The notes below the pieces were generated by a model. The model did not search any database and was not told where the DNA came from. It saw only the letters and a list, made by a program, of their open reading frames with translations. A stretch of 52,380 bases of DNA from NCBI GenBank assembly GCA_947462105.1, contig CANHNJ010000017.1, forward strand, positions 1-52,380. Reading direction: 5' to 3'. The position numbers and the translations under genes are program-made. The stretch comes from Alphaproteobacteria bacterium (GTDB lineage Bacteria > Pseudomonadota > Alphaproteobacteria > Micropepsales > Micropepsaceae). Positions 1 through 52,380 of this stretch are shown here, in pieces (within the stretch, counting starts at the first letter, position 1; the number at the start of each line of letters is the position of its first letter).

Positions 1-2
1 AG

Positions 3-563
3 GTTGCGACCCGCAAGGTGGTCGGCCAGGTCGGCCGGGCCGATGGCTATCTGGGCGATGCCGCCATTCGCATTCCCCTGCCGGGTCCGCTGGAACGCAT
101 CGCCGGTCCGATGCGCAATTTTGGCGCCGGCTTCCTTCTCGATGACCTTTCGACGCGCATGAACCGCGCCGCCGATCAGGCGGCGCCCCGGGCGCTGAAT
201 ATTTTTGTCAATGCCGTCACCAGCATGAGCTTCGACGATGCGCGGGGCATTCTCACCGGGGCCCAGGATTCGGCGACGCAGTATTTCCGCCGCACCACGT
301 CGGGCGCGCTCACCAGCGAATTCCGCCCCGTCGTCAGCTCGGCACTGAGCGGCGCGGGTGCGCTGAAGGCGTGGCAGGCGGTGCAGGGCCGCATCACCCA
401 GAATCCGCTGTTGGGCCAGCTTGCGGGCGGCTTCGATCTTACCGACTTCACCGTCGGCAAGGCGCTGGATGGGCTGTTCTATTATGTGGCGTCGGAAGAA
501 AAGGCGATCCGCACCAACCCGGCGGCACGCAGCACCGACCTGATCCGCAAGATTTTCGGCTAA
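3..563 (+). CDS. DUF4197 family protein (5' end outside window)
   Basis: The reading frame is open from the first bases of the window and upstream of the first GTG (18), so the N-terminus lies outside. The visible ~187 residues match the DUF4197 family: a PLPGPL-type segment, MNRAA, the ILTG...[10 protein letters not shown] block and a C-terminal [18 protein letters not shown]...[11 protein letters not shown]. Members are usually exported proteins of about 220-250 residues, so a signal peptide and some 40-60 residues are probably missing. The function of the family is unknown. The TAA stop interlocks by 4 bp with the stop of the convergent rsmA. Confidence 0.85.
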
Positions 564-1390
564 GCAAAGACTCTTGCCAGTGCCGCGAAGGCCGCGATGG
601 GCAGGTCTTCCGGCCGTGCCGTGGGATCGAGACCGGCGGCGCCGATACGCGCCTCGGCATCGGGGGCCAGGCCCTTCAGGCTCTGGCGCAGCATCTTGCG
701 CCGCTGGCCGAAGGCGGCGGCGGTGACGCGCTCCAGGCTGTGCAGGTCGCACGGCGCCAGCGGCTCGGCGCGCGGCTCCAGCCGCACCACCGACGAGGTG
801 ATCTTGGGCGGGGGCACGAAGGCCTGCGGTGAAACGTCGAAGAGAATCTTCGCCGTCGCTCGCCAGCCTGCCAGCACGGACAGCCGCCCGAAATGCTCGG
901 TGCCGGGCCGGGCGACGATGCGCTGGGCCACTTCCTTCTGGAACATCAGGGTGCAGCTTTGCCAGAAGGGCGGCCAGGTTTCGCTGCTCAGCCATTCGAT
1001 CAGCAGGGCCGTGCCGACATTGTAGGGCAGGTTGGCGGCGATGCGCGCACCTTGTGGAAACAGCGCGGCTTCGTCGACCTTCATGGCATCGCCGGAAATC
1101 ACGTCCAGCCTGCCCGGAAACGCCGCCGCGATCTCGGCCAGCGCTGGCAGGCAGCGGCTGTCGCGCTCCACCGCCACCACTTTCGCCGCGCCTTCCAGCA
1201 GCAGGGCGCGGGTGAGGCCGCCCGGACCGGGCCCGACCTCATAGAATGTGCCGCCTTCGTCCGCGCCGGCGGCACGGGCAATCTTGCGGGTGAGATTGAG
1301 GTCTAGCAGGAAGTTCTGACCCAGTGACTTTTTCGCCGCCAGGTCGAACTTTGCGATTACGTCCCGCAGTGGTGGTAGGTGATCAGTCAC
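560..1390 (-). CDS. rsmA: 16S rRNA (adenine1518-N6/adenine1519-N6)-dimethyltransferase
   Basis: RsmA/KsgA dimethylates two adjacent adenines in the 3' hairpin of 16S rRNA during late small-subunit assembly, using S-adenosylmethionine. The 276-residue protein has the expected length. It shows [11 protein letters not shown] near residues 20-30, the SAM-binding motif [10 protein letters not shown] at 51-60, VERD at 74-77, and the catalytic NLPY at 120-123. The start is GTG. In many proteobacteria the order is lptD-surA-pdxA-rsmA; here surA lies upstream but pdxA is absent from the gap. The stop overlaps the convergent DUF4197 gene by 4 bp. Confidence 0.96.
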
Positions 1391-1411
1391 CGCGCGCGTC
1401 CGTCGTTTTTG

Positions 1412-1467
1412 TGGTCGCGCCGCCTAACGCTGACGCCCGCTTCGCGGGCTTCTGGGCGGGCGCTCCC
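1412..1467 (-). repeat. REP-like intergenic palindromic element, copy A
   Basis: Read on the minus strand, it begins GGGAGCGCCCGCCCAG, contains an inner hairpin GCCCGC-GAA-GCGGGC, and ends GCGTTAGGCGGCGCGACCA. The same ends occur in copy B at 30341-30390. It fills most of the surA-rsmA gap, the place where pdxA often sits. A direct repeat GCGATTACGTC (1353-1363 inside rsmA, 1471-1481 beside the element) brackets it. The repeat status comes from comparing copies in this window only. Confidence 0.6.
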
Positions 1468-1504
1468 TTCGCGATTACGTCGCGTAACGGAGGGAGATCG
1501 TTGC

Positions 1505-3001
1505 TCAGCGGATCAGCGCGGCATCCACAACCGCGCTATCGCTCTCGCGCTCGATGGCGGTATCGCGCTTGAGATCGCGCATGAAGCGCCGTGCCAGCGC
1601 GGCGATCTGCTCGTTGAACAGGCGGTTCTCGACTTCCTGGCGCGTCGGCAGCTTGAAGACGGTGCGCGGTGGCGGCGCGCGCTTGTCGCAACGCACGAGG
1701 ATTTCGACGCCGGCATCCAGTTGTACCGGCATGGCCGCTTCGCCCGCCTTGGTCTGGGCCAGCGCCTTCTGCAATTCCGGATGCAGGTCGGTCAGCAGGG
1801 GATTGCCCAGCTTCATGAAGACGCTGCCCTTGAGAATGGGGTCCTGCGCAATCTTTTCCAGCGCTTCGCAGGAATCTGCGACCTGGCGCACCTGCATCGC
1901 CGCCTTCATGGTGTTTTCGACCATTTCCTGGGGCGTGTTCGGCGGCAGCGGCAGCAGCAGGCGGGCCAGCGGCAGGGTGCCCGGCGGGCCCGATGGCTCA
2001 GTGGCTTCCACCACATTGACGTTGGTGCCCAGCGGCTCCTGGCGGTCCTGCAGGCCCAGCAGGTACCAGCCGCCGCGCGCGCGTACCGGATGTCCCAGTT
2101 CGCCCAGCTTCAGGGTCGCGATCGCGCCGTTGAGTTCGGGATCCAGCTGGCCGTCATAGACCCAGCCGATATCTCCGCCCGCCGTGGCGGAGGGATTGCG
2201 GCTGAACTGGCGCGCCATGATGCGGAACTGGCCGCCGGCGCGAATCTTCTTCTCGATATCCTCGATATCGGCCTTCACCTTGGCGTCTTCCTCCGGGCGG
2301 TCCACCGCCAGGAAAATCTCGGAAACGCGATAATGCGGCTTGTTGGCGCCTTCAGCGGCGCGGCGCATGGCGTCGTCGATCTGCGCCGGCGTCACCACCA
2401 CTTCGGACTGGAACTCGCTCTGCAGCGTCTTCTGCCAGGCGATGGAGGCGATCTGCTGATTGCGCAGCGTTTCGATGCTGGCCCCGGCGGCGGCAAGCAC
2501 CGTCTTCAACTGCTCCATCGTGGAGTTGTTATCTTTAAGAAACTCATCGATGCGCTGGTTCACTTCGACCGGGCTGACGGTGATCTTGCGGCGGCGGGCT
2601 TCCAGCAGCTGGATCTTTTCTTCTTCCAGGCGGTCCAGTACTTCGGCACGGATGCGCTTGAGGTCTTCGGCGGAAGGCTTGTAGCCGGCGACGGCAGCCG
2701 CAAAGGCGACGCGCTGTTCCAGCTCGTAATCGGAAATCGAGATGTCGTTCACCGTCGCGGCGATGCGGTTGACGGCGACGGCGGGCTTGGTCTCGACGGA
2801 CGCCACGGCATTCGGCGGCGCAGCGGATGTGGGTGCAGCGGCCACTGGCGCAACCGATGCAGGGGCTGGCGATGCGGGCGGGGCCGCATTGGAGACGGTG
2901 GGTGCGGGCGCGAAGGGGGCCACGGCGGGCTGGGCATAAAGCGGGGCACCGGCACAGGCCAGCGCGGCGACGCCCAGGGAAAGGGTGGTGATCAGACGCA
3001 T
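1505..3001 (-). CDS. surA: SurA-like periplasmic chaperone / peptidyl-prolyl isomerase
   Basis: SurA escorts unfolded outer-membrane proteins, including LptD, across the periplasm. The 498-residue product has a signal peptide (cleavage probably after LYAQ at 24), then a Pro/Ala-rich linker to about residue 75. A SurA N-terminal chaperone region (AATVNDISISDYELEQR onward) follows, then a parvulin domain near residues 210-310 (GGDIGWVYDGQLDPEL, HPVRARGGWYLLGL). A second, degenerate parvulin-like stretch and a C-terminal helix complete it. It is transcribed with lptD just upstream, which matches its client. A candidate promoter lies at 3096-3123. The Ala/Pro linker is longer than in E. coli SurA. 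Confidence 0.9.
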   Translation of the reverse strand: MRLITTLSLGVAALACAGAPLYAQPAVAPFAPAPTVSNAAPPASPAPASVAPVAAAPTSAAPPNAVASVETKPAVAVNRIAATVNDISISDYELEQRVAFAAAVAGYKPSAEDLKRIRAEVLDRLEEEKIQLLEARRRKITVSPVEVNQRIDEFLKDNNSTMEQLKTVLAAAGASIETLRNQQIASIAWQKTLQSEFQSEVVVTPAQIDDAMRRAAEGANKPHYRVSEIFLAVDRPEEDAKVKADIEDIEKKIRAGGQFRIMARQFSRNPSATAGGDIGWVYDGQLDPELNGAIATLKLGELGHPVRARGGWYLLGLQDRQEPLGTNVNVVEATEPSGPPGTLPLARLLLPLPPNTPQEMVENTMKAAMQVRQVADSCEALEKIAQDPILKGSVFMKLGNPLLTDLHPELQKALAQTKAGEAAMPVQLDAGVEILVRCDKRAPPPRTVFKLPTRQEVENRLFNEQIAALARRFMRDLKRDTAIERESDSAVVDAALIR

Positions 3002-3095
3002 GCTACCGTTTACTGCTCGCTTATTAGCAACATGGGACGGATCGGGGTGCGCGCGTCTCGCAGGACCGCCAGCCTTCCGCCCCTAACCGGTTGCT

Positions 3096-3123
3096 AGAAT
3101 AAGCAATTTTGCCGCGCGATCAA
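3096..3123 (-). promoter_or_regulatory. Candidate sigma70 promoter for surA with overlapping dyad
   Basis: On the minus strand TTGATC (3123-3118) and TATTCT (3101-3096) are separated by 16 bases, about 95 bases upstream of the surA ATG. The -10 lies inside an inverted repeat, TTGCTAGAATAAGCAA (plus strand 3091-3106). A related dyad, GCTTATTAGCAA, occurs at 3019-3030. The promoter call is by motif only; the dyads suggest, but do not prove, a regulator site. Confidence 0.4.
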
Positions 3124-3164
3124 GGCGGCCCCGGACAGGGCGGAACCCCGGCGAAAACAGACGG

Positions 3165-5372
3165 TTACGGACGGGCGTTGGTAAAGACGTCCTGCGGGAA
3201 CAGGCTGAAGGGCCGGACTGCCTCTTCGCCCGTCTTGAAGCTGAGTCGCATGATGACCGAGGTCGAGGGCGGCAGGCCCAGCAGGGCGTCCTGGGTGTAT
3301 TTGCGCCGGTAGGCGATGGAAATGCCGAAGCACTCATCCTCATAGCCCAGGCCATATTCGGCATCGAGGAACTGGCCGGCCTGAACGTCGCGCCGTGCCG
3401 CCAGGAAGACCTGCCAGTTGCGCCAGAGATTGAGGTCGATCTGGCCGTTGACCTCTTCGCGCCGGGGCAGGCCCAGCGTCGCCACGCTGGGAAGCTGGGC
3501 ATAGCTGAGCTGCAGCGAGGAACGGCCGCGCGTGCCGGTCACATAGACCTCGTGCCGGTTGATCGAGCCGTTGCGGCGGTCGAAATCGATGCGGTCATTG
3601 AGGCTGAAATCGGCGAATTTGAAGCTGACGCGGCCCACCAGGTCGGACGCGGTGCCGCCCGTGCCCGCGAAGCCCGCCAGGATCGGATCGGGCTTGAGGC
3701 GGAAGGTCTGTCCCACCAGCGCCTGCACCGAGCCGCCGGGGAACAGCGCCTCGGCATTCAGCCCGACATTGGCGCGATAGCCGCTTTCCACCAGGTCGAA
3801 GCCCGGCAGGCTGTTGAAGCTGAAGACGTTCATGTCGCTGATTTCGAAGTCGGTGCTGTCCTCGTTGCGCAGGGCGGCGGGATTGCCGCCATAAGGCTGC
3901 GCGATCAACTGCACGATGGGCTCGACGATATAGGAACGCCCGGCCTTGCCCTGGGCGATGAAGGGCCAGCGCCAGTCCAGCGACAATTGCGGAATGGCGC
4001 GGCTGACATAGGTTTCGCCCTTGGCCAGCACCGCGGTGGCGACGGGTGCTTCCAGGCGATAGCTGTCGCCCCGCACATTGGCGGCGAAGGTCCAGAGCTG
4101 GCCGCCGCCCAGCACCAGCGGCAGGCGCCAGCGCATCTCGCCAGTGATGCGCTGCTGGTTGAGGCCGCTGCCGCGCGTCAGCCCCACGCCGTTCAGGTCG
4201 AAGCGGAACTGGCCGCCCAGCACGTTGCGCTGGGGGATGAAGCTGTATTCCAGCAGCGGCGCCGCATGCGGGATGTTCGCCGTGATGTCGGTGGAACGCA
4301 GGCCCTGGAAGAAATAGCCGCTCAGCGCCAGGCGGCTGCGGCCCGTCATGTTCTCGATGAACAGGCTGCTGGTCAGCCTGTCCAGGAAGGAAATGTCGTA
4401 GAACCGCATATAGCCGGCATTGTTGGTCAACTGGACATCGAAGCCGGTGCGCCAGTTGCCGCCCAGCGCGATGTGGCCCGAGCCGAAAAGGTGGTCGTAG
4501 AATTGTGGTCCGGCGCCGGCGCCGCCCAGGCCGCCATCGTCATTGTGCGCGATACTGCCCCGGACCCAGAAGCCGCTATTGTTCCAGCGCTGGCGGTATT
4601 CCACCTCGATCAGCTCGCCGCCCAGGCTGGAGATCATGGGCGACAGCGTCAGGTCGCGCGACGGCGACAGCGCCATGTAGAATGGCGTGCGCGTGAAATA
4701 GCCGAACTTGGTGGAGTTGCCGATATCGGGCGTCAGGAAGCCGGTGGAATAGCGCACCGTGGGATCGGGCACCGACAGATAGGGCGAATAGAGCACCGGC
4801 ACGCCGAAGGCTTCCAGGCTGGCATTGCGGAAACGGACCTTGTGCGCCGCCTGGTCATAGATCACGCGTTCCGCCTTGACCTGCCAGAGCGGCGTCTTGC
4901 GGCCTTCTTCCTTGCAGATCTGGCAGGGGCTGTAGATGGCGCGGCGGGCGGTGATCACCTGGCCGTTGCGGGCGGCACTGGCAGCAGCCAGGCGGCCACT
5001 CTTGCCGATCAGGGCGCCGAAGCCGGTCAGGGCGCCATTGCGCATGCTGTCGCTCAGCACCACCGAGGTGGCGAAGGCGACATTGCCGCGTTCATCGGTG
5101 ACGCTGACATTGCCGGTGGCCGTGACGCGGTCGGTCTTCTGGTCGTAGATGACGCGGTCCGCCAGCAGGATGCGGCCCTGGGCCGTGATCTCGACATGGC
5201 CGACGGCGGAGACGGTCTGGTTGGGATTGTCATACTCGACGCTGTCTGCCTGCAGCACGATCTGACGGTCCGGTGCCGCTGCGGCGGTCTGCACCGGGCG
5301 CACGGTCTGGGCGGAGGCGGGTCCGGCGAGCGCAGATGTCAGCAGCAGGGCGCAGAAAAACGGCGAACGCAC
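3165..5372 (-). CDS. lptD: LPS-assembly outer membrane protein LptD
   Basis: LptD is the outer-membrane barrel that inserts lipopolysaccharide into the outer leaflet with LptE. The 735-residue protein has a signal peptide (cleavage after ASAQ, ~22) and an OstA/LptA-type jellyroll (residues ~38-110, VLQADSVEYDN..., VTATGNVSVTD). A long barrel-forming domain follows, ending in aromatic-rich strands. An SPCQICK pair and a late YEDECFGISIAYRRKY cysteine fit the disulphides LptD needs. The start is GTG at 5372 because an in-frame TGA lies immediately upstream; a GGGAGGA ribosome site sits 8 bases before it. It follows lptF-lptG and a coupled 24-codon ORF. Confidence 0.95.
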   Translation of the reverse strand: MRSPFFCALLLTSALAGPASAQTVRPVQTAAAAPDRQIVLQADSVEYDNPNQTVSAVGHVEITAQGRILLADRVIYDQKTDRVTATGNVSVTDERGNVAFATSVVLSDSMRNGALTGFGALIGKSGRLAAASAARNGQVITARRAIYSPCQICKEEGRKTPLWQVKAERVIYDQAAHKVRFRNASLEAFGVPVLYSPYLSVPDPTVRYSTGFLTPDIGNSTKFGYFTRTPFYMALSPSRDLTLSPMISSLGGELIEVEYRQRWNNSGFWVRGSIAHNDDGGLGGAGAGPQFYDHLFGSGHIALGGNWRTGFDVQLTNNAGYMRFYDISFLDRLTSSLFIENMTGRSRLALSGYFFQGLRSTDITANIPHAAPLLEYSFIPQRNVLGGQFRFDLNGVGLTRGSGLNQQRITGEMRWRLPLVLGGGQLWTFAANVRGDSYRLEAPVATAVLAKGETYVSRAIPQLSLDWRWPFIAQGKAGRSYIVEPIVQLIAQPYGGNPAALRNEDSTDFEISDMNVFSFNSLPGFDLVESGYRANVGLNAEALFPGGSVQALVGQTFRLKPDPILAGFAGTGGTASDLVGRVSFKFADFSLNDRIDFDRRNGSINRHEVYVTGTRGRSSLQLSYAQLPSVATLGLPRREEVNGQIDLNLWRNWQVFLAARRDVQAGQFLDAEYGLGYEDECFGISIAYRRKYTQDALLGLPPSTSVIMRLSFKTGEEAVRPFSLFPQDVFTNARP

Positions 5373-5447
5373 TCAGCCATCCTCCCGGCTGAAGACATCG
5401 CGCGGATGCGTTCGCAGACGCGCACTGAAAGAATCGCTGGTCTTCAT
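5373..5447 (-). CDS. 24-codon ORF linking lptG and lptD (leader-peptide candidate)
   Basis: Its ATG (5447-5445) overlaps the lptG TGA as ATGA, and its own TGA (5375-5373) directly abuts the lptD GTG, so ribosomes could pass lptG-ORF-lptD by termination-reinitiation. A GGGAGGA precedes the ATG by 3 bases. The peptide starts MKTSDSFSARLRTHPRD and ends VFSREDG, identical to the last seven residues of LptG. The underlying 16-base repeat is 5381-5396 and 5452-5467. The last two codons differ synonymously (GAC GGA versus GAT GGC). No known family is recognised. It may only be a duplication that supplies a second ribosome-binding site. Confidence 0.4.
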   Translation of the reverse strand: MKTSDSFSARLRTHPRDVFSREDG

Positions 5448-6532
5448 CCGTCCTCCCGGCTGAAGACCAGCGTCATGCCGATCAGGATGGACGCGATGGC
5501 GGGTGCGGTGGCCGCCAGCAGCACCGGCACCGCGCCGGAGCGGCCCAGCGTCTCGGTCAGGCGTTCGAAGAAATAGACTGCGAAGCCTGCCGCTACGCTC
5601 AGCAGGATGGCCTTGGCCATGCCGCCTTCGCGCGCGGGCCGCAGGCTGAAACTGGCCGCCATGAACACCATCGCCGCGAAGAGGGCGGGCAGGGTGCAGA
5701 GCGTGTAGAAATAGAGCCGGTAGCGCACGGCGGAAAAACCGGCGGACTGGGCGGCGCGGATGAAGTCGGGCAATTCCCAGAAGGACAGCGCCGTGGGCGC
5801 GATGAAGCTTTCCTGGATCTGGCTGGGCGTCAGGGTGGTGGGCAGCCGCACATTGGCCTGCCGGCGCGCAATGCCGTCCGCGCCGGAAACCCAGGCGTCG
5901 TTGATATCCCAGTAATGCTCGCGCAGTTGCGCCGAGCTGGCGTCGATGCGGCCGATATAGGCGTCGCCGCGATAGCGGAAGACCACGACATCCTCCAGCC
6001 TTTCGCCCTGGTCGGCGGCGCTGATGGCGTGGATCACCGATTGTTCGCTCTGGTCGCCCTGGCGCAGCCAGACGCCGTTCTCTGACACGGCAAGCTGCGA
6101 AGCCTGGCCCTTGATGTGGCGCGCTTCCAGGCCGGCGAATTCCGCGAACATGCGCGAGGCCACTGGCGTCGCCACCGTCACCGTCAGCACGCCGATCAGC
6201 ACCGCCGTTGCAATGGCGGGCGTCAGGAAATCCCAGGCCGAGATGCCGGCGGCGCGCGACGCCACCAGTTCCTGGCTGCGCGCCAGGCGAATGAAACAGA
6301 AGACGCCGCCTCCCAGGATGGCGAAGGGCAGCATCTTCAGGCCAAGGTCGGGCAGTTGCAGCACCGCCATGCCAATCACGGTGGCGGTGTTGATGCCGCG
6401 TCCGGCGGTGCGGTTGAGCAGGTCGACGATGTCAGCGGAGAAGGCCAGCACCAGGAAGATGCCATAGACCGTGGCGACGCCCGCGATGAACTGCGCTGCC
6501 AGATAGCGATAAAGCGTCCAGGACCAGCTCAT
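5444..6532 (-). CDS. lptG: LPS export ABC transporter permease LptG
   Basis: LptG and LptF form the inner-membrane part of the LptB2FG extractor that hands LPS to LptC. The 362-residue YjgP/YjgQ-family protein has an N-terminal TM block (LYRYLAAQFIAGVATVYGIF, two more TMs by ~residue 120), a large periplasmic domain (~125-265), and three C-terminal TMs. Its ATG overlaps the lptF stop by 4 bp (ATGA), so the two are translationally coupled. The last residues VFSREDG recur in the small ORF downstream. lptB is not in the window. Confidence 0.94.
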   Translation of the reverse strand: MSWSWTLYRYLAAQFIAGVATVYGIFLVLAFSADIVDLLNRTAGRGINTATVIGMAVLQLPDLGLKMLPFAILGGGVFCFIRLARSQELVASRAAGISAWDFLTPAIATAVLIGVLTVTVATPVASRMFAEFAGLEARHIKGQASQLAVSENGVWLRQGDQSEQSVIHAISAADQGERLEDVVVFRYRGDAYIGRIDASSAQLREHYWDINDAWVSGADGIARRQANVRLPTTLTPSQIQESFIAPTALSFWELPDFIRAAQSAGFSAVRYRLYFYTLCTLPALFAAMVFMAASFSLRPAREGGMAKAILLSVAAGFAVYFFERLTETLGRSGAVPVLLAATAPAIASILIGMTLVFSREDG

Positions 6533-7719
6533 GTGGTCCCCATGCGCCGCCGCGCCAGGATGGCGGCAGGGCTGTAGCCGGCCAGCACCAGCGCCGCCAG
6601 CGCGGCGCCCGCCAGCGGCAGGATGTAGAAGAGCGGCAGCAGCAGGGGCTGGCCTTGCGCCGCGCCCGAGACGCCATAACCGGCAATGCGCAGGCCGATG
6701 GCGCAGAGCGACGCGATGATCAGGCGCATCGCCAGCGGACCACGCTGGCGGCGGCCGCGCACCACGGCGGCCAGTGCGATCAGGCCGAAGGCCAGGCAGT
6801 ACAGGGGTTGCGACAGGCGATTATGGGCTTCCACCAGGAAGCCGCCGCGCTGACGATCCGTGAGGCCCGTCTCCTGCGGCCAGAGCAGTTCGGGCAGGAA
6901 GCGGTCGCTGGCGCGGATGGAATTGCGCACCTGGCTGGCAAACTGGTCGAGCCCCACGACGTAGCGCTCGAATTTGAGGGTGGAGAGCTGGCGGCCACGG
7001 CCGTTCTGCAGCGTGCCGTCGAACATCAGCAGGCGCGCGCCCGCCGCCGTCTGCGCGATCTGGCCGCTGGCGGCGATATAGGTTGCAGGCCGCGCCGCTT
7101 CGCGGCCGTCATGCACCAGTATGTCCTTGAAGCTGCCATCGGCGTTGATCTGCTTGATGAAGACGGTGATGCCCCGTGCGACGGAGTTGAACTGGCCCTC
7201 GTTGAGCAGCGCCGCGCCGACATCGGCGTTGATGTCCACCTTCTTGGCGTTCAGGGTCCGCTGGCCGGCCGGGCCGAGGTAAAGGTTGCAGAGATAGGTC
7301 AGCGCCATCACCAGCGCGGCGGCGCCGAGCACCGGGGTAGCGAGCTGGCGCAGGCTGAACCCGGCCGAGGCCATCACCACCAGTTCGCTGTCGCCCGACA
7401 GGCGCTGCAGCGACGCCAGCGCGCCGAAGAAGAAGGAGACCGGCAGGATGATGGTCAGCAAGGTCGGCAGCAGCAGCAGCACGAGATAGGCGAAGGTGAA
7501 GGCCGACTGGCCGCGATTGATGACAAGATCGAGCAGCGGCAGGATCTGCACCAGCCACACCACGCTGGTGAGCAGGAAGGCGAGCATCGCCACTGGGCCC
7601 AGCATCTGGCCCAGGACGTAGAAAGACAGGCGCAGCGGCCGGATTCCACGTCCTTTGGGACGAGGCTGTGCGGGCGGCGCATGGGCAAAGGCGTCAACAT
7701 CTACGCCCGGGGTCGCCAT
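6529..7719 (-). CDS. lptF: LPS export ABC transporter permease LptF
   Basis: LptF is the partner permease of LptG. It shows the same YjgP/YjgQ architecture: N-terminal TM segments (LSFYVLGQMLGPVAMLAFLL and following), a periplasmic beta-jellyroll in the middle, and three C-terminal TMs. The N-terminal ~25 residues are Pro/Arg rich. ATG 7719 (396 residues) is preferred over an in-frame TTG at 7737. It heads the leftward lptF-lptG-ORF-lptD-surA-rsmA run and is divergent from pepA, with about 90 bases for both promoters. Confidence 0.92.
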   Translation of the reverse strand: MATPGVDVDAFAHAPPAQPRPKGRGIRPLRLSFYVLGQMLGPVAMLAFLLTSVVWLVQILPLLDLVINRGQSAFTFAYLVLLLLPTLLTIILPVSFFFGALASLQRLSGDSELVVMASAGFSLRQLATPVLGAAALVMALTYLCNLYLGPAGQRTLNAKKVDINADVGAALLNEGQFNSVARGITVFIKQINADGSFKDILVHDGREAARPATYIAASGQIAQTAAGARLLMFDGTLQNGRGRQLSTLKFERYVVGLDQFASQVRNSIRASDRFLPELLWPQETGLTDRQRGGFLVEAHNRLSQPLYCLAFGLIALAAVVRGRRQRGPLAMRLIIASLCAIGLRIAGYGVSGAAQGQPLLLPLFYILPLAGAALAALVLAGYSPAAILARRRMGTT

Positions 7720-7808
7720 CTTTCGTCCGTCTCCCAAATCGCCCTAAACTAGCACTTGTTTTCGCCAGCCCGCCAACCGCCCCCCAAAGTCGCTTCAGGA
7801 GCCTTGCC

Positions 7809-9308
7809 ATGAATATCAACTTCGCCGTTCCCGCTTCCATCAAGGCGGGCAGCTGGGTGATCGGGGCGGTGGAAGGCGGCGTTCTTCTACCTGCGGCGCT
7901 CAACGCCGACAAGGCGAGCGGCGGCGCGCTGACACGCGCCCTGAAATTCGCGCGTTTCAAGGGCGCACCCGGCCAGATGGTGGAAGTGCTGGCGCCAGCC
8001 GGCGTTGCCGCTTCGCGCCTGCTGCTGGTGGGGCTGGGCAAGCCGGAAGCACTGGACGAGAAAGGCCTGGAAACCATCGGGGCGCAGATCGCTGCACGCC
8101 TGCTGGGCGCCGGCGAAAGCACGGCCACGCTGCAGATCGATGTGCCCAAGGGTTGCAAGGTCAAAAAGGGCGAACTGGCGGCGCATCTGGCCTTTGGCGC
8201 GCGGCTGCGCGCCTATGCCTTCAACCAGTACCGCACCAAGAATCTGGACGAGTATGAGCGCAAGCTGACAGCGCTCACCGTGCAGACGCCAGACGCGGTG
8301 GCGGCAAAGCTGGCCTATGCCGGGCTGGGCGCGGTGGCAGATGGCATCTTCCTGGCGCGCGACCTGGTCAACGAGCCGCCGAATATTCTGTACCCGGAGG
8401 AATTTGCCCGCCGCATCAAGGCCCGTCTCGGCAAGCTGGGCGTGAAGGTCGAGGTGCTGGGCGAAGCCGAGATGAAGAAGCAGGGCTTCGGGGCGCTGCT
8501 GGGCGTGGGCCAGGGTTCGGCGCGCGAAAGCCAGCTCGTGGTGATGCGCTGGGATGGCGCCAAGAAGGCGGGCAAGCCGGTGGCGTTCGTCGGCAAGGGC
8601 GTCTGCTTTGATTCCGGCGGCCTGTCGCTCAAGCTCGGTGCGGGCATGATGGGCATGAAGGGCGACATGGGCGGCGCGGCCGCCGTCACCGGCCTGATGC
8701 TGGCGCTGGCCACCCGAAAAGCAAAAGTGAACGCCGTAGGCGTGGTCGGCCTGGTGGAGAATATGCCCGGCCCCGACGCGTTACGTCCCGACGATGTCAT
8801 CAAGTCGCTGTCCGGCCAGACCATCGAGGTGCTGAACACCGATGCCGAAGGCCGCCTGGTGCTGGCCGATGCGCTGACCTACACCCAGCGCCGCTTCGCG
8901 CCGAAATTCATCATCGACCTCGCCACGCTCACCGGCGCCATCGTGCAGACCCTGGGCTATGAGCATGCCGGCGTCTTTTCCAACACCGATGCGCTGGTGC
9001 AGCGGCTGCAGGCGGCGGGCCGCCATACCGGCGAGCGCGTCTGGCAACTGCCGCTCGATCCCTTCTATGACAAGATGATCAAGTCCAAGATCGCCGACAT
9101 GAAGAATATCGGAGGCGGCAATTCCGGCGCCATCACGGCGGCGCAGTTCCTGCTGCGCTTCATCGACAAGGGCACCGACTGGGCGCATCTGGATATCGCG
9201 GGTGTCGCCTGGCAGGACGGCGAGCAGAAGCCGATGATCCCGAGCTGGGGCACCGGCTGGGGCGTGCGCCTGCTCAACCGGCTGATCATCGAGCATTACG
9301 AGGGATGA
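7809..9308 (+). CDS. pepA: Leucyl aminopeptidase (M17)
   Basis: PepA is a cytosolic hexameric di-metal aminopeptidase that removes N-terminal residues, notably leucine, from peptides. From ATG 7809 it is 499 residues, typical for the family, and a CAGGAG ribosome site lies just upstream. The frame is open further 5' but the start is well supported. Metal and active-site motifs are visible: VGKGVCFDSGGLSLK, MKGDMGGAA and the M17 signature NTDAEGRL at residues 343-350. The stop overlaps the ATG of holC by 4 bp. The close link of pepA to holC is common in proteobacteria. Confidence 0.96.
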   Translation: MNINFAVPASIKAGSWVIGAVEGGVLLPAALNADKASGGALTRALKFARFKGAPGQMVEVLAPAGVAASRLLLVGLGKPEALDEKGLETIGAQIAARLLGAGESTATLQIDVPKGCKVKKGELAAHLAFGARLRAYAFNQYRTKNLDEYERKLTALTVQTPDAVAAKLAYAGLGAVADGIFLARDLVNEPPNILYPEEFARRIKARLGKLGVKVEVLGEAEMKKQGFGALLGVGQGSARESQLVVMRWDGAKKAGKPVAFVGKGVCFDSGGLSLKLGAGMMGMKGDMGGAAAVTGLMLALATRKAKVNAVGVVGLVENMPGPDALRPDDVIKSLSGQTIEVLNTDAEGRLVLADALTYTQRRFAPKFIIDLATLTGAIVQTLGYEHAGVFSNTDALVQRLQAAGRHTGERVWQLPLDPFYDKMIKSKIADMKNIGGGNSGAITAAQFLLRFIDKGTDWAHLDIAGVAWQDGEQKPMIPSWGTGWGVRLLNRLIIEHYEG

Positions 9309-9763
9309 CGGAAACACTCTTCTACCATCTCGAAAAGCGATCGCTGGAAGAAATCCTCCCCGGCCTGGTCGAGAAGTCGCGCGCACGCGGCTGGAAGGCA
9401 CTGATCCGTGCCGACACCGCCGACCGTGCCGACGCCATCGATAGCTTGCTGTGGACCTATGATGACCAGTCCTTCCTGGCCCACGCGCAGGCGGGCGATG
9501 GCGAGGCGGCTGGACAGCCGGTGCTCATCACGGTGGAAGACGGCAATCCCAATTCCGCCGAAATTGCCTTCTATGTCGGCGGCGCTGCCCCTGCGGACTG
9601 GAGCGGTATGGGGGGGCTGGCCCGTATCGTGCTTTTGTTCGATGGCCGCGATGGCGCGGCGCTGGACATGGCGCGTGCGGCTTGGAAAGAGGCCAAGGGC
9701 GCAGGGCACGACGTCACCTACTGGAAGGAAACGCCTTCCGGGAAATTCGAAAAACAGAACTGA
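9305..9763 (+). CDS. holC: DNA polymerase III chi subunit
   Basis: Chi links the clamp-loader complex (through psi in E. coli) to single-stranded DNA-binding protein during replication. The 152-residue product matches HolC: TLFYHLEKRSLEEILPGLVEKS at the N-terminus, DSLLWTYDDQSFLAH in the middle, PVLITVEDGNPN, and the VLLFDGRD segment. Alphaproteobacteria commonly carry chi without a recognisable psi; none is seen here. It is coupled to pepA by an ATGA overlap, and a TPR gene follows after 13 bases. Confidence 0.92.
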   Translation: MTETLFYHLEKRSLEEILPGLVEKSRARGWKALIRADTADRADAIDSLLWTYDDQSFLAHAQAGDGEAAGQPVLITVEDGNPNSAEIAFYVGGAAPADWSGMGGLARIVLLFDGRDGAALDMARAAWKEAKGAGHDVTYWKETPSGKFEKQN

Positions 9764-9776
9764 GGAGCGTTTGGGT

Positions 9777-10535
9777 TTGTTTAGCGGTTGGATGATCGGC
9801 AGTTTTCTCATCAGCCTGGCCATGGCCTGGCACATCATCCGCAATGGCCGCTCGCAGCTCTGGCTGCTGGGCCTGGCGCTGGCGTCGTTCACCGGCTACG
9901 GCCCTTTCGTCTGGATCGCCTATCTGGTCTTCGCCGTCATCCCCGATTTCTTCAACAGTCATGGTGTGCGCAAGTTCCGCGCCGGCCTCAAGGAGGTTGC
10001 TGATCCCGGCCGCGCCTATCGCGAGGCCAAGCGCGATGCCGAGCGGGTTGGCTCTGCCGATTCCAAGCGCCTGCTGGCGGAAGAATCGCTGAAGCGCGGC
10101 CTGCATGCCGATGCCGTGGCGCTGTACGAGAGTGCCATGTCAGGCCCGCTGGGCGAAGGCGATCCCACGCTGCTGAAGGGCATGGCGCGCGCCAAGCTGC
10201 TGGCGGGCGATCCGGCGGCGTCGGAGCAATGGTTCCTCAAGCTCAAGGAACTGGATCCCAAGGCGTTCGATACCGATAGTGAGCTGGACTATGCCCGCGC
10301 GCTGGAAGAACAGGGCCGCACAGATGAGGCGGTGGTGCAGTATGAAAGGGTTACGCCGCGCTATTCCGGCGAGGAGGCGCGGGTGCGTTTCGCGCTGCTG
10401 CTGCAGAAGACCGGGAAAATCGACCGCGCCCAGGCCTTGTTTCGCGAGGCTATAGACGCTGTGCAGGATGCGCCCAGTTATTACCGCTCACGGCAGACGG
10501 AGTGGGTCAAGATTGCAAAGCAGAATCTGCGCTAG
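9777..10535 (+). CDS. Membrane-anchored tetratricopeptide-repeat protein
   Basis: The protein has two N-terminal hydrophobic segments (about residues 5-22 and 27-52), then a soluble region with TPR-like helical pairs (LLAEESLKRGLHADAVALYE, GMARAKLLAGDPAASEQW, DYARALEEQGRTDEAVVQYE, VRFALLLQKTGKIDRAQALF). The TTG at 9777 is chosen because GAGGAG lies 9 bases upstream; TTG 9771 is too close and ATG 9792 is too far. It is probably an inner-membrane protein with a cytoplasmic or periplasmic TPR scaffold. No specific function is recognised. Its stop interlocks by 4 bp with the convergent ABC-F gene. Confidence 0.75.
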   Translation: MFSGWMIGSFLISLAMAWHIIRNGRSQLWLLGLALASFTGYGPFVWIAYLVFAVIPDFFNSHGVRKFRAGLKEVADPGRAYREAKRDAERVGSADSKRLLAEESLKRGLHADAVALYESAMSGPLGEGDPTLLKGMARAKLLAGDPAASEQWFLKLKELDPKAFDTDSELDYARALEEQGRTDEAVVQYERVTPRYSGEEARVRFALLLQKTGKIDRAQALFREAIDAVQDAPSYYRSRQTEWVKIAKQNLR

Positions 10536-12415
10536 GCGTCGCTCATCGCCGCGTCGTATTCTTCCTGCGCGGCCACCCACAATTTCTCGGCGGCTTCCAG
10601 CTTGCGCTGGGCATCGGCGCGCTTCTTCGACACCGCGCTGCCCTTGGCGGGATCGCGCGTGAATAGCAGCGGATCGGACAGCGCCTTGTCCAGCTTGGCG
10701 ATGTCGATGTTGAGGCTGGCGATCTGCGATTCCGCCGCGTCCACCTTGTCCTTCAGCGGCTTGAGATTGTGCCGCTTGCCGGCATTTGCCTTGCGTTGTT
10801 CGTCCTTCTTCGGCGCAGGCGAGGCCGCTTCCACCTTGCGCGTCGGCCGGTTGTCGCCGGTGAGCAGGAACTTGCGGTAATCGTCGAGATCGCCATCAAA
10901 CGGCTTCACATGGCCGTCCGAGACCAGCAGCAGCGTGTCGGCCGTCGCTTCGACCAGGCGGCGGTCATGGCTGACCAGGATGACGGCGCCGTCGAAATCG
11001 TTCAGCGCGGTCAGCAATTCGTTGCGGGCATCGATGTCGAGATGGTTGGTCGGTTCGTCCAGGATGAGCAGGTTGGGCTTATCCAGCGTGGTCAGCGCCA
11101 GCATCAGGCGCGCCCGCTCGCCGCCCGACAATTTGCCTACCGAGGTCTGGGATTTGTCGGCACCAAAGCCGAAGCCGCCCAACTGGGTGCGAACCTGTTC
11201 TACCGTCAACTTGGGACGGAAATACTGCAGCGTCTGGATGGGCGTGATGCGCGTGTCGAGTTCCTCGGCCTGGTGCTGGGCGAAATAGCCCACCACCAGC
11301 TTGCGCGCGGGCGTGTATTCGCCGCCCATCACCGAAAGCTTGCCCGCCAGCAGCTTGGCCATGGTGGACTTACCGTTGCCGTTCTTGCCCAGCAGCGCAA
11401 TGCGGTCCTGCGGATCGAAGCGAAAGGAAAGCCCCGTGAGGATCGGCTTGCCCGCTTCATACCCGACCGAGGCGCGGTCCATGGTGATGAGCGGCGGCGA
11501 CGCTTCGGTCGCGGTGGGAATGCGGATGGGGGCGACGAACTCGTCCGGCGGCACTTCCACCGACGCCATCTTGGCCAGCATCTTCATGCGGCTTTGCGCT
11601 TGCGCGGCCTTGGCCGCCGACGCCTTGAAGCGGTCGACGAATTTCTGCATGTGGGCGCGTGCGGCTTCCTGCTTCTTGGCGAAGGCCATGTCGTTGGCGC
11701 GCGCCGCAGCGCGGGTGGCGACAAAGGTGTCGTAGCCGCCGGTGTAGAGCTTCAGCTTGCCGCGTTCGAGATGCAGGATGAATTCGCAGCCGGTGTTGAG
11801 CAGGTCGCGATCATGGCTGACGATCAGGATGGTGCCGCGATATTTCTGGATGAAGTTCTCCAGCCACAGCACGCCTTCCAGGTCGAGATAGTTGGTCGGT
11901 TCGTCCAGCAGCAGCAGGTCGGGGGCGGTGAACAGGATCGCCGCCAGCGCCACGCGCATGCGCCAGCCGCCGGAAAATTCCTTGCAGGGCCGCAACTGGT
12001 CTTCGGCCGAGAAGCCGAGGCCCGCCAGGATTTCGGCAGCGCGCGAGGGCGCGGTATAGGCGTCGATGGCTTCAAGGCGGTGATAGATGTCGCCCAGCTT
12101 GTGGCCGTCGGTTTCGTGTTCGGCCTCCGCCAGCAGGGTGGTGCGCTCGGTGTCCGCTTCCAGCACCGTGTCCAGCAGGCTGGTGTCGGTGCCCGGCGCT
12201 TCCTGCGCCACGGCGCCGACCTTCCAGGCCGACGGCCAGCTCACATCGCCGTCATCGGGATGCAGGCGGCCCAGGATGACGTTGAACAGGGTGGATTTGC
12301 CCGCGCCGTTGCGCCCCACCAGGCCGATGCGCCGCCCGGCGGGCAGGTTGGCGGTGGCCCCGGAAAGGATTTCCCGGCCCGCGATCCGGACGACGATGTT
12401 ATCAATTGCCAGCAT
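10532..12415 (-). CDS. ABC-F family ATP-binding protein (Uup/YheS type)
   Basis: The 627-residue protein has two nucleotide-binding domains and no membrane segments, as in ABC-F proteins that act on ribosomes. NBD1 has GRNGAGKSTLFN near residue 35, a signature KEFSGGWRMRVALA, and LLLLDEPTNYLD. The inter-domain linker holds many Lys/Ala-rich helices (AKKQEAARAHMQKFVDRFKA). NBD2 has GKNGNGKSTMAK, KLSGGERARLMLALTTL and LLILDEPTNHLD. A charged C-terminal coiled coil (DKVDAAESQIASLNIDIAKL) follows. Its length and tail suggest the YheS or Uup branch, which cannot be separated by eye. Confidence 0.92.
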   Translation of the reverse strand: MLAIDNIVVRIAGREILSGATANLPAGRRIGLVGRNGAGKSTLFNVILGRLHPDDGDVSWPSAWKVGAVAQEAPGTDTSLLDTVLEADTERTTLLAEAEHETDGHKLGDIYHRLEAIDAYTAPSRAAEILAGLGFSAEDQLRPCKEFSGGWRMRVALAAILFTAPDLLLLDEPTNYLDLEGVLWLENFIQKYRGTILIVSHDRDLLNTGCEFILHLERGKLKLYTGGYDTFVATRAAARANDMAFAKKQEAARAHMQKFVDRFKASAAKAAQAQSRMKMLAKMASVEVPPDEFVAPIRIPTATEASPPLITMDRASVGYEAGKPILTGLSFRFDPQDRIALLGKNGNGKSTMAKLLAGKLSVMGGEYTPARKLVVGYFAQHQAEELDTRITPIQTLQYFRPKLTVEQVRTQLGGFGFGADKSQTSVGKLSGGERARLMLALTTLDKPNLLILDEPTNHLDIDARNELLTALNDFDGAVILVSHDRRLVEATADTLLLVSDGHVKPFDGDLDDYRKFLLTGDNRPTRKVEAASPAPKKDEQRKANAGKRHNLKPLKDKVDAAESQIASLNIDIAKLDKALSDPLLFTRDPAKGSAVSKKRADAQRKLEAAEKLWVAAQEEYDAAMSDA

Positions 12416-12542
12416 TTGCGGGCCTTATAGCGTGTCATGGCCTACCAGCAAGGCCCTTTAGGGCCGCAGCGCGTGTGGGCCATTGCGATTCCGGAAGGCC
12501 CGATGCATAAGGCGCGCGAAATTCCCCCTTTCGGAGACTGAT

Positions 12543-12965
12543 ATGCCTGTTTCGCGCACCTTTTCGATCATCAAGCCGGACGCCACGCGCCGCAACCTGA
12601 CCGGCAAGGTCAATGCCGTGATCGAGGAAGCCGGCCTGCGCATTGTGGCGCAGAAGCGCGTCCGCCTGAGCGACGCCCAGGCCAAGAAATTCTATGAAGT
12701 GCACAAGGACCGTCCTTTCTATGGCGAACTGGTCAGCCAGATGACCGCCGAGCCGGTGGTGGTGCAGGTGCTGGAAGGCGAAAACGCCGTCGCCCGCTAT
12801 CGCGAAGTGATGGGTTCCACCAACCCCAAGGACGCCGCCGAAGGCACGATCCGCAAGCTGTTTGCGCTGTCGATCGGCGAGAATTCGGTTCATGGCTCCG
12901 ACAGCCCGGAAAACGCCGCGATCGAAATCGCGCAGTTCTTCAACGATGGCGATATCGTCGGCTGA
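12543..12965 (+). CDS. ndk: Nucleoside diphosphate kinase
   Basis: Ndk transfers the gamma-phosphate between nucleoside di- and triphosphates through a phosphohistidine. From ATG 12543 the protein is 140 residues, the standard length. It starts [18 protein letters not shown] and carries the catalytic histidine in [20 protein letters not shown]. The upstream in-frame codons to 12483 are not conserved and are excluded. A strong hairpin terminator follows at 12991-13018. Confidence 0.97.
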
Positions 12966-12990
12966 GTTCCGCCGCATAAAGTGCTAGAAA

Positions 12991-13018
12991 GGCTCCGGCG
13001 CAAACCGGAGCCTTTTTC
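12991..13018 (+). terminator. Rho-independent terminator after ndk
   Basis: GGCTCCGG and CCGGAGCC form a perfect 8-bp GC-rich stem around a short CGCAAA loop, followed by CTTTTTC. The next gene starts directly after it, so the hairpin also sits in the short ndk-SDR gap. Confidence 0.85.
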
Positions 13019-13861
13019 ATGGTCAGCATGCAGGGCAAGACCGTCGTCATCACCGGCGCCACCTCCGGCATCGGCGAAGTCGCCGCCATAAGGCTGGCGG
13101 AGCAGGGCGCCCGCATCGTCCATGTCGCCCGCGATCCGGCCCGCGCTGCCGCGCTGCAGAACCAGTTGCACAAGGCCAATGCCGGCGTCATCCATGTGGC
13201 GCACATTGCCGACCTGTCGCAACTGGCGGAGATGAAGCGGGTGGCGCGGGACATCGTCGCCGCCGAGCCCAGGATCGACGTGCTGATCCCCAATGCCGGG
13301 GCGCTGTTCAATCGCCGCAGCGTCACGGCCGACGGGCTGGAGAAGACCTTCGCCCTCAATCATATGGGCTATTTCATTCCCACGCTCGCCCTACTGCCCA
13401 ATATGGCAGACGGCGGCCGCATCGTGGTGACGGCGTCGAACGCTCATCGCGGCGCGATACTGGATTTCGGCGACCTGCAATCAGCGCACGGCTATAGCGG
13501 CTTTTCGGTCTATTCCCGCAGCAAGCTGATGAACATTCTTTTCACCCGCGCCCTGGCGCGCCGCCTGAAACGCGGCATCACCGCCAATGCGCTGCACCCG
13601 GGTTTCGTCGCCACCCGCTTTGGCGACCAGTCCGGCGGCCTGATGGCGCCGCTGCTGAAAGTGGTGAAGCCAGTGGGCGCAATCGCGCCGGAAGAGGGCG
13701 CGCAGACCATCATCTGGCTGGCGTCGTCGCCCGAGGCGGCAAACCAAAATGGTGGCTATTTCTATGCGTGCAAGCCGTACACCCCGACGGTGCATGCGCT
13801 GAACGATGCGGATGGCGAGCGGCTGTGGCAGATCTCGGAAGAGGTTGCAGCCAAGGTTTAA
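13019..13861 (+). CDS. Short-chain dehydrogenase/reductase
   Basis: This is an NAD(P)-dependent oxidoreductase with a classical SDR Rossmann fold. Visible motifs are the cofactor-binding TGATSGIG near residues 13-20, NAGA near 90, and the catalytic YSRSK, all in standard order. The length of 280 residues is slightly longer than the classical ~250. The C-terminal half (ALHPGFVATRFG) resembles the retinol dehydrogenase/WW-domain oxidoreductase-like branch, but the substrate cannot be inferred. The start is ATG 13019 or ATG 13028. It lies directly behind the ndk terminator and interlocks 4 bp with the convergent purN stop. Confidence 0.85.
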   Translation: MVSMQGKTVVITGATSGIGEVAAIRLAEQGARIVHVARDPARAAALQNQLHKANAGVIHVAHIADLSQLAEMKRVARDIVAAEPRIDVLIPNAGALFNRRSVTADGLEKTFALNHMGYFIPTLALLPNMADGGRIVVTASNAHRGAILDFGDLQSAHGYSGFSVYSRSKLMNILFTRALARRLKRGITANALHPGFVATRFGDQSGGLMAPLLKVVKPVGAIAPEEGAQTIIWLASSPEAANQNGGYFYACKPYTPTVHALNDADGERLWQISEEVAAKV

Positions 13862-14472
13862 GCCGTCACCGCTGCGCCATTCTGCAGCGTCACCCGGCCT
13901 TCGCAGACCAGCCGCAGCGCAGTGGCATAAAGCCCGTGCTCGGCTTCCAGCACCCGCGCCGCCAGCGTTTCCGGCGTATCGGTGGCCAGCACCGGCACGG
14001 CGGCCTGGGCGATCACCGGGCCGGCATCCAGTTCCGGCACCACGAAATGCACGCTGGCGCCGGACTGTTTCTCGCCCGCTTCCAGCACCCGCTCATGCAC
14101 GCGCGTGCCCTTGTAGGCTGGCAGCAGCGACGGGTGGATGTTCAGCAGCTTGCCTTCCCAGGCGCGGGTGAAGCCGTCGGACAGGATGCGCATGAAGCCG
14201 GCCAGGCAGACCAATTCCACCCCGGCCTCGCGCAGCGCGGCGTCGAGCTGGGCGTCGAAAGCCTCGCGCGTCTTGCCCTTGTGGGTGATGACATGCACCG
14301 GAACGCCCGCCGCGCTGGCCCGCGCCAGGCCGCCCGCATTCTCGACATTGGCAATCACCAGCACGATATGGGCAGGAAAGCTTTGCGCCCGGGAAGCGTC
14401 CAGCAACGTCTGCAGATTGCTACCCCGGCCGGAGATCAGCACGCCGACGGGAATCTTATTCGCAGGGGTCAC
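13858..14472 (-). CDS. purN: Phosphoribosylglycinamide formyltransferase
   Basis: PurN formylates glycinamide ribonucleotide with 10-formyltetrahydrofolate, the third step of purine synthesis. The 204-residue protein carries [16 protein letters not shown], the catalytic [20 protein letters not shown] (Asn and His), and [18 protein letters not shown] with the catalytic Asp. Its ATG overlaps the purM stop by 4 bp, giving a two-gene purM-purN operon running leftward. Confidence 0.96.
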
Positions 14473-15554
14473 AGCTTCAGCGCGTTCTTGTAGCGGACCT
14501 TGGCTTCGCCAGCGCCGTCGCGGCTTGCCGTAGAGGCGCCATCAGAAAAGCCCGCGACCAGCGTGCCGATGCGCGTGCCGCCGCCAAAGGCCGCCGCCAC
14601 CGCATCCGCATGGGCTTCGTCGGTCACTGCGACCATGCCGATGCCGCAATTGAAGGCACGCAGCATCTCGGTTTGCGCGACGCCGCCGGTCCTGGCCAGC
14701 CACTGGAAGACGGGCAGGGCGTTAATGCAGGCCAGGTCCACTTCCGCGTCCAGCCCGTCGGGCAGGCAGCGCGGCAGGTTGTCGGTGATGCCGCCGCCGG
14801 TGATGTGTGCCAGGCCTTTGACGCCGCCGGTGCGAATGGCGGCCAGTGCATCCTTCACATAGAGCCGCGTCGGCGTCAGCAGCGCTTCGCCCAGTGTCTT
14901 GCCCGGCGCGAAGGGGGCATCGCTCTCCCATGTCAGGCCCGCCTGCTGCGCGATCTTGCGCACCAGCGAGAAGCCGTTGGAATGCACGCCGCTGCTGGGC
15001 ACGCCGATCACGACATCGCCCGGCTTCATGCTGTCCAGCCTGGGCAGGATGCCGTCGCGCTCCACCGCGCCCACGGTGAACCCGGCCAGATCGAAATCGC
15101 CCTTGCCGTAAAGGCCGGGCATTTCCGCCGTCTCGCCGCCGATCAGGGCGCAGCCGCTGTCCTTGCAGGCCCGCGCGATGCCTTCGATCACGATGGCGGC
15201 GCTGGCGACGTCGAGCTTGCCGGTGGCGTAATAGTCGAGGAAGAAAAGCGGCTCCGCGCCCTGCACCACGATGTCGTTGACGCACATCGCCACTAGGTCC
15301 TGGCCCAGGCCGTCATAGCGGCCGGTGTCGATGGCGATCTTCAGCTTGGTGCCGACGCCGTCGGTGCCTGACACCAGGATGGGGTCCTTGAATCCGGCGG
15401 CCTTGAGGTCGAACAGGCCGCCAAAGCCGCCCAGGTCGGCATCGGCGCCGGGGCGGCGGGTGGCCTTGGCGGCGGGGCCGATGCGTTCGACCAGCGCTTC
15501 GCCCGCATCGATGTCGACGCCGGAGTCTTTATAGGTGAGGCCGTTGCCCGACAT
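14469..15554 (-). CDS. purM: Phosphoribosylformylglycinamidine cyclo-ligase
   Basis: PurM closes the imidazole ring of AIR from FGAM using ATP, the fifth step of purine synthesis. The 361-residue protein shows [14 protein letters not shown] at the N-terminus, [47 protein letters not shown] and [13 protein letters not shown]. It is coupled to purN. The 175-base gap to the divergent DUF2066 gene must hold both promoters. Confidence 0.97.
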
Positions 15555-15729
15555 GGTTCCCGCTTGCGGCAGTTCAAGCCGTTTCGTTTATAGGCCTGCC
15601 CGTGGGCAGGCAATGCAGCGCCCGGCGATACGCACAGGCCCGCCCGCTGTTGCTGATTCGCATTGCCCCAGCCTCGCTTTCGCCATAGGAGCAGGGTGAT
15701 ATAGTCCGGTTTCCGACCCAGGCGGTGAT

Positions 15730-16773
15730 ATGCGTTTTCCCTCTATTCTTCCGGCTCTTGCCGCGGTGGCGCTGGTTGCCGCCGCGCCGGCCTGGGCGCA
15801 GGGCCGTCCCGATCTCTACACCGTCTCCGACATTCATGTGGACGTCACTGGCAAATCTACCACCGAGGCCTTCACCAACGCCATCGCGGAAGGCCGCCCG
15901 CGCGCCTTCCAGATTCTCTTTCGCCGCCTGACGCAGCAGCGGGACTGGGGCCGCCAGCCCAGCCTCGACCAGGCCGGGCTGCTGCGCATCAGCCGCGGCT
16001 ACAATCCGGCCAATGAGCGGCGCTCCACCACGCGCTACGTCGCCGATGTCAGCTACATCTTCAATCCTGACGCGGTGAACCGCCTGCTGCGTGCCGCCAA
16101 CATCGCTTTTACCCAGGGCGGGGCTTCACGCATCCTGGTGGTGCCGATGGCGCCCAATGTTTCCGGCGGCGCCTGGGCACAGGCGCTGGGCGCGCCCAAT
16201 GTGCAGCAGAACGCGCTGGTACCCTTCACCCTGCCATCGGTGGAAGACCTGCGCAGCCTGGCGAACCTCAATCTGGATGCCGCGACCTGGGCCGATGTCG
16301 CCGCAGCAGCAGGCCGCGTCCGCGCCACGGAAGTCGCGCTGGTGCAGGCCCTCTATGCCGGCGGCAAGGTGACGGTGAATGTCCGCCGCCTGGGTGCGAA
16401 CCAGGGCTCCGCCAAGAGCAGCGTCGATGTCCCGGCGCCGACGCTGGGCACTGCCTATCCGGCGGCGGCAATCGCCGCGTCCACCACCATCGACGATCTG
16501 TGGAAGTCGCGCACCACCATCGACCCCAACCTGCGCAACCGCATCACCGCCGACATGCGCATCGCCAGCCTGGCGCAATGGAATGAAGTGCAGACCGCGC
16601 TCGCCTCGGTGTCGGTGGTGACGGGCGTGACCGTGATGGCGATGGATACCGGCTATGCCCGCATGCAGATCGCCTATATGGGCACGGCGGACCAGTTGCG
16701 CGAGGCGCTGGGCACGGCGAAGCTTTCCCTCGTCAATCGCGGCGGCCTGTGGCTGCTCGCGCCCGCGTCCTGA
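15730..16773 (+). CDS. DUF2066 domain-containing exported protein
   Basis: The 347-residue protein has a signal peptide (LPALAAVALVAAAPAWAQ, cleavage ~22). A DUF2066 region follows: DIHVDVTGKSTTEAFTNAI, RRLTQQRDW, FNPDAVNRLLRAANI and ASRILVVPM. The function of the family is unknown. In alphaproteobacteria it often precedes a membrane protein and hdaA, as here. A GGCGG ribosome site precedes the ATG, and a possible -10 TATAGT is at 15700-15705 without a convincing -35. Confidence 0.85.
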   Translation: MRFPSILPALAAVALVAAAPAWAQGRPDLYTVSDIHVDVTGKSTTEAFTNAIAEGRPRAFQILFRRLTQQRDWGRQPSLDQAGLLRISRGYNPANERRSTTRYVADVSYIFNPDAVNRLLRAANIAFTQGGASRILVVPMAPNVSGGAWAQALGAPNVQQNALVPFTLPSVEDLRSLANLNLDAATWADVAAAAGRVRATEVALVQALYAGGKVTVNVRRLGANQGSAKSSVDVPAPTLGTAYPAAAIAASTTIDDLWKSRTTIDPNLRNRITADMRIASLAQWNEVQTALASVSVVTGVTVMAMDTGYARMQIAYMGTADQLREALGTAKLSLVNRGGLWLLAPAS

Positions 16774-16780
16774 GGCCCCG

Positions 16781-17332
16781 GTGCTGAAGCACCTGCCCAA
16801 CATCCTTTCCTTGGCCCGGCTGGCGGCCGCGCCACTCACCGCCTGGCTGATCCTGGAAGGGCACGATACCGCCGCCTTCCTGCTCTTCGCGGCGGCGGGG
16901 CTCAGCGATGGCCTGGACGGCTTCATCGCCCGGCACTGGCAGGTCACGTCGCGCTCTGGCGCCTGGCTCGATCCTGCCGCCGACAAGCTCCTGATGCTGC
17001 TCTGCCTGCTGGCGCTGTGGCAGATCGATGTGGCGCCGTGGTGGCTGCTGGCGCTGATGATCCTGCGGGATGTCTGCATCGTGCTGGGCCTGGGCCTGGC
17101 GCGTCTGTCCGGCTGGCCGCTGCAGATGGCGGCGTCGTCGCTGGGCAAGATTTCGACCGTGGTGCAGATCATTTATGTCGGCGGCTGCCTGCTGCTGCTG
17201 GCGTTTGATCTGGAAGCGCCGCGCCTGCTGTTCGCCGCCGCCTTCACGGCGGCGGTCTTCACGTTTGTTTCCTGGGTTGGCTATGGCGCGGCGCTGGTGC
17301 GGGCGCTGCTGGCAGGGCGGCGCACCGCCTGA
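16781..17332 (+). CDS. CDP-alcohol phosphatidyltransferase family protein
   Basis: This integral membrane enzyme is of the type that exchanges CMP for an alcohol on CDP-diacylglycerol. The GTG at 16781 begins LKHLPNILSLARL, the usual start of the family. The full catalytic signature DGLDGFIARHW...SGAWLDPAADK (DG-x2-AR-x8-G-x3-D-x3-D) is at about residues 43-69. Five to six TM segments fill its 183 residues. It could be PgsA-like (glycerol phosphate acceptor), but a second PgsA elsewhere cannot be excluded. Its TGA shares one base with the hdaA ATG. Confidence 0.88.
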   Translation: MLKHLPNILSLARLAAAPLTAWLILEGHDTAAFLLFAAAGLSDGLDGFIARHWQVTSRSGAWLDPAADKLLMLLCLLALWQIDVAPWWLLALMILRDVCIVLGLGLARLSGWPLQMAASSLGKISTVVQIIYVGGCLLLLAFDLEAPRLLFAAAFTAAVFTFVSWVGYGAALVRALLAGRRTA

Positions 17333-17970
17333 TGCAGTTCATCCTTCCCATTCCGCCGCGCGATAATCTCACCCGGGCCGATTTCATCGCCGCGCCGGGC
17401 AATCAACGCGCGTTGACGTTCCTGGAGTCTTTCCCGCACTGGCCCGCGCCTGCGGCCGCGCTGCATGGTCCCTCGGCCTCCGGCAAGTCGCACCTGGTGC
17501 AGATCTGGGCGCGGGCCGCGAAGGCAACCGTGGTGCGCGCCGCCGAACTCACCGAAGCTCCGCTGGGTGCCGTGGCGGTGGAGGATATCGATGCGGCACC
17601 CGGCGATACGCATGAGGGGGCCCTGTTTGACCTGTTCGAGCGCGGCACGCCGCTGCTGCTGACCGGGCGCACGCACCCCGCGCTGTGGCGCGTGGCGCTG
17701 CCCGACCTGGCCTCCCGCCATGCGGCGCTGCTGGCCTTCGACCTGGGGGCACCCGACGACGCCCTGCTGGCCGGGCTGGCGGCCAAGCTGTTCGCTGACC
17801 GGCAATTGGCCGTGCCGGAGGCAGTGATCCGCACCATGATTGCCCGGCTGGACCGCGATCCGGCCGCGATAAGGGACTTCGTGGCCCAGGCCGATGCCCA
17901 GGCACTTTCAGAGAAAAGGCCGGTAAATCTGGCACTTATCCGGGAACTGCTGGCCCCGCCCTTGCCATGA
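17332..17970 (+). CDS. hdaA: DnaA-related regulatory protein HdaA/Hda
   Basis: Hda with the sliding clamp stimulates ATP hydrolysis on DnaA and so blocks re-initiation of replication. The 212-residue protein has an N-terminal clamp-binding-type segment ([14 protein letters not shown]), a DnaA-like AAA+ domain with Walker [16 protein letters not shown] near residues 42-56, a compact VEDIDAAPG Walker B, and the lid helices. It has no DNA-binding domain IV, which separates it from DnaA. The position directly before ppk is the common alphaproteobacterial arrangement. Confidence 0.92.
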
Positions 17971-18001
17971 CACGTTCATATTTTCCTGTCAGAGTTCCGG
18001 T

Positions 18002-20194
18002 ATGTCCTCGCACCCCGAACCTCTCCCGGCCAACGACGCGGCCGAAGCGTCCCTGACCGAAGACGTTGTCGCCTTCAGTGGCGGCAACGCCGTTTCGCTT
18101 GATCCCGCGTCCCCCAGCCGCTTCGTCAACCGCGAACTGTCTTGGCTGACCTTCAACCGCCGGGTGATCGAGGAATCCACCAACCGCCGTCACCCGCTGT
18201 TCGAGCGCCTGCGCTTCCTCTCCATCTCGGCCACCAATCTGGACGAGTTCTACATGGTGCGCGTGGCGGGCCTGATGGGCATGGTGCGCGAGGATGTCAT
18301 CACGCCGTCTGCCGATGGCCTGATGCCAGCGCAGCAGCTCGACGCCGTGGACAAGGCGGCGCGCGCCCTGATCGCCGACCAGCAGAAGGTCTGGGCCGGC
18401 ATCAACGCCGAATTGCGCGCCGAACAGGTGATCGTGGCGCGGCCCGACGAACTCTCCGACAACGACCGCAGCTTCCTGGTGGAACAGTTCCAGCAGCAGA
18501 TCTTCCCGGTGTTGACGCCGCTGGCGATCGACCCGGCGCATCCCTTTCCCTTCATTCCGAACCTGGGCTTCACCATCGCGCTGGAGCTGGAAGGCCACGG
18601 CAAGACCTTCACCGCCCTGATTCCGGTGCCGCCGCAGTTGCGCCGCTTCATCCGCCTGCCCGATACCGAGAGGCGCGTGCGCTTCCTGCCGCTGGAGGAT
18701 GTGATCGCGCTCAACTTCGACCGTCTCTTCGCCGGCAAGACGGTATCGGGCTGGGGCCTGTTCCGCATCCTGCGCGACAGCGATGTCGAGGTCGAGGAAG
18801 AGGCCGAAGACCTGGTGCTGCTGTTCGAGACTTTGCTCAAGCGCCGCCGTCGCGGCAGCGTCATCCACATGAAGTGCAGCAAGTCGATGCCCGATGGCCT
18901 GCGCCGCTTCATCGCCGGTCATCTTGACCTGGACGAGAGCGAGATTGTCATCGTCGAAAACCTGATGGGCCTGTCGGACCTGTCCAAGCTGATCCTGTCG
19001 GAGCGGCCTGAGCTGCAGTTCAAGCCCTATATCCCGCGCTCGCCCGAGCGCATCCGCGATCATGGCGGCGACTGTTTCGCCGCCATCCGCGAAAAGGATC
19101 TGGTCGTCCATCACCCGTTCGAGAGCTTCGACACGGTGGTGCAGTTCCTGCGCCAGGCCGCCGCCGATCCCGACGTGGTGGCGATCAAGCAGACGCTCTA
19201 CCGCACCAGCTCCGACAGCCCGATCGTGGCGGCGCTGATTGAGGCGGCGGAAGCGGGCAAGTCCGTCACGGCGCTGGTGGAGCTGAAGGCCCGCTTCGAC
19301 GAGGCCAACAACATCAAGTGGGCCCGGGACCTGGAGCGGGCAGGCGTGCAGGTGGTCTATGGCTTCGTCGCCCTGAAGACCCACGCCAAGGTCAGCCTGG
19401 TGGTGCGGCGCGAAGCCGGCCAACTGCGCACCTATGCCCATTTCGGCACCGGCAACTATCACCCCAACACGGCCCGCATCTATACCGACCTGTCGCTCTT
19501 CACCGCCGATCCCGCGCTGGGGCGCGACGCTGCCCAGATCTTCAACTTCATCACCGGCTATGCCGAGCCCATGGCGATGGAGAAGATGGCGATGTCGCCG
19601 ACCTCGCTGCGCGGCCGCCTGGTGGAAGCCATCCAGCAGGAGATGATGCATGCCAAGGCGGGCAAGCCCGCCGCCATCTGGGTCAAGCTCAACAGCCTGG
19701 TCGATCCGCACATGATCGATGCGCTCTACCGCGCCAGCCAGGCCGGGGTGAAGATCGATCTGATCGTGCGCGGCATCTGCTGTCTGCGCCCCGGCGTGCC
19801 CGGCCTGTCCGAGCATATCCGGGTCAAGTCCATCGTCGGCCGCTTCCTGGAACATGGCCGCATCATCGCCTTCGGCAACGGTCATGGCCTGCCCCACAAG
19901 GATGCCAAGGTCTTCATTTCCTCCGCCGACTGGATGCCCCGGAACCTGGATCGCCGGGTGGAGACCCTTGTTCCGATTGAGAATCCCACCGTCCATCAAC
20001 AGGTCCTTGACCAGATCATGGTGGCGCAGCTGAAAGACCAGGCCCAAAGCTGGTATATGCAGCCCGATGGAACCTATGTCCGCGATTCTCATTCTGAAGA
20101 CGCGGACGCTTTTTCGGCGCATACTTATTTCATGACCAACCCTTCGCTTTCGGGGCGCGGACGCGCCCTCAAGATGCAGAAGCCGCGGACCTGA
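18002..20194 (+). CDS. ppk1: Polyphosphate kinase 1
   Basis: PPK1 reversibly polymerises the gamma-phosphate of ATP into inorganic polyphosphate through a phosphohistidine. The 730-residue protein has the N domain ([35 protein letters not shown]) and the two PLD-like catalytic domains. The phosphorylated histidine is in [15 protein letters not shown], and the second active-site histidine in the [15 protein letters not shown] segment. An unusual acidic 30-residue N-terminal extension precedes the conserved part. It is followed after one base by the ppx-type gene, so synthesis and degradation are encoded together. Confidence 0.97.
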
Positions 20195-20195
20195 C

Positions 20196-21704
20196 TTGTC
20201 ATCGGTCAGCGATCTTCGCAGGGCATTGACGCCCGCGCTGGACCGCGCGTGCATGCCTGTCGCTATCGTGGACATCGGCTCCAATTCCGTCCGCCTGGTG
20301 GTCTATGAAGGCGAAAGCCGCACTGCCGCCACCCTCCAGAACGAGAAATCCATCTGCGGCATCGGACGCGACATGGTTTCCACCGGCCGCCTGCATGCCG
20401 AAGGCTGCACCGAGGCGCTGGAGGCGCTGGCCCGCTTTCGCCTGATCGCCGATGGCCTGGGTGTGCCCACCCGCGAGGCGGTGGCGACGGCGGCGGCGCG
20501 CGACGCTTCCAATGGCGCCGAATTCATCGCCCGCGCCGAAAAGGCCTGGGGCTCGCCCATCCGCGTGCTGGCGGGTGAGGACGAAGCGCGCATCGCCGCC
20601 GAGGGTGTGATCGCGGGCATTCCCGAGGCCGACGGCATAGCCGCCGATCTGGGTGGCGGCAGCCTGGACATGGTGTCGGTCAAGGGCGGCAAGACGGGCG
20701 ATGCCTATTCGCTGCCTTTCGGACCGCTGCGGCTGATGGACCAGTCCAAAGGCGACCCCGACAAGGCGCGCGACATAGTAGACAAGGGTCTCAAAAGCCT
20801 TTCCGATCTCGATGCGGGCGCGCTGTATGCGGTGGGCGGCATCTGGCGCAGCTTCGCCCGTGTCGACATGGAGGAGCAGAACTATCCGCTCCATGTGTTG
20901 CAGCAATACGTCATCCCGCGCGGCCGCGCCTTGCGCCTGTGCAAGCTGCTGGCCGGCCTGTCCCGCGACTCCATTCGCAAGATCAAGGTTGTCTCCAAGC
21001 GCCGCGCCGACTCGTTGCCCTATGGCGCGGTGGTGCTGGAGCGGCTGATCGAGGCCGGTGGCATGAAGGATGTGGTGATCTCCGCCTATGGCCTGCGCGA
21101 AGGACTGCACTATGCGCTGCTGCCGTCCGCCGAGCGCGCCAAGGATCCGCTGGTGGATTTCGCCTATGCCAGCAATGCCCGCATGGCGCGCGTGCCGCTG
21201 CATGCCCAGGAAATGTTCGACTGGACGCGAGTGCTGTTTGAAGGCGAAAGCGCCGAGATGACGCGCATCCGCGAGGCTTCGGCCCTGTTCTCCGACATTG
21301 GCTGGCGGCGTCATCCCGACGACCGTGCCATCGGTGCCTTCGGCCAGGTGCTGACCGCGCCCTTTGCCGGGGCCGACCATCGTGCCCGCGCCCTGATCGC
21401 CGCTTCGCTTTTCCACCGCTATTCCGGCGACGAGGATTTCCCCCGCGACCTGGCGCTGGCGGCGCTGCTGGACAAGGATGATGAAAAGCGCGCGCGCCTG
21501 CTGGGCCTGACCTGGCGTTTCGGCTTCTCGCTGTCGGCCAGCGCGGCGGGCGAGTTCGCCAATTACAAGCTGCGTGTCACGCCCGCCAAGGTCATCCTGG
21601 AAGTGCCCAAGAAGCGCGAGGCCATCGCCAGCGAGCCCGTCCAGAAGCGTCTGGGTGAGCTCGCCGATGCGATGGGCCGTCGCGGCGAAATCCTGGTGGG
21701 CTAG
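20196..21704 (+). CDS. ppx: Exopolyphosphatase / GppA family phosphatase
   Basis: Ppx/GppA enzymes hydrolyse polyphosphate ends or pppGpp. The 502-residue frame shows the ASKHA fold motifs VAIVDIGSNSVRLVVYEG, ATAAARDASNGAEFI, and the phosphate-binding DLGGGSLDMVSV, with an HD-like C-terminal region. The start is uncertain: TTG 20196 lies one base after ppk1, while ATG 20253 begins MPVAIVDIGSNS directly at the fold. Context beside ppk1 favours exopolyphosphatase. The stop interlocks 4 bp with the convergent SMP-30-like gene. Confidence 0.92.
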   Translation: MSSVSDLRRALTPALDRACMPVAIVDIGSNSVRLVVYEGESRTAATLQNEKSICGIGRDMVSTGRLHAEGCTEALEALARFRLIADGLGVPTREAVATAAARDASNGAEFIARAEKAWGSPIRVLAGEDEARIAAEGVIAGIPEADGIAADLGGGSLDMVSVKGGKTGDAYSLPFGPLRLMDQSKGDPDKARDIVDKGLKSLSDLDAGALYAVGGIWRSFARVDMEEQNYPLHVLQQYVIPRGRALRLCKLLAGLSRDSIRKIKVVSKRRADSLPYGAVVLERLIEAGGMKDVVISAYGLREGLHYALLPSAERAKDPLVDFAYASNARMARVPLHAQEMFDWTRVLFEGESAEMTRIREASALFSDIGWRRHPDDRAIGAFGQVLTAPFAGADHRARALIAASLFHRYSGDEDFPRDLALAALLDKDDEKRARLLGLTWRFGFSLSASAAGEFANYKLRVTPAKVILEVPKKREAIASEPVQKRLGELADAMGRRGEILVG

Positions 21705-22792
21705 AACTTCGTCATTAGCTTCTTCGCCTTGACCGGCACGCGATAAAGGCCAGTACCGCCCGCGATATAGAGATTGCCGTCGGCGCCGAACTCGCAGTTC
21801 GGGGCAGAGCCGGCGATGCGGAAGCGGCCCAGGCGCTGGCCCTGTGGGTTGAAGACTCCGATGCCGCTATCGCCGGAGGTCCAGATATTGCCCGCCGCAT
21901 CGATCTTCATGCCGTCGCCGGCGGCGCGGGGATTGGCGAATTTCTGCGCCACGCGGTCGAACAGGGAGCGCTGCGACACCGAATTGCCCTGCTCGTCCAG
22001 GTCGTGCCGCACCCAGCCGAAATTGCCGTCGGTGTGATAGAGCACGCGGCCGTCGGGCGAAACGCCGACGCCGTTGGGCATCAGGTAGCGTCCGATCAGC
22101 GTCACGCTGTTGTCCGGGGCAAGCTTGAAGACGCCCATATACGGCATCTCGCGCAAGGGCGAGATATACTCGCCGCGCTGTTCTGGCGTGGCCTGGTTGA
22201 CCAGGCCATAAGGCGGATCGGTGAAGTAGATCGCACCGGTGGTGGGTGAAACGCACAGATCGTTGGGGCTGTTGAAACGCTTGCCCTCGAAACGGCTGGC
22301 CAGCACGGTGCGCTGCTTGGTGGCGATGTCGATGCGGATAATGCCTGGCGTGCCGCTGTCGGCCGCCAGGATGCCGCCGCGGCCCAGGGTCATGCCGTTG
22401 ATTCCGGCCTCGCGATGGACGGCTGGATTGGTCGGCGTCTGCAGGCCGGACGGCTTGAGCCAGGTTTGCAGCCCACCCTTGGGAGACCATTGCAGGATGG
22501 CATTCGCGCGCGGGTCGGAGGCGAGGAGATAGCCGTCGGCGCCACCGATCCAGACCGGGCCTTCGCACCATTCAAAGCCGGTATCGACGATGCGCTCGAT
22601 CCTGGCGGTGGAATCGACCAGCGCGTCGAAGGCCGGATCGAAGCGCTCGATCACGGGCGGCGGCGGCGGGCCGCCTGGCGCGGCGCCGCGTCCGGCGGGG
22701 GCCTGCTGGGCGCGAGCGGCGGGCGTGAAAGCGGCAAGGGCTGCCAGCGAGATGCCATTGGCGAGCATGTCGCGCCGCGACGGAGTCTTCAT
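21701..22792 (-). CDS. Tat-exported SMP-30/gluconolactonase-like protein
   Basis: The 363-residue protein has a twin-arginine signal, SRRDMLANGISLAALAAFTP, ending in ARAQ (~29), then a Pro/Gly-rich linker. A six-bladed SMP-30/LRE beta-propeller follows: FEWCEGPVWIGGADGYLLASD, GINGMTLGRGGILAADS, FNSPNDLCVSPTTGAIYFTDPPYG, and LPNGVGVSPDGR-like blades. The substrate is probably a sugar lactone, but family members vary widely. It is divergent from the small membrane ORF and the tatABC operon that would export it. Confidence 0.87.
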   Translation of the reverse strand: MKTPSRRDMLANGISLAALAAFTPAARAQQAPAGRGAAPGGPPPPPVIERFDPAFDALVDSTARIERIVDTGFEWCEGPVWIGGADGYLLASDPRANAILQWSPKGGLQTWLKPSGLQTPTNPAVHREAGINGMTLGRGGILAADSGTPGIIRIDIATKQRTVLASRFEGKRFNSPNDLCVSPTTGAIYFTDPPYGLVNQATPEQRGEYISPLREMPYMGVFKLAPDNSVTLIGRYLMPNGVGVSPDGRVLYHTDGNFGWVRHDLDEQGNSVSQRSLFDRVAQKFANPRAAGDGMKIDAAGNIWTSGDSGIGVFNPQGQRLGRFRIAGSAPNCEFGADGNLYIAGGTGLYRVPVKAKKLMTKF

Positions 22793-23068
22793 GATCGTTC
22801 CCCGGAATTATGTTTTACGTGGGCGGAGCATGAAGGGGGCTTCCAGTGCCTGCAAGCGGCAAAACCGGGACGGGCCGGAACGGGGCTGGGATATAATCCG
22901 TACACGGATTCATGCCGAACCCAGCCTGCTCAGGGGCGGGCGGTCTTTCCCCGTGGGGAAAGTATTTCGACGCCGATTTTGCAGCGCGAATCACTTTGCC
23001 CTCTCAACAAGCCCCGGGCAAAGGCGTATGATGGCATCGTCCTCATGTCGTATCGCAGGAGATCTTGC
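22793..23068. other. Divergent intergenic spacer before the small membrane gene
   Basis: These 276 bases lie between the SMP-30-like start and the small ORF. A TATAAT (22892-22897) is present but no matching -35 lies 16-18 bases upstream. In-frame codons run through it without family resemblance. Nothing else is recognised. Confidence 0.4.
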
Positions 23069-23206
23069 ATGGACCATGATGTGCATCTGCCGGAAGACGT
23101 CGATCGCGCCGGTGTTTTCAGCAAAGTCATCGCCGCCCTGGTCATCGCCGCAGCGATTGCGGCGATCTGTGGCTATGTCGTTTACGGCTCGGGGATGTGG
23201 GCCTAG
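23069..23206 (+). CDS. Small single-TM membrane protein (45 aa)
   Basis: This ORF begins MDHDVHLPEDVDRAGVFSK and then has one hydrophobic helix (VIAALVIAAAIAAICGYVVYG) that reaches almost to the C-terminus. An AGGAG ribosome site sits 7 bases before ATG 23069; an in-frame ATG at 23045 has none. The acidic N-terminus and single TM resemble many small inner-membrane proteins, but no family is recognised. A hairpin (GGACGG / CCGTCC, 23241-23259) follows. Confidence 0.55.
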   Translation: MDHDVHLPEDVDRAGVFSKVIAALVIAAAIAAICGYVVYGSGMWA

Positions 23207-23466
23207 GGCCCGATCCTGACGCCGCAAGGCCTGGCATGACGGACGGAATGGCGCCGTCCTGAGGGGCTGCGCTGTCCGTTCGCCTGCGCCATTGGACCCG
23301 CCAGCAGCTTCGCATGGGCGGCGGGTTGCATCGTGCGCCGGAAACCCCATTTTCAGGTCGGACTTGCGCCGGGCGCGCGCGCGCGCTTTAACAGGAGCAT
23401 GAGCCCGGCCCTGGTTGGGACCGCCCCGCAAATCGCGTGGTATTACAAGTATTTAAGGAGAGCGTC
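23207..23466 (+). other. Spacer upstream of tatA with two GC hairpins
   Basis: The 260 bases hold a GGACGG-loop-CCGTCC hairpin (23241-23259, no T tract) and a longer ACCCGCC/GGCGGGT stem (23296-23302 with 23320-23326). A run of alternating GC lies near 23370, followed by an AT-richer stretch ending in AAGGAG before tatA. I do not recognise an RNA family; SRP RNA and RNase P motifs were looked for and not found. Confidence 0.4.
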
Positions 23467-23685
23467 ATGGGTGGTTTCGGCATCTGGCACTGGGTTATCC
23501 TGGCTGTGGTCGTTCTGGTCATGTTCGGCGGCAAGGGCAAGATTTCCGACCTGATGGGCGATTTCGGCAAGGGCGTGAACAGCTTCAAGAAGGGGCTGGG
23601 CGAAGGTGCCAAGGAAGATCCCAAGGTCATCAACGGCGAAGCCCGCGCGGCCGACCCGGTGAACAAGGACAAGACCGCCGCCTGA
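23467..23685 (+). CDS. tatA: Sec-independent translocase subunit TatA
   Basis: TatA oligomerises to form the pore for folded proteins carrying twin-arginine signals. From ATG 23467 (AAGGAG 7 bases upstream) it is 72 residues. It has the N-terminal TM helix ([17 protein letters not shown]), the FGxGK-like hinge, an amphipathic helix ([20 protein letters not shown]) and a charged tail. The ten in-frame residues upstream are not part of the family. It is the first gene of tatABC. Confidence 0.95.
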
Positions 23686-23707
23686 CGGTCCTGCCGGGCG
23701 CGCCCTT

Positions 23708-24106
23708 ATGTTTGATTTCTTCAGCTGGAAGCTCCTGATCCTGCTCGGCGTCGCGCTGGTGGTGGTGGGCCCCAAGGACCTGCCCAAATTCATGCACATG
23801 ATGGGGCGCTGGGCCGGCAAGGCGCGCGCCATGGCCAACGACTTCAAGCGCAGCTTCGACGAGATGGCGCGCCAGAGCGAGCTGGACGAACTGCGCAAGG
23901 AAGTCGAAGCGTTGCGGGCCAAGAACCCGCTGGCCGATCTCGAGAAGTCGCTGAACGAATCCTCCGTCTATCCCGAGACGTCCACGGCGTCGGCCGACGA
24001 GGCGACGCCGCGCGCCGGCGAGTTCATGGTCACCGACACGCCGGTTCCGCCCGCGTCTGTCGCGGATAGCGAACCCGCTGCCAGCAGCGAGCGCGCCGCG
24101 TCGTGA
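23708..24106 (+). CDS. tatB: Sec-independent translocase subunit TatB
   Basis: TatB works with TatC in signal-peptide recognition. The 132-residue product begins MFDFFSWKLLILLGVALVVVGPKDLPKFM: a TM helix ending in the typical VGPKDLP hinge. An amphipathic helix (MGRWAGKARAMANDFKRSFDEM) and an acidic, poorly conserved tail follow. Its TGA overlaps the tatC GTG as GTGA. Confidence 0.95.
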   Translation: MFDFFSWKLLILLGVALVVVGPKDLPKFMHMMGRWAGKARAMANDFKRSFDEMARQSELDELRKEVEALRAKNPLADLEKSLNESSVYPETSTASADEATPRAGEFMVTDTPVPPASVADSEPAASSERAAS

Positions 24107-24944
24107 TCTCGCCAACCCCGGAAGACGAGGCGGCGCTCGACGCCACCAAGGCGCCCCTGATGGAGCACCTGATCGAGCTGCGCAAGCGGCTGGTCTGGTC
24201 GGTGGCGTCCTTCGCGGTCGCCTTCGGCATCAGCTTCGGCTTCGCCAAATACATCTATGCCTTCCTGACCATTCCGCTGGCGCATGCCCTGGCCGGCAAG
24301 GCCGATGCGCACCTGATCTTCACGGCGCTGGGCGAGGTGTTCTTCGCCTATGTGAAGATCGGCATGTTCGGCGGCCTCTGCCTGGCCTTTCCGTTCATTG
24401 CCGCCCAGCTCTGGATGTTCATCGCGCCCGGCCTCTACAAGCATGAGCGCAACGCCTTCCTGCCCTTCCTGTTGGCGACGCCCTTCTGCTTCATCGCGGG
24501 CGCGGCCTTCGCCTATTACGTGCTGCTGCCTTACGCCATCCACTTCTTTGTCGGCTTCGAGACGCCAGGCGTGATGGGTGGGGCGCTGGGCATCCAGCTG
24601 CAGGCCAAGGTCAGCGAATATCTCGACCTGGTGATGAAGCTGCTCTTCGCCTTCGGCTTGACATTCCAGTTGCCGGTGCTGCTTTCGCTGCTGGGCAAGG
24701 TGGGGATCATCACCTCGCGCCAGCTGCGCGACATGCGCCGCTTCGCCATTGTCGGTCTGTTCGCGGTGGCGGCGGTGGTCACGCCCCCCGATCCGGTCTC
24801 GATGCTGGCGCTGGCGGTGCCGCTGGTGGGGCTCTACGAGATTTCGGTGCTGCTGGTACGCTGGATCGAGCGTGGCCGCGCCCGGGACGAAGCCGCGCGG
24901 CTGGCGAAGGAAGCAGCGGAAGCAGCTGCCGGCAGCGAAAACAG

Positions 24945-24948
<4 letters not shown>
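24103..24948 (+). CDS. tatC: Sec-independent translocase subunit TatC
   Basis: TatC is the six-TM receptor for twin-arginine signal peptides. The 281-residue protein starts at GTG 24103. It shows APLMEHLIELRKRLVWSV near residue 12, FTALGEVFFAYVKIGMFGG with the conserved Glu, FIAPGLYKHERNAFLPF, and VTPPDPVSMLALAVPLVGLYE. It has six hydrophobic spans and a charged C-terminal tail. The stop interlocks by 4 bp with the convergent histidine kinase gene. Confidence 0.97.
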
Positions 24949-26000
<1,052 letters not shown>

Positions 26001-26175
26001 GGCGTTTCCCCTGTCTCAGCGGGAAGAAGTCTAGGCAGGTTCCCATTGCAGTCCGGTTTCGGACTTGTCTGAAATGCAAGCGGCCCTGTTAGGTGGTTGT
26101 TAAGGCTGCCCGGCCCGCAAGCCCGCGAAAAAGCCCGGTTTTGACGGGCGGACGGCCCGTGGCATAAGGCGATAA

Positions 26176-28670
<2,495 letters not shown>

Positions 28671-28733
28671 GCGCCTGTCTTATAGGCGATGCGCCGCATT
28701 GTGAAAAACCGCCCCCTGCGGTACTTCCAGACC

Positions 28734-29525
28734 ATGTCCAAGCCCCTGCGCATCCTGGTCACCAACGATGACGGCATCCATGCCCCCGGGCTGGTGGTGG
28801 CCGAGAAGATCGCCCGCGAACTGTCCGACGATGTCTGGGTGGTGGCGCCGGAAAACGAACAATCGGGCGCATCGCATTCGCTGACCCTGGCCTCGCCCTT
28901 ACGCCTGCGCAAGATAGGTGAGCGCCACTTTGCCGTCACGGGTACGCCGACCGATTGCGTCATGATGGCGGCGTTGTCGATCCTGGAGCATGAGCCGCCC
29001 ACGCTGGTGCTGTCGGGCGTCAATTCCGGTTCCAACCTCGCCGATGACGTCACCTATTCCGGCACCGTCGCGGGCGCGATGGAAGGTTGCGCCCTGGGGA
29101 TTCCCGCCATCGCCATGAGCCAGGAATATGGCGATGGTGGCCGTGTCGGGCTGGACTGGAGCGTGGGCGAAACGCATGGCGCCGCCGTGATCCGCCGCCT
29201 GCTTGATGCGGGCTGGCCGCAGGGTGTGTTGATGAACATCAATTTCCCCGGTGTCGCCGCCGCCGATGTCACCAGCGTGGCGCTGGTGCCGCAGGGCCAT
29301 TACGACCTGCAATCCACCGAGATCCACCAGCGCATGGATGTGCGCGAGCGGGCCTATTACTGGATCGGCCTGCGCCGCCACGAGACCGTGCCGCCCGAAG
29401 ACAGCGACCTTGGCGCAGTCACAGCCGGCAGGATTTCGGTAACCCCGCTGCATCTCAATCTCACCGAACATGCGGTGCTGAAAAAGATGCGGGAAAAGCT
29501 GGGTCAAATCTCACTGAAGTCTTAA
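28734..29525 (+). CDS. surE: 5'/3'-nucleotidase SurE
   Basis: SurE is a divalent-metal phosphatase acting on nucleoside monophosphates. From ATG 28734 it is 263 residues and starts LRILVTNDDGIHAPGL with the metal-binding DD. VAPENEQSGASHSLTL, TGTPTDCVMMA and SGVNSGSNLADDVTYSGTVAGAMEG follow. The earlier in-frame ATG (28689) would add 15 unrelated residues. The usual order is surE-pcm-nlpD; here an NlpD-like gene follows but pcm is missing. Confidence 0.95.
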   Translation: MSKPLRILVTNDDGIHAPGLVVAEKIARELSDDVWVVAPENEQSGASHSLTLASPLRLRKIGERHFAVTGTPTDCVMMAALSILEHEPPTLVLSGVNSGSNLADDVTYSGTVAGAMEGCALGIPAIAMSQEYGDGGRVGLDWSVGETHGAAVIRRLLDAGWPQGVLMNINFPGVAAADVTSVALVPQGHYDLQSTEIHQRMDVRERAYYWIGLRRHETVPPEDSDLGAVTAGRISVTPLHLNLTEHAVLKKMREKLGQISLKS

Positions 29526-29629
29526 CGCGGGCCGCGCAGGAATTTTCGCGCGCCCGTTCTTGGTTAAGCCGCCCTTCATCTTTCCCCGCGATGATCCGTT
29601 TCGAGGCATTCGTGCAGAAGGCATGAAAA

Positions 29630-30340
29630 ATGGACCGTCGTACTTCCAAGATGATCGCGCTGCTGGCGCTGAGCCTGTTGCCGCTGCTGAGCGCCTGTGC
29701 GTCCGACACGCCGGAAACGCAGCTCTCCTGGGGCGTCAATGATCGCCTGGGCAAGCGCGCCCCGGTGCGTACCGCCGCTGCGGCCACCAACGGCGCGCCG
29801 CGCGTCTATGTCTATCAGGATGCGGGCGAAGCCATCGCCGAACCGCCGGTGCCGACGCCCCGCCCCGCCTATCGCACCGCCGTCGCCCAGCGCGGCACGC
29901 CGGTCTATGAATATCGCGAACCCGCCGACAGCCGCCCTACCGTCGTCGCCGGCAATGTCGCCTTCGCCTGGCCGGTGAATGGCCGCGTGATCGCCGGCTT
30001 TGGCGTCACCCGCAATGGCGAGCGCAATGACGGCATCAATATCGCCGCCAGCATGAATGCGCCGATCCGCGCTTCGGCCAGCGGCACGGTCAGCTATTCC
30101 GGCACGCTCAACGGTTATGGCAACCTGGTGCTGATCAAGCACTCCAACGGCTATGTCACTGCCTATGCCCATGCCGACCGCATGCTGGTCGGGCAGGGCG
30201 ATTTCGTCGCCAAGGGCCAGGTGATCGGCTATGCCGGGCAGACCGGCGACGTGTCCTCGCCGCAGGTGCATTTCGAGATCCGCAACGGCACGACGCCGGT
30301 GAATCCGGAACGCCTGCTGGTTGCGCGGGCGGGTGCCTAG
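29630..30340 (+). CDS. NlpD/EnvC-like lipoprotein with degenerate LytM (M23) domain
   Basis: The 236-residue protein is a predicted lipoprotein: LLALSLLPLLSAC gives a lipobox with Cys at about residue 23. A Pro-rich linker leads to a LytM/M23 domain (residues ~110-230: FAWPVNGRVIAGFG, GYGNLVLIKHSNGYVTAYAHAD, VHFEIRNGTTPVNPERLL). The zinc ligands are mostly lost: RNDGIN replaces the HxGxD pattern and QVH replaces HxH. This matches NlpD/EnvC, which activate amidases rather than cut peptidoglycan. No LysM domain is seen. A role in septal wall splitting is inferred. Confidence 0.85.
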   Translation: MDRRTSKMIALLALSLLPLLSACASDTPETQLSWGVNDRLGKRAPVRTAAAATNGAPRVYVYQDAGEAIAEPPVPTPRPAYRTAVAQRGTPVYEYREPADSRPTVVAGNVAFAWPVNGRVIAGFGVTRNGERNDGINIAASMNAPIRASASGTVSYSGTLNGYGNLVLIKHSNGYVTAYAHADRMLVGQGDFVAKGQVIGYAGQTGDVSSPQVHFEIRNGTTPVNPERLLVARAGA

Positions 30341-30390
30341 GAGCGCCGGCCCAGCCGGAGCGCAGCGAAGGCGTTAGGCCGCGCGACCAT
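30341..30390 (+). repeat. REP-like intergenic palindromic element, copy B
   Basis: It starts directly after the M23 stop codon with GAGCGCCGGCCCAG and ends GCGTTAGGCCGCGCGACCA, a few bases before the stop of the convergent DUF815 gene. The ends match copy A (1412-1467, minus) and copy C (34821-34872, minus). It may serve as a bidirectional terminator; no T tract is present. Confidence 0.65.
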
Positions 30391-30393
30391 TAA

Positions 30394-31275
30394 TCAGTCC
30401 AGTTTTTTGCCGAGTTCGCCGGCAATATCCTGAATGAACTGCCAGGCGACGCGGCCCGAGCGTGAACCACGGGTGATCGCCCAGGTCAGCGCCCGCGCCC
30501 GCAACTGCTCCGGTGCGATGGTCAGGCCGTAATGCGCGGCATAGCCATTCACCATCGCCAGATAATCGTCCTGGCTGCAATTGTGGAAGCCCAGCCAAAG
30601 GCCGAAGCGGTCTGAGAGCGAGACTTTCTCCTCCACCGCCTCGCCGGGATTGATGGCGCTGCCCTTTTCATTGTCGATCAGGTCGCGCGGCATCAGGTGG
30701 CGGCGGTTGGACGAGGCGTAGAACATCACATTTTCCGGCCGGCCCTCGAGCCCGCCTTCCAGCGCCGCCTTGAGCGACTTGTAGCTGGTATCGTCCTTGT
30801 CGAAGCTCAGGTCATCGCAATAGAGCAGGAAGCGGCGTTCGCTGGCGCGCAGCAGCCGCAGCAGCTGGGGCAGGGTGGAGATGTCCTCGCGATGCACTTC
30901 CACCAGCACCAGCTTGTCGCTGCGGGTGTGGTTGACCTCCGCCTGCACGGCCTTGATCAGCGAGCTTTTGCCCATGCCGCGCGCACCCCACAGCAGGGCG
31001 TTGTTGGCGGGCAGGCCATCAGCGAAGCGGGTGGTGTTGGCCAGCAGCGTGTCGCGCTGCGGTTCGATGCCCTTGAGCAGCGACAGGGGCACCCGCGCCA
31101 CGCTGGGCACCGCGATCAGGCCGCCCGCGACAGGCTCCCAGACGAAGGCGTCGCCTGCCGCCACCACGGGCAGGCCTGCAACCGGCGGTGGGGAGAGCCG
31201 CTCCAGCGCCGCAGCGATGCGGGCCAGAAGCGCCGGGGCGTCATCACCCAGCCCCGAATTGTTGCCCGATTTCAT
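30394..31275 (-). CDS. DUF815 family P-loop ATPase
   Basis: The 293-residue protein has an N-terminal region of unknown role, then an AAA-type ATPase core: Walker A GARGMGKSSLIKAVQ near residues 98-112, FLLYCDDLSFDKDD as Walker B, and the family-specific block NVMFYASSNRRHLMPRDLIDNE. SLSDRFGLWLGFHNCSQDDYL follows. The DUF815 family has no established function. Its place between the NlpD-like gene and yajC is conserved in many alphaproteobacteria. It is divergent from yajC. Confidence 0.9.
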   Translation of the reverse strand: MKSGNNSGLGDDAPALLARIAAALERLSPPPVAGLPVVAAGDAFVWEPVAGGLIAVPSVARVPLSLLKGIEPQRDTLLANTTRFADGLPANNALLWGARGMGKSSLIKAVQAEVNHTRSDKLVLVEVHREDISTLPQLLRLLRASERRFLLYCDDLSFDKDDTSYKSLKAALEGGLEGRPENVMFYASSNRRHLMPRDLIDNEKGSAINPGEAVEEKVSLSDRFGLWLGFHNCSQDDYLAMVNGYAAHYGLTIAPEQLRARALTWAITRGSRSGRVAWQFIQDIAGELGKKLD

Positions 31276-31298
31276 CCTAACCCCTTGATTTCACGCGG

Positions 31299-31326
31299 TT
31301 GCAAACCGAAATACCGTCGCTATAGT
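31299..31326 (+). promoter_or_regulatory. Candidate promoter for yajC-secD
   Basis: TTGCAA (31299-31304) and TATAGT (31321-31326) are 16 bases apart, 48 bases before the yajC ATG. The -35 matches consensus at four of six bases and the -10 at five of six. This is a motif-only call. Confidence 0.4.
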
Positions 31327-31373
31327 CGCCGCCAATCCTGCACCGCGCCAGCCGCGCCGAAAGAATAACAGCC

Positions 31374-31670
31374 ATGAACGACCCCACCTTGCAGATGTTC
31401 CTGCCGCTGGTCGCGATGTTCGCGATCTTCTACTTCCTAGTCTGGCGGCCGCAAAGCCAGCGGGCCAAGCAGCTCAAGCAGATGATAAACAATCTGAAGC
31501 GCGGCGACACCGTCATCACGGCCGGTGGCCTGCTGGGCAAGGTCGCCAAGACCGCCGGCGACGCCGACACTGAAATCCAGGTCGAAATCGCCGATAACGT
31601 CGAAGTCCGCGTCCTGAAGTCCGCCATCACCGACGTCCGCACCAAGGCGAACGCCGCAGCCAAGGCCTGA
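31374..31670 (+). CDS. yajC: Sec translocon accessory subunit YajC
   Basis: YajC binds SecD and SecF at the Sec translocon. The 98-residue protein has the single TM (FLPLVAMFAIFYFLVWRPQSQRAKQ) and the conserved LKRGDTVITAGGLLGKV cytosolic domain. secD follows after three bases, the standard pairing. Confidence 0.95.
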   Translation: MNDPTLQMFLPLVAMFAIFYFLVWRPQSQRAKQLKQMINNLKRGDTVITAGGLLGKVAKTAGDADTEIQVEIADNVEVRVLKSAITDVRTKANAAAKA

Positions 31671-31673
31671 TCC

Positions 31674-33275
31674 GTGCTGCAAGTCCCCGCCTGGCTCCGC
31701 TGGTTCACCCTGTCGCTGGTGGCGGCTGGCCTGATCGTGGCGCTGCCCAATGCGCTGCCCGAGCATCTGCGCGCCCGCCTGCCGTCCTGGCTGCCGAACC
31801 AGGCAGTCAATCTGGGCCTGGACCTGCAGGGCGGTTCCTATCTGCTGCTGGAAGTGGATCTGCCCGCCGTGCAGCGCGAGCGTGCGGAATCGCTGATGGG
31901 CGATGTCGGCGCGGCCCTGCGCAAGGCGGGCATCGGCATCAGCGGCCTGGAATTCGGCGCCGATTCCGTGCGCGTCACGGTCAACGACACGGCGCGCTAT
32001 GCCGAGGCAAAGCGCCTGATCACTGACCTCAACCCGACCATGGCGACATCGCTGGTGCCGGGCGCGCGCCAGTATGACATGACCGAGCCGGGCAATGGCC
32101 GCATCGTCCTGACCCAGACCAAATCCTATGCCGACCAGACGCGGCAGCAGATCCTGCAGCAGTCCGTGAGCGTGGTGAACCGCCGCATCAACGAGATGGG
32201 CACGCGTGAGCCGTCCATCGCGCCGCAATTACCCGACCGCATCGTGGTCGAGGTGCCCGGCCTGCAGAACCCGGCCGAGCTGAAGGAAATCCTGGGCAAG
32301 ACCGCCAAGATGACCATCCACCTGGTGGATGAGGGCGCCGAGGCCGAGTTGATGACCAACCCCAACATGCGCGCCCCCATCGGCTCGGAAATCCTGCCGA
32401 TCATGGGCGAGGCCCGCAGGACCGTGATCCGCCGCCGCGTGCTGGTGGCCGGCGAGCGGCTGGTCGATGCCGGCGTCGGCTTCGACCAGCGCAGCGGCCA
32501 GCCCGCCGTCACCACCCGCTTCGACAATGTCGGCGCCCGCCAGTTCGGCGAGATGACCCGCGACAACGTCAATCACCGCTTCGCCATCGTGCTGGACGGG
32601 CAGGTGCTGTCCGATCCGCGCATCAACGAACCGATCATGGGCGGCACCGGCCAGATCAGCGGCAGCTTCACCACCCAGGCCGCCAACCAGCTTTCCATCC
32701 TGCTGCGGGCGGGCGCGCTGCCCGCGCCGCTGCATGTGATCGAGGAACGCACTGTCGGCGCCGAGCTGGGCGCCGATTCCATCAGCACCGGCCGCCTGTC
32801 GGCCATTGCTGGCCTTGGCCTGGTGGCGCTGTTCATGGTGCTGCGCTACGGCCTGTTCGGCATGTTCGCCAACGTGGCGCTGGCGCTGAACCTGATCCTG
32901 TTGCTGGCGGCGCTGACGCCGCTGGCCACGCTCACCCTGCCGGGCATTGCCGGCATCGTGCTGACGCTGGGCATGGCGGTCGATGCCAACGTGCTGATCT
33001 TCGAGCGCATACGCGAAGAGCAGCGCAATGGCCGGGGCATGCTGGCCGCGATCGACCAGGGCTTCCGCCGTGCCCGCGACACCATCATCGACGCCAACAT
33101 GACCCATCTGATCGCGGCGCTGATTCTGTTCGAACTGGGTTCGGGCCCGGTGCGCGGCTTCGCCGTGGCGCTGGGCTTCGGCATCGCCACATCCTTCTTC
33201 ACCTCGGTCTCGGTGACGCGGCTGATCGTGGTGACCTGGCTGAACATCTGGCGGCCCCGGGCGCTGAAGATCTAG
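31674..33275 (+). CDS. secD: Protein translocase subunit SecD
   Basis: SecD with SecF uses the proton gradient to drive late steps of export. The 533-residue product starts at GTG 31674. It has an N-terminal TM and GLDLQGGSYLLLEVD (D1). A large periplasmic region follows, with the motifs SVVNRRINEMGTREP and DRIVVEVPGLQNP. Five further TMs include TLGMAVDANVLIFERIREE and the DANMTHLIAALILF segment. secF normally follows directly or is fused; here the next gene is unrelated, so secF must be elsewhere if present. Confidence 0.96.
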   Translation: MLQVPAWLRWFTLSLVAAGLIVALPNALPEHLRARLPSWLPNQAVNLGLDLQGGSYLLLEVDLPAVQRERAESLMGDVGAALRKAGIGISGLEFGADSVRVTVNDTARYAEAKRLITDLNPTMATSLVPGARQYDMTEPGNGRIVLTQTKSYADQTRQQILQQSVSVVNRRINEMGTREPSIAPQLPDRIVVEVPGLQNPAELKEILGKTAKMTIHLVDEGAEAELMTNPNMRAPIGSEILPIMGEARRTVIRRRVLVAGERLVDAGVGFDQRSGQPAVTTRFDNVGARQFGEMTRDNVNHRFAIVLDGQVLSDPRINEPIMGGTGQISGSFTTQAANQLSILLRAGALPAPLHVIEERTVGAELGADSISTGRLSAIAGLGLVALFMVLRYGLFGMFANVALALNLILLLAALTPLATLTLPGIAGIVLTLGMAVDANVLIFERIREEQRNGRGMLAAIDQGFRRARDTIIDANMTHLIAALILFELGSGPVRGFAVALGFGIATSFFTSVSVTRLIVVTWLNIWRPRALKI

Positions 33276-33334
33276 CGACAAGGCGGAAGCTTTGGTCTAG
33301 AGTTCCCCCCACGAATCTGGGGAGGGGAAACCCA

Positions 33335-33952
33335 ATGGCCGCTTTCTTCGGCAATCTGCGCAATGTCGTCATCGCGGGCTTCGTGCTCGCACTTGGCGTA
33401 ACGGCGATCTATGTCGGCTGCCTGCAAGGCAGCCTTGACGCCAATTTCTGGTCCTTCGTCACCCGCTGGCTGCATGTCATCGCCGGCGTGATGTGGATCG
33501 GCCTGCTCTACTATTTCAACTTCGTGCAGATTCCGACCATGCCCAAGGTGCCCGCCGAACTGAAGGGCGGCGTCACCGGCTATATCGCGCCGCAGGCGCT
33601 GTGGTGGTTCCGCTATGGCGCGCTGGCCACCATCGTGCTGGGCATCGGCCTGGCGTCGCAGAGCCCCAGCTATTCCTTCCACGATGCCCTGACCCTGGGC
33701 CTGATGGGCGAGCCGAACATGACCGCCTCGATCATCGGCATAGGCATGTGGCTGGGCCTGGTGATGGGCTTCAATGTCTGGTTCGTGATCTGGCCCAACC
33801 AGCAAAAGGCGCTGAACATCGGCGGCAAGTATCCCGACCTGGCGGCCGACGCCAAGGCCGCTGCCGGCAAGACCGCGATGGTCTTCAGCCGCATCAACAC
33901 CATGCTCTCTATCCCCATGCTGTTCTGCATGGTGGGGGCGATGCATATCTGA
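33335..33952 (+). CDS. PuuD-like (urate hydroxylase N-terminal type) membrane protein
   Basis: The 205-residue protein has about five TM helices (NVVIAGFVLALGVTAIYVG; TRWLHVIAGVMWIGLLYYFN; ALWWFRYGALATIVLGIGL; SIIGIGMWLGLVMGFNVWFV; INTMLSIPMLFCMVGAMHI). The WLHVIAGVMWIGLLYY...PTMPK pattern and histidines resemble the Urate_ox_N/PuuD membrane domain. PuuD proper also has a C-terminal cytochrome c domain, which is absent here. A role in urate oxidation is not supported by the neighbours. A GGGGAGGGGAAA-like ribosome site precedes the ATG, and a strong terminator follows. Confidence 0.75.
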   Translation: MAAFFGNLRNVVIAGFVLALGVTAIYVGCLQGSLDANFWSFVTRWLHVIAGVMWIGLLYYFNFVQIPTMPKVPAELKGGVTGYIAPQALWWFRYGALATIVLGIGLASQSPSYSFHDALTLGLMGEPNMTASIIGIGMWLGLVMGFNVWFVIWPNQQKALNIGGKYPDLAADAKAAAGKTAMVFSRINTMLSIPMLFCMVGAMHI

Positions 33953-33971
33953 TTGGGCTTTGATAGCTTGA

Positions 33972-34002
33972 AAGGCCGCCGGAGCGATCCGGCGGCCTTT
34001 TC
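33972..34002 (+). terminator. Rho-independent terminator after the PuuD-like gene
   Basis: AAGGCCGCCGG (33972-33982) pairs perfectly with CCGGCGGCCTT (33989-33999) around AGCGAT, followed by TTCGTT. It lies just before the next ATG at 34011, as the ndk terminator also lies against its downstream gene. Confidence 0.85.
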
Positions 34003-34010
34003 GTTGGGAC

Positions 34011-34817
34011 ATGATGGAGCCAAGCCTTTCCAGCCGCCTTGCCGCCTCGGTCCGCGCCGCCGATCCCGACCGCTATTTCACCGCCCTGTTTGCGCCGGCC
34101 GCCCTGCGTCCGCATCTCTTCGCGCTCTATGCCTTCAACCATGAAGTGGCGCGCATCGCCGAGACGGTGCGCGAGCCCATGCTGGGCGCCATCCGGCTGG
34201 AATGGTGGCGCGAGACGGTGGAGCAGGCGGGGCGCGGCATGTCGCGCAACCATGATGTGGCGCGGGGGCTGGCCGAGTTGTTCGCCGCGCACAAGATCGC
34301 GCCCGCACTGCTGGAAGGCATCATCGCGGCCCGTGCCTTCGACGCCAATGCCGAGCAGTTCGCGGATTTCATGGCGCTGGAAGCGTATCTCGACGCCACG
34401 GGCGGGGCGCTGATGCGCGCCGCCGCCACCATCCTGGGCGGTGATCCGGCGATTGCCCGCCCAGCGGCGCTGGCCTATGGACTGGCAGGCATCCTGCGCT
34501 CGCTGCCGTTCCACAATGCGCGGCACAAGCTCTATCTGCCGCTGGACCTGCTGGCCGCGCTGCATGTGACGCCCGAGGAGTTTTTCCTGCTGAAGGATGA
34601 TCCGCGCGTGGCATCCGCCGTGCGGCAGACAGCGCTGCGGGCCCGCGATCATTTTCTGGCGGCGCGCAATGGGCCCAGACCGCGCGGCGCCCTGGCCGCA
34701 ATCCTGCCGGCGGCGCTGGTGCCGGTCTATCTGCACCGCCTCAGCAGGATGCGAGACGTTTCCATTCATCGCAAACAGATGGCGCTACTCAGCGCCGCGA
34801 TGAAGAAGAGGCTTTGA
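34011..34817 (+). CDS. Squalene/phytoene synthase-like protein (NDUFAF6-like)
   Basis: The 268-residue protein has the fold of squalene/phytoene synthases: DRYFTALFAPAALRPHLFALYAFNHEVARIAE at the N-terminus, MLGAIRLEWWRETVE, and YGLAGILRSLPFHNARHKLYLP. The catalytic Asp-rich motifs are lost: FNHEVARIAE replaces the CRxxDDxxD type, and the second motif reads GILRSLPFHNA without Asp. This fits the alphaproteobacterial relatives of mitochondrial NDUFAF6, a complex I assembly factor, rather than a terpene enzyme. The start is ATG 34011 or 34014. The conserved neighbourhood includes trmFO just beyond. Confidence 0.8.
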   Translation: MMEPSLSSRLAASVRAADPDRYFTALFAPAALRPHLFALYAFNHEVARIAETVREPMLGAIRLEWWRETVEQAGRGMSRNHDVARGLAELFAAHKIAPALLEGIIAARAFDANAEQFADFMALEAYLDATGGALMRAAATILGGDPAIARPAALAYGLAGILRSLPFHNARHKLYLPLDLLAALHVTPEEFFLLKDDPRVASAVRQTALRARDHFLAARNGPRPRGALAAILPAALVPVYLHRLSRMRDVSIHRKQMALLSAAMKKRL

Positions 34818-34820
34818 TTT

Positions 34821-34872
34821 TGGTCGCGCGGCCGGACGCAAAACCGCCAGGCACTTTTACTGGCCGACGCTC
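34821..34872 (-). repeat. REP-like intergenic palindromic element, copy C
   Basis: On the minus strand it starts next to the hpf stop with GAGCGTCGGCC and ends CCGGCCGCGCGACCA, matching the ends of copy B. The centre (plus strand CCGGACGCAAAACCG, then CACTTTTACTGG) matches copy D instead. Arms GCGCGGCC and GGCCGACGC pair with one bulge. It lies in the convergent gap between the NDUFAF6-like gene and hpf. Confidence 0.7.
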
Positions 34873-35256
34873 CTAGAGATCGTTCGCCGCCACGGCGCGA
34901 TGGGTCTTCACATCGCCGTGGCTGATGCAGCGATAATCCTTGAGCTGCTGTTGCGCCACCAGGAAGGCATCTTCCAGCACCGCATAGGCATCGGTGGCGG
35001 CCTTCTTGTGGCCGTCATGCTTCGGTTCGCGGCTGACGACGATTTCCTTGCCCAGGACGCGGACCACGATGTGCACATCCGGCGGATTGCCGATTGCCTT
35101 TTGGCTCTTGTGCGGCATCTCGATGGAGACGCGGCAGCCTATGATGTGATCGTGGAATTTCTCGAGCTTGTTGACATGGGCCTGGACGGCGGACTTCAGC
35201 GCGTCGGAAGGTTCGACATTGTGGAAAGTGAGCTCGAGGGGATATCCATGGGCCAT
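34873..35256 (-). CDS. hpf: Ribosome hibernation promoting factor (HPF/RaiA family)
   Basis: HPF-family proteins bind the 30S decoding region and silence ribosomes in slow growth. The 127-residue product has the beta-alpha fold: LELTFHNVEPSDALKSAVQAHVNKLEKF, DVHIVVRVLGKEIVVSREP, and DAYAVLEDAFLVAQQQLKDY. It lacks the C-terminal dimerisation domain of long HPF. A 7-bp inverted repeat is placed directly against the ATG and no clear Shine-Dalgarno is present, which suggests translational or operator control. The stop abuts repeat copy C. Confidence 0.88.
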   Translation of the reverse strand: MAHGYPLELTFHNVEPSDALKSAVQAHVNKLEKFHDHIIGCRVSIEMPHKSQKAIGNPPDVHIVVRVLGKEIVVSREPKHDGHKKAATDAYAVLEDAFLVAQQQLKDYRCISHGDVKTHRAVAANDL

Positions 35257-35278
35257 CCATATCGGGTTGCTGATATGG
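35257..35278 (-). promoter_or_regulatory. Hairpin/inverted repeat abutting the hpf start codon
   Basis: On the minus strand CCATATC, an 8-base loop AGCAACCC, and GATATGG are followed at once by the hpf ATG. The perfect 7-bp arms occupy the place where the ribosome site should be. It could be an mRNA hairpin that blocks initiation or a protein operator. Only the inverted repeat is observed; the function is inferred. Confidence 0.5.
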
Positions 35279-35306
35279 AAACGTACGTAACCGGACCCGG
35301 TTTCGT

Positions 35307-36680
35307 CTACTCCACGGGCGCTTTATTTCCGAGCCATGTGTCCAGTGCCTCCAGCGCCCGCTCGGCCATGGCCCGCTTGCGGTCGGCGCCCTTGATTTTG
35401 ACCCGTTTGCCGGTGCGCGCGCTTATTGCGGGCGCGAGATCGGGGAACAGGCCGAAATTCACATTCATGGGCTGGAAGGTCGTGGGCGAGGCGCCGCCGG
35501 TAATATGGCCCAGAAGGGCGCCGAAGGCGGTGGTGGGCGGCGGTGGCGTGATGGCGCGCCCCAACCGTTCGGCCGCTGCCAGGCGGCCCGCCAGCAGGCC
35601 GATGGCGGCGCTCTCGACATAGCCTTCCACGCCCGTGACCTGGCCGGCAAAGCGCAGATGCGGACGGGTCTTCAGCCGCAGCTCGCCATCCAGCAGGCGC
35701 GGTGAATTGATGAAGGTGTTGCGGTGCATGCCGCCCAGGCGGGCGAATTCCGCATTTTCCAGGCCCGGGATGGTGCGGAAGATGCGCACCTGTTCGCCGT
35801 GGCGAAGCTTGGTCTGGAAGCCGACCATGTTCCACAGCGTGCCCAGCGCATTGTCCTGGCGCAACTGCACCACCGCATAGGGCTGGGAGTCGCGGTGCGG
35901 ATCGCGCAGGCCCACCGGCTTCATCGGCCCGAAGCTCAGCGTTTCGACGCCGCGTTCGGCCATCACTTCGACCGGCAGGCAGGCTTCGAAATAGGGCGTG
36001 GATTTCTCCCATTCCTTGAAGTCGCCCTTTTCGCCTGCCAGCAGCGCCGCAACGAAATCGCGATACTGCGTCTCGTCCATCGGCAGGTTGATGTAATCGG
36101 CGGTGCCGCCGCCCGGACCTTCCTTGTCGTAGCGCGACTGCATCCAGGCGATATCGAAATTGATCGAGTCGCGATGCACGATGGGGGCGATGGCGTCGAA
36201 GAAGGCCAGCGCATCCTCGCCCGTCGCCCGCAGGATCGACTGTCCCAGCGCTTCGGAGGTGAGGGGGCCGGTGGCGACGATGCAGAGCCCGTCTTCGGGC
36301 GGCGGCAGTTCGGTAATTTCCTCGCGCGCGATGCTGATGCGCGGATGGGCTTCCAGCGTGGCCGTCACCGCGCCGGAAAAGCCATGCCGGTCCACCGCCA
36401 GCGCGCCGCCGGCGGGCAGCTTGTGGGCATCGGCGCTGCGCATGATCAGCGAATCGGCGCGTCGCATTTCCTCGTGCAGCAGGCCGACGGCGTTGTTCTG
36501 CCAGTCATCGGAACGGAAGGAATTGGAGCAGACCAGTTCCGCCAGGGCCTCGGTCTGGTGCGCGAAGGTGGGCCGGATGGGCCGCATTTCATGCAGCACC
36601 ACCTCGGCCCCGGCCTCTGCCGCCTGAAATGCCGCTTCTGAGCCTGCCAGGCCGCCGCCGATGATGTGGATGGGTCGCAT
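35307..36680 (-). CDS. trmFO: Methylenetetrahydrofolate-tRNA-(uracil54-C5)-methyltransferase
   Basis: TrmFO makes ribothymidine at tRNA position 54 using methylenetetrahydrofolate and FAD. The 457-residue protein starts [20 protein letters not shown] with the FAD-binding motif, and has the conserved Cys in [25 protein letters not shown]. Folate-side motifs follow ([44 protein letters not shown]), then the family end [10 protein letters not shown]. Length and motifs are complete. It is divergent from the small gene at 36840. Confidence 0.96.
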
Positions 36681-36788
36681 GCCGGGCCGTTTAGCAGGGA
36701 AAAGTGCCAGCCGTCACCTGACTAAATTCCTATTCCCTGTGCTACGAGTTCTTCATGCAACAGATGCAGAATGAGCACAGGGCAGGAG

Positions 36789-36816
36789 ATGACATTTGGG
36801 TTTTGGCCCTTATAGT
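36789..36816 (+). promoter_or_regulatory. Candidate sigma70 promoter for the 36840 gene
   Basis: ATGACA (36789-36794) and TATAGT (36811-36816), each one base off consensus, are 16 bases apart and end 23 bases before the ATG at 36840. Confidence 0.45.
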
Positions 36817-36839
36817 CATTGCGAACATACGAGAAAAAA

Positions 36840-37085
36840 ATGACCGAGGATCGCAAAGGTATCAGTCTCTTACATCTCGCCATCGGCGCCGGCGTGCTCG
36901 CTGTCGCGGCCGTTGGCGTGGCGGCGCTGGTGCCGCGCAGCCGCTGGGCCGCCGCCGGTGACGCCATGAAGGGCGCGCTGGAATGGCCGGTGATCGGCGC
37001 CGTGGCGCTGTGGGCCGCATCGCTCTGGAACGATGTGCCGCGCGCGCCGCAGTTTGACGATCTTCGTCCCTACGACGAATTCTGA
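36840..37085 (+). CDS. Small membrane protein with two TM helices (81 aa)
   Basis: From ATG 36840 it reads MTEDRKGISLLHLAIGAGVL. Hydrophobic helices lie at residues ~10-32 and ~50-65, with a basic stretch (VPRSRWAAAGDAMKG) between them and an acidic C-terminus ending LRPYDEF. An upstream in-frame ATG (36819) is closer to the candidate promoter than expected. No family is recognised. Two bases separate it from the next membrane protein, so the two are probably one operon. Confidence 0.6.
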   Translation: MTEDRKGISLLHLAIGAGVLAVAAVGVAALVPRSRWAAAGDAMKGALEWPVIGAVALWAASLWNDVPRAPQFDDLRPYDEF

Positions 37086-37087
37086 GC

Positions 37088-37936
37088 GTGCGTCAGATCC
37101 CCGTCATCGCGACCATCCGCGAGGCGTACAGTTTCACCTTCGCCAATCTGGGCGCGATCATCGGCCTGATCTGGCTGCCGATGGTGCTCTACACCGTGGG
37201 CGAATTTTTCATTACCCAGAATTACGGCAACCAGGTGCAGGCGGCCATCGCGGCGGGCAATCCCAACGCGGCGGGCCCTGCCGTGCTGGCGCTGTTCCTG
37301 TTCTTCCTGGCGGCGCTGGCGCTGCATGCCATCATGCTCACCGCCGTGACGCAGCTGGCGCTGGGCCAGCGCCAGGGCGGCGCGATGATCCATTTCACCT
37401 TCGGGGCGCTGGAATGGCGCGTCTTCCGCAACCTGTTCGGCGTCGCCCTGTTTCTGCTGCCGGGCTACCTGCTGATGCTGCTGTCCACCGGCCGCGCCGA
37501 AGCGGCGGGCGCCGCCAGCGCGCAGGGCGGCGTGGCGCTGCTGGTCACGCTGCTGTTGGCCTTGGCACTGATCTATTTCTCCGTACGGCTTAGCGCGCTG
37601 TTGCTGCCGGTGGTGCTGGCCGAGGAAAAATCGGTCCTTGTCCGCGCCTGGACGCTGACGGCGGGCAATTTCTGGCGCCTGCTGGGCGTCTTTGTGGGCG
37701 TGGCCGTGCCGGTCTATCTGGTCGTGATCTTCGCCATGGCGGCGATCATCGGCGGTGGCCTGACGCCCGGTGCGATGCCGACGCCGGACGAAGTGTCGGC
37801 GCTGCAGCAGGCGAACATGCCGCTGATCTCGGGCCTGAAGTTCTTCGTGGCGCCGCTGGTGCTGGGGCTGACGGCCAGCGCCAGCGTCATCTGCTGGCGC
37901 GGCCTGAAGGGCCCGAGCGTCGACGTCTTCGCCTGA
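37088..37936 (+). CDS. Polytopic membrane protein of unknown function
   Basis: The 282-residue protein starts at GTG 37088. It has about six hydrophobic helices: a first near FANLGAIIGLIWLPMVLYTVG, then AVLALFLFFLAALALHAIM, NLFGVALFLLPGYLLML, GVALLVTLLLALALIYFSVR, LLGVFVGVAVPVYLVVIFAM and a C-terminal one. The pattern RLSALLLPVVLAEEKSVLVRAWTLTAGNFWRLLGV resembles the membrane domains found in glycerophosphoryl-diester-phosphodiesterase-like and DUF975-type proteins. That resemblance is weak, so no function is assigned. Confidence 0.7.
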   Translation: MRQIPVIATIREAYSFTFANLGAIIGLIWLPMVLYTVGEFFITQNYGNQVQAAIAAGNPNAAGPAVLALFLFFLAALALHAIMLTAVTQLALGQRQGGAMIHFTFGALEWRVFRNLFGVALFLLPGYLLMLLSTGRAEAAGAASAQGGVALLVTLLLALALIYFSVRLSALLLPVVLAEEKSVLVRAWTLTAGNFWRLLGVFVGVAVPVYLVVIFAMAAIIGGGLTPGAMPTPDEVSALQQANMPLISGLKFFVAPLVLGLTASASVICWRGLKGPSVDVFA

Positions 37937-37945
37937 CTTTTTGAT

Positions 37946-37993
37946 TGTCGCGGTTCCGGACGGAAAACCGAAATTCACTTTTCCTGGAACCGC
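37946..37993 (-). repeat. REP-like intergenic palindromic element, copy D
   Basis: It directly abuts the uvrA stop codon in the convergent gap. Perfect 8-bp arms GCGGTTCC (37950-37957) and GGAACCGC (37986-37993) enclose CGGAAAACCG and CACTTTTCC. The core CCGGACG-N-AAAACCG...CACTTTT-N-CTGG is shared with copy C. Similar AAAACCG/CACTTTT-type intergenic sequences are, to my knowledge, widespread in Rhizobiales genomes. Confidence 0.75.
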
Positions 37994-40867
37994 TTATTCT
38001 GCCGCCTTCAATTTCTTCGCCGGCGCCTTCAGCAGTGGCTTGAGGTAATGGCCGGTATAGGACCGCGCCACCTTCACCACATCTTCCGGCGTGCCGATGG
38101 CGACGATCTCGCCGCCGCCATCGCCGCCTTCGGGGCCAAGATCGATGATCCAGTCGGCGGTCTTGATGACTTCGAGGTTGTGCTCGATCACCACCACGGT
38201 GTTGCCGGTCTCGACCAGCTCCTGCAGAACTTCCAGCAGCTTTTTCGTGTCGTGGAAGTGCAGCCCGGTGGTCGGTTCGTCCAGGATGTAGAGCGTGCGC
38301 CCGGTGGCGCGGCGCGACAACTCCTTCGACAGCTTGACGCGCTGGGCCTCGCCGCCTGACAGCGTCGTCGCCTGCTGGCCAATGGCGATATAGCCCAGGC
38401 CGACCCGCTTCAACGTTTCCAGCTTCTCGGCGATGGACGGCACCGCCTTGAAGAGGTCCGCGCCCGCCTCGATGGTCATGTCCAGCACATCGGCGATGGA
38501 ATGGTCGCGGAACTTCACTTCCAGCGTCTCGCGGTTGTAGCGCTTGCCCTTGCAGGTATCGCACTGGACATAGACGTCGGGCAGGAAGTGCATCTCGATC
38601 TGGATGACGCCATCGCCCTGGCAGGCTTCGCAGCGGCCGCCCTTGACGTTGAAGCTGAAGCGGCCGGGCGCATAACCGCGTGCCTTGCTTTCCGGCAACT
38701 CGGCGAACCAGTCGCGGATGGGCGTGAAGGCGCCGGTATAGGTGGCCGGGTTGGAACGCGGCGTCCGCCCGATGGGGCTTTGGTCGATGTCGATCACCTT
38801 GTCGAGATATTCCAGCCCCTCGACGCGATCATGCGGCGCAGGATGCTCGCGGCTCTGGCTCAGCTTGCGCGAGGCGGCCTTGAACAGCGTCTCGATGGTG
38901 AGAGTGGACTTGCCGCCGCCGGAGACGCCGGTGATGCAGGTCAGCGTCCCCAGCGGGATTTCCGCCGTGACGTTCTTGAGGTTGTTGCCCTTGGCGCCCA
39001 CCACCTTCAGGAAACGGTTGTTCGTCGCCTTGCGCCGCTTCGCCGGAATGGCAATGCCTTCGGCGCCGCTGAGATAGCGGCCAGTCAGGCTTTTCTTGTT
39101 GGCGATGACCTGTGCCGGGGTGCCTTCGGCGATGATGTGGCCGCCATGCACGCCTGCGCCGGGGCCCATGTCGATGACATAATCGGCCTGGCGGATGGCG
39201 TCCTCGTCATGCTCGACCACGATCACAGTGTTGCCCATGTCGCGCAGGCCCTTGAGCGATTCCAGCAGCTTGGAATTGTCGCGCTGGTGCAGGCCGATGG
39301 ATGGTTCGTCCAGCACATAGAGCACGCCGGTCAGGCCCGAGCCGATCTGCGAGGCCAGACGGATGCGCTGGCTTTCGCCGCCCGACAGCGTGCCAGAGGC
39401 GCGCGCCAGGGTAAGATAATCCAGCCCGACATTGTTGAGGAACTTCAGCCGCTCGCGAATTTCCTTGAGGATGCGGACGGCGATTTCCTGCTGCTGCTTG
39501 TTCAGCTTCTTGTTGATGTCGCGGAACCAGGAATCGGCGTCGCGGATCGACTGCTCGCAGACCTGGCCGACATGCAGGCCGCCGATCTTCACCGACAGCG
39601 CTTCCGGCTTCAGGCGATAGCCGCTGCAGACATCGCAGGGCGCAGCGGCCTGATATTTCTCCAGCTCCTCGCGGGCCCACTCGCTGTCGGTCTCCTTGTG
39701 GCGCCGGTCCATGTTGGTGATGACGCCTTCGAACGGCTTCTTGGTTTCATAGCGCCGCATGCCGTCGTCATAGACGAACTTGATCTCGTCCTCGCCCGAA
39801 CCGTGCAGGATGATCTTCTGCACCTTCTTGGGCAGGTCTTCCCACGCATCATTCATGGAGAATTTGTAGTGCCGCGCCAGCGCTTCCAGCGTCTGCAAGT
39901 AATAGGGCGATGCGCTCTTGGACCAGGGCGCGATGGCTCCCTTTTTCAGGGTCAGGCTTTCGTCCGGCACCACCAGGTCTTCGTCGAAATAGTTCTGCGT
40001 TCCCAGGCCGTCGCATTCCGGGCAGGCGCCATGCGGGTTGTTGAAGCTGAACAGGCGGGGCTCGATCTCCGAGATGGTGAAGCCGGAAACCGGGCAGGCG
40101 AACTTGGATGAGAAGATGATCTGCTTCTGGCTGCCATCCTTCTCCTTGTCGTCGGCGAACTCGGCAATCAGCAGGCCGTCGGCGATGGACAGCGCTGTCT
40201 CGATGGAATCGGGCAGGCGGTTACCCAGATCGCTCTTGACCACGATGCGGTCGACCACGATCTCGATATCGTGCTTGAGCTTCTTGTCCAGCACCGGCGT
40301 GGCCGAGAGCTCGTAGTATTTCCCGTCGATCTTGGCGCGCTGGAAGCCCTTCTTCTGCAGCTCGGCCAGTTCCTTTTTGTATTCACCCTTGCGGCCGCGC
40401 ACGATGGGCGCGTTGAGATAGAGCCGCGTGCCTTCGGGCAAGGCGAGGATGCGGTCGGCCATCTGGCTGACGGTCTGGGATTCGATCGGCAGGCCGGTGG
40501 CAGGGGAATAAGGCACGCCGACACGGGCGAAGAGCAGGCGCAGGTAATCGTAGATCTCGGTGACGGTGCCCACGGTCGAGCGCGGATTCTTGGAGGTGGT
40601 CTTCTGCTCGATGGAAATGGCGGGCGACAGGCCCTCGATGTGATCGACATCGGGCTTCTGCATCAGTTCCAGGAACTGGCGGGCATAGGCCGACAGCGAC
40701 TCGACATAGCGGCGCTGACCTTCGGCATAGATGGTGTCGAAGGCCAGCGACGACTTGCCCGAACCCGACAGGCCCGTGAGCACGGTCAGCGTGTCACGCG
40801 GGATTTCGACATCGATGTTCTTGAGATTGTGTTCGCGCGCGCCGCGAATGGAGATGTTCTTCAGCAT
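37994..40867 (-). CDS. uvrA: Excinuclease ABC subunit A
   Basis: UvrA recognises DNA lesions with UvrB in nucleotide excision repair. The 957-residue protein begins [20 protein letters not shown] with Walker [13 protein letters not shown] at about residues 34-45. Two ABC domains follow with signatures [16 protein letters not shown] and [16 protein letters not shown]. Zinc modules are visible (CPVSGFT...[16 protein letters not shown]...[10 protein letters not shown]). A LexA-type box lies 80 bases upstream of the ATG at 40947-40961, consistent with SOS control. Confidence 0.98.
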
Positions 40868-40946
40868 GCCTTGTTCAATTCTGTCGGGGAGACAATTCGC
40901 AGATGGGAAGGGCGATGCCGACTCGCAAGAGGCGGAACCTGGGCCG

Positions 40947-40961
40947 GAACATAATGGGAAC
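40947..40961 (-). promoter_or_regulatory. LexA/SOS box upstream of uvrA
   Basis: Minus-strand GTTCCCATTATGTTC fits the alphaproteobacterial SOS consensus GTTC-N7-GTTC exactly in both tetramers. It lies in the uvrA 5' region, 80 bases before the ATG. uvrA is a classic LexA target. Confidence 0.75.
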
Positions 40962-40977
40962 GAACCGCGCCGACAAG

Positions 40978-41787
40978 TTAGGCCGGGCGCAGGGTCGCAT
41001 ACATGTTGTCGTTGGTGGGAATGCGGCCATAGAGCCGGAAGTGGGCCCTGAAACCGGCCCGCTCCGCCATCGCGCCCAGCGTCGCGGGTGTGAAATACTG
41101 GACATGGTCGGGATGGCGGAAGCCGGACCAGTTCCTGCCCAGCACATGCCGGTTCCAGCAGGCGAAGTTGGGAACCTTGATCAGCACCACGGCATCATCG
41201 CGTACCACCCGGCGCACCTGTTCCAGCGCCGCGCGCGGATTGGCTTCATGTTCCAGGTATGACCACAGCGTGACGCCGGCGAAGAAATTGTCCGGCAGTT
41301 GTTTCAGCCCGCCCACACCATCGGCATGTACCAGCTTGCCACCGCGTGGTTCGAACCGGGCGCGGGCGATCTCGGCGATCTTGGCGTCGATCTCGATGCC
41401 ATAGGGAATAAGCCCGGGCTTGAGGTCGTCAAAGCCCTTGCCGCTGGCGCAGCCCACATCCAGCACCGGGCCGGCTTTCGCCCAGGCGTTGAGCCCGCCT
41501 GCCACGGTGGCGTCGCCCAGTATGTTCAGCCGCCAGCGCGTCGCCATGTCGATGCGCGCCAGGATGGGCATCGCCTTGAGGCGGCGCTCCTCTTCCTTCT
41601 TATGCTGCTTGTGCCAGGCGATGTCGTCATAGAGCGCGTCATAGGCGGGCACATATTCCAGATAGACCAGGCCGCAGGCGCACTGTTTCATCGGCCAGTC
41701 GGGATGCTGGTAGCGCACCGGGGCTGCCCGCGCCGACGGCGCACTGCAGGACGGGCAATCGCGGTGAATGTGGCTCTGCTCGGTCAT
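40978..41787 (-). CDS. Class I SAM-dependent methyltransferase with zinc-ribbon-like N-terminus
   Basis: From ATG 41787 the protein is 269 residues. An N-terminal CPSC...[12 protein letters not shown] pattern looks like a zinc ribbon, often found in methyltransferases that act on sugars or proteins in cell-surface clusters. The Rossmann core has [16 protein letters not shown] (SAM motif I), [16 protein letters not shown], and [17 protein letters not shown], as in Methyltransf_11/23 members. The frame extends to 41841 but that part crosses a LexA-type box and is unlikely to be coding. The target is unknown. Confidence 0.8.
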
Positions 41788-41824
41788 GGCCCGGTTATAG
41801 GCAAGCAAGGTCGAATTGCCCATT

Positions 41825-41839
41825 GAACAAAACAGGAAC
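41825..41839 (-). promoter_or_regulatory. LexA/SOS box between the methyltransferase and ssb
   Basis: Minus-strand GTTCCTGTTTTGTTC matches GTTC-N7-GTTC, with a T-rich spacer end like many alphaproteobacterial sites. It is 38 bases before the methyltransferase ATG and 99 bases before ssb on the other side, so it could control either or both. Confidence 0.7.
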
Positions 41840-41938
41840 AAATGCTACGGAACGGCACTGTGGACGGTGCGCGTGTGGCGGTGGCGGCAAGGTGCCCCCA
41901 CGTCCTAGGGTGCGCGCCATAAAGGTACGGAGCAGGTC

Positions 41939-42382
41939 ATGGCAGGAAGCGTCAACAAGGTGATTTTGGTCGGCAATCTGGGCAAGGACCCGGAGGTGCG
42001 CCGCATGACCAGTGGCGAGCCGGTGGTGAACCTGTCGATCGCGACCTCGGAAAGCTGGAAGGACAAGTCGTCCGGCGAGCGCAAGGAAAAGACCGAGTGG
42101 CACCGTGTCGTGATCTTCAACAAGAACCTGGCCGACGTCGCGGAAAAGTATCTGCGCAAGGGTTCCAAGGTCTATGTCGAAGGCGCGCTCCAGACCCGCA
42201 AGTGGACCGACAAGGACGGCGCCGAGAAATACTCCACCGAGATCGTGCTGCAGAATTTCCGCGGCGAACTCACCATGCTGGACGGCAAGGGTGAAGGCGG
42301 CGGTGGTGGTGGCCGCGTGGGCGCCAGCGAAAGCCCTGCCAGCTTCCAGCGCGACGAGATGGATGACGAGATTCCGTTCTAG
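41939..42382 (+). CDS. ssb: Single-stranded DNA-binding protein
   Basis: SSB coats single-stranded DNA and recruits repair and replication partners. The 147-residue protein has the OB fold ([48 protein letters not shown]), a Gly-rich linker, and the conserved acidic tip DDEIPF that binds partners such as HolC. A LexA-type box lies 99 bases upstream. Its last 20 bases overlap the start of the lipoprotein protease gene. Confidence 0.97.
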
Positions 42383-42974
42383 TCTTGTTGCGGGCCTTTT
42401 CGCCCTGGCATTGGCAGGCTGCGTCACGTCCTCGGGCGCACCGGCTTCCCGTATCGTAGAACCCGACATCGCGGCCGCGTACATGCCGCTGCATGGCCGC
42501 GTCCATCTGGGCCTCGACGCCGCCGATGGTGCAGCGATGGTGATCGCGCCGGGCATTGCCGTGACCAACGCCCATAACCGCAACTTCCTTTCCGGCGCGC
42601 CAGTGATCGGCGAGGCGGCGCAATCTGACCTGCTGTTCTTTCGCGTCGTGCGCAGCGCCGCGCCCGCCACTGCGGCGCCATTGGTGGGCGGCGCCGTGAC
42701 CGCCTATGGCCAGGGTCGCGATGCCGAGCTGCGCACGGCGCGCGGCGTGGTGCGCCAGATCGTCAAGCCGCCCGGTTACGACATCTCCAGCTGGTTCATC
42801 TACGAGGCCAATGCCGGTCCCGGCTTCTCCGGCGGGCCGGTGGTAGATGCGCAAGGCCGGCTTGTCGGCATCACGTTCGCCTACAAGGACGAGGGCGGAA
42901 AAAGGCTGATGTATGCCTATGAAATGGCCCGCGTGCAGGCCGAATTGCAGGGCCTGCAAAACGCCGCCCGATAG
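42363..42974 (+). CDS. Trypsin-like serine protease lipoprotein
   Basis: From ATG 42363, inside the ssb 3' end, the protein is 203 residues. A lipoprotein signal ([13 protein letters not shown]) is followed by a small chymotrypsin-fold domain. The likely catalytic triad is visible: TNAHN (His), the SDLLFFRV Asp, and [11 protein letters not shown] (Ser). There are no PDZ domains, so it is not a typical DegP. It may act as an envelope protease. The start overlaps ssb in a different frame and is likely coupled to it. Confidence 0.75.
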
Positions 42975-43099
42975 GCCAAAATATACAATATATATCAATG
43001 GGTTGTGCGCGCCGGAAACGCTGGCCCGGCACCGACGAAAATGCTAGGAATCAGCTCTATTTTTTCGCCTGCTTCGGGCAGGTTTTGCGAGGGTATTTT

Positions 43100-45813
<2,714 letters not shown>

Positions 45814-45817
<4 letters not shown>

Positions 45818-46344
45818 GTAAGACGCGCGTCGGCCTTTATCCAGGCACCTTTGATCCCGTCACGCTGGGTCATGTCGACATCATCAAGCGCGCGGTGAAG
45901 CTGGTCGATCACCTGGTGCTTGGCGTCGCCATCAATGCGTCCAAGGACCCTATGTTCAGCCTCGACGAACGGGTATCGATGCTGAAGGCTGAAGCCGAAA
46001 GCCTGGGCGACGGGCGCGCCACCATCGAGGTGCGGCCGTTCGCAACGCTGCTCGTGAAGTTCGCCGAGGAGGTCGGCGCCTCCGTCATTATTCGCGGTCT
46101 GCGAGCCGTGTCCGACTTCGAATATGAATTCCAGATGGTCGCGATGAACCAGCGGCTTTCCAGCGAGATCGAGACCGTGTTTCTCATGGCCGATCCGCGC
46201 CACCAGGCCATCGCCTCGCGCCTGGTCAAGGAAATCGCCATGCTGGGCGGCGACATCTCAGCCTTCACCACGCCCGCTGTGGCGGATGCTCTTCTCAAAC
46301 GATGCCAAGAGCAGAATATGAAACACAACAAGGGACGCGCATAA
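45814..46344 (+). CDS. coaD: Phosphopantetheine adenylyltransferase
   Basis: CoaD adenylylates 4'-phosphopantetheine in CoA synthesis. The 176-residue protein has [21 protein letters not shown] with the T/HxGH nucleotidyl-transferase motif, [25 protein letters not shown], and the C-terminal [17 protein letters not shown]. It is coupled to gyrA by an ATGA overlap, and the cyclophilin ATG follows its stop directly. Confidence 0.97.
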
Positions 46345-46815
46345 ATGGCCGACTATCTCATTCTCGAACTCAAGGACGGGCCGGTGAAGATCAAGCTGCG
46401 CCCCGATCTGGCGCCGGAGCATGTCGAGCGCGTCAAGACGCTGGCCGGCCAGGGCTTCTATGACGGCATCGTGTTCCACCGCGTCATTCCGGGTTTCATG
46501 GCCCAGACCGGCGATCCCACCGGCACCGGCTCGGGCGGCTCCGACCTGCCAAACCTCAAGGCCGAGTTCTCGAACGAGCCCCATAAGAAGGGCACCTGTT
46601 CAGCGGCGCGCACGGCCAACCCGAACAGTGCCAACAGCCAGTTCTATATCTGCTTCGATGACGCGCCCTGGCTGGACAAGCAGTATTCGGTCTGGGGCCA
46701 GGTCGAGGAAGGCATGGACAATGTCGACAAGATCAAGAAGGGCGGCGAGCACAATAACGGCACGATCTCGGGGGAACCCGACAAGATCCTGAAGGCCCGC
46801 ATCGAAACCGTCTGA
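46345..46815 (+). CDS. Cyclophilin-type peptidyl-prolyl cis-trans isomerase
   Basis: The 156-residue protein has a single cyclophilin domain without a signal peptide, so it is probably cytoplasmic. Active-site segments are visible: YDGIVFHRVIPGFMAQTGDPTGTGSGG (the Arg/Phe cluster), CSAARTANPNSANSQFYICF, and QYSVWGQVEEGMDNV. Its start codon directly follows the coaD stop, so the gyrA-coaD-ppi genes are one transcription unit. Confidence 0.93.
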   Translation: MADYLILELKDGPVKIKLRPDLAPEHVERVKTLAGQGFYDGIVFHRVIPGFMAQTGDPTGTGSGGSDLPNLKAEFSNEPHKKGTCSAARTANPNSANSQFYICFDDAPWLDKQYSVWGQVEEGMDNVDKIKKGGEHNNGTISGEPDKILKARIETV

Positions 46816-46830
46816 TCAAAAGGGCAGCCC

Positions 46831-48108
46831 ATGTCGCAGTCCCCGCTGACTGTTTCGCTCGACCTTGCGCTTAGCGGCAAGGGCGCTCCGCCCAGGGCTG
46901 ACTATGATGCGTCACTGGGCGCGGCGGTGGGGGCGCTGGCATGGCTGCGCCAGCAGGCGGCGGACAAGTCGCTGGAGCTGCTGGGCGTCCCGGCGCGTAC
47001 CGATGACATCCGCAAGGCGCGAGCCAGGGCTAAGGAGATTGCGGCCAGTGCCAATAGGGTTGTCGTGCTGGGGATTGGCGGTTCCAGCCTGGGCGGGCAG
47101 GCGCTGACGGCGCTGCGGAAGAACGCCGTGCCCTTCGTAGAATTCTACGATAATCCAGATCCCTTCAGCTGGACGGCGGCGCTGAAGCGCTTCGACCTGA
47201 AAAAGACCCACTTCATCGCCATCTCGAAGTCAGGCGGCACCGCTGAAGTGATGATGCAGGTGCTGCCTTTGGTCGAAATGCTGAAGAAGGCGGGCGTCCG
47301 CAACATCGGCAAGCATTTCACAATCATCACCGAGCCGCATGACAGTGCCCTGGCGGCGTTCGCCGACAGCATCAAGGCGCCCAAGCTTGATCATCCGCTG
47401 GGCGTTGGCGGGCGTTACTCGGTTCTGACCATGGTGGGGCTTCTGCCCGCCATTCTGATGGGCATTGACGTGAAGCAGCTGCGCGCGGGCGCGGCCGCCG
47501 TGCTGGCGCAGACGCTGGGGGCGAAATCGCCTGCCGACAGCCCCGCCGCGACCGGGGCGGCGCTGCATCACGCGCTGGCGAAGCAAGGCAGGCTCGCCAA
47601 TACCATTCTGTGGCCCTATTGCGATGCGCTGGCCGTGTTCGGCGGCTGGTGGAAGCAGCTCTGGGCCGAAAGCCTGGGCAAGGACGGGCAGGGCTCCACG
47701 CCTGTCTCCGTGCTTGGCCCGGTGGACCAGCACAGCCAGCTCCAGCTTTTTCGCGATGGTCCGAACAATGCGCTGTTCACTTTGGTGACGATTGACATGA
47801 AGGGCCATGGCCCAGTGGTGCCTAAGGCGTCGGCAAAGGCGCTAGGCCAAGATTATCTCGCCGGCAAGCGGCCGGGCGACCTGATCGCGGCGCAGTCGCG
47901 CGGCACGGCGCAGACCCTGTTCAATAATGGCCGCCCGGTGCGCATGATCCATGTGAAGAAGGTGGACGCCTTCAGCATGGGCGCGCTGATGATGCATTTC
48001 ATGCTGGAGACCATCATCATGGGCCGTCTGATGGGGGTTAACCCTTTCGATCAGCCCGGCGTTGAAGAGGCCAAGATTTTGGCACGGCAATATCTGTCTC
48101 AGAAGTAG
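46831..48108 (+). CDS. pgi: Glucose-6-phosphate isomerase (short form)
   Basis: Pgi interconverts glucose-6-phosphate and fructose-6-phosphate. The protein is 425 residues, well below the ~550 of E. coli and nearer the shorter bacterial class. It shows SIS-fold motifs GIGGSSLGGQALTALR, FIAISKSGGTAEVMMQVLPL, and GGRYSVLTMVGLLPA, with an active-site GPVDQHSQLQLFRDG. A GGGCAG site precedes the ATG. It is the last gene with the GC-rich codon use of the core; the accessory block begins after its stop. Confidence 0.92.
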   Translation: MSQSPLTVSLDLALSGKGAPPRADYDASLGAAVGALAWLRQQAADKSLELLGVPARTDDIRKARARAKEIAASANRVVVLGIGGSSLGGQALTALRKNAVPFVEFYDNPDPFSWTAALKRFDLKKTHFIAISKSGGTAEVMMQVLPLVEMLKKAGVRNIGKHFTIITEPHDSALAAFADSIKAPKLDHPLGVGGRYSVLTMVGLLPAILMGIDVKQLRAGAAAVLAQTLGAKSPADSPAATGAALHHALAKQGRLANTILWPYCDALAVFGGWWKQLWAESLGKDGQGSTPVSVLGPVDQHSQLQLFRDGPNNALFTLVTIDMKGHGPVVPKASAKALGQDYLAGKRPGDLIAAQSRGTAQTLFNNGRPVRMIHVKKVDAFSMGALMMHFMLETIIMGRLMGVNPFDQPGVEEAKILARQYLSQK

Positions 48109-48157
48109 CCCATAGATAATCTGCGCCGCCTTGTGAGTTTTACTTAGAGAGATATGG

Positions 48158-49600
48158 ATGTCACAAAAAACTGGACAGATGGTTCCCGTCATTTTGTCTG
48201 GTGGCTCCGGAACACGCCTGTGGCCACTTTCCCGTAAGGCTATGCCCAAGCAGCTCCTGGCACTGGTCGGCGAGAACACCATGATCCAAGACACCGTTGC
48301 CAGAGCACGGGGTGATGATTTTTCTGCGCCTCTCATAATCTCCAATCAAGATCACCGCTTTGTCGTCGCCGAACAATTGCGCGCGCAGGGTATTGAAGGC
48401 GCTCGCATCATCTTAGAGCCCATTGGCCGCAACACCGCACCCGCCGCGGCCATCGCCGCCCTTCAGGTCTCGTCAGAAGACCCTGAGGCGTTAGTTCTTC
48501 TGATGCCCTCCGATCATGTCGTATTGGACCAACCCGCCTTCCTGGCCGCTGTGACAGCAGCACGCCATGCAGCCTTGGGCGGGGCCCTTGTGACCTTCGG
48601 CATCAAGCCGTCATCTGCGCAGACGGGCTATGGATACATCAAGGCCGGTACAGCTCTTGTTGGAGCTCCCGGCGCACTCACCGTTGAGCGCTTTGTGGAA
48701 AAACCTGACCGCGCGACAGCGGAGGGATACGTCGCCTCTGGGAATTATTTTTGGAACAGCGGCATGTTTCTCTTCCGAGCGGTGACGCTCTTGGAAGAGC
48801 TTGAACGGCTGCAGCCGGGCATGTTGGCCCTCTGCCGCAGTGCTCTGAAAAGTGCGCATCGTGACATGGACTTTATCCGACTAGATGAGACTGCCTTTGC
48901 GTCGTGCCCGTCAGATTCAATTGACTACGCCGTAATGGAGCATGCGAGGAGCGCCGCAGTAGTGCCGGTTGAGATGGGCTGGAATGACGTCGGCTCCTGG
49001 CAGTCTCTGTGGGACATTGCGGAGCGCACTGGTGAGGGCAATGCCCTTCAAGGTGACGTCGTGATTGAGGGTGTGCGAAATTCTTACTTGCGCAGTGATG
49101 GTCCCCTGCTTGCGGCCGTGGGCGTGGAAGACTTGATCATCGTTGCCACCAAGGACGCGGTTCTTGTCAGTCACCGTGATGCGTCCCAAGACGTTAAGAA
49201 AATCGTTGAGCAGTTGGATGGAGCAGGCCGCCAACATCACATGCTCCACCCGCGTGTCCACCGCCCATGGGGCACCTATGAGGGCGTTGACAGCGGGAAA
49301 AACTTTCAAGTGAAGCGCATTGTCGTCAATCCAGGGGCGAAGCTTTCACTGCAAATGCATCACCGCCGCGCAGAGCACTGGATTGTTGTTCAGGGCTCAG
49401 CCTTGGTGACGTGTGATGATCGCCAGTTTGTGTTAGAGGCCAATCAATCCACTTACATTCCTCTGGGCGCTAAGCACCGATTAGAAAATACTGGCACGCT
49501 GCCGCTTCAGCTGATCGAGGTGCAGTCGGGCGACTACCTGGGTGAGGATGACATTGTGCGCTTTGAGGATTCTTATGGACGCGTACCTAAGCCCGCATAA
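48158..49600 (+). CDS. manC: Mannose-1-phosphate guanylyltransferase / mannose-6-phosphate isomerase
   Basis: This is the bifunctional ManC/AlgA/XanB type that makes GDP-mannose. The 480-residue protein has the nucleotidyl-transferase domain (GGSGTRLWPLSRKAMPKQLLAL; LMPSDHV; VERFVEKPD; ENYFWNSGMF-like GNYFWNSGMFLFRA) and a C-terminal cupin isomerase domain (PWGTYEGVDSGKNFQVKRI, LSLQMHHRRAEHWIVVQG). GC is visibly lower than upstream (for example 29 of 60 bases in 48841-48900), and AT-ending codons are frequent. It is probably used for surface polysaccharide, together with the next gene. Confidence 0.93.
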   Translation: MSQKTGQMVPVILSGGSGTRLWPLSRKAMPKQLLALVGENTMIQDTVARARGDDFSAPLIISNQDHRFVVAEQLRAQGIEGARIILEPIGRNTAPAAAIAALQVSSEDPEALVLLMPSDHVVLDQPAFLAAVTAARHAALGGALVTFGIKPSSAQTGYGYIKAGTALVGAPGALTVERFVEKPDRATAEGYVASGNYFWNSGMFLFRAVTLLEELERLQPGMLALCRSALKSAHRDMDFIRLDETAFASCPSDSIDYAVMEHARSAAVVPVEMGWNDVGSWQSLWDIAERTGEGNALQGDVVIEGVRNSYLRSDGPLLAAVGVEDLIIVATKDAVLVSHRDASQDVKKIVEQLDGAGRQHHMLHPRVHRPWGTYEGVDSGKNFQVKRIVVNPGAKLSLQMHHRRAEHWIVVQGSALVTCDDRQFVLEANQSTYIPLGAKHRLENTGTLPLQLIEVQSGDYLGEDDIVRFEDSYGRVPKPA

Positions 49601-49673
49601 CCTCTCTTAATTTATGTTGTTTGTTTGCCAGACTTTTTCGCTTTTAAATTTTGTACTCTTGATTTGGTGACTT

Positions 49674-50801
49674 GTGAGCCAGCCCATTTCCTTCATTGAC
49701 CTGCAAGCTCAGCGCCGCCGTCTCGGTGAGCCACTCAATCGTGCCATTCAAGCCGCAGTGGAGGGCGGGCAGTGGATCTTGGGTCCCCAAGTGGCGCAGT
49801 TTGAGAAAGACATTGCAGCCTGGGCGGGTGTTAAGCACGCAATTTCCTGCGCCAATGGCACCGACGCGTTGCTCCTAGTGCTGCGGGCCTGGGGCGTTGG
49901 TCCGGGTGATGCGGTGTTTGTTCCCTCTTTCACGTTTGCCGCGACGGCTGAAGTCGTGGCGCTGGCCGGAGCTTCCCCCGTCTTTGTCGATGTTCTCCCC
50001 GACACCTTCAACATGGATCCCGCAAGTTTAGACGCTGCCATTGCGCTAGTGAGGCGTGAAGGCACGCTGACGCCAAAAGTTGTCATGCCAGTTGATCTAT
50101 TTGGACAGCCCGCGGACTACCGCGCGCTTTCTCCCATTGCAGCGCGCGAGGGCCTAAAACTTTTCTGCGACTCTGCGCAGGGCTTTGGTGGATTGCTGGA
50201 TAACAAACGCACGGGCTCCATCGGAGATGCCTCTGCGACCAGCTTTTTTCCAGCCAAGCCTCTGGGCTGCTACGGCGATGGCGGGGCCTGCTTCACCAAT
50301 GACGATGAGCTCCGAGACATCCTCTTGTCACTGCGCATGCACGGCCAGGGTAGTGACCGCTACGAGCATGTGCGCGTGGGATACAATTCACGCCTCGACA
50401 CAATCCAGGCCGCGATCCTCATCGAGAAGCTCAAAATCTTTGACGATGAGATTGAGGCGCGCAACCGCGTCGCGCGTCGCTACAACGACGCCTTCTTCTC
50501 TTCCAAGAAGATTACGTTCCCTTTTGTGATTGCGGGCGCCGTCTCGACCTGGGCCCAGTACACCCTGCAGGTCGAAGACCGCACGCGCTTCCAAGCTGAC
50601 CTCAAGGCGGCGGGTGTCCCAACGGCCGTCTACTATCCGATCCCGCTCTCCAAGCAGGTGGCCTATGCCCACTACCCCAGTGTCCCAACTCCAGTGAGTG
50701 AGGCGCTGTCGGCTAAGGTTGTCAGTCTTCCCATGCACCCCTACCTCGAGCCGGACACACAAGACCGGATCATCGCCGCTGTTCTCTCAAGCGCGGGATA
50801 A
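49674..50801 (+). CDS. DegT/DnrJ/EryC1/StrS aminotransferase (WbpE/WlbC-like)
   Basis: These PLP enzymes aminate nucleotide-linked keto sugars. The 375-residue protein starts at GTG 49674. It shows ISFIDLQAQRRRLG, GQWILGPQVAQFEKDIAAW, CANGTDALLLVLRAWGVGPGD, the PLP-Lys region SFFPAKPLGCYGDGGACF, and the GYNSRLDTIQAAIL block. This pattern is closest, by eye, to WbpE/WlbC enzymes that act on UDP-2-acetamido-3-oxo-glucuronate, but other members are close. The other genes of such a pathway are not in the window. An AT-rich 73-base gap precedes it. Confidence 0.88.
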   Translation: MSQPISFIDLQAQRRRLGEPLNRAIQAAVEGGQWILGPQVAQFEKDIAAWAGVKHAISCANGTDALLLVLRAWGVGPGDAVFVPSFTFAATAEVVALAGASPVFVDVLPDTFNMDPASLDAAIALVRREGTLTPKVVMPVDLFGQPADYRALSPIAAREGLKLFCDSAQGFGGLLDNKRTGSIGDASATSFFPAKPLGCYGDGGACFTNDDELRDILLSLRMHGQGSDRYEHVRVGYNSRLDTIQAAILIEKLKIFDDEIEARNRVARRYNDAFFSSKKITFPFVIAGAVSTWAQYTLQVEDRTRFQADLKAAGVPTAVYYPIPLSKQVAYAHYPSVPTPVSEALSAKVVSLPMHPYLEPDTQDRIIAAVLSSAG

Positions 50802-50804
50802 AGT

Positions 50805-50822
50805 TCCACTGTGCGCAGTGGA
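50805..50822 (+). terminator. Possible terminator hairpin after the aminotransferase
   Basis: TCCACTG and CAGTGGA form a perfect 7-bp stem around TGCG, directly behind the stop codon. A short T run (ACTTTTTG) follows about ten bases later, which is loose for an intrinsic terminator. Confidence 0.4.
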
Positions 50823-50885
50823 TCTCCAGAACTTTTTGATTAGCGGCTGTTGCTAGCAACAGGCCTGAAGCATGACCCAAGCAAT

Positions 50886-51197
50886 TTATTTTCTTGGAGA
50901 CTTTTGGCTTCGTTTCGCGGATTTTCTTTTCGGGATGGGATCCCGTTCTGCTGCTAGGCGCGTTGAAAGTTCTCTTGAGAGCTGAATGCCGGCACCGCGT
51001 GTTTCATTTTCATAAATGAAAGTTAAGCCCTCCTTAGCAAAGGCATGCTCAAGCCTTTCCGCTGTGCTGAATAGAATTCCTTTCCCCGACTCGAATCTAA
51101 CGATCGTGTTCTTATTTATCCCTGTCATCTTTTGAAGTTCCGACAAGCTCCAATCCAGAGCTGCTCGCGCCATGCGGCATTGCTCTGGCTTCAGCAT
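50886..51197 (-). CDS. XRE-family helix-turn-helix regulator
   Basis: The 103-residue protein has a Cro/CI-type HTH in residues ~3-60: PEQCRMARAALDWSLSELQ, TGINKNTIVRFESGKG, and AERLEHAFAKEGLTFI. A charged, Lys/Arg/Ser-rich tail follows. It is divergent from the Gp157-like gene, with an 80-base gap containing a palindrome on the promoter. It probably represses that promoter, and perhaps its own (minus-strand TATAAT at 51233-51228). It is a standard arrangement for a mobile-element switch. Confidence 0.85.
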   Translation of the reverse strand: MLKPEQCRMARAALDWSLSELQKMTGINKNTIVRFESGKGILFSTAERLEHAFAKEGLTFIYENETRGAGIQLSRELSTRLAAERDPIPKRKSAKRSQKSPRK

Positions 51198-51201
51198 GGG
51201 C

Positions 51202-51230
51202 TTGACAGCCTCCGCTCCAGTTGGTATATT
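51202..51230 (+). promoter_or_regulatory. Strong sigma70 promoter of the Gp157-rad52 operon
   Basis: TTGACA (51202-51207) is a perfect -35, and TATATT (51225-51230) follows after 17 bases. An AGGAG ribosome site (51265-51269) and the GTG start at 51278 come next. It is the best promoter match in the window and lies on top of the palindrome at 51219-51239. Confidence 0.75.
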
Positions 51231-51239
51231 ATACTAACT
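51219..51239. promoter_or_regulatory. Operator-like palindrome for the divergent XRE regulator
   Basis: The 10-bp arms AGTTGGTATA (51219-51228) and TATACTAACT (51230-51239) are inverted copies with one mismatch around a central T. They cover the -10 of the rightward promoter and the TATAAT of a leftward one. A weaker related dyad, AAACT-AGG-AGTTT (51260-51272), covers the ribosome site downstream. Binding by the adjacent XRE protein is inferred. Confidence 0.65.
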
Positions 51240-51277
51240 AATGAATCAATCATACTATAAAACTAGGAGTTTATACT

Positions 51278-51787
51278 GTGATGGGGCCAAGCAACCTAAA
51301 GTTTGAAGTGACTAATTATCAGATTCTTGCCCAGGAGCTAAAAGACCGCTTTGGAGAGCTCGACCATGAGACCCTCCAAGACACGCTGGAGGGGATCTCC
51401 CGCCTTCCTGAGGCCATCGGGGCAGTCCTGCGCTCCTCTCTAGAGGATGAGGCCCTGATCGGGTCTCTGAAGGCCCGCCTCAATGACTTGGACGTCAGAC
51501 TTGAGCGGCTCCGGGGGCGCTACGCCGCAAAGCGTGAGCTTGTCCGGTGGGCTATGGATAGGTCTGGCCTCTCCAAGCTCCAGGCGGAGGATTTTTCAGC
51601 AAGCCTGCGAAAGTCCCCAGACAAGCTTGAAGTCCTCAGTGAGGATTTGATCCCGGCCAATTATTTTACGCCCCAGCCACCCCGACTGGACCGGCGGGGC
51701 CTGGCGGATGCCTTAAAGGGCGGGGCAAGCGTTGAGGGCGCGCGTCTCTTGGAGGGGGAATTGTCTCTCTCGGTGCGCGTGCGATGA
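51278..51787 (+). CDS. Siphovirus Gp157-like protein
   Basis: The 169-residue protein matches the Sipho_Gp157 family: FGELDHETLQDTLEGI at the N-terminus, a long central coiled coil (LKARLNDLDVRLERLRGRYAAKR), then SLRKSPDKLEVLSEDLIPANYF, PRLDRRGLADALKGG and VEGARL. The function of the family is not firmly known; it occurs in phage DNA-metabolism modules. The start is GTG 51278, 8 bases after AGGAG. Its TGA overlaps the rad52 ATG as ATGA. Confidence 0.88.
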   Translation: MMGPSNLKFEVTNYQILAQELKDRFGELDHETLQDTLEGISRLPEAIGAVLRSSLEDEALIGSLKARLNDLDVRLERLRGRYAAKRELVRWAMDRSGLSKLQAEDFSASLRKSPDKLEVLSEDLIPANYFTPQPPRLDRRGLADALKGGASVEGARLLEGELSLSVRVR

Positions 51788-52380
51788 GCAGCTTTTCTCC
51801 AACACAGCTCAAGAAGCTGACGTCCAAACTGGATTGGCGGCATGTGCAGTCCCGAATGCTGGAGGAGCGCCAGATTGATTATATCGAGGGCTGGTTCGCC
51901 GTCTCGGAGGCCAATTCCATTTTTGGATTTTCTGGATGGGACCGGCACACCCAGCACATTGAGCGCATCTTTGAGAGGGCTAGGGGGGAGGTGACACACT
52001 GCACCTACTTGGCGCGGGTGTGCATTCAAGTGCGGGCAGGGGGCGGGGTGGTCTGGCGCGAGGGCACGGGTACTGGCTCAGCGGCATCGCGCAATCCTGC
52101 GGAGGCCCACGACCGCGCCATCAAGGCGGCAGAGACCGACGCCACAAAGCGGGCGCTTTCAACGTTTGGCAATCGCTTTGGCCTGTGCCTTTACGACCGC
52201 GAGCGCAGGGGAGTTGAGGATGCACCCCAGAGTGGGGGCGCCAAAGACTTCAAATTAATTGCGGCGGATGGAATTTTATTGGACGGCACGCTCTCGGCGG
52301 AGGACTTCTGTACGGGCCTGCGCAAATTGGTTGATGTCGCGGCGGCACCAGAAGAAGTTGACGCCCTAAAACTCTCTAAT
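51784..52380 (+). CDS. Rad52/Rad22-family single-strand annealing protein (3' end outside window)
   Basis: The frame is open for 199 codons to the window end. Residues ~25-60 read RMLEERQIDYIEGWFAVSEANSIFGF followed by SGWDRHTQHIERI, the hallmark of the Rad52 annealing core. CTYLARVCIQVRAGGGVVWREGTGTGS is the beta-hairpin region, and AHDRAIKAAETDATKRALSTFGNRFGLCLYD the helical end of the domain. Such proteins act in phage recombination, annealing complementary strands. It is coupled to the Gp157-like gene, so both are expressed from the regulated promoter. The C-terminal part is not visible. Confidence 0.88.
   Translation, partial: MSSFSPTQLKKLTSKLDWRHVQSRMLEERQIDYIEGWFAVSEANSIFGFSGWDRHTQHIERIFERARGEVTHCTYLARVCIQVRAGGGVVWREGTGTGSAASRNPAEAHDRAIKAAETDATKRALSTFGNRFGLCLYDRERRGVEDAPQSGGAKDFKLIAADGILLDGTLSAEDFCTGLRKLVDVAAAPEEVDALKLSN

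Follow-up and report, generated by a model that had tools for sequence, protein, structure and literature searches.

Gene organization of the locus

The window, that is, the whole stretch of 52,380 nucleotides that was analyzed (open reading frames were read from 44 kb onward), ends in a compact set of genes, hereafter the cassette, in which a Gp157-family gene and a Rad52-family gene face a repressor-like gene of the XRE family. The features of this part of the window are the following:

42998..50801, forward strand: gyrA–coaD–ppi–pgi–manC–DegT, chromosomal context; start of a genus-conserved gyrA-to-tgt region
50886..51197, reverse strand: XRE-family (HTH_3) repressor-like gene, 103 aa, PF01381 at 3.7e-7, without a visible peptidase domain
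51202..51230, forward strand: sigma-70-like promoter for the Gp157 gene, TTGACA-17-TATATT, 11/12 matches
about 51219..51239, no strand: imperfect palindrome AGTTGGTATATTATACTAACT covering the -10 box, presumed operator
51278..51787, forward strand: Gp157-family gene, 169 aa, GTG start, PF05565 at 3.5e-21
51784..52380, forward strand: Rad52-family annealing domain, 199 aa seen, gene cut by the contig end, PF04098 at 1.1e-28

In profile searches, the Gp157 protein scored 76.3 bits against PF05565 (Sipho_Gp157; curated cut-off 28.6) and matched the PHROG family phrog_253, "Mu Gam-like end protection" (7.6e-22). For the Rad52 protein, PF04098 was the sole Pfam family up to E = 1 (100.6 bits; curated cut-off 20.3), and the best matches among solved structures were yeast RAD52 (3.7e-17) and human RAD52 (1.3e-11). 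The cut-off of the narrower NCBIfam model TIGR00607 (rad52 subfamily), 224.8 bits, lies above both the window protein (71.8) and a related one from locus L014 (76.2). A preliminary description of this DNA had proposed that a phage-type recombination pair, its two genes coupled by an ATGA overlap, lies behind an XRE gene, and had named a top profile match other than Rad52/Rad22 as evidence against itself; the families found (PF05565, PF04098, HTH_3), the overlap at 51784–51787 and the RAD52 structures bear this out.

The contig ends at position 52380, part of the way through the Rad52 gene, so that what follows lies outside view. In the visible part, the operon partner of Rad52 is Gp157 and not an exonuclease. 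No second Rad52 or HNH piece and no tgt were found in the whole assembly, and an ARAGORN scan of the window returned no tRNA. The GC content falls from about 0.65 to 0.54–0.57 from 48 kb onward, so that the drop starts in manC and DegT, ahead of the cassette.

Promoter and putative operator

The same description spoke of a strong, operator-covered promoter. The promoter stands, with 11 of 12 consensus positions, and the 1.7 kb around the cassette hold two promoter-like sites against 0.6 in shuffled sequences; "operator-covered" comes down to one imperfect palindrome over the -10 box, whose score was equalled in 4% of shuffles. Comparison with relatives adds to this picture. TTGAC-type promoters occur in 11 of 27 HTH–Gp157 intergenic regions (0.8 expected), the best palindrome lies at most 60 bases downstream of the promoter in all 11 promoter-bearing regions, and the palindrome scores across the relatives' regions combine to p = 8e-8. 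The predicted promoter–operator layout recurs among relatives.

A Rad52–HNH fusion under purifying selection

Full-length relatives in the genus (362–515 aa as read) consist of the Rad52 domain followed by a C-terminal HNH domain of the DUF968 family (PF06147). Across an alignment of 27 full-length proteins, picked for having both domains, eight Cys/His columns (C323, C326, H334, H335, C357, H360, H361, and H365) and the core Rad52 columns are invariant in 27/27. Because the relatives carry this fusion, an HNH domain is expected after position 52380 in the cut Rad52 gene of the window. This fusion, along with the stand-alone distribution described below, is what the module as first described lacked.

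The dN/dS values range from 0.05 to 0.27 in six Gp157 and three Rad52–HNH comparisons, and the cassette genes are under purifying selection. Two loci, L068 and L054, appear frame-broken.

Distribution of the cassette

Within the order, the Rad52 protein was found in 10 of 96 genomes, all of them in the genus of the window (10/69), and was absent from the 27 genomes of six other genera. A scan of GTDB genomes added 39 further or overlapping loci, whose titles are alphaproteobacterial or, for some, merely Proteobacteria. One carrier available in culture is Bauldia litoralis ATCC 35022 (L041). In a census of 40 Rad52-domain loci including the window (8 of them genus loci), for which the queries derived from these same loci, Gp157 is present in 37, a divergent XRE/HTH gene in 28, a RarA-like gene in 4, and the HNH domain in 34; of the six HNH-less loci, five are cut at a contig end. 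A sample of 387 genomes of the class yielded the Rad52 part in six, two of them already in the set, an ERF–HNH protein in two, and a DUF968-type match alone in seven.

Variant scaffolds and accessory proteins

The upstream position can be occupied by another gene. At the following loci, a RarA/MgsA C-terminal-like gene (best match 2.2e-6), transcribed in the same direction, replaces the HTH gene upstream of Gp157:

L018:6504-7664, RarA/MgsA C-terminal-like gene
L020:6071-7198, RarA/MgsA C-terminal-like gene
L021:2635-3840, RarA/MgsA C-terminal-like gene
L024:12384-13577, RarA/MgsA C-terminal-like gene

Two proteins, termed F3 and F4, are found around cassettes. F4 often accompanies the cassette: it was recovered from 17 of the 38 genomes with a cassette (the model was built from 12), and 289 genomes sampled from the class yielded a weak part-match in one genome and nothing else. 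F3, recognized by the motif TGPRT...GKA...N..KHG, lies downstream of some cassettes (L026:3316-5270, L019:10275-10973), occurs twice in genome G053, and has no Pfam match. Both proteins are predicted to be helical, and their predicted structures gave no fold match in the PDB at E ≤ 0.001.

In G418 (L153:5531-10054) and G441 (L152:2459-7130), the same F3–F4–HTH scaffold carries instead a YqaJ exonuclease together with an ERF protein fused to DUF968. In a search of one further locus, L064, a YqaJ-like remnant (45 aa, 47% identity, E = 3e-5) was found between the HTH gene and Gp157; this locus may be a prophage, and the remnant may be the trace of a part swap.

Chromosomal setting in the genus

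The gene order gyrA–coaD–ppi–(pgi)–(manC)–DegT–queA–tgt is recurrent in the genus, and the cassette is found at different points along it: between ppi and DegT in G072, between ppi and manC in G071, and after DegT in the window, where it probably also sits inside the conserved gyrA–coaD–ppi–DegT–queA–tgt region. In G031 it lies near manC and galE, and in G035 near queA and DegT. Among 20 fetched DegT regions, 16 have ppi and DegT and lack the cassette. The gene content of the DegT–queA gap differs between relatives, which marks the region as a place of gene turnover. Between related species, sugar and other genes are gained or lost in the gyrA-to-tgt interval (window:42998-50801, L108–L127).

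In eight genomes, the similarity of the cassette to that of the window is uncorrelated with the similarity of DegT (Spearman -0.17, p = 0.69), and neither the upstream form (HTH or RarA-like) nor Rad52 similarity tracks DegT similarity.

Relationship to phages

The preliminary description saw here the visible edge of a phage, and named as evidence against itself housekeeping genes following the cassette without mobile context. Such genes are what follows in two relatives, G072 and G071, where DegT, queA, and tgt come after the cassette and housekeeping genes flank it on either side. The 95 Phage_integrase matches (E ≤ 1e-6) of 12 cassette genomes all lie off the 10 genus contigs that carry a cassette (8 to 606 kb), and in G219 and G418, whose genomes are closed, none lies within 100 kb of the cassette. 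Of the 18 Phage_portal places detected across 38 cassette genomes, not one is on a contig that could be matched to a cassette. The phage-edge claim is left unsupported by these counts. The flanks of the cassettes (104 ORFs, 32 loci) encode mostly metabolic and sugar-nucleotide Pfam families among the 25 listed of 121.

Some copies have a different setting. Among the best 25 of 65 PHROG families in the flanks, the phage-type matches traced were a terminase at L064, an integrase at L044, and a primase-helicase at L040; a CI-like repressor lies near the cassette of L043. Since at least these four loci adjoin phage or integrase genes, some of the copies may be parts of prophages or islands. In separate observations, the YqaJ-like remnant of L064 (L064:3410-4741) lies 1.4 kb from the terminase gene, and a Phage_integrase match is found about 0.9 kb away from a weak, stop-containing Rad52 match at L013 (G035:C2:246320-247928).

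In viral databases, the window Rad52 protein itself found no relative in IMG/VR, and an alignment-based search (A1) recovered 39 loci encoding a Rad52 domain. The ORFs picked at 31 of these are at most 306 aa long, and a fused HNH domain was not seen in any of the 31. At 9 of the 39, the fetched DNA also encodes Gp157, and separate HNH genes lie near Rad52 in a few. The closest GenBank phages reach at most about 40–45% identity to the Rad52 domain. In a Rad52 tree of 75 rows (sequences that were too short or contained stops were left out), one branch separates 37 viral sequences from 36 cassettes plus two others (L039/L043), with a support of 82, which is not high; the genus sequences form a clade of 10 (support 96).

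These data bear on the view that the window holds the recombination genes of a prophage or integrative element, intact or decaying, the rest of which lies past the contig end. The gene families are indeed of phage type, the four loci and the nine IMG/VR loci above offer precedents, as do the few with separate HNH genes, and the contig of the window does end at 52380. However, the lack of integrase matches on the 10 genus contigs and of portal matches on cassette-matched contigs in 38 genomes, the housekeeping genes that flank the cassettes of G072 and G071 on either side, and the purifying selection make this explanation unlikely.

Copies, mobility, and defense

Cassette copies at separate sites of the same genome are alike: in one case the identity is 92% over 1652 bp, and in another, where the match spans HTH to HNH, it is 82% over 1781 bp. 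Such copies, the differing positions in the gyrA–tgt region (G071, G072, and the window), and the absence of correlation with DegT would suit a small autonomous mobile element, in which the HNH domain would open a target and Rad52 would anneal a copy into it, so that the XRE–Gp157–Rad52–HNH unit would spread by itself. However, terminal repeats or target duplications are not established, empty and filled sites being too diverged for their junctions to be read, and the excess of contig ends at the cassettes is weak: an end lies within 500 bp at 8/40 loci against 3.5 expected (p = 0.02), and inside the gene at 5 against 5.8. We consider such an element distinctly improbable. The contig-end excess was also tried as a sign of many copies and was rejected on the latter count.

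Least probable of all is a unit for anti-phage or anti-plasmid defense by annealing and cutting of incoming DNA, which the patchy occurrence (10/69 in the genus, 6/387 in the class) and the compact operon with its repressor and nuclease might suggest, but these families are pro-replicative in phages, and in PADLOC 2023 the tested Gp157 and Rad52 proteins had no match up to E = 0.1, the HTH proteins alone matching weakly.

Possible association with surface-sugar genes

Surface-sugar genes number 19 in 404 kb of cassette flanks and 3 in 480 kb of reference DNA (p = 1e-4), the references being hand-picked from outside the cassette flanks and partly from contigs known for sugar genes. Counted by locus, they occur at 12/49 cassettes and 3/40 references (p = 0.03). 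Outside the genus, 8 such genes lie in 323 kb of flanks and 1 in 360 kb of references (p = 0.013), but by locus the counts are 6/40 and 1/30 (p = 0.11). The duplicates L052 and L055 were omitted from these counts. No member of the glycosyltransferase-1 family lies within 10 kb of a cassette among the matches listed. Overall, a link between the cassette and surface-sugar genes is at most suggestive. In G114 (L160:7502-12346) and G098 (L165:956-5585), broken HNH and F4/F3 pieces adjoin rmlABCD-type sugar operons.

A proposed role in strand-annealing recombination

What sequence comparison demonstrates, namely how the genes are ordered, the domain fusion of the relatives, a promoter overlapped by a palindrome, purifying selection, and a chromosomal location in the genus, points to a functional recombination cassette of phage origin that works by strand annealing, is repressed by the XRE protein, and lives mainly outside phages; we put the probability of this reading at roughly 0.65. 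In such a cassette, the XRE protein would bind the palindrome and hold the operon off until some signal is received. Complementary single strands would then be paired by the Rad52 ring independently of RecA, with the HNH domain cleaving branched or flapped intermediates and Gp157 perhaps protecting or readying DNA ends. The sister form, with YqaJ exonuclease and ERF–HNH in place of the pair, would constitute a resection-and-annealing set. The likely effect would be annealing recombination in bursts, across short or diverged homologies.

A wider hypothesis, which we advance tentatively and hold to be rather doubtful as a whole, is that XRE-switched annealase–nuclease cassettes (Rad52–HNH with Gp157 or ERF–HNH with YqaJ, often with F4/F3) left phages, move as a unit among alphaproteobacterial chromosomes, and, when induced, shuffle neighboring genes, especially those for surface polysaccharides. 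If so, the host or the cassette would gain a programmed burst of gene exchange.

Annealases of this kind have been studied as phage tools and are used for genome editing. If the cassette is a conserved, repressor-controlled chromosomal set, some bacteria would own a switchable, RecA-independent form of recombination. To our knowledge, recombineering tools for Alphaproteobacteria are scarce, and the cassette would supply new annealase–nuclease fusions for this purpose.

Comparison with known systems

As in the cassette described here, a phage recombination pair is kept in a bacterial chromosome in the case of RecET of the Rac prophage, which differs in its RecT fold and in belonging to a recognizable cryptic prophage. 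The capture of RecET is mentioned in the accessible text of PMC8987985. The SXT element likewise carries phage-type recombination proteins outside a phage, and recombination by its Bet/Exo proteins was demonstrated in E. coli (PMC3118119); as far as the available part of that source goes, this system combines an annealase of the Red-beta type with an exonuclease, resides on a large conjugative element, and is without an HNH fusion, unlike the cassette.

The closest counterparts in gene order are the Gp157/Gam–Erf or Rad52–ssb recombination modules of Firmicutes phages, in which sipho_gp157 lies upstream of the annealase and hnh genes lie downstream of some erf genes; bacterial SSAPs were omitted from that gene-context analysis, according to the consulted part of PMC8093625. 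Like these modules, the cassette pairs an annealase of the Rad52–Erf superfamily with Gp157 upstream; unlike them as they appear in the same part of the source, it has the HNH domain fused in relatives, an XRE gene facing the pair, and a mainly non-phage setting, and no ssb was noted adjoining it. Fusions of the DUF968 HNH domain (PF06147) to a recombination protein, as in the cassette, are also known from Orf-type mediators, and the accessible portion of PMC4118853 mentions Erf and Rad52 fusions in passing; that portion, unlike the present case, is without Rad52 gene context, a repressor, or a chromosomal cassette. A search of mostly openly available literature returned no paper joining Rad52, Gp157, and phage, and no title on such a chromosomal cassette. 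The parts of the cassette are already known, and its new aspect would be that of a variant, a predicted stand-alone chromosomal Rad52–HNH cassette.
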